From contig NZ_CP009831.1 of NCBI RefSeq assembly GCF_000959525.1, forward strand, positions 744,001-808,000: 64,000 bases of DNA, written 5' to 3'. This DNA is from Burkholderia multivorans ATCC BAA-247 (lineage in GTDB: Bacteria > Pseudomonadota > Gammaproteobacteria > Burkholderiales > Burkholderiaceae). The notes under the pieces were generated by a model. The model worked only from the letters and a program-made list of their open reading frames with translations, did no database searches and was not told where the DNA came from. The translations under genes and the position numbers were made by a program. Positions 1 to 64,000 of the stretch are shown in pieces (within the stretch, counting starts at the first letter, position 1; the number at the start of each line of letters is the position of its first letter).

Positions 1-1
1 C

Positions 2-145
2 ACCCAGCTGCGCGGACGGGCAGGCGAGCGGCAGGTGCCGAATGCCCGGCTGGCGGTCGTCAGTGGCTACGGCATGGTCGAGTATCGCTACGGCATGTGT
101 GCGAATGCCGTCGTGCTGGAAGCGGTTGAGCGGGGTGCGCAATGA
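2..145 (+). CDS. Thiolase-like protein, C-terminal fragment (gene starts outside window)
   Basis: Only the last 47 residues are in the window; the frame is open from the first bases to a TGA at 143-145. The visible part contains the glycine-rich stretch VVSGYGMVEYRYG and ends in ANAVVLE, which resembles the C-terminus of thiolase-superfamily proteins of the lipid-transfer/SCP-x type. The stop overlaps the start of the following DUF35 gene (ATGA), so the two are translationally coupled. Thiolase-like plus DUF35 pairs are known acyltransferases or retro-aldolases acting on CoA esters, with DUF35 as an essential partner. The exact substrate cannot be read from this fragment, and the active-site cysteine lies outside the window. 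Confidence 0.7.
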   Translation, partial: TQLRGRAGERQVPNARLAVVSGYGMVEYRYGMCANAVVLEAVERGAQ

Positions 146-447
146 AACTCGAGGTATTCCAGTGCAAGCAATGCGGTTCGACGGTGTTTCCGGCGCGCTA
201 TTTCTGTTTTGAATGCGGCGGCGCCGAGTGGCGCGAGCGAGCGGTCGAACACGGCCGTGTCGGCGAATTGACGACCGTGCGCCGTCGCGTCGGCGCACAA
301 GACGGCGGCGACGTGCTTCTTGCCAGCGTGACGACGGATGCCGGCCCGACCGTCATCGCGCGGCTCGAAGGCGCGGTGCGAACGGGCGACCGCGTCCGCG
401 TTGCAGTCGACGAACAGAACCGCGTTGTGGTACTGCCGATCGCCTGA
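142..447 (+). CDS. DUF35 zinc-ribbon/OB-fold protein, partner of the thiolase-like protein
   Basis: This 101-residue protein starts with a rubredoxin-like zinc ribbon (Cys8, Cys11, Cys22, Cys25) followed by a beta-rich OB-fold segment (about 40-101), the standard layout of the DUF35 family. Members form a complex with thiolase-like enzymes and are thought to bind the CoA substrate. The ATG overlaps the stop of the upstream gene by four bases, which supports a paired complex. It stands 117 bases before the aldehyde dehydrogenase and reads in the same direction. Its place next to an aromatic ring-cleavage set suggests a side-chain or CoA-ester step, but this is inference. Confidence 0.85.
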   Translation: MKLEVFQCKQCGSTVFPARYFCFECGGAEWRERAVEHGRVGELTTVRRRVGAQDGGDVLLASVTTDAGPTVIARLEGAVRTGDRVRVAVDEQNRVVVLPIA

Positions 448-564
448 CCCACGCGGAAATGTGTTCGTCGAACGAGGCCGGTCGCACCGGCGGGTAGGCG
501 TCGGGATCCGGGCACGCTCGGACATGTGCACGGAACGGCAAAATTTATCAAGCAGGAGAAGGGT

Positions 565-2055
565 GTGACATCTCAATTGACTTCGACCTTGCGCGACCCG
601 CAGCTGTTGCGCCATTACATCAACGGTGAGTTTGTGGCGAGCGACACACGCTTTCCCAACCTGAGTCCGATCGACGGTCGCAAGCTGGCCGACGTCTGCG
701 AAGCAGATGCCGCGCTCGTCGATAGCGCCGTCCGTGCGGCTCACGCGGCGCAAAAGGCGGGCTGGCGCGACACGACGCCCGCGCAACGGGCGGCATGGCT
801 GCATAAGATCGCGGACGGCATCGAGGCCCGCTTCGACGAGTTCGTCGCGGCCGAAGTTGCCGATACCGGCCGGCCCGTCGCGCAGGCCCGCACCCTCGAC
901 ATCGCACGCGGCATTGCCAATTTTCGGACCTTTGCCGATCTTGTCCGCACCGCAAACGGCGAGTATTTCGAAACCCATACGGCAGACGGCGGCGAGCTGA
1001 TCAACTATGTGACGCGCAAGCCGCTCGGCGTGATCGGCATCATATCGCCGTGGAATCTGCCGCTGCTATTGCTCACATGGAAGGTGGCACCGGCGCTGGC
1101 GATGGGCAACTGCGTGGTCGCCAAGCCCTCCGAGGAGACGCCCAGCTCTGCAACGTTGCTCGCCGAAGTCATGCACGAGGTCGGCTTGCCGCCGGGCGTC
1201 TTCAACCTGATTCATGGGCACGGGCAGAACGCGGCCGGCGAATTCCTGACGCGTCATCCGGGTATCAGCGCAATCACGTTCACCGGCGAGTCGCGCACCG
1301 GCAGCACGATCATGAAGGCCGTTGCGGACGGCGTGAAAGAGGTGTCGTTCGAGCTGGGCGGCAAGAACGCGGCTGTCGTGTTCGCGGACGCCGACTTCGA
1401 TGCGGCGGTGGCCGGTGTGCTTCGATCCAGTTTCACCAACGCCGGTCAGGTCTGCCTGTGCAGCGAGCGCGTTTATGTGGAGCGGCCGATCTTCGAGCGC
1501 TTTGTCGCGGCGCTCAAGGAACAGGCGGAAGGATTGCGCGTTGGCGCGCCGGAAGATCCCACCACGACGATGGGGCCGCTCATTTCGCGCGGCCATCGCG
1601 ACAAGGTGATGTCGTATTTCCGTCTTGCGGTCGAAGAAGGCGCGACTGTCGTGACCGGAGGCCGTGCACCGAGCTTTGGCGACGCACGGGACGACGGTGC
1701 GTTCGTGATGCCGACCATCTGGACTGGTTTGCCGGATTCCGCCCGGTGCGTCCGGGAAGAGATCTTCGGCCCGGTGTGCCACATCGCGCCGTTCGACGAC
1801 GAAGACGAGGTCGTGAAGCGCGTCAACGACAGCGCTTATGGCCTGGCTGCCAGCATCTGGACGACTCAGCTTGCGCGCGGCCATCGGGTCGCGAGGCAGA
1901 TCGAGACGGGCATCGTGTGGGTCAATGCGTGGTTCGTTCGCGATCTGCGCACGCCCTTCGGCGGCACCAAACTGTCGGGGCTGGGACGCGAGGGCGGCCG
2001 CCATTCGCTCGACTTCTATTCCGAATTGACGAACGTCTGCGTGAGGATCGCATGA
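565..2055 (+). CDS. 2-aminomuconate 6-semialdehyde dehydrogenase (ALDH superfamily)
   Basis: A 496-residue NAD(P)-dependent aldehyde dehydrogenase. The general base Glu263 lies in ELGGKN and the catalytic Cys297 in GQVCLC, with PWNLP and the C-terminal [15 protein letters not shown] segment typical of 2-hydroxymuconic/2-aminomuconic semialdehyde dehydrogenases. I chose GTG at 565 because AGGAG at 554-558 is well spaced; an upstream ATG at 526 has no ribosome binding site. It overlaps the next gene (ATGA at 2052). With HAAO and ACMSD directly downstream, oxidation of 2-aminomuconate semialdehyde to 2-aminomuconate in the 3-hydroxyanthranilate pathway is the natural assignment (nbaE/amnC-type). 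Family certain, substrate inferred from context. Confidence 0.88.
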
Positions 2056-2477
2056 ATCCGACTACTTCAGCGCGCGTCGTGCCGGGCAAGGCCACGCCGC
2101 GCGGGCGCTTCCCGCATATCACGCGAGCCGGCGACTTTCTGTTCGTGTCCGGCACCAGTTCGCGACGTCCGGACAACACGATCGATGGCGCATCGGCCGA
2201 CGAATTCGGCACGGCCACGCTCGATATCCGGCGCCAGACGCGCGCCGTGATCGAGAACCTGCGCGACATATTGAAGAGCGAGGGGGCGGACTTGTCGAAC
2301 CTCGTTGAGATCTCGGCATTCCTCGTGAACATGAGCGATTTTGGCGGCTACAACGAAGTGTATGCGGCGTATTTCGACGAGTCGGGCCCGGCACGAACGA
2401 CTGTCGCGGTTCACCAGCTGCCTCATCCGCATCTGCTCATCGAGATGAAGGCAGTGGCATACGTTCCCGCGCGCTGA
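2052..2477 (+). CDS. 2-aminomuconate deaminase, RidA (YjgF) family
   Basis: A 141-residue RidA-family protein. The fold signature is seen in [19 protein letters not shown] (about 24-42), the central [18 protein letters not shown] helix, and the end [21 protein letters not shown] with the usual Arg before TTV. RidA relatives hydrolyse enamines and imines; the branch found in aminophenol and 3-hydroxyanthranilate clusters deaminates 2-aminomuconate to 4-oxalocrotonate with release of ammonia. The ATG overlaps the dehydrogenase stop, and HAAO follows after 48 bases. The pathway needs exactly this step between dehydrogenase and decarboxylase, so context supports the specific call over generic RidA. 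Confidence 0.85.
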
Positions 2478-3059
<582 letters not shown>

Positions 3060-3084
3060 CCGAACCCGTCCAGGGCAAACCAAC

Positions 3085-4119
3085 ATGACAGTGCGAATCG
3101 ACATGCATGCCCACTTTTTTCCGCGTATTTCGCGGGAAGAAGCACGGGCGCTCGATCCCGAGCATGCGCCGTGGCTCCGGGTCGATCCGGACGGCGACAC
3201 CGGGACGATCATGACCGGAGAGCGCGATTTCCGGCCCGTCTATCGGGCCTTATGGGATCCCGCGACGCGGATCGCCGAAATGGACCGATGCGGCGTGGAC
3301 ATCCAGTTGATGTGCGCGACGCCCGTGATGTTCGGCTACCGGTACGACGCGGTAGCGGCGCATGAATGGGCCGCGCGAATGAACGATCGCGCGCTGGAAT
3401 TCTGTTCGTACGCACCGGCGCGCCTGATGCCGCTGGCTCAAGTGCCGCTGCAGGACGTCGAACTGGCCTGTCGGGAAGCGTCGCGTGCCCGCCGCGCCGG
3501 CCATCGTGGCGTGCAGATCGGCAATCACCTCGGCGCGCGCGATCTCGACGACGAACAGCTGGTGACGTTTCTGACGCATTGCGCGCACGACGACATACCG
3601 GTGCTCGTCCATCCGTGGGACATGATGACCGACGGCCGCATGAAAAAGTGGATGTTGCCGTGGCTCGTCGCGATGCCGGCCGAAACACAGTTGAGCATCT
3701 TGTCGCTGATTCTTTCCGGGGCGTTCGAGCGCATTCCGACGACGCTCAAGCTTTGCTTCGCGCATGGCGGCGGCAGCTTTGCATTCCTGCTGGGGCGCGT
3801 GCAGAACGCGTGGGAGCAGCGAGACATCGTCCGCGAGAACTGCCCGAACCCGCCAATTTCGTACGTCGATCGTTTCCATGTCGATAGTGCCGTGTTCAGC
3901 GACGGCGCGTTGCGGTTGCTCGTGGAGACGATGGGCGAAGACCGTGTGTTGCTCGGCTCCGACTATCCGTTCCCGCTCGGCGAGCAGGTCGTCGGCGAAC
4001 TGGTGGCGAACCATCCGCAACTGGGCGAAGCAGCGAAGGAGAAAATCCTCGGCGTCAATGCGCAACGCTTTTTCAATCTGGTGGATGACGCCAGCTCCGG
4101 AGATCGTCATGCAAATTGA
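3085..4119 (+). CDS. nbaD: 2-amino-3-carboxymuconate-6-semialdehyde decarboxylase (ACMSD)
   Basis: A 344-residue amidohydrolase-fold decarboxylase that removes CO2 from the unstable ring-cleavage product before it cyclises to quinolinate. Zinc ligands are visible as the N-terminal HAH (His8, His10), His176 in LVHPWDMM, His227 in FAHGGGS and Asp293 in LGSDYPFP, the set known for ACMSD. Length matches the family. The start is the ATG before [12 protein letters not shown]; longer upstream frames run through HAAO and are rejected. Its last 11 bases overlap the start of the following SDR gene, so the block is read as one transcript. Confidence 0.94.
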
Positions 4120-4822
4120 AGGCTGCGTCGCATGTGTGACGGGCGCCGACCGCGGGCTCGGTGCGGGACTGCTTGAAGCGTTGCTGGCGCGGGGCGCGCG
4201 CAAGGTCTATGCGGGCGTCAGGCAAGCCGGCCGGCTTGCCGGCGATGATCCGCGCGTCGTGCCGGTCGAGCTGGACATCACGAACGTCGAGCAGGTGGCG
4301 ACGGCGGCGGCGAGTGCCACGGACATCACGCTCTTGATCAACAACGCAGGGCTGAACCGGATGCAGCCGGTCCTGGAAGCCCATGACGCCGAAGCGGCGC
4401 GTGCCGAAATGGAAGTGAATTACTTCGGGACGTTGAACATGATGCGTGCGTTCTCGCCGGCACTCAAAACGAACGGCGGCGCCATCGTCAACATCCTGTC
4501 GATACTCGCGCGCGTCGCGCTGCCGTCCATGGCGTCGCTGAGCGCATCGAAGGCCGCGGCGCTTCGAATGACGGAAGGCGCACGAGCCGAGCTCGCGCCG
4601 CATCACGTCCGCGTTATCTCCGTGCTGCCCGGACCGATCGACACGGAAATGAGCCGGGACGTTCCGCCGCCGAAGATCGCGGTACGGGAAGCAGTCGACG
4701 CCGTGCTCGCAGCATTGGAAGGCGAAGCGGACGAGGTCTACCTGGGCGCGATGGCGCAAGACATCGCACGTGCGCTCGCGGCGGATCGTCAGGCACTGCA
4801 CGCGCGCCTTTTGACGCTTTGA
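4109..4822 (+). CDS. SDR-family protein with catalytic Tyr replaced by Leu
   Basis: A 237-residue short-chain dehydrogenase/reductase-fold protein. The cofactor motif TGADRGLG (about 11-18), LDITN, NNAG and the catalytic-position Ser131 are present, as is Lys148. In the YxxxK motif the Tyr position (13 after Ser131, as usual) is Leu144 (LSASK), encoded by CTG at 4538-4540. Loss of this general acid/base normally abolishes dehydrogenase activity, so it may be a binding or isomerase/lyase-like protein, or use another residue. The start overlaps ACMSD, placing it inside the 3-hydroxyanthranilate operon. No step in the standard pathway calls for an SDR; its role is unknown. Confidence 0.85.
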
Positions 4823-4874
4823 GCGACCGCGGAAATCGTAACTACGTTGCATTGAGCAAAGGACGAAACAGATC

Positions 4875-6113
4875 ATGAACGGTGAATACATCGACATCGA
4901 CGCCGGTAACGGCCAAGCCTTCTCTGCGTACCTCGCGCGGCCCCGTCAAGGGTCCGGGCCGGGTCTGGTCCTGTTGCAGGAGATCTTCGGCATCAACGAC
5001 TACATGAAGGAAACGGCCGATCGGTTTGCCGAAGAAGGGTATGTCGTGCTGGTGCCCGACCTGTTCTGGCGCATGAAGCGCGGCGTCAACCTCGGCTACA
5101 CCGGCGAGGACTTCGCGACGGCGCTGCGATATAACGACGAGTTCGATGTCGATCTGGCAATCACCGACATCGCATCGACGATCAAGACGCTCCGCTCGCT
5201 CGACCAGCATGCTGGAAAGGTCGGCGCCGTAGGCTATTGCCTGGGCGGCAAGCTCGCGATGCTGGCGGCTGCCCGCACTGATATCGACTGCGCGGTGAGT
5301 TACTACGGTGTGGGGCTCGATGCCTATCTGGACGATATTCCCTCGATCCGATGCCCGATGGTGTTTCATTTCGCCGGTAATGACGCGCTGTGCCCCGAGG
5401 CAACGCGCGAGACGATCCAGTCAGCGCTTTGCGCGCTGCCTGCGGTCGAGCAATACGTGTATCCCGGGTGCGATCACGCGTTCGCGACGCCGAAGCGCGA
5501 GCATTTCGACAAGCCGGCGGCGATGATGGCCTATTCGCGCACCATCGCACTGTTGCGTAAAGTGCTCGGGCCCGTCTATGACCTGAATGCGCTGTGGGAA
5601 CTGCACTGCTATCACGAATTCGATTCGCGCGATGTCGATTCGATCTTGCCGACCATGGTTTCCGCGCCGTACGTCAATCATGTGCCGACCATGACGGGAG
5701 GCGTCGGTCACGACGATCTCAAACGCTTCTACAAGTATCACTTCGTTCACGCGAATCCGAAGGACACGCATTTCATTCCGATCTCGCGCACCATCGGCGC
5801 GGACCGCATCGTCGATGAATTCATTTTCTGCGCCACCCACGATCGCGAGATCGACTGGATGCTGCCCGGACTCGCCCCCACCGGCAAGTACATCGAGATT
5901 CCGATGCTGGCCGTCATCTGCTTCCGCGGCGACAAGCTGTACAACGAGCATATTTACTGGGACCAGGCTTCGGTTCTGGTGCAGATCGGCGTGCTCGATC
6001 CGACGGGACTTCCGGTTGCCGGCATCCGTACGGCGAAGAAGCTGATAGACGAGACGTTGCCGAGCAACGAGTTGATGAGGAACTGGGCGTCGAGCGAAGG
6101 CAAGCCGATCTAA
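4875..6113 (+). CDS. Dienelactone hydrolase fused to a SnoaL-like domain
   Basis: A 412-residue two-domain protein. Residues 1 to about 235 are a dienelactone hydrolase with the triad Cys122 (GYCLGG), Asp170 and His201 (CDHAFATP), one position from the Pseudomonas enzyme numbering. From about 240 to the end comes a NTF2/SnoaL-like alpha+beta-barrel domain (ELHCYHEFDSRDVDSI ... FICATHDREIDWMLPG ... YWDQASVLVQIGVLD). Dienelactone hydrolases open enol-lactones; SnoaL domains bind or cyclise polar organic molecules. It follows the SDR after 52 bases. A lactone intermediate is not part of the textbook 3-hydroxyanthranilate route, so it may clear a side product or belong to an extra branch. Confidence 0.85.
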   Translation: MNGEYIDIDAGNGQAFSAYLARPRQGSGPGLVLLQEIFGINDYMKETADRFAEEGYVVLVPDLFWRMKRGVNLGYTGEDFATALRYNDEFDVDLAITDIASTIKTLRSLDQHAGKVGAVGYCLGGKLAMLAAARTDIDCAVSYYGVGLDAYLDDIPSIRCPMVFHFAGNDALCPEATRETIQSALCALPAVEQYVYPGCDHAFATPKREHFDKPAAMMAYSRTIALLRKVLGPVYDLNALWELHCYHEFDSRDVDSILPTMVSAPYVNHVPTMTGGVGHDDLKRFYKYHFVHANPKDTHFIPISRTIGADRIVDEFIFCATHDREIDWMLPGLAPTGKYIEIPMLAVICFRGDKLYNEHIYWDQASVLVQIGVLDPTGLPVAGIRTAKKLIDETLPSNELMRNWASSEGKPI

Positions 6114-6190
6114 GGTTTTTCAGACCGCGGGAGCGTCATCGTCCGCGCGAGCCGGATCCGCCAGCCGGGCTTTGTTCTCAAAAGAAAATC

Positions 6191-6208
6191 GCGCCGCCGT
6201 TGCGGCGC
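6191..6208 (+). promoter_or_regulatory. Hairpin in the porin leader
   Basis: Perfect 7-base stem GCGCCGC/GCGGCGC with a CGTT loop, 21 bases before the porin ATG and preceded by an A-rich stretch. It could stall ribosomes, protect the mRNA end or be a weak terminator for readthrough from the hydrolase gene; there is no U-run after it on the + strand. Confidence 0.35.
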
Positions 6209-6229
6209 ATCAACCATACAGGTTCCATC

Positions 6230-7351
6230 ATGAAGCTAAAGTTAGGGGTGCTGGCGGTCGCGGTGATGGCGTCGACCTCGGCGTTGGCACAAAGCTCGGT
6301 GACCCTATACGGGATCATCTCGAACGGGCTCGGCTATGTCAGCAATCAGGGCGGCCACAGCAACTGGACGATGATAAGCGGCTCCAACCAGAACAATCGC
6401 CTGGGATTCAAGGTGACGGAAGATCTGGGCGGCGGCCTGTCAGCGGTCGGAATCCTGGAGAACGGCTTCGACAGCAACAGCGGCAAACTCGGGCAAGGCG
6501 GGCGGATGTTTGGACGGCAGGTATTTGTCGGCTTGTCGAGCCGGACGTACGGGACAATTACGTTCGGTCGACAGTACGACGTGCTGTGGGACTACCTGGA
6601 CCGCATCGAACCCCAGGCGATGGGCCCCGGTCTTGGCGTCAGTGTCGGCAGCAACGACAACATCGAAGGCAATTTCCGCTACAGCAACGCCATCAAGTAT
6701 GCAAGCCCGGTCTGGGGCGGCTTCGGATTCGAATCGCTGTACGCGTTCAGCAACAAGGCCGGCAGCTTCCAGCAAAACCGCGCGTTCAGTGCGGGCGTCA
6801 ATTTCGACCGGCATACGCAGCGATATGCGCTGGTCTACGTCGAAATCGACCATCCGGGCACGGCCAATCCGAACGGTGCGGTGAGCGACGACTATGCCGG
6901 CGCGCCATTCCAGCTATTTCATACCAGCCCGCTCAGTTCGTCGGTGGGCGTACGGAAACAGCGCGTCATCGCGGGAGGCGCCGAGTACGCGTTCGAGAAA
7001 CTCCGCGTCGGAGGCATCGTTTCCGATGTGCGCTACAACTATCTCGATAGCACGAGCCTGCATCTGGACAACCTTAGCGTTGTCGGTGTGTACCAGTTGA
7101 CGCCGGCCCTGTTCGTATCGGCTGCGTACTTGTATACGCACGGCAGCTACGGTGGCGTCGTCTCGAACCCGCACTGGAACCAGGGGCAGGTGAGTGTCGA
7201 CTATTTCCTGTCGAAGCGAACGGACGTCTATGCGTACGCCAACTACATCCGAGCGTCGGGATCCAACGCTCCCGCCGTGTTGTTCCTCTCGTCAAAATCG
7301 AGCACGAACGCGCAAACGGCTGTCGTGGTGGGGGTGCGTCACAAATTCTGA
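6230..7351 (+). CDS. Gram-negative general porin (Porin_4 type)
   Basis: A 373-residue outer-membrane porin. A signal peptide (MKLKLGVLAVAVMASTSALA, cleaved after the AxA at about 20) is followed by the typical start QSSVTLYGIISNGLGYVSN, the loop motif FGRQ, alternating beta-strands and a C-terminal VVGVRHKF ending in Phe, the signal for outer-membrane assembly. Length is standard for Burkholderia and Comamonas porins. It sits between ring-cleavage genes, which suggests it lets the aromatic substrate or a related organic acid enter. The start was chosen for the signal peptide; the ribosome binding site is weak. Confidence 0.92.
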   Translation: MKLKLGVLAVAVMASTSALAQSSVTLYGIISNGLGYVSNQGGHSNWTMISGSNQNNRLGFKVTEDLGGGLSAVGILENGFDSNSGKLGQGGRMFGRQVFVGLSSRTYGTITFGRQYDVLWDYLDRIEPQAMGPGLGVSVGSNDNIEGNFRYSNAIKYASPVWGGFGFESLYAFSNKAGSFQQNRAFSAGVNFDRHTQRYALVYVEIDHPGTANPNGAVSDDYAGAPFQLFHTSPLSSSVGVRKQRVIAGGAEYAFEKLRVGGIVSDVRYNYLDSTSLHLDNLSVVGVYQLTPALFVSAAYLYTHGSYGGVVSNPHWNQGQVSVDYFLSKRTDVYAYANYIRASGSNAPAVLFLSSKSSTNAQTAVVVGVRHKF

Positions 7352-7505
7352 GATCGGGATCAGGTCGGTCGAGCGTCGACAAGCCGGGCGGTTGGACGGC
7401 CATGTCCGGCACGCAAGCGAGCGAGACCGACGCAGCAATCGATCACCGCGAATAGTACGTTGAGTATCGGGCTCTATCAGGCTGGTCAATAGTTTGGATA
7501 ACGGA

Positions 7506-8291
7506 ATGAAAACGATTCTCGACCGGATTGTCGAGTGCAAGACTCGTGAAGTGCGGCTGGCAGCCGAGCGTGTGCCACAACCCGTGCTTCGAGAGATCGC
7601 AGCGACGGTCGACTCCGGAGATTTTATCGCTGCGCTTCGCGACAAGGCGGGACAGGGCTTACCGGGCGTCATTGCCGAGGTGAAAATGGCGAGCCCGTCC
7701 GAAGGGATCTTGCGGCCGGACTTCGACCCGGCGTCGATCGCGGCCTCGTACGAGGAAGCGGGCGCGGCCTGTCTGTCGGTGCTGACCGATCGGACGTTCT
7801 TCAACGGAAGCGCGTCGGACCTTCGCGCCGCGCGCGGTGCATCGAGCCTGCCGGTGCTTCGCAAGGACTTCATCGTAGACGCGTACCAGGTGTGGGAGGC
7901 ACGTGCGATGGGCGCCGACTGCATCCTGCTGATAGCGGCGGTCCTCGATGGCAGCGCGATGCGCGAACTCGAAAGCCTCGCGTTCGAACTGGGCATGGCC
8001 GTGATCGTGGAAATCCACAGCGCGGATGAGCTGGACGCGGCACTCACGTTGAATACGCCGCTGATCGGCGTGAACAACCGCGATCTTGCGACGTTCTCCA
8101 CAAATATTGAAACAACGCTTGCGATGCGCCGCCTGATCCCCGCCGACAGGATGGTCATTTCGGAATCGGGAATTCGGAGTGCGGACGATGTAAGAAGGCT
8201 CCGTTCGATAGGCGTCGATCATTTTCTGGTCGGCGAAGCATTGATTCGCGCCGAGCACCCCGGTGTTGCGCTCAAGCAGATGTTCTATTAG
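7506..8291 (+). CDS. Indole-3-glycerol-phosphate synthase paralogue (TrpC family)
   Basis: A 261-residue TIM-barrel protein of the TrpC family, which normally closes the indole ring in tryptophan synthesis. Residues equivalent to the Sulfolobus catalytic set are all present: Glu58 and Lys60 ([11 protein letters not shown]), Lys120 (LRKDF), Glu169 (VEIH), Asn190 (GVNNRDL), and Glu220/Ser221 (SESGI). It is therefore expected to be active or nearly so. It is not next to trpE, trpG or trpD but between a porin and the hydratase of a 3-hydroxyanthranilate degradation block. It is likely a second copy with another substrate or a salvage role. ATG 7506 is taken; a TTG 12 bases upstream is possible. 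Confidence 0.85.
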
Positions 8292-8344
8292 GCCGCGCTC
8301 CACAGTATCGATCGATATTTTCTCGCACTAACAGCTGAGAGGTC

Positions 8345-9151
8345 ATGAAAGCCATGCGAATTCAAGAGGCGGCTGCCGCGCTGCGTGATGCAGCAAAGAC
8401 CCGCAAAACCATCCCGCCGTTGCGCGAGACATACGAGCAACTGAGCATCGACGACGCGTATGCGATTCAGCGGATCAATACGGATCGGCATCTGGCCGAT
8501 GGTCGCCGCCTCGTCGGCTGCAAGATTGGCCTGACGTCGGTCGCGGTACAGAAGCAACTCGGCGTCGATCAGCCTGACTTCGGCATGTTGTTCGATCACA
8601 TGGGCTATGGCGACAGCGAACCCATTCCCGCTGAAATCCTTACTCAGCCGAAAATCGAAGCCGAAATCGCGTTCGTCATCGGTCGCGATATCACGGTGAA
8701 GAATCCCGGTCATCTGGACGTGCTCGGCGCCATCGAGTACGCGCTGCCGGCGCTGGAAATTGTCGGCAGCCGCATCGCAGACTGGAACATTCGCATCGCG
8801 GACACGATTGCCGATAACGCATCGTCGTGCGCGTACGTTCTGGGCACCCGCCCGCGCAAGCTGTCGAGCTTCGACCTGCGTCTGTGCGGGATGGCGATGG
8901 AGCGGTGCGGGGAACTCGTCTCGGTGGGGGCCGGCGCCGCGTGCCTCGGCAATCCGCTCAACGCGGTCGTATGGCTTGCGCGAACGATGACGACGCTCGG
9001 CACGCCGCTCAAGGCCGGCGACTTGGTGTTGTCGGGAGCGTTGGGGCCGATGGTGGCCGTCCGCCCCGGCGACGTTTTCGACGCACGCATAAACGGGCTT
9101 GGCTCCGTCCGTGCAGTTTTTGACCACGATCGAAGCGAGGCACGCCAATGA
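8345..9151 (+). CDS. 2-oxopent-4-enoate (2-hydroxypenta-2,4-dienoate) hydratase
   Basis: A 268-residue protein of the hydratase/decarboxylase (MhpD) family within the FAH fold. Recognisable features are CKIGLTS (about 59-65), the acidic metal-binding motif [11 protein letters not shown] with its two Glu residues, the ALEIVGSRI segment and [11 protein letters not shown]. It adds water to 2-hydroxypenta-2,4-dienoate, giving 4-hydroxy-2-oxovalerate. It overlaps the next gene (ATGA at 9148), a paralogous decarboxylase; the two enzymes form a complex in catechol meta pathways. Between the two paralogues this one is closer to hydratases, with a longer N-terminus and the FGMLFDHM loop. Confidence 0.88.
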
Positions 9152-9915
9152 TCACGACGATGGAATACGCGCGGTTGCTCGACGACGCCGCAGTCAATGC
9201 GACCGAGGTGGCCCAGTTCGATCCGGAAAGCCGGCTGTCGCTCGATACGGCGTATGCGATTCAGGCCGCGTCGATACAACGGCGTGTCGAACGCGGCCAC
9301 CGTCGCGTCGGTGTCAAGATGGGCTTTACCAGCCGCGCGAAGATGCTGCAAATGGGCCTGTCGGATGTGATCTGGGGACGCTTGACGGCCGACATGCAGC
9401 TCGAGGAAGGCACGGCGATCGATTTTGCGCGATTCGTGCATCCGCGCGTCGAGCCCGAAATTGCCTTCGTTCTGAAGCGATCGCTCGACGGCGACGTGAC
9501 GGCGCCACAGGCGTTGGCCGCTGTCGAGGCCGTCGCGCCTGCGCTCGAAATCATCGACTCGCGCTACAAGGACTTCAAGTTCACGTTGCCGGAAGTGATA
9601 GCGGACAACGCGTCGTCGAGCGGCTTTGTCATCGGTCCGTGGTGCGATCCTCATGTCGACCTGTCGAATCTTGGCCTCACGCTGAATTTGGATGGACGCG
9701 TCGTGCAGGTGGGATCGACCGCGGCATTGCTCGGCCATCCGTTGCGTTCGCTGGTTGCCGCTGCCCGGCTTTCAGCGCGAGCGGGCGAACCGCTGCAAGC
9801 CGGATGGGTCGTGATGGCCGGCGGCGCGACGCCGGCCGAATGGATCAAGCCGGGACAGCATGTGTCGGTCGATATCGAACGACTCGGCAGTGCGTGCTTC
9901 GACGTCAGGAACTGA
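9148..9915 (+). CDS. 4-oxalocrotonate decarboxylase
   Basis: A 255-residue member of the same hydratase/decarboxylase family as the gene it overlaps upstream. [15 protein letters not shown], the VEPEIAFVL acidic metal site and [14 protein letters not shown] (a decarboxylase-type signature) distinguish it from the hydratase. It decarboxylates 2-oxo-3-hexenedioate/4-oxalocrotonate to 2-hydroxypenta-2,4-dienoate, following the deaminase step. Family length is 250-265. Coupled translation with the hydratase fits the known hydratase-decarboxylase complex (DmpE-DmpH type), which channels the unstable dienoate. Confidence 0.88.
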
Positions 9916-10048
9916 CGCGGCGCAGGCGTTCTCGCGCACGCTTGCGGATAGTCGAATTGAGCATCCGGTGCGGCTGGCGTGTCGCCGCCCGCACTACCTG
10001 CGGACAGCGCCGTTCGGTTGGCCGTGCAGTCACATTGGGGAGTCGCAG

Positions 10049-11011
10049 ATGAATGACAGGGTGAAGGTCGCGATCATCGGTCCCGGCAATATCGGCACCG
10101 ATCTGATGATCAAGATAATGCGAAACAGCAGGCATCTGAAAATGGGCGCCATGGTCGGCGTCGATCCGAATTCGGAAGGGTTGGCGCGGGCGGCGCGCAT
10201 GGACGTGGCGACGACGGCGGATGGCATCGACGGCTTGCTGCGGCTGGATGTATTCAAGGAAATCGATATCGTTTTCGATGCGACGTCGGCGGGCGCGCAC
10301 GGACGTCACAATGAACTGCTGCAGGCGCACGGGGTTCAGGTGATCGACCTGACGCCTGCCGCGATCGGCCCGTATGTGATCCCGTCGATCAATCTGGAAG
10401 CAGAAAACGCGACAAACATGAACATGGTCACCTGCGGCGGGCAGGCCACGATTCCGATCGTCGCCGCTGTTTCGCGCGTGGCCAAGGTGCACTACGCGGA
10501 GATCGTCGCGTCGATCTCCAGCCGGTCCGCCGGCCCGGGAACGCGCGCGAATATCGACGAATTCACCGAAACGACGCGGGCCGCGATCGAAAAGCTCGGC
10601 GGCGCCGAGCGCGGTAAGGCGATTATCGTTCTCAATCCGGCGGAGCCGCCGTTGATCATGCGCGACACCGTGTTCGTGCTGTCGGACAACGCGGAGCCGG
10701 CGGCTGTCGAGGCCAGTATCGCCGAGATGGTCGGACGCGTGCAGGAATACGTCCCGGGTTATCGCCTGAAGCAGTCGGTGCAATTCGACGTGGTGCCGCC
10801 GGACAGGCCGCTCAACGTGCCGGGCATCGGGCCGCGGCACGGCTTGAAGACATCGGTGTTTCTCGAGGTGGAAGGCGCTGCGCACTATTTGCCTTCGTAT
10901 GCAGGCAACCTCGACATCATGACGTCGGCGGCACTCGCCTGCGGCGACATGATGGCCCGGCGCCGGATGGCCGCCGGCATCGCTCGCGGCTTCAAGGAGA
11001 CGACGCAATGA
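10049..11011 (+). CDS. mhpF: Acetaldehyde dehydrogenase (acetylating)
   Basis: A 320-residue CoA-acylating aldehyde dehydrogenase of the DmpF/MhpF family. The NAD motif GPGNIGTDL starts the protein (about 10-18) and Cys129 in [11 protein letters not shown] is the acyl-accepting cysteine. It turns acetaldehyde into acetyl-CoA. Length agrees with the family. The start ATG follows TTGGGGAG at 10036-10043; a longer frame from 9860 overlaps the decarboxylase and is rejected. The stop overlaps the aldolase start (ATGA at 11008), matching the obligatory aldolase-dehydrogenase channel complex of meta-cleavage pathways. Confidence 0.95.
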
Positions 11012-12051
11012 CTTCAGCAGAAAAGAAGCTTTACATCTCGGACGTGACGCTGCGCGACGGCAGCCATGCGATCCGTCATCAATACGGCATCGACCATGTC
11101 AGGGCGATTGCCGCAGCGCTCGACGATGCCGGCGTCGACAGCATCGAGGTCGCTCACGGCGATGGCCTCCAGGGATCGAGCTTCAACTACGGATTCGGCG
11201 CCCATACCGACGTCGAGTGGATTGCAGCCGCTGCGGAAAGCGTCAAGCGGGCGAAGATCGCCACGCTGCTGATTCCCGGCATCGGAACCACCCATGATCT
11301 ACGGCAGGCGTTCGATGCAGGCGCACGCGTCGTGCGCGTGGCAACGCATTGCACGGAAGCCGATGTATCGCGCCAGCATCTCGACTTTGCGCGCGAACTC
11401 GGTATGGACGCGGTGGGTTTTCTGATGATGAGCCACATGACGACCCCGCAGAAGCTCGCTGAGCAGGCGAAAATGATGGAAACGTTCGGCGCCACCTGCG
11501 TTTATGTGGTCGATTCCGGTGGTGCGCTCGGCATGAACGAGATCCGCGACAGGTTCCGTGCCCTCAAAGCGGTATTGAAAGCCGACACGCAAACCGGAAT
11601 GCACGCGCATCACAACCTGAGCCTCGGCGTGGCCAACTCGCTGGTTGCCGTGGAGGAGGGATGCGATCGCATCGATGCGAGCCTGGCCGGCATGGGCGCA
11701 GGCGCGGGCAATGCGCCGCTCGAAGTATTCATTGCGGCGGCACAGCGACAGGGCTGGAATCATGGCTGCGATTTGTACCGGCTCATGGACGCGGCCGACG
11801 ATCTTGTCCGGCCGCTTCAGGATCGGCCGGTACGTGTCGACCGCGAAACGCTTGCGCTCGGTTTCGCCGGCGTTTATTCGAGCTTCCTGCGTCATGCGGA
11901 AGTCGCCGCCAGCAAATACGGGCTGAAGACCGTCGACATTCTGGTCGAACTGGGCAGACGCAAGATGGTCGGCGGCCAGGAAGACATGATCGTCGATGTC
12001 GCGCTGGATCTGTTAAAGCGGCGACAGCCGGCCACGAGCGATGCGCAGTGA
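11008..12051 (+). CDS. mhpE: 4-hydroxy-2-oxovalerate aldolase
   Basis: A 347-residue HMGL-like TIM-barrel aldolase. [14 protein letters not shown] carries Arg16, Asp17 and His20, and MHAHHN gives the metal ligands His199 and His201, all within one residue of the DmpG numbering. It splits 4-hydroxy-2-oxovalerate into pyruvate and acetaldehyde; the latter passes to the dehydrogenase encoded immediately upstream with an overlapping start. This completes the route from 3-hydroxyanthranilate to central metabolites. Confidence 0.95.
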
Positions 12052-12130
12052 GCCGTCGTGGCGGCGGCGTTGCCTTGTGTTTCTTCCACAGTCGCAGCGA
12101 GTGACTGCGACTCGATTCTGGTGAATCACC

Positions 12131-13069
12131 ATGCGAACCCTGTCGGCTTCTCGTCAGCATCAACCGCTGGTCTATCGGTTGAATATCGGTGCAGTCAAAG
12201 TGACCGTCATCGCCGAGTCGGTCGCGCCGCTGCTGCGATGGCAAGAACTCTATCCCGACGCGACGGAGCAGTCCGTATCGGCATCCGTCTTTAGCACCGA
12301 TCGCAAGCTCTACGACGTCGGCAGCGAGCGGCTGGTCATCGCTATCCAGGGCTTTCTGATCGAAAGCGACGGTACCACGCTGATGGTCGACACTTGCGTC
12401 GGGGACTGCAAGGCCAGGGCGCGAGTCGAATTCAATGAAGCCCGTTTCGGCTGGCTGAGCCGGCTGCAGGCGGCCGGCATCCGCGTCGAGGACGTCGACA
12501 GGGTGCTTTCCACACATCTGCACGTCGATCATGTCGGCTGCAACACCTACTACGCTGACGGCAGGTGGCGCCCCACGTTTCCCAACGCGCGCTACCTGTT
12601 CGTCAACGAGGAATTCGAGTTTTGGTCGAGCGAGCTGGCGAGATCGCCGCTGGAGAGAACCGGCGACTACATCGGCGACAGCGTATTGCCGCTTTTCGAC
12701 GCCGGACTCGCCGATATGGTCGATTCGCGACATGTCATCGATTCGTCCATTCGCTTGATTCCTCTGCCCGGACATACGCCCGGTCATGTCGGCGTCTGCA
12801 TCGAAAGCAATCGCGAGCGAGCGATTATTTCCGGCGACCTGTTTCATACGGCGCTGCAATTCGAAAATCCGGACTGGAGCACGAGGTTTTGTGTCGATCC
12901 CGAACAATCGCGTCGATCCAGGCGAGCGTTCTTCGAAGCCCATGCCGACACCGATACGCTGATTTTGCCGGCGCACTTTCCCTATCCGTGTGCGGGGTTC
13001 ATTTGCCGCGAGGGGCGTGGCTACGCATTTCGATTTATCGGTTCAGAGAAGATATCGACAGTACTCTAG
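12131..13069 (+). CDS. Metallo-beta-lactamase-fold hydrolase
   Basis: A 312-residue MBL-fold protein. The di-zinc motif THLHVDHVG supplies His129, His131, Asp133 and His134; PLPGHTPGHVGV, ISGDLFH and LPAHFP supply the further ligands. The pattern resembles the AttM/quorum-quenching lactonase-like and related hydrolase group rather than beta-lactamases, and no signal peptide is seen. It lies 79 bases after the aldolase in the same direction and is the last gene of the block. A lactone or ester hydrolase linked to the pathway is plausible; the substrate is not known. No good ribosome binding site precedes ATG 12131. Confidence 0.85.
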   Translation: MRTLSASRQHQPLVYRLNIGAVKVTVIAESVAPLLRWQELYPDATEQSVSASVFSTDRKLYDVGSERLVIAIQGFLIESDGTTLMVDTCVGDCKARARVEFNEARFGWLSRLQAAGIRVEDVDRVLSTHLHVDHVGCNTYYADGRWRPTFPNARYLFVNEEFEFWSSELARSPLERTGDYIGDSVLPLFDAGLADMVDSRHVIDSSIRLIPLPGHTPGHVGVCIESNRERAIISGDLFHTALQFENPDWSTRFCVDPEQSRRSRRAFFEAHADTDTLILPAHFPYPCAGFICREGRGYAFRFIGSEKISTVL

Positions 13070-13284
13070 CCCGGCGCGGTGTTGTTCGATGAACTGGACG
13101 CGGAGCGGCGGTGTCGATGCGCAACGGCCGACATGGCCGACCGGCTCCGTCGATCGACACGCACGCATCATGCGCGGGCCGATACAGGACGTCGATGGCG
13201 CCGCCGCTGCGTGGCCGCCACCATCGACCTGTATTGCCGGCGAGCAGCCGGCGGATGCCGAGGACGTAGCTCCGCGTCGGCTGG

Positions 13285-14934
13285 CTATCTGCCCCGCCCC
13301 AGAGACAGCTTTTCCAGCAGCACCTTCACGTCCACCGGCTTCGGCAAATGATCGTCGAAGCCGGCGGCAATTGCGGCGTCCCGATCGTGTATCGACGCGA
13401 GGCCCGTCAGGGCCAGCGCGTAGATGCGCCGTCGGCCGCCTTCGCGACTGCGCACGTCGCGCAGCAGTGCATGGCCGTCGGCGCCGGGCATGGCGAGATC
13501 GCTGACGAGAATATCGAAAGAGCCGGCAGCGAGACAAGCGAGCGCTTCTTTCGCACCGGAAGCGATCTGCACTTGCGCGCCGAGCCCGCGCAGCAAGTGC
13601 GCCAACGGCTCCTGGGCCGGCACGTCGTCGTCGACGAGCAGCACCGACAGGCCGTCGAGCCGTGCCGATTCCGCGGGTGCAGCAGCGACGGTTCCCTCTT
13701 CGGTCGCGGCGGTCTGCAGCAACGGTATGCGAACCGTCAGCCTGGTACCGCGACCTTCGCCCTCGCTGCTGGCGGTCACCGTGCCCCCGTGCGCCGTCAC
13801 CAGATGCTTGACGATCGAGAGGCCCAGGCCAAGGCCGCCATACTGGCGCGTGCGACTGGTGTCGGACTGCATGAAACGGTCGAACAGACGCGGCAGCAAT
13901 TCCGGTTTGACGCCGATGCCGTTGTCGGCGACCGAGAGCTCGATGAGTGCACCGAGACGCGTCAGCGCGACCTCCACGCGGCCGCCTTGCGGCGTGAACT
14001 TCAGCGCATTGCCGATCAGGTTGGAGGCGACCTGCTGCAGACGACGCGCGTCGCCGCTGACGACCGCCTGGCTTTGCAATCCCGACGTCGCGAGCATGAT
14101 GTCCTTTTTGGCCGCCACCGGGCGATGGCTTTCCACCACGGTGCGTACGGCCGCTGCAAAGTCGACCGGCTTCGAATCGAGCGAGAACCGTCCCGACGAG
14201 ATGCGCGAGACGTCCAGCAAATCGTCGATCAGTTCGGCCTGCAGCTGACAATGCCGCAGAATGGTCGTGACCGCGCGCTGACTCATTTGCTCGTCGGTCG
14301 GCATGCCGCGCTCGCTTGCCGTCATGAGCACGGCCGCCCAGCTGGAGATCACGTTCAGCGGCGCGCGCAGCTCGTGCGATACGAGGGCGAGAAAGTTGTC
14401 CTTCGCGGTATTGGCCCGTTCCGCATCGAGTTGCGCGGACTGCGCGGTGCCGAGCGCGCTTTTGAGCTGATGGATGTCCTGGAAGGCGAGTACGGCGCCG
14501 TCGATGCGATCGTCGGCCGTGCGATAGGCACGCACGTTGACGAGCCACCATCGGCCTTCGCTGTCCTGATACTCGTGCTCTACATCCGCCAATCCCTGCA
14601 CGGCCGACTGCACGACGCGTTCGAGGTCGACCGCCGAGAACAGGCTGTTCAACTGCGCCAGCGGTTGTCCTACGCTGTCGTCCGGCAATCCGAACAGCGC
14701 TTGCGCCTGCGGCGAAAAATGCCGAAGGCGCAACTGCCGATCCAGCACGACGACCGGTAGCGGGATGCCTTCGACCAGGTTGCTCAGATCGTCGTTGACG
14801 CGGTCGAGTTGCTCGTTGCGCGATTTCAGCTCGTCGTTCAGCGACGCAAGCTCCTGATTGGCCGACTCGAGTTCCTGCTTGGCCAGCAGCAGTTCCTCGT
14901 TCGCGCTTTGCAGCTCTTCGTTGGTGCTGAGCAT
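13285..14934 (-). CDS. Hybrid sensor histidine kinase, probable truncated CheB/CheR-PAS-kinase remnant
   Basis: Encodes 549 residues: a coiled coil of NEEL repeats (1-50), a PAS domain (about 52-165), a HisKA dimerisation domain with the H box SHELRAPLN (about 195), an ATPase domain (NLIGNALKFTP, DNGIG, GLGLGLSIVKHL) and a C-terminal receiver (LLVDDD, phospho-acceptor Asp in ILVSDLAMP, Lys in LPKPVD). The NEEL coil is the hallmark linker of CheB-CheR-PAS fusion kinases. The frame stays open for 48 codons upstream of ATG 14934 and continues the coil, but holds no ATG/GTG/TTG and ends at a TGA (15079-15081). The 5' two-thirds of the ancestral gene therefore appears lost. It may be translated from 14934 or be a pseudogene. 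Confidence 0.75.
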   Translation of the reverse strand: MLSTNEELQSANEELLLAKQELESANQELASLNDELKSRNEQLDRVNDDLSNLVEGIPLPVVVLDRQLRLRHFSPQAQALFGLPDDSVGQPLAQLNSLFSAVDLERVVQSAVQGLADVEHEYQDSEGRWWLVNVRAYRTADDRIDGAVLAFQDIHQLKSALGTAQSAQLDAERANTAKDNFLALVSHELRAPLNVISSWAAVLMTASERGMPTDEQMSQRAVTTILRHCQLQAELIDDLLDVSRISSGRFSLDSKPVDFAAAVRTVVESHRPVAAKKDIMLATSGLQSQAVVSGDARRLQQVASNLIGNALKFTPQGGRVEVALTRLGALIELSVADNGIGVKPELLPRLFDRFMQSDTSRTRQYGGLGLGLSIVKHLVTAHGGTVTASSEGEGRGTRLTVRIPLLQTAATEEGTVAAAPAESARLDGLSVLLVDDDVPAQEPLAHLLRGLGAQVQIASGAKEALACLAAGSFDILVSDLAMPGADGHALLRDVRSREGGRRRIYALALTGLASIHDRDAAIAAGFDDHLPKPVDVKVLLEKLSLGRGR

Positions 14935-15264
14935 TTCCTCGTTGGCCGTACGCAGTTCCTCATTGGCCGATTCGAATTCGGCGACGACCGTCTTGAGCTG
15001 CGCTTGCGTGGCCTCGAGTTCGTCGGACAGTCGCGCGATTCGATATCGAAGAAATGTTTCCGATGTCGCGCGATAACGTCATCTTTTGATAGATTTTCGC
15101 GAGCCCGATTATGACCCGAAGTATCGGCGCGATCTGGCGTTTCCCGCGCGTCACGGGAACGCGTCGGGCCGCGACAACGCGCCGGGCACGGGGGCGTTAC
15201 GGTTTTCCGGGTCGGCTTCGAATCGTTTGGCGCGGCGACGAAAACGGCGCCGACGAGGGCGCGT

Positions 15265-15513
15265 TCAGGAGGACGAGGCGGAGCCGAGCGACGCCTGAAG
15301 GCGTTGTGCGTCGGTCGCGTAACTTTGTTCGAACCCTTCGGCACCGAGCTCGGTCATGAGGCAGCGCCACAGGTCGAATGCGCCGATGGCCGCGCCGAGA
15401 TGCAGATCGGCCGCGTGACTGCCGCGCGGACGCGTGGCCGCCGCCATCAGATGATGCTGTATCTCCCGTTCGGCGCAGGCGGTGACCTGAACATAGCTCA
15501 GACGATTTTCCAT
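15265..15513 (-). CDS. Small hypothetical protein
   Basis: An 82-residue ORF starting at ATG 15513 (TTG at 15522 is possible). The composition looks protein-like, mostly helical, with AEREIQHHLMAAA and RCLMTELGAEGFEQSYA. No domain is recognised and no strong ribosome binding site is visible. It is on the same strand as the kinase remnant and the photolyase. Function unknown. Confidence 0.5.
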   Translation of the reverse strand: MENRLSYVQVTACAEREIQHHLMAAATRPRGSHAADLHLGAAIGAFDLWRCLMTELGAEGFEQSYATDAQRLQASLGSASSS

Positions 15514-15752
15514 GATGACCAAGTCGGATAATGACCGGACGAGACTTCAGCAACTCGATGACTGACGCCGATATTATCCGCCGGTGATCGTATCGCGATG
15601 TTAAAAGTCGTGACGCACGGCGAGCGCAAGCCGAAGAAACGGCGAGCCCGGCCGGGGCTGCCAAAGTCTACCAGCGGCCGCGCGGGCCGGCGGCGATTTT
15701 CGCGATCGGGGTTTGCCCGCGCAGTGCCCGCGCGACGGCCACAACGACGGCG

Positions 15753-17183
15753 TCACGCGCCGCCGCGTGGCCTTGAAAGCCGCGCATACGCCGCCAGCGC
15801 GGCTTGTCGCGAAGCGGCAAGGTCGACCATGGACGCGGGATAGCCGCAGGCTGACAGCGCGGCCGGATGCTTCCACGGCTGATGCAGCACGTTGGCCGGC
15901 AGCGCCGACAACTCCGGGAGCCAGCGCTTGAGATACGCGGCGTCGGGGTCGAACTTGGCGGCTTGCAGATACGGATTGAATACGCGGAAGTACGGTGCGG
16001 CATCGGCCCCGCAGCCGGCCACCCATTGCCAGCCCAGCGTGTTGTTCGCCAGGTCTGCATCGACGAGCGTGTCCCAGAACCATCGCGCGCCGTGCCGCCA
16101 GTGCCGGCGGAGGTTCTTGGTCAGAAAGCTCGCGACCACCATTCTCACGCGATTGTGCATCCAGCCGGTCTGCCAAAGCTGCCGCATGCCGGCATCGACG
16201 AGCGGAATGCCGGTACGCCCCTGCTGCCAACGCGCCAAGTCATCATTGTCGTCGGGCGCCCACGCAAAGGTGTCGAACCGTGCATCGAAGTTGGCGTCGG
16301 TCGTGTGCGGGAAATGGTAGAGCAGATGATGCGCAAACTCGCGCCAGCCGAGCTCCCGCAGAAACGGCTCCAGGTCGGGCCGATCGCGGTCGGTCGTCCG
16401 CGACGCGCGTTCTTGCAGCGTTCGTAGAATCTGCGTCGGCGTGATCTCGCCGTAATGCAGGTGTGCAGAAAGCCGCGAGGTACCCATGCGGGCCGGCGCG
16501 TCGCGCGCGTCGCCGTATTCGGCCAGCGCTTCGTCGACGAACTCCGCCAGACGTTCCCACGCGCCCGCTTCGCCGGGGCGCCACGCCTCGGCCAGTCCCG
16601 CGTCCCATCGGACGCGCGGCAGCAGGCCGATCGCCTCGACGGCAGTCGAATCGTCCGTCGTCATCCATCGGCGAGGCCGTGCTGCCGGTAGCGGATGGCA
16701 GTCGGACAAGCTCGTGCGCAGCTTGCGCCAGAAAGGTGTGAAGACGCGATAGGGCTGCCCGGAGTCGGTCGCGACTTTCCAGGGTTCCTGCCAGAGCGTG
16801 CCGGGGTAGCTCTGCGCGGCGACGCCTTGCGCGCGCAACGCGCTTTTCAGCGCCGCATCGCACGCGATGGCAGCCGGCTCGTAGCGGCGCGTCCAGTACA
16901 CGCACTGTGCGCCGACCGCGCGTGCGAGCGCCGGCACGGCGATCGTCGGATCGTTCTGCATCACGAGCAATCGCCCGCCTTGCTGCCGAAGTGCTCGATC
17001 GAGCGACGTCAGGCTGTGGTGCAGCCACCAGCGGCTCGCCGCACCCGGCGACCAGATCGCGTCCTCATCCGGCGTGTGTACGTAGACGGGCAGCACGGCA
17101 TCGTGCCGCGCGCATGCCGCCGACAACGCGGGATGATCGGAAAGCCGCAGGTCGCGGCGAAACAGTACGATTGCGACAGACAT
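15753..17183 (-). CDS. phrB: Deoxyribodipyrimidine photolyase
   Basis: A 476-residue photolyase/cryptochrome-family protein. The N-terminal alpha/beta antenna domain opens with VAIVLFRRDLRLSDHPAL; the C-terminal FAD domain contains TSRLSAHLHYGEIT, ELGWREFAHHLLYHFP, GIPLVDAGMRQLWQTGWMHN and the Trp-rich DTLVDADLANNTLGWQWV signature. It repairs UV-induced cyclobutane pyrimidine dimers using light. Length and residues are those of class I CPD photolyases. It reads alone on the minus strand, with 257 bases to the alcohol dehydrogenase upstream. Confidence 0.95.
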   Translation of the reverse strand: MSVAIVLFRRDLRLSDHPALSAACARHDAVLPVYVHTPDEDAIWSPGAASRWWLHHSLTSLDRALRQQGGRLLVMQNDPTIAVPALARAVGAQCVYWTRRYEPAAIACDAALKSALRAQGVAAQSYPGTLWQEPWKVATDSGQPYRVFTPFWRKLRTSLSDCHPLPAARPRRWMTTDDSTAVEAIGLLPRVRWDAGLAEAWRPGEAGAWERLAEFVDEALAEYGDARDAPARMGTSRLSAHLHYGEITPTQILRTLQERASRTTDRDRPDLEPFLRELGWREFAHHLLYHFPHTTDANFDARFDTFAWAPDDNDDLARWQQGRTGIPLVDAGMRQLWQTGWMHNRVRMVVASFLTKNLRRHWRHGARWFWDTLVDADLANNTLGWQWVAGCGADAAPYFRVFNPYLQAAKFDPDAAYLKRWLPELSALPANVLHQPWKHPAALSACGYPASMVDLAASRQAALAAYARLSRPRGGA

Positions 17184-17440
17184 TCGGATCAGCCGCGCAT
17201 CATGCCTGCCGTCGAGGCGTTGTCGCCCGGCGGCTGTTCGCTAACGATGCCGTTTTTCCCTTTCGGAGCAGGTTCTGATCGGACCATGATCGAGACATTG
17301 TCGTATCGGTTGAGCGCGCAGTTTACCGGGCGTCGCGCGACACGGCGCAGGCATGCGTTCGCGCCGGTCTGCCGCTCGATACGATCGAAGCGGCCGCACG
17401 GTGTCGGTGTCGAGCGCGCGGCCAACGCCGTTCACTGCAC

Positions 17441-18610
17441 CTACGGCTTCATGACCACCTTGATGCAGCCGTCTAGCTTGTCGCGAAACACCTTGTACAT
17501 GTCCGGCCCTTTCTCGAGCGGGACGGTATGCGTGATGACGAACGACGGATCGAACTGACCGGACCGTATGCGCTCGAGCAGATCGTCGGTCCAGCGGTTG
17601 ACGTGCGTCTGTCCCATGCGGAATGTCAGTCCCTTGTTCATCGCGGCGCCGAACGGGATCTTGTCGAGCACGCCCGCATACACGCCCGGTATCGAGAGAA
17701 TGCCCGCCGGGCGGCACACGTAGATCATCTCGCGCAGCACGTGCGGCCGGTCCGTTTCGAGCATCATCGCCTGCTTGACGCGGTCGTAGATCGCGTCCGC
17801 GGACCGCGTCGCATGCGACTCCATCCCGACCGCATCGATGCATTTTTCGGGGCCCTTGCCGTGCGTGAGCTCGCCGAGCCGGTCGAGCACGCTTTCCTGC
17901 TCGAAATGAATCGGAATCGCGCCGCTTCGCTTTGCCATCTCGAGCCGTTCGGCAACGCGATCGATTACCACCACTTGCCTGGCGCCCAGCAGCAGCGCGC
18001 TGCGGATCGCCATCTGGCCGACCGGACCGGCGCCCCACACGGCGACCGTGTCGGTCGGCTCGATCTCGCAATTCACCGCCGCCTGCCAGCCGGTCGGCAG
18101 AATATCGCCGAGGAACAGGACTTGTTCGTCGGTCAGGCCGTCCGGTATCCGGATGTGTGTGCGATCCGCAAACGGCACGCGCACGTATTCGGCCTGGCCG
18201 CCGGGATAGCCGCCGGTCAGGTGCGAATACCCGAACAGCCCGGCCGTCGTGTGGCCGAACACGCGATCGGCATCGCTTCGGTTGCGATTCGTGCGTTCGC
18301 AAACCGAGAAATTGCCGCGGCGACACTGATCGCATTCGCCGCAGAAAATCGTAAACGGCACGACCACGCGATCGCCGATCTTCAGCGATGCGTTGTCCTT
18401 GCCGACCTCGACGACTTCGCCCATGAACTCGTGGCCGAGAATGTCGCCGTGCTTCATTGACGGCATCAGGCCATCGAACAGGTGAAGGTCGGATCCGCAG
18501 ATCGCGCATGCGGACACCTTGACGATCGCATCGCGGCCGCTTTCGATGATCGGGTCGGGAACGGTATCGCAGCGCACGTCGTGCTTGCCATGCCAGCGCA
18601 GTGCTCTCAT
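17441..18610 (-). CDS. Zinc-dependent alcohol dehydrogenase
   Basis: A 389-residue medium-chain dehydrogenase. The catalytic zinc motif CAICGSDLH and GHEFMGEV lie near the N-terminus, followed by the four-cysteine structural zinc lobe [15 protein letters not shown], and a Rossmann motif ([11 protein letters not shown]). Overall it resembles glutathione-independent formaldehyde dehydrogenase-like threonine/alcohol dehydrogenases. The start ATG 18610 has GGAG a few bases upstream; the longer frame to 18730 runs into the methyltransferase gene. It lies 85 bases after the O-methyltransferase on the same strand, so the two may form an operon controlled by the TetR gene beyond. Confidence 0.9.
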
Positions 18611-18695
18611 GTTTTCTCCAATGACGGCGGAGCGGAAGCGCCGCCTCGGATGCGCACTCAGCAACGATCGTTCCCTGGGCGATGCCCGACGGATT

Positions 18696-19355
18696 TCACA
18701 CCGACCGCATCGACAGTTCGACGTCCGCACCGAACGGCACGGACAGATAGCCGTTGTGCGGATCGCGTACGCGCGCCAGATAGTCCGGGCAGTAGTCGGC
18801 GTTGTCCGCGACGATCAGCGCACCGGCGCGCAATCGACTTTCGACGAGATCCAGCACGTCGTTGTAGAGCGCCTTCGCGCCGTCGAGCAGCAGCAGGTCG
18901 ATCGATTCCGGCAGGTCGCCGGCCAACGTCTGCAGCGCGTCGCCTTCGCGGATTTCGACCAGATCGGCGACACCGCCCGCCGCCAGATGCGCGCGCGCCT
19001 TCGCGACCTTCGACGGTTCGAACTCGCTGCCGATCAGCCTGCCGCCGCCGTTGTCGCGCAGCGCCGCGGCCAGGTACAGGGTCGAGAGTCCGAACGACGT
19101 GCCGAATTCGACGATATGGCGCGCGTTCGTGCTGCGTGCAAGCTGATACAGCAGCACGCCGGTCTCGCGCGAGACCGGCAGCCACAAATCCTTGAGCTGG
19201 CCATAGAGGCTGCGATACTCGGTCTTGCTGCGCATCAGGCGTTCGCGTTCGTCCCGCGAAATGTTCAGTACGGCATGGCTGCCGTCGGCTTGGGCCTGCG
19301 CGAACAGGCTGTCGAGCAGCGGAGCGAGCGGTGCGGTGGTGAGAGTCGTCGTCAT
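18696..19355 (-). CDS. SAM-dependent O-methyltransferase (class I)
   Basis: A 219-residue Rossmann-fold methyltransferase. Motif I reads [14 protein letters not shown], followed by [14 protein letters not shown] and [15 protein letters not shown], with a late ALIVADNAD, all of the caffeoyl-CoA/catechol O-methyltransferase type. The start ATG 19355 has AGGAC upstream. The 416-base region before it is full of ATTCGCAT repeats shared with the start of the divergent TetR gene, so TetR control of this gene is likely. Substrate unknown; small phenolics are the usual targets of the family. Confidence 0.88.
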
Positions 19356-19410
19356 GAATGTCCTGCGTGAAAGGTTGGGGTTGGCTCGGGGCAGAAAAAC
19401 GCGAAGGATC

Positions 19411-19475
19411 ATTCGCGTTGAGCAAAGAATATGACGAACCATTCGCATTGGAAATTCGCATTGGGATTCGCATTT
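19411..19475. promoter_or_regulatory. Four direct repeats ATTCGC[A/G]TT
   Basis: Copies start at 19411 (ATTCGCGTTG), 19441 and 19454 (both ATTCGCATTG) and 19466 (ATTCGCATTT). The last three are 12-13 bases apart, just over one helical turn, as expected for cooperative binding sites. The cluster lies 56-120 bases upstream of the methyltransferase start. Confidence 0.6.
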
Positions 19476-19687
19476 GCGGCGTGACGGGTCACGCGTTGAG
19501 ATCGCGAAAAATCCGCGCAATACGCCGTTTCAGCGTAGTTCGCGTGCAGCGCGCGACGTGAAGCAGAGGCGAAGGCTCAGGTTTTTGGTCAGGAAATCCG
19601 GGGCGGTGTTGCCGGCAAAGCGCGATGAGGCAACGCCGAGGCGTCTGCTTGACGGACGATTGAGCAGGAAACCGATACCGCGCTAGT

Positions 19688-19707
19688 ATGCGAACAATCA
19701 TTCGCAT
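19688..19707. promoter_or_regulatory. Inverted repeat ATGCGAA-N6-TTCGCAT, probable TetR operator
   Basis: Perfect 7-base arms with a 6-base spacer, 64 bases before the chosen TetR start. The right arm carries the same TTCGCAT core as the direct repeats upstream of the divergent methyltransferase, which suggests one regulator reads both. Confidence 0.65.
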
Positions 19708-19771
19708 TCGCGGACGCGCCACACCGTCCGATATCGACGCCCCGCGCGATGCACTCACGCACACGACGATC

Positions 19772-20419
19772 ATGACCACACGCCGACGCACGCAAATCGC
19801 CTTTCGCAAGCAGCCGCAGCAAGCGCGTTCGACGGAACTCGTCGGCGCGATCCTGCAAGCGGCGACACAGGTTCTCGCGAAGGAGGGCGCCGCACGTTTC
19901 ACCACCGCGCGTGTGGCGGAGAAGGCGGGCGTCAGCGTCGGCTCTGTCTATCAGTACTTTCCGAACAAGGCGTCGATCCTGTTTCGCCTGCAGGCCGACG
20001 AATGGATGCAGACGACGCGGATGCTCGGCGACATTCTGCAGGACACGCGTACGCCGCCGTTCGATCGGCTGCGCACGCTCGTGCATGCGTTCCTGCGCTC
20101 GGAGTGCGACGAGGCGGAGGTTCGCAGCGCGCTCAACGACGCGGCGCCGCTCTATCGGGACAGTCCCGAGGCGCGCAGCGCGCGGGCCGAAGGCAACCGG
20201 ATGATCGATGCGTTCATGGCCGAAGTGCTGCCGGCCGTGCCGGATGCGACGCGCACGCTGGCGACGGACCTGATTTCGACGACGCTCGGTTCGGTCGGCA
20301 GCAATTTTTCGCGCGTGCGCCGCACGCGTGCGGAGATCCATGCCTATGCGGACGAACTCGCCGACATGCTGTGCGCCTACCTTCGCGCGCTTCGGCGCAC
20401 GCACAAGCCGCGGGCTTGA
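19772..20419 (+). CDS. TetR-family transcriptional regulator
   Basis: A 215-residue repressor-type protein. The N-terminal helix-turn-helix is clear: RSTELVGAILQAATQVL, TTARVAEKAGVSVGSVYQYF, PNKASILFRL. The C-terminal ligand domain is not assigned. It diverges from the O-methyltransferase/alcohol dehydrogenase pair and the shared ATTCGCAT sites argue that it controls them and itself. ATG 19772 was chosen because the only other start, 19688, would put the inverted repeat inside the coding region; neither has a good ribosome binding site. Confidence 0.88.
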   Translation: MTTRRRTQIAFRKQPQQARSTELVGAILQAATQVLAKEGAARFTTARVAEKAGVSVGSVYQYFPNKASILFRLQADEWMQTTRMLGDILQDTRTPPFDRLRTLVHAFLRSECDEAEVRSALNDAAPLYRDSPEARSARAEGNRMIDAFMAEVLPAVPDATRTLATDLISTTLGSVGSNFSRVRRTRAEIHAYADELADMLCAYLRALRRTHKPRA

Positions 20420-20582
20420 GCGTCGCATGCGTCGAGCGTTCGGCCGCAGGCACGCCCCGTAGAAAGCCCCTATTGCGATCTATTGTTTCCAATTAATAAT
20501 GAATGGCCGGGAAGGTTGTCAAACTGCTTCCCGAAACTATCATTGTCATTCGAGAACGCGGCAACGGAAACGGAGATCCGAT

Positions 20583-20822
20583 ATGTCCACCCTGTGCATG
20601 CAGGCGCTCGTCCGCGGTAAAACTGTCCAGGTCGTCGTACTGCCCGACGAATCGACGGCAAAGATTTACATCGTCGACGAAGATCATCGTTCGCACCGTC
20701 CGAGAACGATGAGTATTCGGCAGTACGTGGAATCGGGAATGTCCGACGAGGACATCGCCCAGCACGTCGTCGACGTCGTGTCGACGTCGATCGAGCAGCT
20801 CGAGCGGCTGCGATCTCGCTGA
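20583..20822 (+). CDS. Small hypothetical protein
   Basis: A 79-residue protein preceded by GGAG. It looks like a small beta-hairpin plus helix domain (TVQVVVLPDESTAKIYIVDED, then SIRQYVESGMSDEDIAQHVVDVV). No signal peptide or membrane segment and no recognised domain. It starts a run of small conserved-looking genes between the TetR gene and chrB. Function unknown. Confidence 0.7.
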   Translation: MSTLCMQALVRGKTVQVVVLPDESTAKIYIVDEDHRSHRPRTMSIRQYVESGMSDEDIAQHVVDVVSTSIEQLERLRSR

Positions 20823-20919
20823 TCGACCGAACGCAAACGGCATTGCGCCGCAAATCGGGACATCCCCCGAGCTTTCTTGTAGAACGCCCGTGCTACGCTC
20901 CGATGGAGGAGGGCCGGGG

Positions 20920-21207
20920 ATGCCACGTATTCTTGCAATCGGGATATACAGAGTCTTCATTACCGCGATCGCGGTTCGACACGAAACCGGAGAAGTCGCG
21001 GGCTATGTCGGACGCATGCGCGTGACGACGCGTTCGGGTGTCGGCAGTGCGGTCGACGTCGCGTATCTGGATTCGATCCGGCATGCGAACGGGCAGTCGT
21101 TCGATTCGGAACTGTCCGCGTGCGACTACGTCGAGGAGCTGGCCGTCGCGCGCTACGGCGCGTGCAGTCCGGCGCCGTCGGCAAGCGTTCGGCAACCCGA
21201 AGTCTGA
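20920..21207 (+). CDS. Small hypothetical protein
   Basis: A 95-residue protein. ATG 20920 is preceded by GGAGGA at 20905-20910, a strong ribosome binding site, so the longer frame from 20890 is not needed. IGIYRVFITAIAVRHETGEVAGYVGRM suggests beta strands rather than a membrane helix, followed by a charged helical part. It lies 97 bases after the previous small gene in the same direction. Function unknown. Confidence 0.65.
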   Translation: MPRILAIGIYRVFITAIAVRHETGEVAGYVGRMRVTTRSGVGSAVDVAYLDSIRHANGQSFDSELSACDYVEELAVARYGACSPAPSASVRQPEV

Positions 21208-21397
21208 CGGACCGCGCGACGCGATCCATACCTGCGTCGTCGCGCGGCGCCGGTGCATGACGACCGCAACCATTCGCAATCCGTTATTGGGAAAAGCACT
21301 TAACCGCGGCCGATTGGTTAGCGGATATAGTGGATCCGATCACGGCGGTGCGCCGCTCACGAGCGCGCTGCCGCTAACGTTTGCCGATGGATGTCGT

Positions 21398-21610
21398 ATG
21401 AAAAATATAAACGAGAAAGCTACGGGTGCCGCGTGGGGTGTGGCCGCAGGATTGCTGCTCGCAGGTGTCGGATTGAGTCTCGACCTGTTCCAGCGCGCGC
21501 TGCACGGCGCGGCCGCCGGCAACGACTTCGTCGCGTCCGGTGTCGCGATGCTCGGCATCTTCCTGTCGGTCTATTCCACACACGAATTGCGGCGAAAGCG
21601 CCAGCACTGA
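21398..21610 (+). CDS. Small two-helix membrane protein
   Basis: A 70-residue protein with two hydrophobic stretches, GAAWGVAAGLLLAGVGLSL (about 10-28) and FVASGVAMLGIFLSVYS (about 44-60), and a basic tail RRKRQH. It is predicted to sit in the inner membrane with both ends likely cytoplasmic. The region before it carries an AT-richer TTGGTT ... TATAGT stretch near 21316-21330 that could be its promoter. Function unknown. Confidence 0.6.
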   Translation: MKNINEKATGAAWGVAAGLLLAGVGLSLDLFQRALHGAAAGNDFVASGVAMLGIFLSVYSTHELRRKRQH

Positions 21611-21623
21611 GCGACGCGGCAGT

Positions 21624-21923
21624 TCAGCCGCGTGCCGCTCTATCGGCGGCGCACGTGCCGATCAGCAAGTCGTCGACGAGGATCTCGCCCGCGCGGCGGC
21701 CCGCGCGGAGCGCCGCGAGGCTGTCCGTGAACAATCGGCCGCCGTCGTCGGCGAGCCGGATCGGCGCCAGCACGCGCGACGGCGTGTCGACGGCGCGTAC
21801 CTGGACGACCGCGACGAAACCGAATCGCGCGTCGTCCATCGTGTCGGCGTCCGGCGTTTCGTCGAGCCTGAACTCGCAGTCGACATCGATCGTGTAGCCG
21901 CGGTACGTGTAGGCACGGGTCAT
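21624..21923 (-). CDS. Small hypothetical protein
   Basis: A 99-residue soluble, acidic protein with a good GAGGAG ribosome binding site before ATG 21923. It begins MTRAYTYRGYTIDVDCEF and has alternating beta-strand-like segments. It converges on the small membrane protein gene (13 bases between stops) and diverges from chrB. No domain recognised; function unknown. Confidence 0.7.
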   Translation of the reverse strand: MTRAYTYRGYTIDVDCEFRLDETPDADTMDDARFGFVAVVQVRAVDTPSRVLAPIRLADDGGRLFTDSLAALRAGRRAGEILVDDLLIGTCAADRAARG

Positions 21924-22103
21924 CTGTGCTCCTCGTTCGAGTGGAGGGAGGCGCCGGCGATGCGTACGCGCATCATATCGGTATGTGCCCGGATGCGGAT
22001 CAGGGAAGCTACCGATGCGCACGCCGCGCCGGCCGGCGCGGCGCAAAAACGTAGCGATCTCTACACGATTGAAGCGGTCGCGACGTGCGACTATGCTGCG
22101 GCC

Positions 22104-23075
22104 ATGAACGTTGCCCTCGATTCGTGGCTGCTGCTGATCGTCAGCCTGCCGACCTCCGGTGCGACCGCGCGGATGCGAATCTGGCGCGCGTTGAAGGCCA
22201 TCGGTTGCGCCGCGCTGCGTGACGGCGCGTACCTGCTGCCGGCGCATGTGGAGCAGGCGTCGCAGCTTCGCGCGCTTGCCGACGATGCGCGCCGCGAAGG
22301 CGGACAGTCGTGGCTGCTCGACATCGTCGCCCGCGATGCCGAGCAGAACCGCGCGTTGCGTGCGCTGTTCGATCGCCGCGCGGATTTTGCCGCATGGCGC
22401 GCCGAACTCGAGAACGCGCACGACATGCTCGCGAACCTCGGCGCGGACGATCTCGCGCGCCTGAAGCGGCGCCATGCGCGCAGCTATCGCGCGATATGCG
22501 AGATCGATTTCTTTCCCGACGACGCGGCCGGCGCCGCCGATGTGCAGTGGCGACACTTTTCCGCCGCGATCGAAACCCGTCTGTCGGCCGGTGAACCGCA
22601 TCCGGCGGCGGGCGCGATCGCGCGCCGCGACCGTTCGCGCCATCAGGGGCAGCGTTGGGCGACGCGCCGGCGTCTGTGGGCCGACCGCGTCGCATGCGCA
22701 TGGCTGATTCAGCGATTCATCGATCCGCACGCGCGCTTTCTGTGGCTGGACGATCCGGCCGACTGCCCGGCGGATGCGCTGGGCTTCGACTTCGACGGCG
22801 CGACGTTTACGCATGTCGGCGGCCTCGTGTCGTTCGAAGTGCTGCTCGCGAGCTTCGGACTCGACGACGATCGCGCGCTCAACCGCATCGCGGCGCTCGT
22901 GCATGCGCTGGACGTCGGCGGGACGACCGCGCCGGAAGCGGGCGGCTTCGAGGCGATTCTCGCCGGCGCGCGCATGCGGCTGCCCGACGACGACGCGCTG
23001 CTGCGCGAAATGAGTACGGTGCTCGACTCGCTGTATGCGCACCATGCGCACGGCACGCGCGCTTCATCGACATGA
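22104..23075 (+). CDS. chrB: Chromate resistance protein ChrB
   Basis: A 323-residue ChrB-family protein, encoded just upstream of and overlapping in orientation with chrA (14 bases between). The N-terminal part (WLLLIVSLPTSGATARMRIWRALKAIG) and the C-terminal ChrB domain (RLWADRVACAWLIQRFIDPHARFLW, DFDGATFTHVGGLVSFEVLL) are both present. ChrB proteins are chromate-sensing regulators or enhancers of chromate efflux. ATG 22104 begins the recognisable family start; upstream in-frame sequence is non-coding in character. Confidence 0.93.
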   Translation: MNVALDSWLLLIVSLPTSGATARMRIWRALKAIGCAALRDGAYLLPAHVEQASQLRALADDARREGGQSWLLDIVARDAEQNRALRALFDRRADFAAWRAELENAHDMLANLGADDLARLKRRHARSYRAICEIDFFPDDAAGAADVQWRHFSAAIETRLSAGEPHPAAGAIARRDRSRHQGQRWATRRRLWADRVACAWLIQRFIDPHARFLWLDDPADCPADALGFDFDGATFTHVGGLVSFEVLLASFGLDDDRALNRIAALVHALDVGGTTAPEAGGFEAILAGARMRLPDDDALLREMSTVLDSLYAHHAHGTRASST

Positions 23076-23088
23076 CGGGCAGGCTTCC

Positions 23089-24303
23089 ATGAACAGGCTT
23101 CCGAAAATCGACGCGTGCGACGCGCCGCCGGCTCCGGCCCCCCATGACCGCCCGGCGTACACGCTGGCGCAGATGATCGGCTATTTCGTGCGGCTCGGCA
23201 CGTTCGGTTTCGGCGGCCCGGTCGCGCTCGTCGGTTACATGCGGCGCGACCTCGTCGACACGCGGCAATGGCTCGCGGAAGCCGACTACAAGGAAGGGCT
23301 GGCGCTTGCGCAACTGGCGCCGGGGCCGCTCGCCGCGCAGCTCGCGATCTACCTCGGCTATGTGCATTACCGCATTCTCGGCGCGACGCTCGTCGGCCTC
23401 GCGTTCGTGCTGCCGTCGTTCCTGATGGTCGTCGCGCTCGGCTGGGCGTACGCGACGTTCGGCGGCATTGCGTGGATGCATGCCGTGTTCTACGGCGTCG
23501 GCGCGGCTGTCGTCGGGATCATCGCGGTCAGTGCGCGCAAGCTCGCGGCCAAATGCGTCGGCCGCGACGTGCTGCTCTGGGCGATCTATCTGATCACGGC
23601 CGCGGTGACGGTCGTGACCGAATCGGAGGCGGCATGGCTGTTCGTCGCGGCGGGCGTCGTCGTGTGGCTGCGGCGCGCGCCGCCGCGGTGGTTGCGCGAC
23701 CGCTCCGCGGGCATCGTGTCGGCCGCCGTGCTACCGGGCGCCGCCGGCGCGACCGCGATGGTCGGCTGGCCGCTGCTGATGCAGCTGGGCGCGTTCTTCG
23801 CGAAAGCAGGGGCGTTCGTGTTCGGTTCCGGGCTCGCGATCGTCCCGTTTCTGTATGGCGGTGTCGTGACCGACCATCACTGGCTCAGCGAGCGGCAATT
23901 CGTCGACGCGGTCGCCGTCGCGATGATCACGCCGGGGCCCGTCGTGATCACGGTCGGCTTCATCGGCTATCTCGTCGCGGGACTGCCGGGCGCCTGTGTC
24001 GCGGCGGCCGCCACATTCCTGCCGTGCTATCTGTTCACGATCCTGCCCGCGCCTTACTTCAAGAAGTACGGGAAGCTGCCGTCGATCCTCGCGTTCGTCG
24101 ACGGCGTGACGGCCGCGGCGGTCGGTGCGATTACGGGGGCGGTGATCGTGCTTGCGCGCCGGTCGATCTACGATGTGCCGACCGTACTGCTTGCGCTCGC
24201 GACGGTTGCGCTGCTGGTCGGCTTCCGCAAGCTGCCCGAGCCGGCGATCGTTGCGGGCGCAGCGGTCATTGGACTTGTCGTCTATCCGCTGCTTCACCCG
24301 TGA
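23089..24303 (+). CDS. chrA: Chromate efflux transporter ChrA
   Basis: A 404-residue two-half CHR-family transporter with about 10-12 membrane segments. Each half carries the family signature: LGTFGFGGPVALVGYMRRD near residue 40 and the degenerate second-half FGSGLAIVPFLYGG. It expels chromate (and competes with sulfate) using the proton motive force. It follows chrB by 14 bases and is closed by a perfect hairpin at 24308-24334. The longer frame from 23035 overlaps chrB and is rejected. Confidence 0.95.
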   Translation: MNRLPKIDACDAPPAPAPHDRPAYTLAQMIGYFVRLGTFGFGGPVALVGYMRRDLVDTRQWLAEADYKEGLALAQLAPGPLAAQLAIYLGYVHYRILGATLVGLAFVLPSFLMVVALGWAYATFGGIAWMHAVFYGVGAAVVGIIAVSARKLAAKCVGRDVLLWAIYLITAAVTVVTESEAAWLFVAAGVVVWLRRAPPRWLRDRSAGIVSAAVLPGAAGATAMVGWPLLMQLGAFFAKAGAFVFGSGLAIVPFLYGGVVTDHHWLSERQFVDAVAVAMITPGPVVITVGFIGYLVAGLPGACVAAAATFLPCYLFTILPAPYFKKYGKLPSILAFVDGVTAAAVGAITGAVIVLARRSIYDVPTVLLALATVALLVGFRKLPEPAIVAGAAVIGLVVYPLLHP

Positions 24304-24307
24304 AAGC

Positions 24308-24334
24308 AGAAGGCCCGCGGCATGCGGGCCTTCT
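24308..24334. terminator. Perfect hairpin after chrA
   Basis: AGAAGGCCCGC/GCGGGCCTTCT arms of 11 bases with a 5-base loop, directly after the chrA stop and before the stop of the convergent small lipoprotein gene. It can serve both strands; there is no long U-run. Confidence 0.7.
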
Positions 24335-24339
24335 AGCGT

Positions 24340-24501
24340 TCAGCAATTGCCTTTCTTTGCCTGTCCCGGCGGACAGAAACCGTTCCCCGGGCCGCCTTGC
24401 GGCGCAACGACAACGGGCGGCCCCGGCACATATGCGACGCAGCCGGCGAGCAGGCCTGCCACGGTCGCTGCGGCAAGCAGCGCGATGATCTGTTTTTTCA
24501 C
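24340..24501 (-). CDS. Small lipoprotein (53 residues)
   Basis: GTG start at 24501 with GGAGAA five bases upstream. The product has a lysine-started hydrophobic signal (VKKQIIALLAAATVAGLLAG) and the lipobox LAGC with the acylated Cys21. The 32-residue mature part is rich in Pro and Gly (VPGPPVVVAPQGGPGN) and holds two more cysteines (Cys43 and the terminal Cys53), which could form a disulfide. It sits between two hairpins and downstream of the DUF4382 lipoprotein gene on the same strand. A cell-envelope role is likely; the specific function is unknown. Confidence 0.75.
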   Translation of the reverse strand: MKKQIIALLAAATVAGLLAGCVAYVPGPPVVVAPQGGPGNGFCPPGQAKKGNC

Positions 24502-24520
24502 TTCGTTCTCCGGTGAAGAT

Positions 24521-24544
24521 CGGAAGGGCCGCGCGGCCCTTCCG
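24521..24544. terminator. 24-base perfect palindrome between two lipoprotein genes
   Basis: CGGAAGGGCCGC followed directly by its complement, 17 bases after the DUF4382 stop on the minus strand. It is a likely terminator or attenuator for that gene before the small lipoprotein gene. Confidence 0.65.
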
Positions 24545-24561
24545 ACAATGAGGCAGAGTCG

Positions 24562-25713
24562 TCAGAAAGAAAAGTTGACGTTCGATGGATTCGCCGTCGC
24601 ATCGACGTTCGCCGACTGCGTCGCGCCGGACTCCGCGTCCGCTTCGATCGTATATCGTGCGGCGGCGGTCGGTGCGGCGGCAAGCGCGACCGGCAGCGAA
24701 CCCGTGTAGGTGCCGACGACGGGCGCCGCGGTCGGTACCGACAGTGAGTACGCGCCGGTATCCTGGTTTGCGTTGATCGACGTGATTTCGTATGCGTTCG
24801 CATCGATCGTCTGGAGCGCGCGCACGAACGCGTTGGCGCTCGGCGTGGCCGTTCCGCTGACGGCGCCCATCGTCGACGCCGGCAGCGCGATCGGCGCGTC
24901 CGATGCCGATACGGCCGTGGTCGTCTTCACGACGACCGGCACCGAGCGCACGATGCCCGATGCGAAATTGCTCCGCACGATCACGACGTCGTAGTTGCCC
25001 TGAGTCGAACTCTGGATCAGCGGCGACAGCACGAACTTCCCGGAACTGTCGGCAACCGTCCCGCGGACGACCTTGCCGCCCTGTTCGGCGTACACGGTTG
25101 CACCGGCTTCGGCCGCCGCGACGTAGCCGGAGATCGCGCCGCTCACGACGGTCGGAATCGCGGTGACGACTGGCTTCAGCGCATACGAACCATTGCCGCG
25201 CTGGACGATCGACTTGCACGCGTTGAAGTCGAGCACGAGATCGACGAGCGTGTTGGGCTGCACGGTGAACGGCTGGATGATCTTGTAACCGCTTTGCGTC
25301 GCGCTCGGCGTCGCGAGCGCCTGCTCGGTGCCGCCGCTCGGTACGACCGAGTTCGCGAGGCTATTGCCCTGGTTCTGCGCGAGCACGAGACGCACTTGCT
25401 GATATTGGCCGGCGGGCAGCGCCGTCTGACCGAGATCGGCGAGGACGCCGTTGGTCAGCGATAGCAGATCGATCTTCTGCGGCGTCGCGAGCGAAATCGT
25501 CGACCAGCCTGCATCGTTGTCGTTCGCATTCGGATTCGCGTTGACGCGGACTTGCGAGACGGTCACGTAGACGTGTTCGAACCCGCACGAAGGCGCGTCC
25601 GTCATTGCGACATGCAGCGTGCCGGTCTGCGGGCCGTTGTCGTCGCCGCCGCACCCGGCCAGTGCGACGGGGATCAGTGCTGCGCACAGCGTGGCTTTCG
25701 AGAGGCCGTTCAT
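24562..25713 (-). CDS. DUF4382-domain lipoprotein
   Basis: A 383-residue exported lipoprotein. The signal MNGLSKATLCAALIPVALAGC ends in the lipobox ALAGC (Cys21) followed by GGDDN. Residues about 30-165 match the DUF4382 type: GTLHVAMTDAPSCGFEHVYVTV, then LLSLTNGVLADLGQTALPAGQY and VDLVLDFNACKSIV. After this come carboxypeptidase-regulatory-like/Ig-like beta segments (GAISGYVAAAEAGATVYAE). Such proteins are found on the surface or periplasmic side of the outer membrane; biochemical function is not known. The start is fixed by the signal peptide. Confidence 0.88.
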   Translation of the reverse strand: MNGLSKATLCAALIPVALAGCGGDDNGPQTGTLHVAMTDAPSCGFEHVYVTVSQVRVNANPNANDNDAGWSTISLATPQKIDLLSLTNGVLADLGQTALPAGQYQQVRLVLAQNQGNSLANSVVPSGGTEQALATPSATQSGYKIIQPFTVQPNTLVDLVLDFNACKSIVQRGNGSYALKPVVTAIPTVVSGAISGYVAAAEAGATVYAEQGGKVVRGTVADSSGKFVLSPLIQSSTQGNYDVVIVRSNFASGIVRSVPVVVKTTTAVSASDAPIALPASTMGAVSGTATPSANAFVRALQTIDANAYEITSINANQDTGAYSLSVPTAAPVVGTYTGSLPVALAAAPTAAARYTIEADAESGATQSANVDATANPSNVNFSF

Positions 25714-25888
25714 CGGGTTGTTCCCCCGTTCGACGTTATTGTGGGTGGATCGAAGCATAGCGCCGTCGCTCGGGTCGAGGTGGTCAGGTTTGCAACCGGG
25801 CGTAACTTTTGCATCGAACGGTAAGCGCACGCCACTGCACGCGCGTGGCTGCGACGTATGCGCCGCGCGCACGACGCGCACTGCGCCG

Positions 25889-26851
25889 TCAAACCATGTC
25901 GACAGGCGCGATGTTCGCGGGGGCGTCGTTATCGTCGCGGCGGCCCCACGGCGGATCGAGCAACGCGATGCGTGCGTGCTCGATGAACTGCTTCAGCTTG
26001 TTGCTCGTGAACGGGCTGCGCGGATAGACCGCATAAACGACCTCGTCCTGCGGCGCCTCGTGCGCAAGCACGCGCACGAGGCGCCCGTCGCGCAGCGCTT
26101 CGTCCGCGATGTATATCGGCAGCATCGCGATGCCGATTCCCTCAACTGCTGCGTCGCGCAGCGTTTCGCCGTTGTTCGACAGGAACACGCTGCGCGGGCT
26201 GACCACGCGCGGTTTTCCCGTGGCGCCGCTCGCCCTGAACGACCACGTGACGGATGGCGCCGCTGTGCTGTAGTTCAGGCACCTGTGCCCGACCAGCTGC
26301 TCGATCGAATGCGGTTCGCCGTACTGTGCGCGGTAATCCGGACTGCATACGACGACGCGCGCACACGACCCGATCCGCCGTGCGATCAGCGTGCTGTCCG
26401 GCAGGCGCGCCGCGCGGATCGCGACGTCGAAGCGCTCGGTCTCGATGTTGACCACGCGATCGTCGGTTTCGACCGTCACACGCAGGTGCGGATGCGCTGC
26501 CGCGAATTTGGCAATCGCTGGGCCGAGCCAGAGCCGCGTGAGGCTCACGGGAGACGTGATGCGCAGTTCGCCGCACAGTCCGTGCGAGCGCTCGGCGACG
26601 TCTTCCGCGACTTCGAGCAGGCGGCGCATCGATTCCGACGCAGCTTCGTAGAAGATCTGGCCGGCTTCGGTCGGAACGACGTTGCGGGTCGAGCGCATCA
26701 GCAACTGCACGCCGAGCAGGCGTTCGAGATCGCTGATCCGTTTGCTGATCACCGATTTCGACAGGCCGAGCCGGCGGGCGGCCTCTGTGATGCTCTGCTG
26801 TTCGACCGCGAGGAGGAACGCGTGGATGTCGTCGTTGTTCAAGGACTTCAT
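25889..26851 (-). CDS. LysR-family transcriptional regulator
   Basis: A 320-residue LysR regulator. The N-terminal winged helix reads DDIHAFLLAVEQQSITEAARRLGLSKSVISKRISDLE; the rest is the two-lobed effector domain (ELRITSPVSLTRLWLGPAIAKF, RFDVAIRAARLPDSTL, GIGIAMLPIYIADEAL) of the CrgA/YafC-like subgroup. It carries a tail rich in charged residues after the domain. It is on the same strand as the decayed pirin gene upstream. Longer frames to 27217 overlap the pirin remnant and are rejected. Confidence 0.9.
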   Translation of the reverse strand: MKSLNNDDIHAFLLAVEQQSITEAARRLGLSKSVISKRISDLERLLGVQLLMRSTRNVVPTEAGQIFYEAASESMRRLLEVAEDVAERSHGLCGELRITSPVSLTRLWLGPAIAKFAAAHPHLRVTVETDDRVVNIETERFDVAIRAARLPDSTLIARRIGSCARVVVCSPDYRAQYGEPHSIEQLVGHRCLNYSTAAPSVTWSFRASGATGKPRVVSPRSVFLSNNGETLRDAAVEGIGIAMLPIYIADEALRDGRLVRVLAHEAPQDEVVYAVYPRSPFTSNKLKQFIEHARIALLDPPWGRRDDNDAPANIAPVDMV

Positions 26852-27011
26852 GAGTGGCTCTGGCAAGGATGGTTGGGCTGCGCAACGACGCGCGTCGACG
26901 ATCGAACGTGCCGGATCGCGCAACCCGCGCATGCGGGAGCGGACCATCGCGACATGTCGCAGCGCATCACGTGAAGCGGCGGTACGGCCGAAATCCCACG
27001 TCCTCGTGGAT

Positions 27012-27704
27012 TCATCGTAGGTTCTCCGCGCCGCTTGTCCAAGCGCCGTTTCGTGCCGGGCGGGCGGAACGGACACGGAGGAACACCAGCGTCGACGGCG
27101 CGAGTGCGTCGATGCTCGCGTCATGGCCCGCACGGGCGAACACGACCAGATGCATCGGATGGACGTCGAGCTCCCCGTTGATACGAACGCGTCCGTCGAC
27201 GACCGCGATCGCCGCACGATCGCCGGCGTCGGCCGGAAGCGGCATGCTCGCGCGAAGCGGCAGCGCGATGTCCCATATGTCGGCGGCGCCGACGCACGTG
27301 ACCGGTCCGGTCCGCCCGCGACACGCGCCGGCGATCACGCCGATGCGGCCGCCGCCGGGCAGCGGCACGATCGGCACCGCGGCGCGCTCGATGCGTGCGT
27401 CGCGACGACCGGTAGCGCCGTTCGGCGTTGCGGACTCGAACGTCAGCGTGAGCAGCGGTGCCGACGTTGCGACATCGCGCGCATCGGTGGCACTCGGGTA
27501 CCAGCTCACGCTTGCCGGCGCCGGCGCCGGTGCGGCGTGCCGGCGTGCTGCGGGCGGCTCGCCGGAACGCATGCAGTCGAGCCGGCCGAAGGGCCGCAGA
27601 TGGCCGCCGAGCGAGCGCGACGAGAAAAACGTCTGCACCTGTCGGCCCGACGCATCGACGGACGGAACGCTGCAGCTGAATACGGCAAGAACGGGTTTGA
27701 TCAT
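27012..27704 (-). pseudogene. Decayed pirin-family gene
   Basis: The 230-residue reading frame from ATG 27704 has a good match in style to the C-terminal cupin of pirins (AAVPIVPLPGGGRIGVIAGACRG, ADIWDIALPLRASMPLP, AVVDGRVRING, HLVVFARAGHDASIDA). The N-terminal cupin, which carries the metal-binding HPHRGFET and HSE motifs in real pirins, is missing: after a short pirin-like start (SRSLGGHLRPFGRLD) the sequence jumps to Ala/Pro-rich filler. The normal PFVMNT ending is also absent. An internal deletion plus a damaged 3' end explain this best. Neighbouring LysR genes on both sides fit the frequent LysR-pirin pairing. Confidence 0.6.
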
Positions 27705-27821
27705 CGGCGCGACACGACCGTAGAGGTTCGACACGGCGTAAGCGTAGACGCGGCGGTTTTGCGCCGGTAGACGGTGCGCGTTATCCTCACTGTCCCGTTT
27801 ATGGAACGATGGGCGCGGCCG

Positions 27822-28724
27822 ATGCAGGACCTCAACGATCTCTATTTCTTCGCGCAGGTAGTGGACTACAAGGGTTTCGCGCCGGCGAGCCGCGCGCTCG
27901 GCATCCCGAAATCGACGCTCAGCCGCCGCATCGCGATGCTCGAAGCGCGGCTCGGCGTGCGGCTCGTGCAGCGCTCGACGCGGCGGTTCTCGATTACCGA
28001 AGTCGGCCAGCGCTATTACACGCACTGCAAGGCGATGCTCGTCGAGGTCGAGGCCGCGCAGCAGGCGATCGACCGGATCACCGGCGAGCCGCAGGGGATC
28101 GTGCGCGTTACGTGCCCTGTCGCGATGCTGCACGCGCGAATCGGCGCGATGCTTGCCGAGTTCATGGCCGCGACGCCGCGCGTGACCGTGCATCTCGAAG
28201 CGACGAACCGTGTCGTCGACGTGGTCGGCGAAGGCATCGATCTCGCGATTCGCGTGCGGCCGCCGCCGCTGCAGGACAGCGATCTCGTGATGCGCGTGCT
28301 CGGCGAGCGCGCGTGGTGCCTGCTCGCGAGCCCGGCGCTGATCGGGGATCGCACCGTCGCGATGCCGGCCGATCTCGACGGTTGGCCGAGCCTCGATTTC
28401 GGGCCGGCGCAGCCGCAGCATACGTGGCAGCTCGACGGGCCCGACGGCGTGCACGCGGCGGTACGCCATACGCCGCGCTTCGTAACCGACGACATGATCT
28501 CGCTGCGGCACGCGGCTGTGGCCGGCGCCGGGATCGTGCAACTGCCGCTGATGATGGTCGCGGACGAACTGCGCCGCGGCGAGCTGGTTCGTGTGCTGCC
28601 CGAATGGGCGCCGAAGAGCGGCATCATTCACGCGGTGTTTCCGTCGCGTCGCGGACTGCTGCCTGCGGTGCGCGCGCTCGTCGATTTTCTTGCGGACGCG
28701 TTCGAGCGGATCGACGAACCGTGA
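27822..28724 (+). CDS. LysR-family transcriptional regulator
   Basis: A 300-residue LysR regulator starting MQDLNDLYFFAQVVDYKGF, with the helix-turn-helix APASRALGIPKSTLSRRIAMLE and RRFSITEVGQRYY. The effector domain contains GIVRVTCPVAMLHARIGAML and GIDLAIRVRPPPLQDSDL. It diverges from the pirin remnant with 117 bases between; in relatives such a LysR commonly controls the divergent pirin gene, so its target here may be dead. ATG 27801 is an alternative start. Confidence 0.9.
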   Translation: MQDLNDLYFFAQVVDYKGFAPASRALGIPKSTLSRRIAMLEARLGVRLVQRSTRRFSITEVGQRYYTHCKAMLVEVEAAQQAIDRITGEPQGIVRVTCPVAMLHARIGAMLAEFMAATPRVTVHLEATNRVVDVVGEGIDLAIRVRPPPLQDSDLVMRVLGERAWCLLASPALIGDRTVAMPADLDGWPSLDFGPAQPQHTWQLDGPDGVHAAVRHTPRFVTDDMISLRHAAVAGAGIVQLPLMMVADELRRGELVRVLPEWAPKSGIIHAVFPSRRGLLPAVRALVDFLADAFERIDEP

Positions 28725-28965
28725 CGCGACGCGCGCGTCGTCTTCGCCTTTAACGTCAGACGATTGATCGATCGCTGCGCGTCGGGGCTGTCAGCTTATG
28801 CGAAGCGCCCCGCGTTGCTAGCATGCATGGATCGAACGCACTGTTCTGGCTCGGCGAACGAAAAGACGGGCGCAGGCGAGAGGAACCGCGCCGTGCCGGA
28901 TCCGCGCGGCCATGTCGACGCGGGTCGTGCCGTGACCGGCGTACGACGCGCGCGCGACCGATGCG

Positions 28966-30450
28966 CTACGCGTCGCCCGCCTCCCAGCCGAGCCCGAGAC
29001 TTTTCTGCACCGACACGTAGTCCTTGATCAGCTCCGCCTGCGCCGCGATCACGTTCTGCTGCGCCGCGAGCGATTCGCGCTGCGTATCGAGCAGATCGAT
29101 CATCGACGCGACGCCCGCGCGATAGCGCTCGGTCATCAGCGTCGCCGAATGCGTGGCCGATGCCTGCACCTTGGTCAGTGCGACGACATGGTCGCGCTGG
29201 TGCCCGTAGCGCTGCAGCGCGGTATTCGCGTCCTGCAGCGCGCCGAGCACGGCCTTCCGATAGTTTGCATCGGCTTCGTCGCGCGCCGCTTCGGCCGCAC
29301 GCACGGCGCCGCGCGTGCGGCCGAAATCGAGAATGTTCCACTGCAGATACGGCGCGCCGATCCACGACGCATTCTGCTTGCGGAACAGATGGGCGGGATC
29401 GGTCGCGCTGAAGCCGAGATCGCCGAGCAGCGTCACCTTGGGAAAGTAGTCGGCGACATGCTCGCCGATCTGCGCGTTGCTCGACGCGAGCCGCCGCTCG
29501 GCCGCGCGAATGTCCGGGCGGCGCTTGAGCAGCGCGGCCGGATCGCCGACCGGCACCGACGCGGGCAGCGTCGGCAACGATGCTGCCTCGGTCGACAGCT
29601 CGGCATCGAGTGTGCCCGGCTCACGGCCGGTCAGGATCGCGAGGCGGTCGAGCGATTCGGTGACCTGCGCATCGAGCGGAATCAGCGACGCGCGTGTGTT
29701 CTCGACCTGCGTGGTGAGCCGCTCGATGTCTGCGTCGGCCGCGACACCGCGCGCACGGCGCTGCTGCGTGAGCTGGAGCATCTGCTGCTGCAGTTCGGCG
29801 GTGCGGCGCGACAGCGCGAGACGCTGCTGGCGGTCGCGCAGATCGACGTACGCGGTTGCGACTTCGGCCGCGATCGACACCTGCGTGTCGGCCAGATCCG
29901 CGTCGACCGCGTCGGCCTGCGCGGACGCCGCCTCGATCGCGCGCCGCGTGCCGCCGAACAGATCGATTTCCCAGGTCGCGTCGAAGCCGGCCGAATAGAG
30001 CTGCAGCGGGCCCGTGCCGAGCGTCGCCGGTGCGCTGCCCGACTGGCCCGATCCGTTCGACGGCAACAGCGCGCCGAGTGTACTGACGTCGGGCTCGCGC
30101 ATGCGGATCGCCGCGACCGTGGCGGACGCCTTCGGCAGTTCGGCCGCGCGCTGCTGCGCGAGCTGTGCGCGCGCGGCGCGCAATCTCGCCTGTGCGGCAT
30201 GCAGATCCGGATTGTGCGCGAGCGCGGCGGCGATCAGCGCGTCGAGCCGACGATCGTGCAGCGCATGCCACCATGCGCTCGGCACGGGCGTGCCCGCGTC
30301 GATGCCGGTTGCCGGCGCGCGGACGAAGGTCGGCGTGTCGGGCGCGGCGGGCGCACCGCGGTAGTCGGGGCCGACCGTGCAGCCGGCGAGCAGGCACGCG
30401 GCAGCACACAGCGCGAGCGCAGGGCGGCGGGGCGGGAAGAGAGGCTTCAT
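28966..30450 (-). CDS. Outer-membrane efflux lipoprotein (NodT/OprM family)
   Basis: A 494-residue TolC-like channel. The signal ends in LLAGC with the acylated Cys24, then TVGPDYR, the hallmark of the OprM/NodT family. Long heptad-rich helices (LARQAQLRAARAQL, VAQAEAARDEADANYRKAVL) form the periplasmic barrel in two repeats. It is the last gene of a three-gene operon with the MFS pump and the HlyD-type adaptor, 7 bases after the pump stop, and completes a tripartite system that exports drugs or aromatic acids across both membranes. Confidence 0.92.
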   Translation of the reverse strand: MKPLFPPRRPALALCAAACLLAGCTVGPDYRGAPAAPDTPTFVRAPATGIDAGTPVPSAWWHALHDRRLDALIAAALAHNPDLHAAQARLRAARAQLAQQRAAELPKASATVAAIRMREPDVSTLGALLPSNGSGQSGSAPATLGTGPLQLYSAGFDATWEIDLFGGTRRAIEAASAQADAVDADLADTQVSIAAEVATAYVDLRDRQQRLALSRRTAELQQQMLQLTQQRRARGVAADADIERLTTQVENTRASLIPLDAQVTESLDRLAILTGREPGTLDAELSTEAASLPTLPASVPVGDPAALLKRRPDIRAAERRLASSNAQIGEHVADYFPKVTLLGDLGFSATDPAHLFRKQNASWIGAPYLQWNILDFGRTRGAVRAAEAARDEADANYRKAVLGALQDANTALQRYGHQRDHVVALTKVQASATHSATLMTERYRAGVASMIDLLDTQRESLAAQQNVIAAQAELIKDYVSVQKSLGLGWEAGDA

Positions 30451-30457
30451 CGCGGGT

Positions 30458-32047
30458 TCAGTGGCCGGACGACATCGGCTGCGGCGTGCGCGGCGTCTTC
30501 AGCAGCAGCGCGAGCGGCACGCAGGCGAGCAGCGCGAGTCCCAGCAGGTAGAAGGTTTCGGAATAGGTCATCACGACGGCCTGTATCTGGATCTGCTGCG
30601 CGAGCTGGCCGAGCGCGCGCATTTTGGAATAGGCGAGGTCGCCGGTCTGCGCGAACCAGTTCGCTGCGTACGCCGACAATCGCTCCTGCCCGATCGACGC
30701 GTTGGCGGTGATCGACTCGCGCAGCGCGGCCGTATGGAACGTCGTGCGCCGGTCGATCACGGTGCCGATGATCGCGAGCCCGATCGAGCCGCCGAGATTG
30801 CGCGCCATGTTGTAGAGGCCCGCCGCGTCGCCCGAGTCCTCGCGCGCGACGGCCGCCATCGACGCCTGGTTCAGCGGCATCATCGCGAGCATCTGCGCGA
30901 CGCCGCGAATCAGCTGCGACCAGACGAAATCGTGGCCGACGCTCTGCGCGGTCAGATCGATGTCGAGCATGCAGCTCAGACAGAACAGCAGCAGCCCGGA
31001 GATTACGAGGATGCGGAAGTCGACCTTGCCGAGCAGCCGCGGCAGGATCGGCATCACGAGAAAGGCGGGCAGCCCCGACAGCAGCATGATCGAGCCGGCC
31101 TGTTCCGCGTTGTAGCCGGCGACGATCGCAAGGAACTGCGGTAGCAGATACGAGACGCCGTACAGCCCCGCGCCGACCGCCGACACGATCACGATCACGC
31201 TCGCGTAGCGCGGATTGCGCATCAGCGACAGCCGCATGATCGGCCGCTTCGCGAAACGCTGCGACAGCGCGATCAGGATCATCCCCGCGAGCGACACGTA
31301 GCTCAGCGTGACGATCATCTGCGATTCGAACCAGCGTTCGCGCTGGCCTTCCTCGAGCACGACCGTCAGCGAGCTCAACCCGATCGCGAGGCCCGCGATG
31401 CCGAGCCAGTCGGCGTTGAAGAACGTGCTCCACTGCGGCCGGTCCGACGGCAGCCCGAACACGAGCAGCGCCATCAGCAGCAGGCATACCGGCAGATTCA
31501 GAAAGAAGCACCAGCTCCAGCTCACGTTCTCCGCGAGCCAGCCGCCGAGCACGGGGCCGAACAGCGGGCCGAGCAGCACGATCAGGCCGAACAGCGTCAT
31601 CCCGACCGGCAGTTGCGACAGCGGCAGCCGCGTGCGGATGATCGTCTGCGCCGTCGGGATCAACGCGCCGCCGGTGAAGCCCTGGCCGATCCGGCCGACG
31701 ATCATCATCGCGAGCGAATGCGACCAGCCGCACATCATCGAGAACGCGATGAACAGCGCGGAGTTCACGAGCAGGAAGTTACGCAGCCCGAATACGCGCG
31801 TGAGCCACGCGGCGAGCGGGATCATCACGATCTCGGACATCAGGTAGCCGGTCGAGATCCACGTGCCCTCGGTGCCCGTCGCGCCGATTTCGCCCTGGAT
31901 CTGCGGCAGCGCGGAGTTCGTGATCGAGATGTCGAGCGTCGCCATCAACGCACCGAGCGCGCCGGCCGCGACGGCGATCCAGTCGGTCACGCTCGCGCGG
32001 CCTTCATGCGGCGGCGCGGGCGGTACGGTGGCAGTCGGCTCAGCCAT
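30458..32047 (-). CDS. emrB: EmrB/QacA-type MFS drug pump (DHA2, 14 helices)
   Basis: A 529-residue proton-driven exporter. The DHA2 signature LDISITNSALPQIQGEIG lies in the first helix, followed by GRIGQGFTGGALIPTA (motif C-like region) and PLFGPVLGGWL. Fourteen hydrophobic helices can be counted. It overlaps the adaptor gene by 8 bases, which indicates coupled translation. With the adaptor and outer-membrane gene it forms an EmrAB-TolC-like pump; the substrate is not readable from sequence. Confidence 0.93.
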   Translation of the reverse strand: MAEPTATVPPAPPHEGRASVTDWIAVAAGALGALMATLDISITNSALPQIQGEIGATGTEGTWISTGYLMSEIVMIPLAAWLTRVFGLRNFLLVNSALFIAFSMMCGWSHSLAMMIVGRIGQGFTGGALIPTAQTIIRTRLPLSQLPVGMTLFGLIVLLGPLFGPVLGGWLAENVSWSWCFFLNLPVCLLLMALLVFGLPSDRPQWSTFFNADWLGIAGLAIGLSSLTVVLEEGQRERWFESQMIVTLSYVSLAGMILIALSQRFAKRPIMRLSLMRNPRYASVIVIVSAVGAGLYGVSYLLPQFLAIVAGYNAEQAGSIMLLSGLPAFLVMPILPRLLGKVDFRILVISGLLLFCLSCMLDIDLTAQSVGHDFVWSQLIRGVAQMLAMMPLNQASMAAVAREDSGDAAGLYNMARNLGGSIGLAIIGTVIDRRTTFHTAALRESITANASIGQERLSAYAANWFAQTGDLAYSKMRALGQLAQQIQIQAVVMTYSETFYLLGLALLACVPLALLLKTPRTPQPMSSGH

Positions 32048-33158
32048 GACGGTTCTCGTTGCGCGCCGAGCGCGTGTCGACGTCGACCGTCACCGACAGC
32101 CCCGGCAGCAGCATGTGCCGCGCACGCTCGTCCGGTGCGATGCGGATGCGCACCGGCACGCGCTGCACGATCTTCGTGAAGTTGCCGGTCGCGTTCTCCG
32201 GCGGCAGCAGCGCGAACTGCGCGCCGGTGCCCGGCGCGAAGCTGTCGACGACGCCCGACAGCGTATCGTCCGGCAGCGCATCGACGTGCAGTTCGACCGG
32301 CTGGCCGACACGCATGCGGCCGATCTGCGTTTCCTTGAAGTTCGCGACGAGGTAGATCGCATCGACCGGCACGACCGTCAGCAGCCGCGTGCCGGGCTGC
32401 ACGTACTGGCCGACGCGTACCGTACGGTCGCCGACGCGCCCGTCGAGCGTTGCGCGCACGGTCGTGTTGTCGAGGTCGAGCCGCGACTGCGCAGCGCTCG
32501 CCTGCGCGGCCTCGAGCTGCGCGCGCGCCTGCTGCAGCTGCGCGCCGAACGACGCGATCTGCGTGCGCGCGGCGGCGATCGCGGCGTTGTTGGCGGCGAG
32601 CGTCGCGAGCGCCTGGTCGCGCGTGCTCTTCAGCTCGGCGACGCGCTCGCGCGTTTCCGCACCGGTCGCCGCGAGCGGCGCATAGCGCGCGTATTCGTCG
32701 CTCGCATGCCGTGCGTTGATCTGCGAGACCTTCGCCTGCGCTTGCGCCTGTTCGAGATTCGCGCGCTGCTGGCTGATCTCGGCCTCGGCGCGCGCGATGT
32801 CGGCGCGGCGCGCATCGACGGTTGCGTTCGCCTGATCGAGCGCGACCTGGTAAGGGCGGACGTCGAGCCGCACGAGCGGATCGCCGGCCTTCACCGGCTG
32901 GTTGTCGCGCACGTATACGTCGGTCACGTAGCCGGCGACTTTCGGTGCGGCGGTCATGCTGTCCGCCTGCAGATAGGCGTCGTTCGTGCTTTCGATGAAG
33001 CGGCCGACGGTCCACCAGCGGGCGAACCATACGGCGCCGCCGATTGCCGCGAGCACGGCGATCGCGAGCAGGATGCGCCGCTTCGAGACGCCGTTGCGCG
33101 GCGTTGTTCCGTTTTCCTGACGATCTGCTTTCTGTGGCGGGTCTTGCGGCGTCGACAT
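32040..33158 (-). CDS. emrA: EmrA/HlyD-type membrane-fusion adaptor
   Basis: A 372-residue periplasmic adaptor. A cytoplasmic N-terminus rich in charged residues is followed by one membrane helix (RRILLAIAVLAAIGGAVWF, about 27-45), a biotinyl-lipoyl half motif (AGYVTDVYVRDNQPVKAGDPLVRLD), a long alpha-hairpin coiled coil (about 110-210) and the second half motif (GRVGDRTVRVGQYVQPG). It connects the MFS pump with the outer-membrane channel. It is the first gene of the operon, divergent from the TetR gene across a 91-base region with overlapping palindromes. Confidence 0.93.
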   Translation of the reverse strand: MSTPQDPPQKADRQENGTTPRNGVSKRRILLAIAVLAAIGGAVWFARWWTVGRFIESTNDAYLQADSMTAAPKVAGYVTDVYVRDNQPVKAGDPLVRLDVRPYQVALDQANATVDARRADIARAEAEISQQRANLEQAQAQAKVSQINARHASDEYARYAPLAATGAETRERVAELKSTRDQALATLAANNAAIAAARTQIASFGAQLQQARAQLEAAQASAAQSRLDLDNTTVRATLDGRVGDRTVRVGQYVQPGTRLLTVVPVDAIYLVANFKETQIGRMRVGQPVELHVDALPDDTLSGVVDSFAPGTGAQFALLPPENATGNFTKIVQRVPVRIRIAPDERARHMLLPGLSVTVDVDTRSARNENRHG

Positions 33159-33173
33159 GTAGGATCCAATTTA

Positions 33174-33195
33174 TTCCGAGCGGAAGAATTATTCC
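33174..33195. promoter_or_regulatory. Overlapping palindromes between emrA and the TetR gene
   Basis: TTCCG-AG-CGGAA (33174-33185) overlaps GGAAGAATTATTCC (33182-33195). They are in the 91-base divergent spacer, an AT-rich island in a GC-rich region, and are the best candidate for the binding site of the adjacent TetR repressor. Confidence 0.6.
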
Positions 33196-33249
33196 AGTTG
33201 ATAAAAATGTGTCAAGTAGAATGTCGTTCGATCGAGTGACGAGGAAGGC

Positions 33250-34080
33250 ATGAGCGAAGCGAAGAAGCTGCGGCGTACGTCGACCGGCGGGTATGCGCGC
33301 GGCGACGAAACGCGTCAGCGGATCATCGAGGCAGCGATCGAACTGTTCGGCGAGCGCGGATTCGCGGGCGCATCGACGCGGGACATCGCCGCGAAGGCCG
33401 GCGTGAACGCGCCCGCGCTGCAGTACTACTTCGAGAACAAGGAAGGCGTGTACCGCGCGTGCGTGGAATCGATCGCCGAACTCGGCTGGGCGGTGTTCGG
33501 GCCCGCCGTCGCGCAGGCGCGCGCGGCGCTCGACGCCGATGCGGACGCCGACACGCTGATCGACGCGTTCGTCGACATCCTGACCGTGCTGGCGCAGCGG
33601 ATGTTCACGGTGCCCAAGACGCTGAACCAGCGGATGTTCTTCGCGCGCGAACAAAGCGGTCAGGAGCCGGCGAGCGCGAGCGAGATCCTGCTGAAGCGCA
33701 TGCGCAAGCCGCTGCACGACGTGACGACCGAACTGATCGCGCGGATTTCGGGACGGCCCGTCGACGATCCCGTGACGCGCCTGCGCGCACTGAGCCTGTT
33801 CGGCCAGCTGACGGTGTTCCATGTCGCGCAGCGCTCGGCGCTGCAACTGCTTGGGTGGGAGTCGTTCGATGCGCCGCGTGCGGCGCTGCTCGGCGAGACG
33901 GTGGCCGACCAGACGCGTTTGCTGCTGCAGCAGTGGCATGCGCAGCGCGGCGCGAACGACCGGCGTACGCGCACGCCGGCGAAGCGTACGGGAAAGCATG
34001 ACGCCGCCGCGCCGGCCGCAGCCGACGCGCCGCGTGCCCCGACGCGTGCGCGGCGCGCGAAGAAGCCGGACGCGACGTAA
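33250..34080 (+). CDS. TetR-family regulator (CerR/DUF1956 type) with basic tail
   Basis: A 276-residue TetR protein. The DNA-binding part reads TRQRIIEAAIELFGERGFAGASTRDIAAKAGVNAPALQYYF; the C-terminal domain (LNQRMFFAREQSGQEPASASEILLKRMRKPLH) is the CerR-like DUF1956 type that commonly guards Emr-like pumps. After about residue 235 comes an unusual tail rich in Lys, Arg, Ala and Pro, with PAKR and RRAKK, reminiscent of histone-like DNA-binding tails. It is divergent from emrA and very probably represses that operon. Confidence 0.9.
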   Translation: MSEAKKLRRTSTGGYARGDETRQRIIEAAIELFGERGFAGASTRDIAAKAGVNAPALQYYFENKEGVYRACVESIAELGWAVFGPAVAQARAALDADADADTLIDAFVDILTVLAQRMFTVPKTLNQRMFFAREQSGQEPASASEILLKRMRKPLHDVTTELIARISGRPVDDPVTRLRALSLFGQLTVFHVAQRSALQLLGWESFDAPRAALLGETVADQTRLLLQQWHAQRGANDRRTRTPAKRTGKHDAAAPAAADAPRAPTRARRAKKPDAT

Positions 34081-34087
34081 CGCGCGC

Positions 34088-34110
34088 TGCGCCGGCGCGC
34101 GGCCGGCGCA
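34088..34110. terminator. Stem-loop between convergent genes
   Basis: TGCGCCGG/CCGGCGCA arms of 8 bases with a 7-base loop, placed in the 43-base space between the stops of the TetR gene and the MscS gene. It could end both transcripts; no U-run. Confidence 0.5.
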
Positions 34111-34123
34111 CTAGCGGGCCGCG

Positions 34124-36607
34124 CTATTGCGCCGGCTTGGGCGCCGACGTCGACGAATCGACCGGCGGCTGTCCGGTCGCGCCGTCGGGCGCGGCGCGTT
34201 CGCCGCCGCCGTTTTCATCGCTGCGTTGCCGATCGACGCCGCCATCGCCTTCATCTTCACGCCGCGAACCTGCTGCATACGCGACGAGGCTGCGCTGCGG
34301 ATCGGCAATGCGGATCCCGCGTTCGCGGAACAGCTGCGCGATGCGGCGATTGAATTCGCGCTGCACGCCCCAGCGCGCGGAATCTCGGCACTGCATCTGC
34401 CCGGCCAGCGCGATCGCTGCACCGTCGACCTGATCGACGCCCCAGTAGCTGAAGTCCGACAGAATGCCGTCGCGATACTGCGGATCGTCGCGCAGCGCGG
34501 CGCCGATTTCCTTCAGCGTCGCGACCGCGCGGTCGATGTCCTCGCCGTACGCGATGCTGACCTTGACGGCCGCGTTGCCGAGCCCGCGATTCGTGTTGTT
34601 CACCGTCGTGACCGAGCTGAACGGAATCGTATAGAGCGACCCGTCGCCGCCGCGCAGCCGCACCGTGCGAATCGACAGGTATTCGACCGTGCCCGACACG
34701 CCGGCGAGCGTCACCCAGTCGCCGACCTGCATCGCGTTCTCCATCAGCAGAAAGATGCCGGTGATGAAGTCCTGCACGAGCTTTTGCGAGCCGAAGCCGA
34801 GCGCGACGCCGAAGATGCTCGCGCCGGCGAGCAGCGGCCCGACGTTGACGCCGATCTCGCTGAGGCCCGTCAGCACGACGACGAGCGCGATCATCACGAA
34901 CAGCAGCGTGCGCAGCATGGGCAGCAGCGTGCGCAGCCGCGCGGCGCGCACGAGGTTGCCCTCTCGCGTCCAGCGCTGCAGCCGCCGCTCGATCGCGATG
35001 TTCGCCGCTTCCCAGATGACGAGCGCGACCGCGGCCGCGATCGCGATCGTCGCGAGCGCCGACGCGAGCCGATGGCCGATCGTGCCGCTCTCGAACGCGC
35101 GGAATACCGGCACGCCCCACACTTGCAGCAGCAGCGCAACCGTCACGATGGCGATGACGGCCGACACGATGCGGCGCAGCAGCGGGTAGTAGCGGTACGC
35201 ATGCAGATGGACGAGCGTGCGATCGTCGTCGCGTTCGTGGAACAGCCGCGCGAGCGCGCCGAACACGACGATCGACACCATCCGCATGCCGATCAGCACC
35301 GCGATCGAGCGGCCGCCGAGCGCGATCAGCACGCGATAGCCGTTATGGACGTCGAGCGCCCACACGAACCACAGCGCCATCACGATGAATACCGCGACGG
35401 GCGCCCACGCGTCGGCGAGCGCATTGCAGACGGCCGCGAGCGTCGGCCGGTCGCTCGCGATCGCGCGGATGCGCGCCGCAACGGGGCGACGGCACTGCAG
35501 GATCAGCACCGAGATCATCACGTGCGCGACGAGCGCGACCGCCTTCTGCAGCGCGACGTGACCGGCTTCGGTGAGGCCGAGGTTCGCGGCGATCTCGACC
35601 GCGGCCGTGCAGGCGCCGACGACGATCACGATCCGCGCGATCGAGCGCTGCGCGAAGGCGGCCCACGCGTCGCTGATGTGCAGCAGCCGCAGCTGATGCG
35701 CGTCGGGCTGGAAGAACAGGCGGCTCACGATCGTCACGAGCCGGCCGATCGCGTAGATATCGATCAGCGCGCCGAGCGCGGCCTCGACCGGCGTGCCGTC
35801 GTCGGTGACGAACGACATCATCAGCCCGGCGATGCCGACGAACACGAGCAGCGGCACCGAGCGCAGCAAGAGACTTACGATCGCGCGCGGCATCCGGTGC
35901 AGCAGCGTCGTGTGACGGCGCGCGTGGCCGCGCCCGCGCGACGACGACGGTGCGGCGTCCGCTGCATCGGGTGGCGGCGTGTCGTGCGGCGGCGCTGCGT
36001 CGTCGGGGCGTGCATCGTCGTCCGACGCAGTCTCGCGCGGCGCACCGGCGCGGCGCGCGGCCAACGCGGCGAGCGCGCGGCGCAGCAGCCGTCGCACGAG
36101 CCATTCGCCGACGAGTGCCGGGACGAGCACCGCGACGATCAGCCCTAGCGAGCGTGCGAGATCGGCGCGCGCATCGGCACGCCCGAGCGTCTCCTGCCAC
36201 CACCGGCCGACCGATCCGACCTCGAGCAACGAGCGCAGCGAGTCCCGCAGCGCGTTGCCGATGCCGACGGCCCAGCGCGAACCCTGCCGCACGAGCATCG
36301 ACGCGAGACCGTTCGACGTCAGCGCGACCGGCGCGGCCGCCGAGGACGCGGCGCTCGCCGGCGCCGCTGCGCTGGCCGGGACGGCCGGCGCGCTCAGTGC
36401 GCCGACCGCGGCGATCGCGCGCAGTGTCGTTTCGACCTGTTCGCGCTCGCGCGGACTTTCGAGCACCGCGAGCGCCTGGCGCGCCTGCTGCGGGGTCAGT
36501 GCCGGTGCGGCAGCAGATGCCGCCGACGCGGCGGCGGGAGTGGGCGTGGCGGCCTGTGCGGCCGTGACGAAGGCCGCGAGCAGCCAGCCGAGGAGCAAAT
36601 GTCGCAT
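34124..36607 (-). CDS. Large mechanosensitive channel of the MscS family
   Basis: An 827-residue channel. A signal peptide (MRHLLLGWLLAAFVTAAQA) leads a periplasmic Ala-rich region, then several membrane helices with an Asp/Ala/Pro-rich cytoplasmic or loop insert (about 205-245). The MscS core lies at about 590-760: the pore-lining helix GASIFGVALGFGSQKLVQDFITG, the GDWV loop and the beta domain (GTVEYLSIRTVRLRGGDGSLYTIPFS). The C-terminal tail is hydrophilic. Size and layout are closer to YbiO-like channels than to small MscS. It releases solutes under osmotic downshock. The start was set at the signal peptide; longer starts up to 36634 are possible. Confidence 0.9.
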   Translation of the reverse strand: MRHLLLGWLLAAFVTAAQAATPTPAAASAASAAAPALTPQQARQALAVLESPREREQVETTLRAIAAVGALSAPAVPASAAAPASAASSAAAPVALTSNGLASMLVRQGSRWAVGIGNALRDSLRSLLEVGSVGRWWQETLGRADARADLARSLGLIVAVLVPALVGEWLVRRLLRRALAALAARRAGAPRETASDDDARPDDAAPPHDTPPPDAADAAPSSSRGRGHARRHTTLLHRMPRAIVSLLLRSVPLLVFVGIAGLMMSFVTDDGTPVEAALGALIDIYAIGRLVTIVSRLFFQPDAHQLRLLHISDAWAAFAQRSIARIVIVVGACTAAVEIAANLGLTEAGHVALQKAVALVAHVMISVLILQCRRPVAARIRAIASDRPTLAAVCNALADAWAPVAVFIVMALWFVWALDVHNGYRVLIALGGRSIAVLIGMRMVSIVVFGALARLFHERDDDRTLVHLHAYRYYPLLRRIVSAVIAIVTVALLLQVWGVPVFRAFESGTIGHRLASALATIAIAAAVALVIWEAANIAIERRLQRWTREGNLVRAARLRTLLPMLRTLLFVMIALVVVLTGLSEIGVNVGPLLAGASIFGVALGFGSQKLVQDFITGIFLLMENAMQVGDWVTLAGVSGTVEYLSIRTVRLRGGDGSLYTIPFSSVTTVNNTNRGLGNAAVKVSIAYGEDIDRAVATLKEIGAALRDDPQYRDGILSDFSYWGVDQVDGAAIALAGQMQCRDSARWGVQREFNRRIAQLFRERGIRIADPQRSLVAYAAGSRREDEGDGGVDRQRSDENGGGERAAPDGATGQPPVDSSTSAPKPAQ

Positions 36608-36886
36608 GAGTGGCATGCGGGCGCGCATCGGCACGCAGCCCGCCGAGCTGGACGATGGACGGAAGTTAACATGATCGCGATCGGAACCGAATAGTTCCGG
36701 CGCGCAACGGTCGCAAGACGCGGTCCTGCGGCGTGCGATTCCGAGTCCGCGCGCGATGCGGGGCGGCGTTGCGCTCGATCAAGCCGCGAACGATGTGCAC
36801 AGAGCGCTGCATTCGCTACGGCAACGGCACATCTGCGATCCGTCGTGGAGCGCTGCACGAAGCGCGGCGAACGGCGCGCCGCACGG

Positions 36887-37846
36887 TCACCGCTGCGCGT
36901 CGTGAAAGACCGGCAGCACGTGCGCCGCGAGTTCCTCCATCACGTCGCGCACCGCGCGTTCGGCGCCGAGATTCAGCGTCACATGATGAACGCCGGCCGC
37001 GCGCATGGCTTGCAGGATGCCCGTCAGAGCGTGTCGGCCCGTCGAATAGCCGAGCGGCAGCGCGGCGGGTTGCGCGTCGGGATTCGCGTCGAGCGCGAGC
37101 CGCATCGACACGCCGAAGGCACGGAAGGCGGGCGTCGGCAGCCGATCGACGGCCGCGCGCCACATCGAATGACGTGCATGCTGCGTGTCGGGGTCGCGGT
37201 GATACGTCATCCAGCCGATCGAATGCCGCGCGATCCAGTCGACGCTTTGTCCGCCCGAGCCGACCGCGAGCAGCGGTACAGGATCGGCGCGATGCGGCAG
37301 CAGCTCGAACTCGGGTGCATCGGGCGCGGCGATGTCGGGCAGTACGCGCGACGGCGTTCGGAGCGCCGCCGCGACGACTTCCCAATGTCGGCGATAGCGT
37401 TCGCGCCGCGTGTCGGTATCGACGCCGAACGCCGCATATTCGGGCGGCCGGTCGCCGGAGCCGAGCCCGAGGATGAAGCGGCCGTGCGACAGCGTGGCCA
37501 CCGACAACGCGCCTTTCGCGATATGCAGCGGATGGCGCAGCGGCAGCACGATCGCGCCGCTCGCGAGCGCGATGTCGCGCGTGCGGGACGCGAGGGCGCC
37601 GAGCAAGACCCACGGATCGAGATGGCCGACCGGATCCGGATAGTCGGCGCTGTTCAGCGGCACGTCGCGCACCCAGAGCGCGCGAAAGCCGAGCGTGTCG
37701 GCGAGCGCGGCCAGTTCGACCTGCTCGTTGAAGTCCGCGACGATATCGCCGCTGCGCAGCAGCGGCAGCGTCAGGCCGATCGACAGCCGTTCCGCGGCGA
37801 AGACGCGTGACGCGATGTCGGGGCGGGCGCGGGCGGTCGTAGTCAT
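36887..37846 (-). CDS. Luciferase-like (LLM class) flavin-dependent oxidoreductase
   Basis: A 319-residue TIM-barrel flavin oxidoreductase. It opens after a short leader with LSIGLTLPLLRSGDIVADFNEQVELAALADTLGF, then ALWVRDVPL, RTRDIALASGAIVLPLRHPLHIAKGALSVATLSHGRFILGLGSGDRPPEY, which is the typical luciferase-like core. Members use FMNH2 or F420; the substrate here is unknown. GAGGAAA precedes ATG 37846. Immediately upstream of that ribosome binding site is a tetranucleotide repeat, described separately. It stands alone on its strand. Confidence 0.88.
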   Translation of the reverse strand: MTTTARARPDIASRVFAAERLSIGLTLPLLRSGDIVADFNEQVELAALADTLGFRALWVRDVPLNSADYPDPVGHLDPWVLLGALASRTRDIALASGAIVLPLRHPLHIAKGALSVATLSHGRFILGLGSGDRPPEYAAFGVDTDTRRERYRRHWEVVAAALRTPSRVLPDIAAPDAPEFELLPHRADPVPLLAVGSGGQSVDWIARHSIGWMTYHRDPDTQHARHSMWRAAVDRLPTPAFRAFGVSMRLALDANPDAQPAALPLGYSTGRHALTGILQAMRAAGVHHVTLNLGAERAVRDVMEELAAHVLPVFHDAQR

Positions 37847-37866
37847 GGCGTTTCCTCGTTGGCGGC

Positions 37867-37890
37867 GGGCGGGCGGGCGGGCGAGCGAGC
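37867..37890. repeat. Tetranucleotide tract (GGGC)4(GAGC)2
   Basis: Four GGGC units at 37867-37882 are followed by two GAGC units at 37883-37890. The tract is 21-44 bases upstream of the start of the luciferase-like gene (minus strand), just before its ribosome binding site, where slippage could change promoter spacing or leader structure. Confidence 0.7.
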
Positions 37891-38865
37891 GCAGCGCGTG
37901 TGCGTGCGGCACTTATGGTGAGGCGTCGCGCGCGTCGCACGTGTCGGCATGCGCTGCGCCGTCGCCGAATGCTAACGTGTTGCGCGTCGATGCGCAGGCG
38001 CCGCATGGCGTCGCGCCCGGCGTCGTGTGGACGGGCATCCGTTCGCGGCATGTCGATGCGTCGTCCGTTGAGGCGGCTGATCGAAATGTGCAGGTCCGCG
38101 CGGCGCAATGCGAGAAGCGGGTCCGCTGCCGTGCGCCGTGTCGGCCGATCGTAAGGAAATCGATCGCCGTGCATCGATGCAACGTCGATTGGCCGCCCGT
38201 GCGGTGCCGTCGCGCGACGCCGCGGCTTCCGCGGACCGCCCGTTGCACATCGAACCGGCGTCTCGCACGTTTCAGTTTCGTAACGTTCGCGAGCCGCTTG
38301 GCCGTGCGATGGCCGCGGCATGCCGCTGCGTACGCCGCACCGCCTTGTGCGGCCGCGCATGGTGCGCTCCTTGCGTGTCGATACGAGCCGCAAGCGCGAT
38401 CGCCGCCGCACTGTCGACGGCGGCCGCTTCAGGAGGTCGGACGCATCTGAGACGGGGACAACAGAATGAAAACAGATCGCATCGCCACGTACCGTGTCGC
38501 AAACATGAATCGCCGACCTGCCCGCGCCTTCGTCTCGCCGCCGATCGCGGCAACGTAGCGCGGCCTTTCGTTCCATCCGGACCGACGGGTTCGTTCTGAA
38601 CGTGCACGTGTGACGCACGAGGCCGACGGGTGCCGGTCGGCCGTCGGGGACGACCCGCAGGAACGGCCATGGCCGCGCGTACCTCCACAACCGTCATTCC
38701 CGCGCGTGCTGCGCGCGCCGCGCGCGCGTGCGCCTGTCATCGCCGCACCTGCCGTTTCCCGGACTCGTCGACGCAGCGTCCGCGTCGCGCAGATCGGCGA
38801 GCCGCCGCGCGCGCCGCCGCTCGCTCACCGGCGCGCGCATCGCGCGCGCGATCCCGTCGCAAGGC

Positions 38866-38896
38866 CAATTGATCCACTACCCCGATGGATCAATTG
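38866..38896. repeat. Inverted repeat CAATTGATCCA-N9-TGGATCAATTG
   Basis: Perfect 11-base arms with a 9-base spacer (CTACCCCGA). The arms are AT-richer than the surroundings. It ends six bases before the following terminator stem, so both could fold in one RNA. Confidence 0.8.
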
Positions 38897-38902
38897 TTGA
38901 AG

Positions 38903-38938
38903 CGCCCATCCGCCTCCGGCGAATGGGCGTCTTTTTTT
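38903..38938 (+). terminator. Rho-independent terminator without an upstream gene
   Basis: CGCCCAT (38903-38909) pairs with ATGGGCG (38923-38929) and is followed by TCTTTTTTT on the + strand. The nearest + strand gene upstream ends over 10 kb away at 28.7 kb/34.1 kb, so this either ends an unannotated small RNA or attenuates the leader of sir2. Confidence 0.8.
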
Positions 38939-39045
38939 GCGGCGGCGCGGCCTGCCCGATCGCGCGGCGTTCGGTATCATGTGCTGGCGCGCCGGCCGAT
39001 CGCGCCGGTCCACGGCCTGCCGACGCGCGATCCGCCGCCGCCGTC

Positions 39046-39948
39046 ATGAACGATACCGCCTTCCCCGATCCCTCCGTCACCGCCCCCGAGCCGGCCGCGG
39101 TCGATGCGCTGCATGCGTTCGTCGAACGTCATCCGCGCCTGCTCGTGCTGACCGGCGCGGGCATCAGTACCGATTCGGGCATTCCCGGCTATCGCGACCG
39201 CAACGGCCAGTGGACGCGCTCGCCGCCGATCCAGCTGCACGAATTCCTCGGCTCGGACGTCGCGCGGCGCCGCTACTGGGCGCGCAGCATGATCGGCTGG
39301 CCGGTCGTCGGCCGCGCGCAGCCGAACCGCTCGCACACGGCGCTCGCCCGGCTCGGCCGCGCGGGCCGGATCGAACGCCTCGTCACGCAGAACGTCGACG
39401 GCCTGCATCAGCGCGCGGGCAGCGTGGACGTGATCGAGCTGCACGGCGGCATTCACGGCGTCACGTGCATCGACTGCGGCGCGCATCACGCGCGCGCGGC
39501 GATCCAGGCGCAGCTCGAAGCGGACAATCCGGCGCTGCTCGGCGTACAGGCCGACCCGGCCGCGGACGGCGACGCGCATCTCGAATGGTCGGCACTCGAC
39601 ACGTTTCGCGTCCCCGCGTGCGCGACGTGCGGCGGACTGCTGAAACCGGCCGTGGTGTTTTTCGGCGAAAACGTGCCGCGCGAGCGCGTCGCGCTTGCAT
39701 CGCAGGCGCTCGATGCGGCCGATGCGCTGCTCGTCGTCGGCTCGTCGCTGATGGTGTATTCCGGCTATCGCTTCTGCCTGTGGGCGCAGGCGCAGCACAA
39801 GCCGATCGCCGCGCTGAACCTCGGCCGCACGCGCGCCGATCCGATGCTCGCGCTTAAGGTCGAAGCGCGCTGCGCGCCGGCACTCGAGGCGCTGACCGCG
39901 CGGCTCGGGCTGGGGCTGGCGCACGACGACGCGGAGCACGCATCGTGA
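39046..39948 (+). CDS. NAD-dependent protein deacylase (sirtuin, Sir2 family)
   Basis: A 300-residue sirtuin. VLTGAGISTDSGIPGYR binds NAD, TQNVDGLHQRAG and the catalytic His in ELHGG follow, and the zinc module has CIDCG and CATCGG. FFGENVP and VVGSSLMVYSG complete the fold. It removes acyl groups from lysines at the cost of NAD. Its length and the LHGGIHGVTC segment resemble the class II/SIRT4-like bacterial group. The start ATG 39046 is chosen for the conserved start; a longer frame crosses the terminator. The stop overlaps the following methyltransferase gene. Confidence 0.92.
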   Translation: MNDTAFPDPSVTAPEPAAVDALHAFVERHPRLLVLTGAGISTDSGIPGYRDRNGQWTRSPPIQLHEFLGSDVARRRYWARSMIGWPVVGRAQPNRSHTALARLGRAGRIERLVTQNVDGLHQRAGSVDVIELHGGIHGVTCIDCGAHHARAAIQAQLEADNPALLGVQADPAADGDAHLEWSALDTFRVPACATCGGLLKPAVVFFGENVPRERVALASQALDAADALLVVGSSLMVYSGYRFCLWAQAQHKPIAALNLGRTRADPMLALKVEARCAPALEALTARLGLGLAHDDAEHAS

Positions 39949-40586
39949 GCGCGCCGAACCCCGCGACGAATCCGTCCGCCCGACGGTCGGCGCCGGCGGC
40001 CGAGCGCAATCGCGGCCCGATCCTCGACGTGCTGCGCCGCGTGCTGCCGGCGCGCGGCCGCGTGCTCGAAGTCGCGAGCGGCACCGGTCAGCACGTCGTC
40101 CATTTCGCGCAAGCCTTGCCGGCGCTGCGCTGGCAGCCGAGCGATCCGGACCCGCTCGCGCGCGAGTCGATCGCCGCGTGGATCGCGCACACGGGCGTCG
40201 CGAACGTCGACGCGCCACTCGACTTCGACGTGCGCGACCCATCGTGGCCGGCCGCACCGATCGACGCGATCGTCTGCATCAACATGATCCACATCTCGCC
40301 GTGGGCGAGCGCGCAGGCGCTGTTTGCCGGCGCCGCGCGCGTGCTGCGGCCGGCCGGCGTACTGTATCTGTATGGTCCGTACCGGCGCGACGGTCGCCAC
40401 ACGGCACCGTCGAACGACGCGTTCGACCTCCAGTTGCGCAGCCGCGACCCGTCCTGGGGCGTCCGCGATCTCGAAACGGTCGTGGCGCTCGGCGCCGATC
40501 TCGGCCTCGACTGCACCGAGGTGGTCGAGATGCCGGCCAACAATCTGAGCGTCGTGTTCCGGCGCGTGCCGTGTGCCGACCAATGA
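39945..40586 (+). CDS. DUF938 class I SAM-dependent methyltransferase-like protein
   Basis: A 213-residue protein of the DUF938 family. PAAERNRGPILDVL is the typical beginning; EVASGTGQHVVHFA is the SAM-binding motif, QPSDPD the acidic loop, and INMIHISPW and LYLYGPYRRDGRHTAPSNDAFD family-specific segments. The start is GTG at 39945, overlapping the sir2 stop (GTGA), so the two are coupled. Methyl acceptor unknown. gnd follows 95 bases later. Confidence 0.88.
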   Translation: MSAPNPATNPSARRSAPAAERNRGPILDVLRRVLPARGRVLEVASGTGQHVVHFAQALPALRWQPSDPDPLARESIAAWIAHTGVANVDAPLDFDVRDPSWPAAPIDAIVCINMIHISPWASAQALFAGAARVLRPAGVLYLYGPYRRDGRHTAPSNDAFDLQLRSRDPSWGVRDLETVVALGADLGLDCTEVVEMPANNLSVVFRRVPCADQ

Positions 40587-40681
40587 TGGGCAAGCGCGCA
40601 CCGCTGCCGGGTTTCCACTATGCTCTCGCCTGTGCGCGATCCGGCTTGGGTCGCGCCCCGTTTTTTCCGGAGAATTGACTA

Positions 40682-42094
40682 ATGGGCAAACAAGCAATCG
40701 GTGTGATCGGGCTCGCGGTGATGGGCCGCAATCTCGCACTCAATATCGAGAGCCGCGGTTACGCGGTATCGGTGTACAACCGCAGCCGCGAGAAAACCGA
40801 CGAACTGATCGCCGAATTCCCCGGCCGCAATCTGGTACCGACCTACACGCTCGAAGAATTCGTCGCGTCGCTCGAAACGCCGCGCCGGATCCTGATGATG
40901 GTCAAGGCCGGCGAAGCGACCGATGCGACGATCGCATCGCTGAAGCCGCTGCTCGAGAAGGGCGACGTGCTGATCGACGGCGGCAACACGCACTTTACCG
41001 ACACGATCCGCCGCAACCAGGAGCTCGCGCAATCGGGTCTGCACTTCATCGGCACCGGCGTGTCGGGCGGCGAGGAAGGCGCGCTGCGCGGCCCGTCGAT
41101 CATGCCGGGCGGCCAGCGCGACGCGTACGACCTCGTCGAGCCGATCCTCAAGCAGATCGCCGCGAAGGCGCCGTCGGACGGCGAGCCTTGCGTCGCGTAC
41201 ATGGGCCCGGACGGTGCGGGCCACTACGTGAAGATGGTCCACAACGGCATCGAATACGGCGACATGCAGCTGATCGCCGAGAGCTACGCGGTGCTCAAGC
41301 ACGTCGCGGGCCTCACCAACGACGAGCTCGGCGCGGTGTACACCGAGTGGAACCAGGGCGAACTCGACAGCTATCTGATCGAGATCACGTCGAAGATCTT
41401 CGGCAAGAAGGACGACGAAACCGGCCAGCATCTCGTCGACGTGATCCTCGATCGCGCCGCGCAGAAGGGTACCGGCAAGTGGACGAGCCAGAACGCGCTC
41501 GATCTCGGCGTGCCGCTGCCGCTGATCACCGAGTCGGTGTTCGCGCGCGTGCTGTCGTCGCTGAAGACGGAGCGCGTCGCGGCGAGCAAGATCCTGTCGG
41601 GCCCGGCCGCCGCGCCGTTCGACGGCGATCGCGCCGCGTTCATCGAAGCGGTGCGCCGCGCGCTGTATCTGAGCAAGGTGATCTCGTATGCGCAGGGCTT
41701 CGCGCAGCTGCGCACCGCGTCCGAGGAATACGGCTGGAATCTCGACCTCGGGACGATCGCGAAGATCTTCCGCGCGGGCTGCATCATCCGCGCGCGCTTC
41801 CTGCAGAAGATCACCGACGCGTACGCGAAGGACCCGGCGCTCGCGAACCTGCTGCTCGACCCGTACTTCCGCGGCATCGCCGAGCAATACCAGGCATCGC
41901 TGCGCGAGGTGGTCGTCGCCGCGGTGAAGGCCGGCGTGCCGGTGCCGGCATTTGCGTCGGCGGTCGCGTACTTCGACAGCTATCGTTCCGAACGGCTGCC
42001 CGCGAACCTCGTGCAGGCGCAGCGAGACTTCTTCGGCGCGCACACGTTCGAGCGTACCGACAAGCCGGGCAGCTTCCACGCGAACTGGTCGTAA
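40682..42094 (+). CDS. gnd: 6-phosphogluconate dehydrogenase (decarboxylating)
   Basis: A 470-residue enzyme of the oxidative pentose phosphate pathway that converts 6-phosphogluconate to ribulose 5-phosphate with NADP reduction and CO2 release. The N-terminal motif [18 protein letters not shown], the IDGGNTHF segment, [21 protein letters not shown] and the substrate-binding [12 protein letters not shown] are intact, and the C-terminal swapped tail ends with HANWS. Length is that of the standard dimeric enzyme. GGAG lies before the ATG. Confidence 0.97.
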
Positions 42095-42155
42095 CGCGCG
42101 GCGAGGGCGGCATTATTGCAAAATTCTATTCCCTGAATAGGGTTTTTCGATCTCG

Positions 42156-42182
42156 AATCCCGGGATTGTTGGTTCCCGGGAA
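42156..42182. promoter_or_regulatory. Two CCCGGG-centred palindromes
   Basis: AATCCCGGGATT (42156-42167) and TTCCCGGGAA (42173-42182) are perfect palindromes with centres 16 bases apart. CCCTGAATAGGG at 42131-42142 is a related dyad. They lie in the 199-base space before the DUF4148 gene and may be an operator. Confidence 0.5.
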
Positions 42183-42293
42183 ACAGTGTTTTCGTTCATT
42201 CATGGTTTTCCCTAGGTGATCGCGGGACTAAACTCTGTTCCATCGCTGCAGACATGGTGTGTGCGGCGGAGCAAAAAAATCCCGGAGGTCATC

Positions 42294-42638
42294 ATGAAAT
42301 CGCTGATTGCAACGTTCGCCGCAGCTGCCGTCCTCGCTGTTCCCGCCGTGTCGTTCGCCCAACAAAACGCGCCGGTCACGCGCGCGCAGGTCAAGGCCGA
42401 GCTGGCCCAGATCCAGCAGGCCGGCTACAAGCTGGGCAGCGACCGCACCACCTATCCGGAAGGCATCCAGGCTGCGGAAGCGCGTCTGAACCCGCAACAG
42501 TCGGTCGCGGCGGCCGACACGACCGGTTACGGCGCACAGCCGGCCGCCCAGCAAGAGTCGGGCGCACCGGCAGCGGCGAAGACCGGCTGGCAGGTCAAGC
42601 GCATCGCCGACGGCGCACCGGTTTACAAGGGTCGCTAA
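42294..42638 (+). CDS. DUF4148 periplasmic protein
   Basis: A 114-residue exported protein. A signal peptide (MKSLIATFAAAAVLAVPAVSFA) is followed by APVTRAQVKAELAQIQQAGYKLGSDRTTYPEGIQAAEAR, the core of the DUF4148 family found in many Burkholderia copies. The tail is Ala/Gln-rich with no cysteine. CGGAGG at 42283-42288 is a strong ribosome binding site. Function unknown; these proteins are abundant, small and periplasmic. A strong terminator follows. Confidence 0.92.
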   Translation: MKSLIATFAAAAVLAVPAVSFAQQNAPVTRAQVKAELAQIQQAGYKLGSDRTTYPEGIQAAEARLNPQQSVAAADTTGYGAQPAAQQESGAPAAAKTGWQVKRIADGAPVYKGR

Positions 42639-42680
42639 GCACAGGGCCGGTCGACGGGACGATCCGTCCGCGGTTCGCAA

Positions 42681-42715
42681 CAGCCCCGGTTCCACCATGG
42701 AACCGGGGCTGTTTT
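42681..42715. terminator. Strong terminator after the DUF4148 gene
   Basis: CAGCCCCGGTTCCA (42681-42694) pairs perfectly with TGGAACCGGGGCTG (42698-42711), loop CCA, then TTTT on the + strand. It also faces the convergent gene that ends at 42735. Confidence 0.9.
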
Positions 42716-42734
42716 CATTGGGGCGCGCGCCGCG

Positions 42735-43055
42735 TCAGTGCAGCGGCCGGCGTCCGCGCGCGGGGTCGATGAACGGCGCGGCGGCCGGCTCCAGCACGCG
42801 CAGCCACGATTCGTCATACCCGCTCAGCGTGTCGAGCGCATCGCGCAGCCGCTCGATCGCCACGGCCGGCAGCTCGACACTGTGGCGCGGCCCGGCCGTC
42901 AGGCGGGCGACACTCGCGAGCTGGACGAGGGCGTCGGCCGCCTCGGCCACGTCGGTGGCGGACAGCAGATGGCGGTTCAGTCGTTCGACGATGCCGGTCG
43001 CACCGGCGAAATCGTCGGCGTTCAGCTGAACGGACAGAAAGGTCGCGTTATTCAT
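42735..43055 (-). CDS. Small hypothetical protein
   Basis: A 106-residue soluble protein with GAGGAGA before ATG 43055. It is helical in character (FAGATGIVERLNRHLLSATDVAEAADALVQLASVARL) and has no cysteine, signal or membrane segment. It converges on the DUF4148 gene and diverges from the LytM-like lipoprotein gene. No domain recognised; function unknown. Confidence 0.75.
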   Translation of the reverse strand: MNNATFLSVQLNADDFAGATGIVERLNRHLLSATDVAEAADALVQLASVARLTAGPRHSVELPAVAIERLRDALDTLSGYDESWLRVLEPAAAPFIDPARGRRPLH

Positions 43056-43412
43056 CCTGATCTCCTCGTTGTCGTACGACGGCCTATCGCAGTATAGGCC
43101 GTGCGGGCGGCTGGCCGGCGCGGCGCTGCGATCGCGCGGCGGCCGCCGCCGCTCTCCGACGCGCGCCGGCGACCTCGCCGAATCGTCGCGGAACGGCGCG
43201 CTGTCGCGGGGCCGACCTCGACAAATGGTATCTTTGCCGCTCGGGACGACGCGAAACAGGCTCCGCTGGCCCGTTCGGCGCAACGTCCCGGAGTGGAAAC
43301 CGATCGCTGAGAGCGCGGTCGGATACTGGTTGGTTCGGCCCGTCGGCCGGACATCGCGCGTCGCGCGCCGGAGGGCGGCGCGCGGCGCGACGACGCAAAT
43401 CCGGGAGGTACC
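43056..43412. other. 357-base divergent intergenic region
   Basis: Separates the small hypothetical gene from the LytM-like gene. It is GC-rich with no convincing ORF. A short AT-richer stretch near 43225-43237 could belong to the promoter of the rightward gene; no repeats stand out. Confidence 0.5.
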
Positions 43413-44153
43413 TTGAGAAAAACGATTCCCATCCACGATTCCGCGGTGCGCTGGCTGCAGCACGCCGCCTTCCTCGCGGCGGCCGTCGCGCTCGGCGGCT
43501 GCACGATGACGCCGTGGACCGACACCTGGCAACCGGCACCGCGGGCGTCGACACCGGCGTCGGTCGCGACGCCCGGCGTGCTGGCCGGCTACTACCGCGT
43601 GAACCCGGGCGATACGCTGGCTAGCATCGCCGGCGCGTACGGGCAACGCGTGCAGGACGTCGCGAGCTGGAATCACATGGCCGCGACCGACGCGGTGACG
43701 CCCGGTCAGGTACTGCGCGTCGCGCCGCCGCCGGCCGCCACGTCGATCTCGCCGCCGCCGTCCGCGGCCGTCGCGCAGCCGGGCACGCTCGCGTGGCCCG
43801 CGACCGGCGTCGTGACGACGCCGTTTACGACCGGCAAGACGCGCGGCATCGTGATCGCCGCATCGGGGCCCGACCATACGGTGCGCGCGGCCGCGAACGG
43901 CCGCGTCGTCTACGCCGGTTCGGGCGTGAAGGCCTACGGGCCGCTCGTGATCCTGAAGCACGACAACGGGCTCATCACGGCCTACGGGCACAACGACAAG
44001 CTGCTCGTCAACGAAGGCGACGCGGTGCGCGTCGGGCAGCCGGTCGCCGAAATGGGCACCGACGCGAGCGGTCGCGCGACGTTCGAGTTCGAAGTCCGGC
44101 AGAACGGCAAGGTCGTCGATCCGATGGGCTTCCTGCCGCGCAACGGCGGCTGA
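43413..44153 (+). CDS. LysM/degenerate LytM (M23-like) lipoprotein, NlpD type
   Basis: A 246-residue outer-membrane lipoprotein starting with TTG, supported by GGGAGG at 43403-43408. The lipobox ALGGC ends the signal. A LysM domain follows (YYRVNPGDTLASIAGAYGQRVQDVASWN), then a LytM/peptidase M23 domain (about 125-246: WPATGVVTTPF ... LVILKHDNGLITAYGHNDKLLVNEGDAV). The zinc ligands of active M23 enzymes are missing: the HxxxD site reads RGIVIA and the final HxH reads TFEFEVR. Such inactive LytM proteins (NlpD/EnvC) activate cell-wall amidases at division. That role is the best guess here. Confidence 0.85.
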   Translation: MRKTIPIHDSAVRWLQHAAFLAAAVALGGCTMTPWTDTWQPAPRASTPASVATPGVLAGYYRVNPGDTLASIAGAYGQRVQDVASWNHMAATDAVTPGQVLRVAPPPAATSISPPPSAAVAQPGTLAWPATGVVTTPFTTGKTRGIVIAASGPDHTVRAAANGRVVYAGSGVKAYGPLVILKHDNGLITAYGHNDKLLVNEGDAVRVGQPVAEMGTDASGRATFEFEVRQNGKVVDPMGFLPRNGG

Positions 44154-44202
44154 GCGGCCGCCGCGTCGTGTGCGCCGCGCGGCGCACACGTGCGGTTGCG
44201 CA

Positions 44203-44841
44203 TCATCCGCTCTTCAGCGTCGCCGCGCCGGACTGGCGCGCGTGATTGCCGACCCAGCGGATGCCGAGCGCGAGCGCAGCCGCGCCGAGCGCGATCAGCG
44301 AGCACTGGATCGCGACCGGCAGATAACCGTGCGGCCGCGGATCGACGAACGGATAGGGATACCAGTCTTCGACCGCGCCGCGCACGAGCGTATAGCCGAG
44401 ATAGACGATCGGAAAGCCGAGCCAGAGGAACGCGCTGCGGCGCGCGATCGGCGAGCGCGGCTCGACGTACAGCCAGTCGCACAGCATCACGAACGGCACG
44501 ATCCGGTGCAGCACCCAGTTGTTGAACGGTGGCGTTACGTGGCGCAGCGCGTCCATACGCGCGAGCAGCAGCTCGTAGACGATCGCGGTGATCAGCACGT
44601 AGAGCACGGCGGCGCCGCGCATCGATTCGTAGCGCGGCGAGCCGGGCCGCGCGATGTGCCCGAGCCCGACGGCCAGCATCGCGGCCGCGTACAGGCTGCT
44701 CAATTGCGTGAAATAGCTGAGGTAGTTGCCGAGATGAAAGCTCGGCAGGTGCCAGTAGTCGGCGATGCTGTGCGCGGTAGTGGACACCGCAAGCAATGCG
44801 GCGATCAGCCGGTAGGCCGCAACGAAGAACGCTTTGCTCAT
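44203..44841 (-). CDS. Multi-helix membrane protein (Pr6Pr type)
   Basis: A 212-residue integral membrane protein with six probable helices (for example AAMLAVGLGHIA, AVLYVLITAIVYELLL, IVYLGYTLVRG, LIALGAAALALGI). Conserved-looking features are NYLSYFTQLSSLYAA, FNNWVLHRIVPFVMLCDWL and WYPYPFVDP, which fit the Pr6Pr family of uncharacterised six-helix proteins also seen in fungi and actinobacteria. It diverges from cytochrome b561. No function is known. Confidence 0.8.
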   Translation of the reverse strand: MSKAFFVAAYRLIAALLAVSTTAHSIADYWHLPSFHLGNYLSYFTQLSSLYAAAMLAVGLGHIARPGSPRYESMRGAAVLYVLITAIVYELLLARMDALRHVTPPFNNWVLHRIVPFVMLCDWLYVEPRSPIARRSAFLWLGFPIVYLGYTLVRGAVEDWYPYPFVDPRPHGYLPVAIQCSLIALGAAALALGIRWVGNHARQSGAATLKSG

Positions 44842-45053
44842 GATGCGCGCACGACGTCGACATCAAAGCTCCATCCTGCCACAGCGCACCGCGCACGGGA
44901 TGCGGATTTTCCATAGGCGGGGCGCGCAGAACCTGCGCGATATTTGACACGATCGTGCGAAACCGCGCACGCGTGCGGCTACAATCATGCCAGCGCGGCG
45001 GCACCGTGCCGGCCGCCGCCTTCATCGATCCCCGCCATCACACCGAGACGAGC

Positions 45054-45590
45054 ATGAGAAACATCCTCGCGCAACAGGTGCGCTACAACAAGCCCGCGAT
45101 CTTCTTCCACTGGGTCATCTTCGTGCTCGTCGCGCTCGCGTATCTCGCGATCGAAATCCGCGGACCGAAAGGCAGCGACAGCCGCGCGTTCTGGATGAAC
45201 GTGCATTTCACCGCGGGCACGCTGGTGCTCGCGCTGTCGGTGCTGCGCGTGCTGTGGCGCGCGATCGGCCGCACGCCGGCACCCGTCCCGCAGCCGGCGC
45301 TGCTGAAGTGGCTCGCGACGCTCGCGCATATCGCGCTCTACGTGTTCATCATCGCGCAGCCGCTGCTCGGGATCATGATGGTGAATCTCGGCGGCAAGCC
45401 CGTGTCACTCGACTGGCTCGGCGTGTCGTTCACGCTGTTCGGGCCGGACAAGGCGCTGAGGCCGACGATCAAGGAAGCGCACGAGCTGATCGGCAATGCG
45501 TTCTACTTCGTGATCGGCCTGCATGCGCTGGCCGCGCTCTATCACCATTTCATCAAGCGCGACGACGTGCTGCGGCGCATGGCGCCCTGA
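45054..45590 (+). CDS. Cytochrome b561-type membrane protein
   Basis: A 178-residue four-helix diheme cytochrome b. Potential heme ligands are His in IFFHWVIF, VHFTAG, LAHIALYVFII and the late FVIGLHALAALYHHF. The family (CybB-like) passes electrons in the inner membrane, often from superoxide to ubiquinone. The ATG before RNILAQQVRYNKPAIFFHW was taken; the upstream part of the open frame is not family-like. A perfect 14-base hairpin follows at 45622-45655. Confidence 0.9.
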   Translation: MRNILAQQVRYNKPAIFFHWVIFVLVALAYLAIEIRGPKGSDSRAFWMNVHFTAGTLVLALSVLRVLWRAIGRTPAPVPQPALLKWLATLAHIALYVFIIAQPLLGIMMVNLGGKPVSLDWLGVSFTLFGPDKALRPTIKEAHELIGNAFYFVIGLHALAALYHHFIKRDDVLRRMAP

Positions 45591-45621
45591 TCCGTCCGCG
45601 CCGTACGCGCAAGCTTCCGAC

Positions 45622-45655
45622 GGGGCGCATCGTTGCGTTGACAACGATGCGCCCC
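45622..45655. terminator. Long hairpin after cytochrome b561
   Basis: GGGGCGCATCGTTG (45622-45635) and CAACGATGCGCCCC (45642-45655) pair perfectly over 14 bases with a 6-base loop. No U-run follows, but position and stability suggest a terminator or 3' protective structure. Confidence 0.7.
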
Positions 45656-45766
45656 CGCTGCGTTAACGGCCCGGCGCGGCCCGGAGCGGCCCGGCGCGGC
45701 TGGCCATCGACGCCGACATTCGGTAACATCCGGTGTCTTTACATTCCGCTTACTCGCTCGCCGCGC

Positions 45767-46135
45767 ATGCTGCACCGACACCGTCACCTGACCGCCTGGC
45801 TCGGCGTATTCGCGATCTGGTTCGCGATCGCCGCGCCGCTGGTGTCGCAGTGGCGCGTCGCGCAGGCAAGCGCGGTCGACGCCGCGATCTGCAGCGCCGA
45901 GCACGGTGCGCATCGGTCGTCCGATGCAGGCGGCGCGCATGCGCATGGCGCGTCGCTCGACGCATGCGGCTACTGCGGATTCTTCGCGCATAGTCCCGCG
46001 ATCGGCGGCGCGTCGGCCGCCTCGTTCGCTCACGTTCCCGTTTCGTCCGTTTTCGTCGCCGCGCCGCAGGCCGATGCGACGCATCCGGACCGCTATCCGC
46101 GCGCCTATCCGCGCGCACCGCCCGAGCGCGCCTGA
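45767..46135 (+). CDS. DUF2946 protein, probable copper-related
   Basis: A 122-residue DUF2946-family protein. A hydrophobic N-terminal helix (LTAWLGVFAIWFAIAAPLVSQW) is followed by a His/Cys-rich segment: CSAEHGAHRSSDAGGAHAHG and the family signature DACGYCGFFAHSP. The region could bind copper. DUF2946 genes commonly precede TonB-dependent copper receptors, as here (82 bases between). It probably sits at the periplasmic side of the inner membrane. Confidence 0.85.
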   Translation: MLHRHRHLTAWLGVFAIWFAIAAPLVSQWRVAQASAVDAAICSAEHGAHRSSDAGGAHAHGASLDACGYCGFFAHSPAIGGASAASFAHVPVSSVFVAAPQADATHPDRYPRAYPRAPPERA

Positions 46136-46216
46136 CGCGCACGTTCCGTTTTTCTTTCCGCCGAATCCGTGCGGCCCGCTGCGGCCGCGTGGAGGGCGCT
46201 ACTCGGGCTTTCGATC

Positions 46217-48349
46217 ATGACCATTTTTTCGTTGCGCACGCCGCCGGCGTCGCGCAGTGCCTGCGCGCGGCCCGCGCCGCGCATGCTGAAACTTGCCGTT
46301 CCCGCGCTGACTGCCGGCGTGCTGAGCGCGACGGCTGCGGCGGCCGACGCCGCACGTCGCGCCGAAGCGTCTCCCGACGAGTCGGGCATGCTGTTGCCGC
46401 CCGTCGAAGTCGTCGCGTCGCCATTGTCGACGCCGCTCGTCGTCGTCACCGATCCGAAGGCGCCGCGCCAGCCGCTGCCCGCGAGCGACGGCGCCGACTA
46501 TCTGAAGACGATCCCCGGCTTCACGTCGATCCGCAGCGGCGGAACGAACGGCGACCCCGTACTGCGCGGCATGTTCGGCTCGCGGCTCAACGTGCTCGCG
46601 AACGGGATGCCGACGCTCGGCGCGTGTCCGAACCGGATGGACGCGCCGACGTCCTATATCGCACCGGAAAGCTACGACAAGGTGACGGTCGTGAAAGGGC
46701 CGCAGACGGTGCTGTACGGCCCCGGCGCCTCGGCCGGCACCGTGCTGTTCGAGCGCACGACGCCGCGTTTCGAGCGGCCCGGCATGCGCTTCGACGGCAG
46801 CGTCGTCGGCGGGTCGTTCGGCCGCAACGACCAGAACGTCGACGTGACGGCCGGCACGCCCGATTTCTACGGCCGCGTCATCGCGAATCACGCGCATGCG
46901 CAGGACTACCGCGACGGCAACGGCCGCACGGTGCCGTCGCAATGGGACAAATGGAACGCCGATGCCGCGCTCGGCTGGACGCCCGACGCGCACACGCGCG
47001 TCGAGCTGACGGCCGGCACCGGCGACGGCTACGCGCGCTATGCGGGGCGCGGGATGGACGGCGCGCACTTCCGCCGCGACACGTTCGGCCTGTCGTTCGA
47101 CAAGCGGCATCTCGGCGACGTGCTCGACCGGATCGAAGCGCGCGTCTACTACAACGAAGCCGATCACGTGATGGACAACTACACGCTGCGGCAGCCCGAT
47201 CCGGCGAGCAGCATGCCGATGCGGATGGCGTCCGAGGTGCGGCGGCGGACGGTCGGCGCGCGTGCGGCCGCGACGTGGCGATTCGGCAACGCGTTCAAGC
47301 TCGTGACGGGCGTCGACGCGCAATCGAACCGGCTCGATTCGCGCGCCGCGATGGGGCGGCAGAACTATGGCGACCAGCCGTGGGACGCGCAGGCGACGAT
47401 GTGGAACGCCGGCGCGTTCGGCGAACTCACGTGGTACGCGACGGAGGCTGCGCGAGTGATCGGCGGCGCGCGTGTCGACTATGCGAGCGCGCGTGACAAG
47501 CGCGCGACGACGGGCGGCATGATGACGAGCCGGCCGAACCCGACGTTCGACGACGATCGTGCGCGCGTGCTGCCGAGCGGCTTCGTGCGCTACGAGCGCG
47601 ACCTGGCGTCGCTGCCCGTGACCTGGTATGCGGGCATCGGCCATGCCGAGCGCTATCCGGACTACTGGGAGCTGTTTTCCGCGAAACGCGGGCCGGCCGG
47701 TTCGGTCAACGCGTTCTCGGCCGTGCAGCCCGAGAAGACGACGCAGCTCGACATCGGCGCGCAGTACAAGAGCGATCGGCTCGACGCGTGGGTATCCGCG
47801 TATGCGGGCTATGTGCAGGACTTCATCCTGTTCGACTACGCGAGCGGCACGATGGGCTCGACCACGCGGGCGAGCAACGTGAACGCGCAGATCATGGGCG
47901 GCGAAGCCGGCGTCGGCTGGCGGCCGATCGCACCGCTGCGCATCGAGACCTCGGTCGCGTACGCGTGGGGGCGCAATGCGACGAGCGGCGATCCGTTGCC
48001 GCAGATGCCGCCGCTCGAGGCGCGCGTCGGGCTCGAGTACACGCGCGGCGCGTGGTCGGCCGGCGGGTTGTGGCGGGTCGTTGCGCCGCAGCATCGCTAT
48101 GCGCTGAACGAGGGCAACGTGGTCGGCAAGGACTTCGGACCGAGCGCGGGATTCGGCGTGCTGTCGCTGCATGCGCAGTACAACCTGAGCAAGACCGTGC
48201 AGATCTCGGTCGGCGTCGACAACCTGCTGAACAAGGCCTATGCCGAGCATCTGAACCTCGCCGGCAATGCGGGCTTCGGCTATCCGGCGAACGCGCCCGT
48301 CAACGAGCCGGGCCGCACTGCCTGGGTGCGCGTCAGCGCGAAGCTGTAG
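46217..48349 (+). CDS. TonB-dependent copper receptor (OprC/NosA type)
   Basis: A 710-residue outer-membrane receptor. After the signal the plug domain appears with PPVEVVASPL, PASDGADYLKTIPGFTSIRSGGTNGDPVLRGMFGSRLNVLANG and MPTLGACPNRMDAPTSYI, the Cys/Met segment typical of OprC-like copper receptors; VVKGPQTVLYGPGASAGTVLFERT closes the plug. The barrel ends with RTAWVRVSAKL. It imports or scavenges copper with energy from TonB. The start was set at MTIFSLRTPP because a weaker upstream ATG lacks a signal. It pairs with the DUF2946 gene before it. Confidence 0.92.
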   Translation: MTIFSLRTPPASRSACARPAPRMLKLAVPALTAGVLSATAAAADAARRAEASPDESGMLLPPVEVVASPLSTPLVVVTDPKAPRQPLPASDGADYLKTIPGFTSIRSGGTNGDPVLRGMFGSRLNVLANGMPTLGACPNRMDAPTSYIAPESYDKVTVVKGPQTVLYGPGASAGTVLFERTTPRFERPGMRFDGSVVGGSFGRNDQNVDVTAGTPDFYGRVIANHAHAQDYRDGNGRTVPSQWDKWNADAALGWTPDAHTRVELTAGTGDGYARYAGRGMDGAHFRRDTFGLSFDKRHLGDVLDRIEARVYYNEADHVMDNYTLRQPDPASSMPMRMASEVRRRTVGARAAATWRFGNAFKLVTGVDAQSNRLDSRAAMGRQNYGDQPWDAQATMWNAGAFGELTWYATEAARVIGGARVDYASARDKRATTGGMMTSRPNPTFDDDRARVLPSGFVRYERDLASLPVTWYAGIGHAERYPDYWELFSAKRGPAGSVNAFSAVQPEKTTQLDIGAQYKSDRLDAWVSAYAGYVQDFILFDYASGTMGSTTRASNVNAQIMGGEAGVGWRPIAPLRIETSVAYAWGRNATSGDPLPQMPPLEARVGLEYTRGAWSAGGLWRVVAPQHRYALNEGNVVGKDFGPSAGFGVLSLHAQYNLSKTVQISVGVDNLLNKAYAEHLNLAGNAGFGYPANAPVNEPGRTAWVRVSAKL

Positions 48350-49663
<1,314 letters not shown>

Positions 49664-49666
49664 CGG

Positions 49667-50719
49667 ATGGCCGCCCGTGACGGGCACGCGTCGCCAATGC
49701 GGCGCGTCGCCGTGTATGCAGTAGCCGGTTGTGCGGCTGTGGCCGCCGTCGTGCTGTGGCGCGGCGCGGCGCCGCCGCGCGGCATCGAAGTCGCGCACGC
49801 CGGATCGCAGGCGGGCGAACGCAGCGCGATTGCATTGCCATCGCCGGCGGCGCAGCCGGCCGGTGCAAGCGCGCCCGCGCCGCTGGCCGGATCGAGCGCG
49901 CCGCGCTTGCCGCTCGATCCGGGCGGCCATCTGGCGAAGTCGCGCGCGGTGCGTGATTTCTTCGACTATTGCCTGACTGCACAGAGCGAGATCGACGCCG
50001 CCGCGCTCGATGCGCTCGTCGCCCGCGAGATCGCCGCGCAGCTCGACGGCACGGTCGCGCAGGCGGAAGCGCTCGACGTCTGGCATCGGTATCGCGCCTA
50101 TCGCGACGCGCTTGCAAAGCTGCCCGACGCGGGCGCCGTCACCGACAAGTCCGATCTCGGCGCGCTGCAGCTCGCGCTCGACCGGCGCGCGTCGGTTGCG
50201 TACCGGACGCTCGGCGACTGGAGCGAACCGTTTTTCGGTGCGGAGCAGTGGCGGCAGCGCTACGACCTCGCGCGGCTGCGCATCATGCAGGACCGCACGC
50301 TGACCGATGCGCAGAAGGCCGAGCGGCTCGCGGCGCTCGATCAGCAGATGCCGGCCGACGAGCGTGCGGCGCAGCAGCGCGCGAACGCGCAGCAGGCCGC
50401 GATCGACCGGATCGCGCAGTGGCAGAAGAGCGGGGCGGCGCCCGACGCGACACGCGCGGCACTGGCGCAGACGCTCGGTGCGGACGTCGCCGCGCGTGTC
50501 GCGCAGCTGCAGCAGGACGACGCGTCGTGGCAAAGCCGCTATGCCGATTACGCGGTGCAGCGCGCGCAGATCGAAGCCGCCGGTCTGTCGCCGCAGGATC
50601 GCGACGCGCAGATCGCCGCGCTGCGGCAGCGCGTGTTTACGAAACCGGGCGAAGCGGTGCGCGCGGCGTCGCTCGATCGCGGTGCGGCCGCTGCGGCTAC
50701 GGCGGGCACCGCGCAGTAA
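49667..50719 (+). CDS. lif: Lipase-specific foldase (Lif chaperone)
   Basis: A 350-residue membrane-anchored chaperone that folds LipA in the periplasm. A short cytoplasmic start and one helix (VAVYAVAGCAAVAAVVLW) anchor it; an Ala/Pro-rich linker follows. The foldase motif RxxFDY is seen as RDFFDYCLTA near residue 93, and the rest is the long helical Lif scaffold (DLARLRIMQDRTLTDAQKAERLAALDQQMP). It starts three bases after the lipA stop. The pair is obligatory in this lipase family. Confidence 0.95.
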   Translation: MAARDGHASPMRRVAVYAVAGCAAVAAVVLWRGAAPPRGIEVAHAGSQAGERSAIALPSPAAQPAGASAPAPLAGSSAPRLPLDPGGHLAKSRAVRDFFDYCLTAQSEIDAAALDALVAREIAAQLDGTVAQAEALDVWHRYRAYRDALAKLPDAGAVTDKSDLGALQLALDRRASVAYRTLGDWSEPFFGAEQWRQRYDLARLRIMQDRTLTDAQKAERLAALDQQMPADERAAQQRANAQQAAIDRIAQWQKSGAAPDATRAALAQTLGADVAARVAQLQQDDASWQSRYADYAVQRAQIEAAGLSPQDRDAQIAALRQRVFTKPGEAVRAASLDRGAAAAATAGTAQ

Positions 50720-50743
50720 CGGCCCGCACGCGCGGCCGTCGGC

Positions 50744-52270
50744 TCACGCGGCGCGCGTCACGTGCCGCGGCAGGTGCTGCTCGATGATCGCTGCCAGCGT
50801 GTCGAAGGCCGGCCCGATCCCTTCATGCGCGACGCACGCATAGCCGAGCAGCAGCCCGCGTTGCGCGGTGTCGGCGCGACTGTAATAGCTGGTCAGCGGC
50901 CGCACGATCACGCCCGCTTCGAATGCGCTCTGCGTGACCGCGCGATCGTCGCATGCGTCGGGCAGCCCGAGCACGAGATGCAGGCCGGCTTCGTCGCCCA
51001 TCACCGGCAACGTGTCGCCGAAGCGCGCGCGGATCGCATCGATCAGCAGTTGACGGCGCTCGCCGTATAGCGTGCGCATCCGTCTCACGTGCGAGGTCAG
51101 ATGGCCGTCCATGATGAACTCGGCGAGCACCGCCTGCTGCATCAGCTGTCCTTCGCGGTACAGCTCCGACAGGCCGGTGCGGAACGTGTCGACGAGATGC
51201 TCGGGCACGACCATGTAGCCCATCCGCAGGCCGGGAAACAGCATCTTGCCGAGGCTGCCGACGTAGATCACGCGGCCGCCGTCGTCGAGCCCCTGCAGCG
51301 ACGCGAGCGGGCGGCTGCCGTAACGGAATTCGCTGTCGTAGTCGTCCTCGATGATCCAGCAGCGATGCTGCCGCGCGTATTCGAGCAGCATGCGCCGCCG
51401 CGCGAGACTCATCACCATCCCGAGCGGATACTGATGCGATGGCGTGACGAGCACGAGCCGCGGCGGGTGCTGCATGTCGTTCGCGCTCGGCGCGAGCCCT
51501 TCCTGATCGACGGGCACGGGCGCGAGCGTGAGGCCGGCCGCCTGCAGCACACTGCGCACGCCCCAGTAGCACGGCTCCTCGACCCACGCGCGATCGCCGA
51601 TGTCGGACAGCAGCCGCACCGCGAGATCAATCGACTGATGAATGCCGGTCGTGATGATGACCTGATCCGGCGAGCATTTGACCGAGCGCGCGACGCGCAG
51701 ATAGTCGGCGAGCGCGCGACGCAGCGGCCGGTAGCCGCCGCCCGGCGCGTATGTGAGCAGTTCGGGGTTCGCTTCCTTCCAGAGCCGCGCCTGCAGGCGG
51801 CTCCACGTGCGGCTCGGAAATTCGGAGACGTCCGGCACGCCCGGCATGAACGCGCCCCACTGACGGCGCGACACGCCCGCATGCTCGATCAGCTGCCGGC
51901 CGCGCATCGACAACCCGCCTTGTGCGTCGGCCGCCGCGGTTGCGGCCGTTGCCGCCCCGCCGTCGGAACGCGCCGCGCCCGCGCCGTGCGCGCGCATCGC
52001 GGCGGCGTCGGGCCGCGTGTCGGCGACATAGGTGCCGCTGCCGGTCGTCGTCAGGACGTAGCCTTCGGCCGTCAGCTGGTCGTACACGTGCAGCACCGTA
52101 TTGCGGGCGATCGACAGGTCAGCGGCCAGCGTGCGCGAACTCGGCAGCTTCGTCCCCGGCCCTAATTCACCGGTCAGGATGGCCTGCTGCATCAGCTGCA
52201 GCAGCTGCCGGTACATCGGCTCGGACGAAGTCCGGTCGAGACGGGCGGACAGCCAGTCGGCGACGATCAC
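50744..52270 (-). CDS. MocR/GabR-type transcriptional regulator
   Basis: A 508-residue fusion of a GntR winged helix and a class I aminotransferase fold. The DNA-binding part is SEPMYRQLLQLMQQAILTGELGPGTKLPSSRTLAADLSIARNTVLHVYDQL. The aminotransferase part keeps the PLP lysine in GSLGKMLFPGLRMGY and the Asp in WIIEDDYDSEFRYGS. It senses PLP adducts with an amine and controls nearby transport or catabolic genes. It diverges from a polyamine-type ABC importer. GTG 52270 is taken as start; TTG 52279 is an alternative. Confidence 0.9.
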   Translation of the reverse strand: MIVADWLSARLDRTSSEPMYRQLLQLMQQAILTGELGPGTKLPSSRTLAADLSIARNTVLHVYDQLTAEGYVLTTTGSGTYVADTRPDAAAMRAHGAGAARSDGGAATAATAAADAQGGLSMRGRQLIEHAGVSRRQWGAFMPGVPDVSEFPSRTWSRLQARLWKEANPELLTYAPGGGYRPLRRALADYLRVARSVKCSPDQVIITTGIHQSIDLAVRLLSDIGDRAWVEEPCYWGVRSVLQAAGLTLAPVPVDQEGLAPSANDMQHPPRLVLVTPSHQYPLGMVMSLARRRMLLEYARQHRCWIIEDDYDSEFRYGSRPLASLQGLDDGGRVIYVGSLGKMLFPGLRMGYMVVPEHLVDTFRTGLSELYREGQLMQQAVLAEFIMDGHLTSHVRRMRTLYGERRQLLIDAIRARFGDTLPVMGDEAGLHLVLGLPDACDDRAVTQSAFEAGVIVRPLTSYYSRADTAQRGLLLGYACVAHEGIGPAFDTLAAIIEQHLPRHVTRAA

Positions 52271-52305
52271 GGTATCCAAAGTGGTCCTACTGGGAATATT
52301 GAAAT

Positions 52306-52324
52306 GGTTCCCTATTGTAGAACC
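52306..52324. promoter_or_regulatory. Inverted repeat GGTTC-N9-GAACC in the MocR/ABC divergent region
   Basis: A 5-base dyad in an AT-richer patch between the MocR start and the ABC ATPase start. TGGTCCTA at 52282-52289 resembles the left half. Position suggests an operator of the MocR regulator. Confidence 0.5.
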
Positions 52325-52388
52325 GTGCGCGCCGTATAGTGGCTCGCATCTCGATAAAGATCGTTGCGCAGCAAAGGGGACAGCCACG

Positions 52389-53543
52389 ATGAAGTCCGAT
52401 GATGTGATCGTCAGTTTTCGCGGCGTGCGAAAGACCTACGACGGCGAGACGCTCGTCGTCAAATCGCTGGATCTCGACATTCGCCGCGGCGAATTCCTGA
52501 CGCTGCTCGGGCCGTCCGGCTCGGGCAAGACCACGTGCCTGATGATGCTGGCGGGCTTCGAATTCCCGACCGGCGGCGAAATCCGCCTCGACGGCGAGCT
52601 GCTCAATCACGTGCCGCCGCACAAGCGCAACATCGGCATGGTGTTCCAGAACTACGCGCTGTTTCCGCATCTGACGGTGGAGCAGAACGTCGCCTATCCG
52701 CTGACGGTGCGCAAGCTGCCGGCGGGCGAGCGCGCCGAGCGTGTCGCGCATGCGCTGAAGATGGTGCAGATGGAGCGCTTCGCGAAGCGCTATCCGGCGC
52801 AGCTGTCGGGCGGCCAGCAGCAGCGCATTGCGCTCGCGCGTGCGCTGGTGTTCGAGCCGAAGCTCGTGCTGATGGACGAACCGCTCGGCGCGCTCGACAA
52901 GCAGCTGCGCGAGCACATGCAGTACGAGCTGAAGGCGCTGCACGAGAAGCTCGGCGTGACGTTCGTCTACGTGACGCACGACCAGGGCGAGGCGCTGACG
53001 ATGTCGGACCGCGTGGCGGTATTCGACAAGGGCATCGTGCAGCAGCTCGACACGGTGGACCGGCTCTACGAATCGCCGTGCAACGAATTCGTCGCGAACT
53101 TCATCGGCGACAGCAACCGGCTGCGCGGCACGATCGCGCGCGTCGACGGCGAGTTCTGCGAGCTGCGGCTCGGCGACGGCACGCGCCTCGTCGGCCGCCG
53201 CATCGGCGATGTCGCCGAGGGTGCGGCGGCCGTCGCATGCATCCGGCCCGAGCGGATGAGCCTCGCGGCGCAGGGTGCGAACGGCCATGCGCCGGATCGC
53301 GTCAATGGCGATGCGAACGGCCACGCGAACGGCCACGCGAACGGCGCGGCGGCGAACCGGCTGACGGGCGAGGCGCGCAGCCTCATCTATTTCGGCGATC
53401 ACGTGCGCGTGCGTTGCGCGCTGCCGGGGCAGGACGAATGCTTCGTGAAGATGCCGCTCGGCACCGGCGCGCTCGACGCGTTCTCGCCGGGCGCGCCGGT
53501 CTCGCTCGCGTTCGCGCCCGAGCATCTGCGCGTCTTTGCGTAG
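52389..53543 (+). CDS. ABC importer ATPase, spermidine/putrescine (PotA) type
   Basis: A 384-residue ATPase. Walker A GPSGSGKTT (41-49), the Q loop (FQNYALFP), the signature LSGGQQQRIALARAL, Walker B LVLMDEP and the switch His in YVTHDQGEA are all present. The C-terminal TOBE-like regulatory part is interrupted by an Asn/Gly/His/Ala-rich repeat (about 296-320) made of 12-base units. It drives uptake together with the binding protein and two permeases that follow. The MocR gene diverges from it. Confidence 0.93.
   Translation: MKSDDVIVSFRGVRKTYDGETLVVKSLDLDIRRGEFLTLLGPSGSGKTTCLMMLAGFEFPTGGEIRLDGELLNHVPPHKRNIGMVFQNYALFPHLTVEQNVAYPLTVRKLPAGERAERVAHALKMVQMERFAKRYPAQLSGGQQQRIALARALVFEPKLVLMDEPLGALDKQLREHMQYELKALHEKLGVTFVYVTHDQGEALTMSDRVAVFDKGIVQQLDTVDRLYESPCNEFVANFIGDSNRLRGTIARVDGEFCELRLGDGTRLVGRRIGDVAEGAAAVACIRPERMSLAAQGANGHAPDRVNGDANGHANGHANGAAANRLTGEARSLIYFGDHVRVRCALPGQDECFVKMPLGTGALDAFSPGAPVSLAFAPEHLRVFA
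53277..53345 (+). repeat. 12-base coding repeat in the ABC ATPase
   Basis: GCGAACGGCCAC occurs twice in tandem (53313-53336), with a partial third copy to 53345 and a variant copy at 53277-53288. It encodes ANGH units in the regulatory domain and may vary in number between strains. Confidence 0.75.
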
Positions 53544-53636
53544 GCGCCCGCGCCGAGCGAGCCGACAGCGCGCGGCACGTCGCCCATGACAACGTCACGC
53601 ATTCACCACGACCACCACAAGAGGAGAGCAACGATC

Positions 53637-54683
53637 ATGAACGGAACAGGTTTTGCGGTGCGCGGCACCGCGCTCGCATTGGCGCTGGCTGCCGTCGGCG
53701 CATCGGCAACGGCGGCGGAGCTGACGGTCGTCAACTTCGGCGGCGCGAACGGCGACGCGCAGAAGGTCGCGTTCAACCAGCCGTTCGAGAAGGCGACCGG
53801 CAACAAGGTCACCGCCGTCGAGTACAACGGCGAGCAGGCCAAGGTGAAAGCGATGGTCGAAGCGAAGCACGTCAACTGGGACGTGGTCGAAGTCGAGTCG
53901 GGCGACCTGAATCGCGGCTGCGACGAAGGGCTGTACGAGAAACTCGACTGGTCGAAAATCGCGAAGAAGTCGGACCTCATTCCGGAAGCGCCGCAAGTGT
54001 GCGGCGTCGGCTTCTTCGTCTGGTCGACCGCGCTGTCGTACAACGCCGACAAGCTGAAGACCGCGCCGACCGGCTGGGCCGATTTCTGGAACGTGAAGAA
54101 ATTCCCGGGCAAGCGCGGAATGCGCAAGGGCGCGCGCTATAACCTCGAGTTCGCGCTGATGGCCGACGGCGTCGCGCCCAAGGACGTGTACAAGGTGCTC
54201 GGCACGAAGGCCGGCCAGGACCGTGCGTTCAAGAAGCTCGACGAACTGAAGCCGTATATCCAGTGGTGGGAAGCGGGCGCGCAGCCGCCGCAGTTCCTCG
54301 TCGCCGGCGACGTCGTGATGTCGACGGCGTACAACGGCCGCATCGATGCCGCGCAGAAGGAAGGCAAGAACCTGAAGGTCGTGTGGAACGGCAGCATCTA
54401 CGATCTCGACTACTGGGCGATTCCGAAGGGCTCGCCGAACAAGGCGCTTGCCGAGCAGTACATCGCCTACACGCTGACGCCGAAGCCGCAGCAGGCGTAC
54501 GCGCAGCACATCGCGTACGGGCCGGCGAACATCGCGGCGATCAAGTCGCTCGACGCGAAGACGCTTGCGAACCTGCCGAATTCGCCAGCCAACGGCAAGA
54601 ACGCGGTGCTTGAAGACATCGGGTTCTGGACCGATCACAGCGACGAACTCGAGCAGCGCTTCGCCGCGTGGGCGACGAAGTAA
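53637..54683 (+). CDS. Periplasmic solute-binding protein, PotD/PotF type
   Basis: A 348-residue binding protein. A signal peptide (ALALALAAVGASATA) is followed by AELTVVNFGGANGDAQKVAFNQPFEKATGNKVTAVEYNGEQAKVKAM, typical of group 1 polyamine-type binding proteins; VCGVGFFVWSTALSYNADKL and KRGMRKGARYNLEFALMADG follow. GAGGAGA lies well before ATG 53637. It captures the substrate (polyamine or another amine) for the importer. The exact ligand cannot be named. Confidence 0.93.
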   Translation: MNGTGFAVRGTALALALAAVGASATAAELTVVNFGGANGDAQKVAFNQPFEKATGNKVTAVEYNGEQAKVKAMVEAKHVNWDVVEVESGDLNRGCDEGLYEKLDWSKIAKKSDLIPEAPQVCGVGFFVWSTALSYNADKLKTAPTGWADFWNVKKFPGKRGMRKGARYNLEFALMADGVAPKDVYKVLGTKAGQDRAFKKLDELKPYIQWWEAGAQPPQFLVAGDVVMSTAYNGRIDAAQKEGKNLKVVWNGSIYDLDYWAIPKGSPNKALAEQYIAYTLTPKPQQAYAQHIAYGPANIAAIKSLDAKTLANLPNSPANGKNAVLEDIGFWTDHSDELEQRFAAWATK

Positions 54684-54774
54684 TCGCACCGCTGTCCCGA
54701 TGCAACCGGCCGCGCGGCGCTTCGTTCGCGTCGCGCGGCATTCCGCCGGATCGCGCTCCGGCCGGAGAGAACCG

Positions 54775-56040
54775 TTGAACACGATGACGATCGCTTCTTC
54801 CCCGACGTCGACGGCCGCACTCAAGCGCGAGCTGAAGGCGGCCGAAGCCCGCAAGCGCACGATGGCGCTGCTGCTGATCGCGCCGCTCGCGATCTTCCTG
54901 CTGCTGGTGTTCGTCGTGCCGATCGGCACGCTGCTCACGCGCGCGGTGCAGAACCCCGAGATCGCCGCCGCGCTGCCGAACACGGTCGCCGCGCTGTCGA
55001 AGTGGGACCGCAAGACGCCGCCCGCCGACGCCGCTTACGCGGCGCTCGCCACCGACATGACGAAGGTCGCCGACAGCGACGCGATGGGCGCGCTCGCACG
55101 GCGGCTGAACACTGAGATTCCCGGCTATCGCTCGCTCGTCGCGAAAACGGCGCGCGCGATGCCGCTGAAAAGCGACGATGGCACGGCGCTGACGCCGGCC
55201 GGCACGCGCGGCAAACTGCTCGAACTCGATGCGCGCTGGGGCGAGATCGCCTACTGGCAGGCCATCGCCAAAAACGGCAGCGCCTATTCGCCGTTCTATC
55301 TGCTGGCCGCGCTCGATCACAAGCTGGACGGCTTCGGTAACATCGTGCACGCCGATCCGGATCAGTCGATCTATCTGGCGATCTTCGGCCGCACGTTCGT
55401 GATCGGCATTGCCGTGACGCTGTTCGCGCTGCTGCTCGGCTATCCGCTCGCCTACTGGATCTCGACGCTGTCGGAGCGGCGCGCGAACCTGGCGATGATC
55501 CTCGTGCTGATTCCGTTCTGGACCTCGGTGCTCGTGCGCGTGGCCGCGTGGATCGTGCTGCTGCAGAACGAAGGGCTGATCAACAAGGCGCTGATCGGCA
55601 GCGGCCTGATCGCGCATCCGCTCGCGCTGCTGTTCAATCGCGTGGGCGTCTATATCTCGATGACGCACATTCTGCTGCCGTTCATGATCCTGCCGCTGTA
55701 CAGCGTGATGAAGTCGATTCCGCCGACCTACCAGCGCGCGGCCGTCTCGCTCGGCAGCCATCCGTTCGCGGCGTTCTGGCGCGTGTACGTGCCGCAGACG
55801 TATCCGGGCGTCGGCGCGGGCGCGCTGCTCGTGTTCATCCTCGCGATCGGCTACTACATCACGCCGGCGCTGCTCGGCGGCCCGAACGATCAGATGGTGA
55901 GCTACTACGTCGCGTACTTCACGAACGTGACGATCAACTGGGGAATGGCGTGTGCGCTCGGCGGGCTGCTGCTCGCGGCGACGCTCGTGCTGTATGCGGT
56001 GTACGGGCGCTTCACGCGCACCAACGTGAGCCTCGGCTGA
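54775..56040 (+). CDS. ABC importer permease, PotB type with large periplasmic loop
   Basis: A 421-residue permease. A first helix (MALLLIAPLAIFLLLVFVVPIGTLL) is followed by an unusually long hydrophilic loop of about 140 residues (roughly 60-195) and then five helices with the EAA-type cytoplasmic loop (RAAVSLGSHPFAAFWRVYVPQTYPG). TTG 54775 is the best start: GGAGAGA at 54764-54770 is four bases upstream, while ATG 54784 is too far. The loop is known from some relatives and may contact the binding protein. Confidence 0.9.
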   Translation: MNTMTIASSPTSTAALKRELKAAEARKRTMALLLIAPLAIFLLLVFVVPIGTLLTRAVQNPEIAAALPNTVAALSKWDRKTPPADAAYAALATDMTKVADSDAMGALARRLNTEIPGYRSLVAKTARAMPLKSDDGTALTPAGTRGKLLELDARWGEIAYWQAIAKNGSAYSPFYLLAALDHKLDGFGNIVHADPDQSIYLAIFGRTFVIGIAVTLFALLLGYPLAYWISTLSERRANLAMILVLIPFWTSVLVRVAAWIVLLQNEGLINKALIGSGLIAHPLALLFNRVGVYISMTHILLPFMILPLYSVMKSIPPTYQRAAVSLGSHPFAAFWRVYVPQTYPGVGAGALLVFILAIGYYITPALLGGPNDQMVSYYVAYFTNVTINWGMACALGGLLLAATLVLYAVYGRFTRTNVSLG

Positions 56041-56072
56041 GCGCGGGCCGACAGGGAAAGGAGAACAGGACC

Positions 56073-56909
56073 ATGAAACTGGCCAGGCCGCTGTTTGCGC
56101 CGCACATGTCGTTCGTCGAGCGCGCGTGGTACGTCGCGTTGCGCGTGCTCGTCGTGCTCACGCTGCTGTATCTGATCCTGCCGGTGCTCGCGATCGTGCC
56201 GCTGTCGTTCTCGTCGAGCACGTTCCTCGTGTATCCGATTCCGGGGTTCTCGACGCGCTGGTACGAGAACCTGATCGCGTCGGACGAGTGGCGCATGGCC
56301 GCGAAGAACAGCTTCATCGTGGCGCCGTCGGCGACGCTGGTGGCGACCGTGCTCGGCACGCTGGCCGCGATCGGGCTGACGAAGGCCGAGTTCCGCGGCA
56401 AGGGGCTGCTGATGGCGGTGCTGCTCTCGCCGATGATCGTGCCGGTGGTGGTGGTCGGTGTCGGCATGTATCTGTTCTTCGCGCCGCTGGGGCTCGCGAA
56501 CACGTACACGGGGCTGATCGCGGCGCACGCGGCGCTCGGCGTGCCGTTCGTCGTGACGACGGTGGCCGCGACGCTGCAGGGGTTCAACCAGAACCTCGTG
56601 CGCGCGAGCCTGTCGCTGGGCGCGAATCCGGTGACGACATTCTTCCGCGTGACGCTGCCGGTGATTGCGCCGGGCGTGATGTCGGGTGCGCTGTTCGCGT
56701 TCGCGACGTCGTTCGACGAAGTGGTCGTCACGCTGTTTCTGGCCGGTGCGGACCAGACGACGCTGCCGCGGCAGATGTTTACCGGCATCCGCGAAAACAT
56801 CAGCCCGACGATCGCGGCGCTCGCGACGATCCTGATCGTGTTCTCGACGAGCCTGCTGCTCGCGCTCGAATGGCTGCGCGGCCGTCAGGCGCGGCGCGCG
56901 GTGGCGTAA
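56073..56909 (+). CDS. ABC importer permease, PotC type
   Basis: A 278-residue permease with six helices. The EAA motif reads VRASLSLGANPVTTFFRVTLPVIAPG. It follows the PotB-type permease after 32 bases with AAGGAG before the ATG, and closes the four-gene importer operon (ATPase, binding protein, two permeases). It is shorter than its partner because it lacks the big periplasmic loop. Confidence 0.93.
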   Translation: MKLARPLFAPHMSFVERAWYVALRVLVVLTLLYLILPVLAIVPLSFSSSTFLVYPIPGFSTRWYENLIASDEWRMAAKNSFIVAPSATLVATVLGTLAAIGLTKAEFRGKGLLMAVLLSPMIVPVVVVGVGMYLFFAPLGLANTYTGLIAAHAALGVPFVVTTVAATLQGFNQNLVRASLSLGANPVTTFFRVTLPVIAPGVMSGALFAFATSFDEVVVTLFLAGADQTTLPRQMFTGIRENISPTIAALATILIVFSTSLLLALEWLRGRQARRAVA

Positions 56910-57201
56910 CGCGGAAGAGGCGAGGGACGCGGGCGCAGCGCGCGGCGCAAATTCTCTGCGGCGCGAACGCGCCGGCCGCGCATAACGGGCACCGCAGCAC
57001 ACCGCACCTCGCGACGACAGTTGCGCCTGCAACGGCCACGATCGCGGCACGATCGCTCGCGATTCTTTCGTTTCGCTGACGAGCGACACGGCCGCCTGCA
57101 CGTTTGATCGGGCTCTGCAACAATACGGGCCGCGACGCCGCGCGTCCCGCTGCTTCCACCGGAACGCGGGCCCGACGTCGCGCCGCTCAATCCGCGACGC
57201 C

Positions 57202-58635
57202 ATGCGTCGCCCGTCTGCCGAACCGATCGTGTCCGAACTCGCTTCTCCCGCCGGTGCCGCCGAACCGGCCGTCAACTGGCGCGCGATGGCCGCCGTGCTG
57301 CTCGCCGTCGCGCTCGCGACGCTCGATACGGCGATCGCGAACACCGCATTGCCCGCGATCGCGACCGACCTGCACGCGTCGCCTGCCGCTTCGGTATGGA
57401 TCATCAACGCGTATCAGCTCGCGATGGTCGCGACGTTGCTGCCGTTCGCGTCGCTCGGCGACATCGTCGGGCACAAGCGCGTGTATGTCGGCGGTCTCGC
57501 CGTGTTTACGCTCGCGTCGCTCGGCTGTGCGCTCGCGTCGACGCTGCCGCAGCTCACCGCCGCGCGTATCGTGCAGGGCTTCGGCGCGAGCGCGATCATG
57601 AGCGTCAACATCGCGCTGATCCGCAACCTTTTTCCCGCGCATCGGCTCGGGCGCGGCGTCGGCTTCAATGCGCTCGTCGTCGGCGTGTCGTTCGCGGTCG
57701 GGCCGACGATCGCATCGCTGATACTCTCCGCCGCCGCATGGCCGTGGCTGTTCGCGGTCAACGTGCCGCTCGGCGTGCTTGCGCTCGCCGTCGCGATTCC
57801 GTCGCTGCCGGAAGCCTCGCGCGGCAAGCATGCATTCGATCCGCTCGCCGCGCTGTTCAACGTGATCGCGTTCTCGGCGCTGATCTTTGCGCTCGGCGAA
57901 TTCGCGCAGCGCGGCCCGCTGCGCGTCGTGCTCGTAGCCGCCGCCGTCGCGCTCGCATTCGGCGCGCTGCTGATCCGCCGGGAGGCCGGCCACCCGGCGC
58001 CGATGCTGCCGGTCGACCTGTTTCGCCGGCCCGTGTTCGCGCTGTCCGCGGTGACCGCCGTCTGCGCGTTCGCGGCGCAAGGGCTCGCGTTCGTGTCGCT
58101 GCCGTTTTACTTCGAGACGGTCCTGCACCGCAGCGCGGTCGACACCGGTTTTCTGATGACGCCGTGGTCGGCCGTCGTCGCGCTGGCCGCGCCGATCGCC
58201 GGACGACTGTCCGATCGCTATCCGCCGGGGCTGCTCGGTGCAATCGGACTCGCGTTGCTCGGCGCCGGGATGGCGTCGCTTGCCGCGTTGCCGGCCGCGC
58301 CGAGCGCGATCGACATCGGCTGGCGAATGATGCTGTGCGGCGCCGGCTTCGGCTTTTTCCAGTCGCCGAACCTGAAGGCGCTGATGTCGAGCGCGCCGCC
58401 GGAACGCAGCGGCGGTGCGAGCGGCATCATCGGCACCGCGCGCCTGATCGGGCAGGCGACGGGCGCCGCGCTCGTCGCGCTGTCGTTCGGCATTGCCGGA
58501 CATCGCGGGCCGACGCTCGCGCTGGTGCTCGGTGCCGCGTTCGCCTGCGCCGCGAGCGTGGCGAGCGGACTGCGGCTGTTTGCGCGCTCGCATCGCGCCG
58601 GCGTTGCCGTCGCGTCGGAGCGCGTGCCGAAGTAG
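57202..58635 (+). CDS. MFS transporter (DHA2-like)
   Basis: A 477-residue transporter. The family start is LATLDTAIANTALPAIATDLH, followed by the motif A loop (GDIVGHKRVYVGG) and GFGASAIMSVNIALI. Thirteen to fourteen hydrophobic segments can be counted, ending in a short basic tail. Most relatives export drugs or small metabolites. It is 292 bases downstream of the ABC importer and may or may not be co-transcribed. ATG 57202 is the only plausible start with a hydrophilic leader. Confidence 0.9.
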   Translation: MRRPSAEPIVSELASPAGAAEPAVNWRAMAAVLLAVALATLDTAIANTALPAIATDLHASPAASVWIINAYQLAMVATLLPFASLGDIVGHKRVYVGGLAVFTLASLGCALASTLPQLTAARIVQGFGASAIMSVNIALIRNLFPAHRLGRGVGFNALVVGVSFAVGPTIASLILSAAAWPWLFAVNVPLGVLALAVAIPSLPEASRGKHAFDPLAALFNVIAFSALIFALGEFAQRGPLRVVLVAAAVALAFGALLIRREAGHPAPMLPVDLFRRPVFALSAVTAVCAFAAQGLAFVSLPFYFETVLHRSAVDTGFLMTPWSAVVALAAPIAGRLSDRYPPGLLGAIGLALLGAGMASLAALPAAPSAIDIGWRMMLCGAGFGFFQSPNLKALMSSAPPERSGGASGIIGTARLIGQATGAALVALSFGIAGHRGPTLALVLGAAFACAASVASGLRLFARSHRAGVAVASERVPK

Positions 58636-58695
58636 CCGCAATGTCGTGCGGCGCGCACGCGCAGGCGCGCGCCGCGTCCCGTGCCTGCGCGTCGC

Positions 58696-60435
58696 TCAGA
58701 AGCCGCCCGACTGGATCAGCTTGTTGAGGTTCGCGATGTTCAGGCTGCCGAAGCCGGTCGGGTAGTCCCAGCCGGTGCCCGCGGTGTAGCCGTAGCCCTG
58801 ATAGCCGTTGTTCCCCGACACGACGTCGTAGCGCACGAGCGACGGGTTCGCCGGAATCGCACGATAGAGGTTCGCGGCCGGAAAGCCGAGCCCCGTGCCG
58901 TTCGCGGCGAGCAGCCGCGCCCAGAAGCCCGTGAAGATCGGCGCGGCGAGACTCGTGCCGCCGATCTGCTGCAACTGGCCGTAGTTGCAGATATACGCGC
59001 CGGTGCTTTGCGCGGCATCGAACGACACGTCCGGCAAACGGCGGTTGCTGCCCGACTGCCATGCCGGCGCGGGCAGCAGCGTGCTGACGCCGCCGCCGGT
59101 TGCCCATAGCTTGCCGTTGCTGTCGAGTCCCTCGTTCCAGACGGTCTCGCTCGAGAACGCGCCACCGGACGTCGTATACAGCGTCGTGCCGCCGATCGCG
59201 AGCACGTGCGGCGACGAGGCGGGCCACGACACCGTGTAATTCGCGCCGTCCGGATAGCCGCGGTTGTTGCATTCGTACACGCCTTCGTCGCCGGACGACA
59301 CGGAGAACGTCTGGCCCTGCGCGGCCGCCGTCGTGAAGATCTGTTCCTCGGCATCGAGCGTGCCGTCCGCGTTCGCGTCGGTCTCGCACCAGCCGAGCGA
59401 CACGTTGATCACTTTCGCCGTGTTGTCCGACACCGCGCGGTTGAACGCTTGCGTGAGGCCGGTGTTGCCGGGCGCGTTCAGATCGGCCATGTAGAACACG
59501 AGCTTGCCGACCTGGCCGCCGGCCGCGCCGACGATCGACTGGCTGTCGAGATCCCATTCGCCCTGACCGTCCGGGTCGTCGGCGTAGCTGCCGCTCGTGC
59601 CGGTGCCGTTGGTCTTGACCGTCTGCGTCGCGACCGTCGCGTAGCCGTTGCTCGACGCGAAGCGCTTCAGGTCCTGCAGCGTCTGCGACACGCCGCCGAT
59701 CGTGATGATGCCGACCGTCACGCCGGCTGCGGTCGGCACGCCGGTCGCGTTGTACAGGCCCGCGAATTCCTTCGGATAGTGGCCGGTCGCGGTGCCGGCC
59801 GCGAGCGTCTGCGGCTTCGACACGTTGCCGATGCGCAGCATCGGATGCGCGCGCGCGACGTTCTGCAGCCCGAGCACCGAACCGACGACGTCGCCGAGCG
59901 CGCGCGGCACCTGTGCCGTCGATGCGTTCGCGAAGCCGGAACGGCCCGCGTACTGGAAGCGCACGAGCGACGTGTTGAACGCGGTCTTTACGGTGCCGGC
60001 CGTGCCGCGCGCGGAGACGAGCAGCCGGTTCGGCGCGACCTCGATGTTCACGAAGCCGCTCTTGCGCAGATAGTCGACGACCGACTTGACCTGCGCTTCG
60101 GTCGGCGCGTAGTCGGCGAGGAACCGCTCGGGCGTCAGATACTGGCGATAGTGGGCGCTGCCCGGACGGTTCACGTCGCGCGCGAGTTGCTTCAGCTGAT
60201 CGGCGTTGCGCAGCTTCAGGCTGACGACGACGTCGGTCGTCTCGCCGGCCGCCAGTTCGAGCGACGAGGCCGCGCTGCGCGCCATCAGCTGCGGGCCGGT
60301 CAGAAAGGCCTTGGTATGGGTGTCGACCCAGTCGGTCGCCGCATGCGCGGCGCCGGCCGCGACGAGAAGCGGCCATGCATAGGCGATGCGGCGGGGCGAC
60401 GGAAGGGGAAGGGCAAAGCGCACGTTCCTTTTCAT
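58696..60435 (-). CDS. Secreted S53 (sedolisin/pseudomonalisin-type) peptidase
   Basis: A 579-residue acid-acting serine peptidase. A signal peptide (AYAWPLLVAAGAAHA) leads an activation propeptide (about 35-215; QLKQLARDVNRPGSAHYRQYLTPERFLADYAPTEAQV is typical). In the mature part Glu and Asp of GEWDLDSQ and Ser of GGTSLAAP form the Ser-Glu-Asp triad, and the calcium site is seen in RYDVVSGNNGYQ and GWDYPTGFGS. It is probably secreted and self-activated at low pH. AGGA precedes the ATG; a small hairpin sits in the leader. Confidence 0.95.
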   Translation of the reverse strand: MKRNVRFALPLPSPRRIAYAWPLLVAAGAAHAATDWVDTHTKAFLTGPQLMARSAASSLELAAGETTDVVVSLKLRNADQLKQLARDVNRPGSAHYRQYLTPERFLADYAPTEAQVKSVVDYLRKSGFVNIEVAPNRLLVSARGTAGTVKTAFNTSLVRFQYAGRSGFANASTAQVPRALGDVVGSVLGLQNVARAHPMLRIGNVSKPQTLAAGTATGHYPKEFAGLYNATGVPTAAGVTVGIITIGGVSQTLQDLKRFASSNGYATVATQTVKTNGTGTSGSYADDPDGQGEWDLDSQSIVGAAGGQVGKLVFYMADLNAPGNTGLTQAFNRAVSDNTAKVINVSLGWCETDANADGTLDAEEQIFTTAAAQGQTFSVSSGDEGVYECNNRGYPDGANYTVSWPASSPHVLAIGGTTLYTTSGGAFSSETVWNEGLDSNGKLWATGGGVSTLLPAPAWQSGSNRRLPDVSFDAAQSTGAYICNYGQLQQIGGTSLAAPIFTGFWARLLAANGTGLGFPAANLYRAIPANPSLVRYDVVSGNNGYQGYGYTAGTGWDYPTGFGSLNIANLNKLIQSGGF

Positions 60436-60474
60436 CGGGCATCCTTTTGAGGAGAGACGACGTTGCTAGAACCC

Positions 60475-60491
60475 CGACCCTTTTGGGGTCG
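60475..60491 (-). promoter_or_regulatory. Hairpin in the S53 peptidase leader
   Basis: CGACCC/GGGTCG with a 5-base loop, 40-56 bases upstream of the peptidase start. It may influence mRNA stability or translation; it is short, so chance is possible. Confidence 0.35.
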
Positions 60492-61020
60492 CGAGCGGTG
60501 ACGAGCGTAGGAGCGCCGATGCGATTCAGATAGCTGCCAGTTTCCATAGCTGTCAGTTCTGACATCGGCGGGCGCATGGGCGTCCGTTACGCCGCGCGCG
60601 CGCCGGTTCGCGGCCTTGCGAATAGGAACCGGTTCGACCCGCGTAGCACGACGACGCGCGACGTTCTCACGCACGAGTCGATCGTTGCGACGCACGGATG
60701 TGCACGATGACGGAGCCGGCGGGCGCGCCGCTGCACGGCCGGCGTCGGCGCGTTGCCGCGCGCCGAGTCGCACTATGTGGTCATTCGAAGTTGTCCATCG
60801 TGCGCGGCCGTCGACGCGGCGCCACAGAGAGACAGGAACGGGCGTAACGCGCCGGCGGTCTTTCCCGAACTGTGGAACAGCGCGCCGCGCAGTCTTGCAG
60901 CTTGCTTTCGGTTCGTGCGCTGCGATCGTCGATTAGAACAAATGCTCGAATGCGCGATACCCGCCAACATTCGAGGCGCGATGCCGCCGCGACGGGCTGC
61001 CCGAGCCAGGAAAATTCCCC

Positions 61021-61048
61021 TTGACTCTCGCCGTCCGGCCGCTATCCT
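61021..61048 (+). promoter_or_regulatory. Sigma-70 type promoter of the ArsR operon
   Basis: TTGACT (61021-61026) and TATCCT (61043-61048) with 16-base spacing, 36 bases before the ArsR ATG. This is the clearest promoter in the window. Confidence 0.75.
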
Positions 61049-61054
61049 TCGATC

Positions 61055-61072
61055 CATAACCAACGAGTTATG
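61055..61072. promoter_or_regulatory. ArsR operator CATAAC-N6-GTTATG
   Basis: A perfect 6-base dyad placed directly after the -10 element, covering the likely transcription start. ATAAC...GTTAT dyads are typical of ArsR repressors that sit next to SRPBCC genes, so autoregulation is expected. Confidence 0.75.
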
Positions 61073-61083
61073 AATCGAGCGAC

Positions 61084-61407
61084 ATGCAGAACGCGCAGGA
61101 CCTGCTTTTCAGAACGCTTGCCGATCCGACACGCCGCGCGCTGTTCGAGCGGCTCTGCGAGGAGGGCGAGCTGACCGTTGCCGCGCTGACCGCGCATGCC
61201 GGCGTGTCGCAACCGGCCGTGTCGAAGCATCTCGGTGTCCTGAAGCAGGCCGGTCTCGTGCGCGACCGTCACGAAGGCCGGCAGACGCACTACAGCGCGC
61301 AGCCGCATGCGCTCGCCCCGTTGATCGACTGGACCAGCCAGATGGCCGGTTTCTGGCAAGCCCGGTTCGACGCTCTCGAAGATCTGCTCAAAAGGATGGA
61401 TCAGTGA
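61084..61407 (+). CDS. ArsR-family transcriptional regulator
   Basis: A 107-residue winged-helix protein: LFRTLADPTRRALFERLCEEGELTVAALTAHAGVSQPAVSKHLGVLKQAGLVRDRHEGRQTHY. The metal-binding ELCVCDL motif of arsenic/cadmium sensors is absent, so it belongs to the non-metal subgroup associated with SRPBCC proteins. It represses its own operon through the adjacent dyad. It overlaps the next gene (ATGA at 61404). Confidence 0.93.
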   Translation: MQNAQDLLFRTLADPTRRALFERLCEEGELTVAALTAHAGVSQPAVSKHLGVLKQAGLVRDRHEGRQTHYSAQPHALAPLIDWTSQMAGFWQARFDALEDLLKRMDQ

Positions 61408-61838
61408 TGAATCAAGCCACGCCCGAAACGCGCTCCGTCGTCGTCGAACGCGAGCTGCCTCATCCGCCGGAGAAGGTCTGGCGAGCCCTCACGCAGCCGC
61501 ACCTGCTCGAAGCGTGGCTGATGAAGAGCGATTTCGCACCGGTCGCCGGCCACGCGTTCAGTTTCAGCGCGGACTGGGGCGCGGTCGATTGCAAGGTGCT
61601 CACGATCGAGCCGCACCGCACGCTGTCCTATACGTGGGCGGCGTACGGCCTCGACAGCGTCGTCACGTGGACGCTTACGCCGACGCCGGCCGGCACGCTG
61701 CTGCGCATGGAGCAGGCCGGGTTCCGCGCCGACCAGGAACAGGCGTACCGCGGCGCGCAGCACGGCTGGGTACGATTCCTCGAGTCGCTCGAACAGGTGC
61801 TCGCGCGGCCCGACGAACACACGGAGGCCCGCTCATGA
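61404..61838 (+). CDS. SRPBCC (AHSA1-like) protein
   Basis: A 144-residue START/Bet v1-fold protein. VVVERELPHPPEKVWRALTQPHLLEAWLM is the typical AHSA1-domain opening, with LSYTWAAYG and GWVRFLESLEQVL at the end. It offers a hydrophobic pocket for small ligands. It is the middle gene of three overlapping genes under ArsR control, an arrangement repeated in many proteobacteria; the ligand is not known. Confidence 0.92.
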   Translation: MMNQATPETRSVVVERELPHPPEKVWRALTQPHLLEAWLMKSDFAPVAGHAFSFSADWGAVDCKVLTIEPHRTLSYTWAAYGLDSVVTWTLTPTPAGTLLRMEQAGFRADQEQAYRGAQHGWVRFLESLEQVLARPDEHTEARS

Positions 61839-62269
61839 GCGCAGCATCGGACCCGTCGGAACGCATTGACGCACTGATCGCCGGCATTGCGGACTGGCGC
61901 GGCGCCATGCTTGCCGAACTGCGGCGGACGATCCTCGCGGCCGACTCTGGCATCGTCGAACAATGGAAGTGGATGGGCAGCCCCGTGTGGGAGTGCGACG
62001 GGACGATCGCGGTCGCGAACGCGCACAAGGGCAAGGTGAAGCTGACGTTCATGCACGGCGCGCAGCTGCCCGATCCGCACGCGCTGTTCAACGCGGGCCT
62101 CGAAGGCAATGCGCGGCGTGCGATCGATTTCGTCGAAGGCGACCGGATCGACACGCGCGCGCTGAAGGCGCTCGTGCGCGCGGCGATCGACTACAACCGC
62201 ACACATCTGAAGAAGAACGCGCGAGCGGACGCCGGCGCGAAAGCGGCGCGAAGCCGCAACGCGGCGTGA
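61835..62269 (+). CDS. DUF1801 protein
   Basis: A 144-residue protein of the DUF1801 (YdhG/YjbR-like) fold. ADWRGAMLAELRRTILAADSGIVEQWKWMGSPVWECDGTIAVANAHKGKVKLTF is the family core; the tail is Lys/Arg/Ala-rich. GGAGG at 61823-61827 precedes the ATG and the start overlaps the SRPBCC stop by four bases. It completes the ArsR-SRPBCC-DUF1801 operon. Function unknown. Confidence 0.9.
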   Translation: MSAASDPSERIDALIAGIADWRGAMLAELRRTILAADSGIVEQWKWMGSPVWECDGTIAVANAHKGKVKLTFMHGAQLPDPHALFNAGLEGNARRAIDFVEGDRIDTRALKALVRAAIDYNRTHLKKNARADAGAKAARSRNAA

Positions 62270-62328
62270 TGCGCTAGCCGGAAGCCGGCACGTGCGTCGG
62301 CGTCATGTCGCGCGCGAAACAGGCAGTC

Positions 62329-62356
62329 AAAAAAAACGCCGACACGAGGTCGGCGT
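62329..62356 (-). terminator. Rho-independent terminator of acnA
   Basis: On the minus strand ACGCCGAC and GTCGGCGT (62336-62343 and 62349-62356) form an 8-base stem with a 5-base loop, followed by eight Us (A-run 62329-62336). It is about 60 bases after the acnA stop. Confidence 0.92.
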
Positions 62357-62413
62357 ATCCAAATCGGCCGTCACCACCCGCGAGGCGGCAACGGCACCTG
62401 CAAAGCGGCGTGC

Positions 62414-64000
62414 TTACGCGGCGAGCAGCGAGCGCAGCACGAACGGCAGGATGCCGCCGTGCTTGTAGTAGTCGACTTCGATCGGCGTATCGATGCGCAG
62501 CAGCACCGGCACGCGCTGCGTTTCGCCATTCTTGCGATGGATCACGAGCGTGACGTCCTGCTGCGGCTTGAAGTCGTCGCCGAGGCCTTCGATGTCGTAC
62601 GTCTCTTCGCCGGTGATGCCGAGCGACTGCACGCTATCGGCGCCCTTGAACTGCAGCGGCAGCACGCCCATGCCGACCAGGTTCGAACGGTGGATACGCT
62701 CGAAGCTGCGGGCGATCACGGCCTTCACGCCGAGCAGCTGCGTGCCCTTCGCGGCCCAGTCGCGCGACGAGCCCGTGCCGTACTCTTCGCCGGCGAACAC
62801 GACGGTCGGCGTGCCTTCGCCGATGTACTTCATCGCCGCGTCGTAGATCGACAGCTGTTCGCCGCTCGGCTGGTGGATCGTCAGGCCGCCTTCGACGCGC
62901 GTGCCGTCTTCCTTCGCCGGGATCATCAGGTTCTTGATTCGCACGTTGGCGAACGTGCCGCGCATCATCACGTCATGGTTGCCGCGGCGCGAGCCGTAGC
63001 TGTTGAAGTCGGCCTTCTGCACGCCGTTTTCCTTCAGCCACTTGCCGGCCGGCGAGTCTTCCTTGATCGAGCCTGCCGGGCTGATGTGGTCGGTCGTGAC
63101 CGAGTCGCCGAAGATGCCGAGCGCGCGGGCGCCCTTGACCGAGGCGATCGACTCGGCCGGCTGCATCGAGAAGTCGTCGCCGAAGAACGGCGGCTCCGCG
63201 ATGTAGGTCGACTTCGGCCAGTCGTAGACCTGACCCGATTCGCCCTCGATCTTGCTCCACAGATCGCCCTTCTTCGTCAGATGCGCGTAGTTCTTCTCGA
63301 ACTTTTCCGGATCGAGCGCGAACTTCAGCAGCGACTGGATCTCTTCGCTCGACGGCCAGATGTCGCCGATGTAGATGTCCCTGCCGCCCTTGCCCTTGCC
63401 GACCGGCTCGGTCATCAGGTCGCGCGTGATGTTGCCGGCGATCGCGTATGCGACGACGAGCGGCGGCGACGCGAGGAAGTTCGCGCGGATGTTCGGGTGG
63501 ATCCGCGCCTCGAAGTTGCGGTTGCCCGACAGCACGGCCGCCGCGACGATGTCGTTCTTCGTGATTGCTTCGTTCAGTTCCGGCGTCAGGTCGCCCGCAT
63601 TGCCGATACAGGTGGTGCAGCCGTAAGCGGCGACTTCGAAGCCGAGCTTCGCGAGGTAGGGCAGCAGGCCCGTCTTCGTCAGGTACTCGGTCACGATGCG
63701 CGATCCCGGCGCGAGCGACGTCTTGATGTGCGGTGCGACGGTCAGCCCGGCCTCGACGGCCTTCTTCGCGAGCAGGCCGGCCGCGAGCAGCACGCTCGGG
63801 TTCGACGTGTTGGTGCACGACGTGATCGCGGCGATCAGCACGTCGCCGTTCTTCACGGTGATGCCGTTGCTCGTCCGGTACTCGGCGTCGAGATCCTCGG
63901 CCTTCTTCGCGAAGCCGTTTTCCGCGACCGGCTTCGAGAACAGCTCGCTGAAGGTCGACTTCACGTTGCCGATTTCGATGCGGTCCTGCGGACGCTTCGG
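62414..64000 (-). CDS. acnA: Aconitate hydratase A, 3' part (gene continues past the window)
   Basis: The last 529 residues of an AcnA/IRP-type aconitase of the citric acid cycle, interconverting citrate and isocitrate. The iron-sulfur cysteines are visible in [13 protein letters not shown] and YGCTTCIGN; the swivel domain shows [37 protein letters not shown] and [21 protein letters not shown]. The frame stays open to base 64000 ([12 protein letters not shown] before the first internal GTG), so the true start lies outside. Full AcnA is about 900 residues. A strong terminator follows the stop. Confidence 0.96.

Follow-up and report, generated by a model that had tools for sequence, protein, structure and literature searches.

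A conserved gene block of Burkholderia multivorans that may channel a hydroxylated auxin catabolite into 3-hydroxyanthranilate ring cleavage

Introduction

What is degraded by a gene block that encodes a pathway for 3-hydroxyanthranilate and is also threaded with genes that are foreign to that pathway? The question arises from the window studied here, a stretch of 64,000 nucleotides of Burkholderia multivorans ATCC BAA-247. Our best reading, to which we give a probability of about 60%, is that the block serves to dispose of a hydroxylated auxin catabolite: 7-hydroxylated dioxindole-3-acetate would be converted via 7-hydroxyisatin to 3-hydroxyanthranilate and mineralised, by a single catabolic unit composed of two modules. 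In plants, the disposal of auxin as oxindole derivatives is irreversible, and 7-hydroxylated forms are produced in maize, from which 7-O-glucosides of oxIAA and dioxIAA are cited (PMC11936858). A bacterial route for 7-hydroxylated oxindole auxin products was not among the matches listed in our literature search.

Extent of the block and its lower module

Each named gene of the 3-hydroxyanthranilate block was found on the + strand, exactly at or close to the position assigned to it by the sequence-only reading. The block extends beyond the window, as its co-directed genes begin ~4.1 kb upstream of base 1; it comprises 17 of these, with a widest gap of ~150 bp between consecutive genes, and a divergent LysR gene, giving 18 in total. 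The upstream part lies in locus L009 (G000:C2:726001-745500, in which window base 1 is base 18001). Regulators and CoA ligases had been proposed as worth seeking there, and we found a LysR-type gene (L009:12870-13847, - strand), recognized from its own sequence and from the aligned annotated gene of Caballeronia sp. Sq4a, an acyl-CoA ligase (PRK06155; L009:13865-15487, + strand), an MFS transporter (L009:15599-16954, + strand) and the remainder of a thiolase gene. Of the earlier statement that neither kynureninase nor regulator was to be seen, the first half stands, in that the block has no kynureninase and a genome search returned a single copy on another contig (G000:C3), but the second half does not, because the LysR gene beyond the upstream end of the co-directed genes means that a regulator gene exists.

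We scored families against NCBIfam cut-offs and domains against Pfam gathering scores. Four enzymes of the core set, which had been described as complete and co-directional and proved to be so, are above their cut-offs: the 2-aminomuconate (2-hydroxymuconic) semialdehyde dehydrogenase (526..2055; TIGR03216, 871 bits vs. 693), 3-hydroxyanthranilate 3,4-dioxygenase (HAAO/NbaC; 2499..3059; 286 vs. 220), the acylating acetaldehyde dehydrogenase (10049..11011; TIGR03215, 466 vs. 282) and 4-hydroxy-2-oxovalerate aldolase (11008..12051; TIGR03217, 588 vs. 286). The 2-oxopent-4-enoate hydratase (MhpD family, 8345..9151) is borderline at 350.4 vs. 350, the RidA family protein (2052..2477), a presumed 2-aminomuconate deaminase, and the 4-oxalocrotonate decarboxylase family protein (9148..9915) both fall under their own cut-offs, and the ACMSD-like amidohydrolase (decarboxylase; 3085..4119), which has no NCBIfam match, was recognized by Pfam Amidohydro_2 (PF04909). 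An HAAO above its family cut-off together with this downstream set identifies a 3-hydroxyanthranilate meta-cleavage pathway. There is no nitrobenzoate-type supply gene among the annotated block proteins, and a pattern scan 3′ of the last gene of the block found no terminator.

Enzymes of the upper module

The thiolase-fold protein (388 aa) is encoded by a + strand gene (L009:16979-18145) that is cut by the window edge; it starts 1022 bases before window base 1, and the window holds only its 3′ end (1..145). Its Cys83 aligns with a Cys, the presumed nucleophile, of 7yvy, which is annotated as an acetyl-CoA acetyltransferase. GHP is the usual thiolase motif, and it does not occur in the block thiolase sequence. 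An ATGA overlap joins the gene to that of its DUF35/ChsH2-like zinc ribbon-OB partner (142..447, + strand), whose zinc ribbon (zf-ChsH2) is above the Pfam gathering score and whose OB part is below it. In an alignment to 6ok1 the thiolase sequence YDDY, invariant in 12 of 12 rows, matches YDHF, and Tyr280 is thus the Tyr of the YDxF/Y motif, which acts as base in Ltp2 according to PMC12329534. Motif and DUF35 partner together are those of Ltp2/Sal-type aldolases. The second catalytic residue of such aldolases is absent, with Gly329 at the place of Ltp2 Tyr344 and Asp282 at that of Sal Cys304 (6ok1 alignment; residue roles as given in that paper), and therefore the enzyme is not a plain Ltp2.

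The sequence-only reading had also pointed to a short-chain dehydrogenase (SDR; 4109..4822, + strand) lacking its catalytic Tyr, and this was borne out: Leu144 occupies that position, so that the classical Ser-Tyr-Lys set is incomplete, and Ser131 and Lys148 are retained. The same Leu is shared by every one of the 26 rows that make up the subfamily, i.e., the block SDR and 25 aligned orthologues, a count that leaves out L046 and L111 (27-30% identity) and three comparison SDRs, all of which keep Tyr. Because the loss is common to the whole subfamily, we disfavor the idea of a decayed gene. A search by sequence found a solved structure of a close orthologue, 5u4s.

The adjacent DLH-SnoaL fusion (4875..6113, + strand) has a strong DLH half (156 bits, Pfam) and a SnoaL half which, at 24.4, is below the gathering score of 28.4; this C-terminal half has further matches among proteins whose annotation reads NTF2-family or ester cyclase. 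The fusion is 57% identical to an A. baumannii protein that adjoins an SDR, an indole monooxygenase and a flavin-reductase-like gene, which is the iif arrangement. IifA converts 3-hydroxyindolin-2-one (dioxindole) to anthranilate (PMC6221969) and carries a C-terminal SnoaL domain (PMC7225977). Domains and homologues suggest an IifA-like protein, presumed to catalyze cofactor-free cleavage of a (hydroxy)dioxindole, although in our tree it falls outside the iif rows. Elsewhere DLH-SnoaL proteins are accompanied by Rieske, cupin and indole-oxygenase genes, and the substrate is therefore not fixed by this protein alone.

Three further + strand genes complete the set. The porin (6230..7351), annotated as such in Sq4a, is kept across blocks. 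The TrpC (indole-3-glycerol phosphate synthase; 7506..8291; family score 355 vs. 317 bits) is a second copy, the other being at G000:C3:594336, and it retains the motif residues, presumably with their active-site roles, that are kept in eight aligned copies, one of which has Ala for Gly beside SES. TrpC is poisoned by 3-methylanthranilate; for poisoning by 3-substituted anthranilates there was no supporting title or abstract among the matches listed. The second copy may be a spare enzyme that shields tryptophan synthesis from 3-hydroxyanthranilate-derived analogues. The metallo-beta-lactamase-fold (MBL) hydrolase (12131..13069), lactonase/MPH-like by profile and homologue matches, may release a conjugate; a homologue (49-51%) also adjoins the upper module in Pandoraea loci.

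Conservation and modularity

The sequence-only reading had allowed that the extra genes would be unrelated passengers if they were absent from most homologous blocks. They are indeed missing from ordinary HAAO regions, as thiolase, DUF35, DLH-SnoaL, TrpC and MBL genes occur in none of 20 control regions drawn from 75 other HAAO-bearing genomes. Yet wherever HAAO adjoins DLH-SnoaL, in six relatives sampled from three genera, 18 of 18 genes stand in the same order (in Caballeronia sp. Sq4a all are detectable in order, some aligning only partly), and the extras form a conserved upper module that is also found without HAAO. P. sejongensis has the same upper module with TrpC (L089) and no HAAO genes linked to it, its HAAO cluster (L154) lying elsewhere; in Trinickia the module lacks the SDR (L093). 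Among the loci examined, the TrpC copy was seen only in eight HAAO-linked blocks and in P. sejongensis.

We compared 75 thiolase loci: DLH-SnoaL occurs in 28 and a cyclase-family protein in 16, with no locus having both; in the flanks examined, 30 of the 75 lack DLH-SnoaL, SDR, cyclase and HAAO altogether. Isatin hydrolase was the best match for both cyclase-family proteins tested, and a gene of this type lies directly 3′ of thiolase/DUF35 in the Cupriavidus loci L177 and L178. In Gordonia (L211) and Rhodococcus (L209), homologous ligase and thiolase genes are joined to isatin-hydrolase-type, ThDP-enzyme and HAAO genes. This is a second assembly, in Actinobacteria, and thiolase and ligase stand beside HAAO in two distant lineages. 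We also sought a signature of 7-hydroxyl specificity and found no fixed differences between the HAAO-linked CoA ligase, thiolase, SDR and DLH-SnoaL and other module copies; nothing in the upper enzymes, therefore, marks a 7-hydroxyl.

Proposed pathway and its alternatives

The upstream CoA ligase, the Ltp2-like thiolase/DUF35 pair, the IifA-like protein and its replacement by isatin hydrolase relatives together indicate an oxindole-acetate-type substrate, which largely supports the earlier suggestion that a larger CoA- or acyl-linked amino-aromatic or indolic compound is trimmed to 3-hydroxyanthranilate. The 7-hydroxyl position is inferred from HAAO acting on 3-hydroxyanthranilate; the natural substrate, every reaction in B. 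multivorans, the mode of regulation and what TrpC and MBL do are likewise proposals. The MFS transporter and porin would take up 7-hydroxy-DOAA, or 7-hydroxy-oxIAA followed by C3 hydroxylation; the ligase would form the CoA ester, and the thiolase/DUF35 pair would cleave it by a retro-aldol reaction, releasing 7-hydroxyisatin and acetyl-CoA. Reduction of 7-hydroxyisatin by the Tyr-less SDR, or by a different reductase, would give 3,7-dihydroxyindolin-2-one, which the DLH-SnoaL protein would oxygenate to 3-hydroxyanthranilate and CO2, and the eight lower enzymes would yield pyruvate and acetyl-CoA. The LysR protein presumably controls the block. Several observations count against this reading. 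The block has no gene for C3 hydroxylation of oxIAA, a step that might, as a guess, fall to an acyl-CoA-dehydrogenase-type oxygenase encoded close to six of the eight blocks; the upper enzymes carry no mark of a 7-hydroxyl; the P. sejongensis module has no linked HAAO genes and that of Trinickia has no SDR; the thiolase has Gly at the second catalytic Tyr of Ltp2; 30 of the 75 thiolase loci show none of the partner genes in the flanks examined; and DLH-SnoaL also occurs in other gene contexts.

Could the block instead be an ordinary kynurenine/nitrobenzoate-type cluster with unrelated passengers? Its lower enzymes do make up the standard set, but the intact 18-gene order in six relatives and the control regions, 8 of 20 of which have the kynureninase that the block lacks, make this highly improbable, and on this comparative evidence the extra genes are not passengers. 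The thiolase might also be a true ketothiolase, forming 3-hydroxyanthraniloyl-CoA from 2-amino-3-hydroxybenzoylacetyl-CoA, with the MBL or DLH domain as thioesterase. The alignment of Cys83 agrees with this, as does a 2-aminobenzoylacetate route proposed for Bradyrhizobium (PMC8383072), but GHP is missing, YDDY resembles aldolase motifs and the isatin-hydrolase and IifA-like partners would be left without a role; we therefore consider it improbable.

A stronger contender, if still an unlikely one, is that the upper module takes plain DOAA/IAA to anthranilate, a hydroxylase encoded elsewhere making 3-hydroxyanthranilate or acting earlier on the ring, or that the lower module is fed mainly from elsewhere, for example by tryptophan. 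Module loci without HAAO exist, the upper enzymes bear no mark of a 7-hydroxyl, and the same genome carries, ~220 kb from the block, an iac-like cluster with Rieske genes that could make DOAA. Moreover, a two-component flavin oxygenase set, also present within iac-like clusters, adjoins five of the blocks and is ~6 kb away from one more. Against this, none of the 17 co-directed genes encodes a hydroxylase, thiolase and ligase adjoin HAAO in two distant lineages, and the TrpC copy is confined as described above.

If disposal of the hydroxylated catabolite is correct, the operon fills a gap in the bacterial disposal of hydroxylated plant auxin products, and it suggests what several protein families of no assigned function may do, among them the SDR subfamily without Tyr (solved orthologue 5u4s), the thiolase/DUF35 pair of the module and the non-iif IifA-like DLH-SnoaL. 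Whether it is a dedicated pathway for maize 7-hydroxy-oxindole- or 7-hydroxy-dioxindole-3-acetate, apparently assembled twice (Burkholderiaceae, Actinobacteria) from an auxin side-chain-removal module and 3-hydroxyanthranilate ring cleavage, the extra TrpC serving for self-protection, is a bolder proposal that we put slightly short of even odds.

Comparison with known systems

The block shares HAAO, ACMSD, semialdehyde dehydrogenase, RidA, decarboxylase, hydratase, aldolase and acylating dehydrogenase with nba/kyn-type meta-cleavage clusters, but has the upper module as feeder in place of kynureninase. Its thiolase resembles the steroid side-chain aldolases Ltp2-ChsH2 and Sal-Shy (the latter as described in PMC12329534) in fold, DUF35 partner and YDxF/Y motif, and differs in the Asp at the third motif residue, the Gly at Ltp2 Tyr344, a stand-alone DUF35 and a proposed non-steroid substrate. 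With the iif cluster (IifA/IifB) it has in common a DLH-SnoaL fusion encoded close to an SDR, the fusion being 57-59% identical to copies from iif contexts, whereas its SDR belongs to a different, Tyr-less subfamily and it has no indole monooxygenase. Where the two Cupriavidus loci have an isatin hydrolase family gene (5nmp, 4j0n) directly after thiolase/DUF35, the block has SDR and DLH-SnoaL instead. The iad (indole-3-acetate degradation) pathway of Variovorax and Bradyrhizobium also has acyl-CoA synthetase, thiolase and dehydrogenase, for which a place after dioxindole-3-acetate is proposed, via dioxindole/isatin to anthranilate (PMC12633357, PMC9613470); in Variovorax, mutants and metabolomics led to the proposal that the genes so annotated (the last as alcohol dehydrogenase) convert DOAA to C8H7NO2 (PMC12633357). 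The likeness to V. paradoxus iad is by annotation only, and the block dehydrogenase is Tyr-less. Unlike iad, the block has no IadCDE-type Rieske oxygenase among its proteins, it has DLH-SnoaL in place of IadI, an annotated kynurenine formamidase, and its product enters 3-hydroxyanthranilate ring cleavage.

Gene content of the block

Every gene named in the sequence-only reading was borne out by annotation or profile matches in the window, and its observation of a 3-hydroxyanthranilate block threaded with genes foreign to the known route is confirmed. The window covers C2:744001-808000 of the 6.32 Mb genome of Burkholderia multivorans ATCC BAA-247 (G000). The block reaches past window base 1, where we found genes for a thiolase-fold protein, an MFS transporter and an acyl-CoA ligase (a PRK06155 equivalog, 896 bits against a cut-off of 722) plus a divergent LysR-type gene; a regulator and a CoA ligase, which that reading had suggested might be sought upstream, are thus both there. 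The block comprises 17 co-directed genes plus the LysR gene, with several overlaps and intergenic gaps of no more than about 150 bp. Some assignments fall below profile thresholds: the SnoaL half of the DLH-SnoaL fusion scores 24.4 (Pfam gathering score 28.4), the OB part of DUF35 22.5 (27.1), and RidA and the decarboxylase score under their NCBIfam cut-offs. Kynureninase is missing from the window, as had been noted, and a genome search placed its only G000 copy on contig C3. Translations read 3' of the block show a sensor-kinase-like protein (window:13285-14934, minus strand) and a photolyase-like protein (window:15753-17183, minus strand).

The SDR (window:4109-4822) does lack its catalytic Tyr: alignment shows that Ser and Lys are kept and that Leu replaces Tyr in 26 of 26 subfamily rows, as it also does in the solved 5u4s, a close orthologue (E 3.5e-128) titled "putative short chain dehydrogenase", with no function in its name; a role for this SDR in isatin reduction would be hypothetical. 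The second TrpC has intact motifs and, among the loci examined, occurs only at the eight block loci and in P. sejongensis; that it serves self-protection is our guess.

Conservation of the block and of its upper module

In a sample of 398 genomes from the family, DLH-SnoaL matches were found in at least 187 (E<=1e-120) and HAAO matches in 82 (E<=1e-30), two of the latter being only about 39% identical. Judged by contig and distance, the two genes adjoin in at least seven genomes (G000, G614, G553, G675, G529, G488 and G423), and all six relatives, which span three genera, retain 18 of 18 block genes in unchanged order; these include B. cenocepacia NCTC13227 (G614), C. cordobensis (G553), C. 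temeraria (G529), C. concitans (G423) and Caballeronia sp. GAFFF1 (G488). The block is also on plasmid p1 of Caballeronia sp. Sq4a (L040:9653-21863), where the porin annotation is split into two CDS. Because the best alignments there cover only 51% of the semialdehyde dehydrogenase, 56% of the porin, 66% of the aldolase and 76% of the MBL hydrolase, some genes may be interrupted and this copy may be decaying or misassembled.

As controls we took 20 HAAO regions of 15-20 kb each from 75 other HAAO-bearing genomes. At cut-offs of E 1e-8 and 45% coverage, thiolase, DUF35, DLH-SnoaL, TrpC and MBL were found in none of the 20, so ordinary 3-hydroxyanthranilate clusters do not include these extras; distant matches comprised a CoA ligase in one region (28%), other SDRs in two (29-36%) and porins in several, and kynureninase was present in eight. 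The extras had been expected to be unrelated passengers if absent from most homologous blocks. These five are absent from all the controls, yet the whole set stays with the HAAO genes in the six relatives.

The extras are a module of their own. LysR, CoA ligase, MFS, thiolase, DUF35, SDR and DLH-SnoaL occur together, with HAAO not in the fetched stretch, in P. sejongensis (L089, with porin and TrpC), P. haematera (L091), genome G649 (L095) and the genus Pandoraea (L097 and L098, with porin and MBL). Another module locus (L109) lacks the MFS gene, and in Trinickia mobilis (L093:2686-4233, minus strand) DUF35 and DLH-SnoaL share a single 515-aa open frame, with no SDR found in that module. Alignment comparison found no residues setting the block enzymes apart from other module copies.

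DLH-SnoaL and its relatives

A tree of 38 DLH-SnoaL proteins groups the eight block copies with P. sejongensis in a clade of nine (support 100/99), P. sejongensis being nested inside at modest support (89/73). Since its protein nests among block copies, P. sejongensis, which has an unlinked HAAO cluster (L154), may have lost linked HAAO genes. The iif rows form a separate group of six outside the 32-row clade that contains the module copies. In A. baumannii (L046) the genes after a 57% homologue encode, in the order of the iif cluster, an SDR, an indole monooxygenase and a flavin-reductase-like protein. IifA is described as converting 3-hydroxyindolin-2-one to anthranilate without a cofactor (PMC6221969) and as carrying a C-terminal SnoaL domain (PMC7225977).

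Other contexts, seen among 31 relatives' loci inspected out of the at least 187 genomes with a match, were Rieske oxygenase, cupin and indole-oxygenase clusters. At four loci (L042:8114-15233, L101, L102 and L104) the genes preceding the Tyr-less SDR and an IifA-like protein encode an M20 peptidase, an MFS transporter, a PLP enzyme with weak likeness to kynureninase, and a cupin protein, so the same end enzymes may serve another indolic substrate.

Thiolase loci, isatin hydrolase and HAAO

Run against one genome per species, the thiolase alignment yielded 75 loci from the best 80 of 86 matches, with some genomes counted twice and some contigs short. DLH-SnoaL was present in 28 of these and a PF04199-type cyclase in 16, one of them only 29% identical and four of those in Burkholderiales lying several kb away; no locus had both (hypergeometric P 1.8e-4, under an assumption of independent loci that does not hold). 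In L177 and L178, both from Cupriavidus, the cyclase lies directly 3' of DUF35, and the best solved match of the L177 protein is isatin hydrolase (E 6e-106 versus 5e-5 for kynurenine formamidase). In 30 of the 75 the flank held none of DLH-SnoaL, SDR, cyclase or HAAO. At the Paraburkholderia loci L184-L188, L190, L193 and L194, a thiolase and DUF35 of 75-77% identity occur alongside a Rieske oxygenase; the CoA ligase there is a different one and the LysR/MFS set is missing.

HAAO was within the flank of seven of the 75 loci, against 0.05 expected by position alone if independence is assumed; five are copies of the block and two are actinobacterial. The Gordonia locus (L211) has, in one orientation, an isatin-hydrolase-type gene (E 3e-65 to 5nmp), a ThDP enzyme, MFS, a thiolase that also carries YDDY, a short ORF resembling DUF35 by eye, CoA ligase, hydratase, acylating dehydrogenase and aldolase, and in the opposite one LysR, dehydrogenase, decarboxylase, RidA, HAAO and ACMSD. 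Rhodococcus L209, whose reading frames are broken in part, matches in cyclase, ThDP, MFS, thiolase, ligase, dehydrogenase, decarboxylase, RidA, HAAO and ACMSD; hydratase and aldolase had no match in the fetched stretch. In this actinobacterial variant isatin hydrolysis would be followed by decarboxylation to an aminobenzaldehyde and oxidation to an anthranilate.

Substrate and comparison with known pathways

The proposal that a larger, acyl- or CoA-linked amino-aromatic or indolic compound is trimmed to 3-hydroxyanthranilate is supported by our analysis and made sharper. The position 3 hydroxyl of anthranilate corresponds to indole C7. A review cites oxIAA-7-O-glucoside (oxIAA, oxindole-3-acetate) in maize seedlings and dioxIAA-7-O-glucoside (dioxIAA, dioxindole-3-acetate) in corn kernels (PMC11936858); literature searches on those names turned up, among the papers listed, none on their bacterial degradation. 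Searches on IAA and indole degradation yielded papers on those pathways, whose product is given as anthranilate or catechol (PMC12633357, PMC7225977, PMC6221969), and the word hydroxyanthranilate is missing from the main text of PMC9613470 and PMC8383072. A two-component flavin oxygenase set adjoins five blocks, lies about 6 kb past a sixth, and is found in iac-like clusters too, one of them in G000 (C2:503-519 kb); speculatively, the C3 hydroxyl, or a different one, may come from this set. That iac-like auxin cluster (L133 and L134), on the block's own contig, has two different acyl-CoA-dehydrogenase-type oxygenases.

For side-chain removal, a retro-aldol reaction on a CoA ester whose beta-hydroxyl is tertiary, such as dioxindole-3-acetyl-CoA, would release isatin and acetyl-CoA. 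The thiolase matches the solved 6ok1 (E 5e-32), listed as a lipid-transfer protein, which we take to be T. curvata Ltp2, its numbering fitting Tyr294 and Tyr344 of that enzyme. The YDDY motif is invariant in 12 of 12 rows and its Tyr280 aligns with Tyr294 of 6ok1; Gly329 aligns with Tyr344. Sal, a related aldolase, is described as lacking Tyr344 and using the third residue of its YDCY motif instead (PMC12329534), a Cys in Sal whereas the block thiolase has Asp282. For Variovorax it is proposed that iadF (acyl-CoA synthetase), iadG (thiolase) and iadH (alcohol dehydrogenase) convert dioxindole-3-acetate (C10H9NO4) to C8H7NO2, and that C8H7NO2 leads further to anthranilate (PMC12633357).
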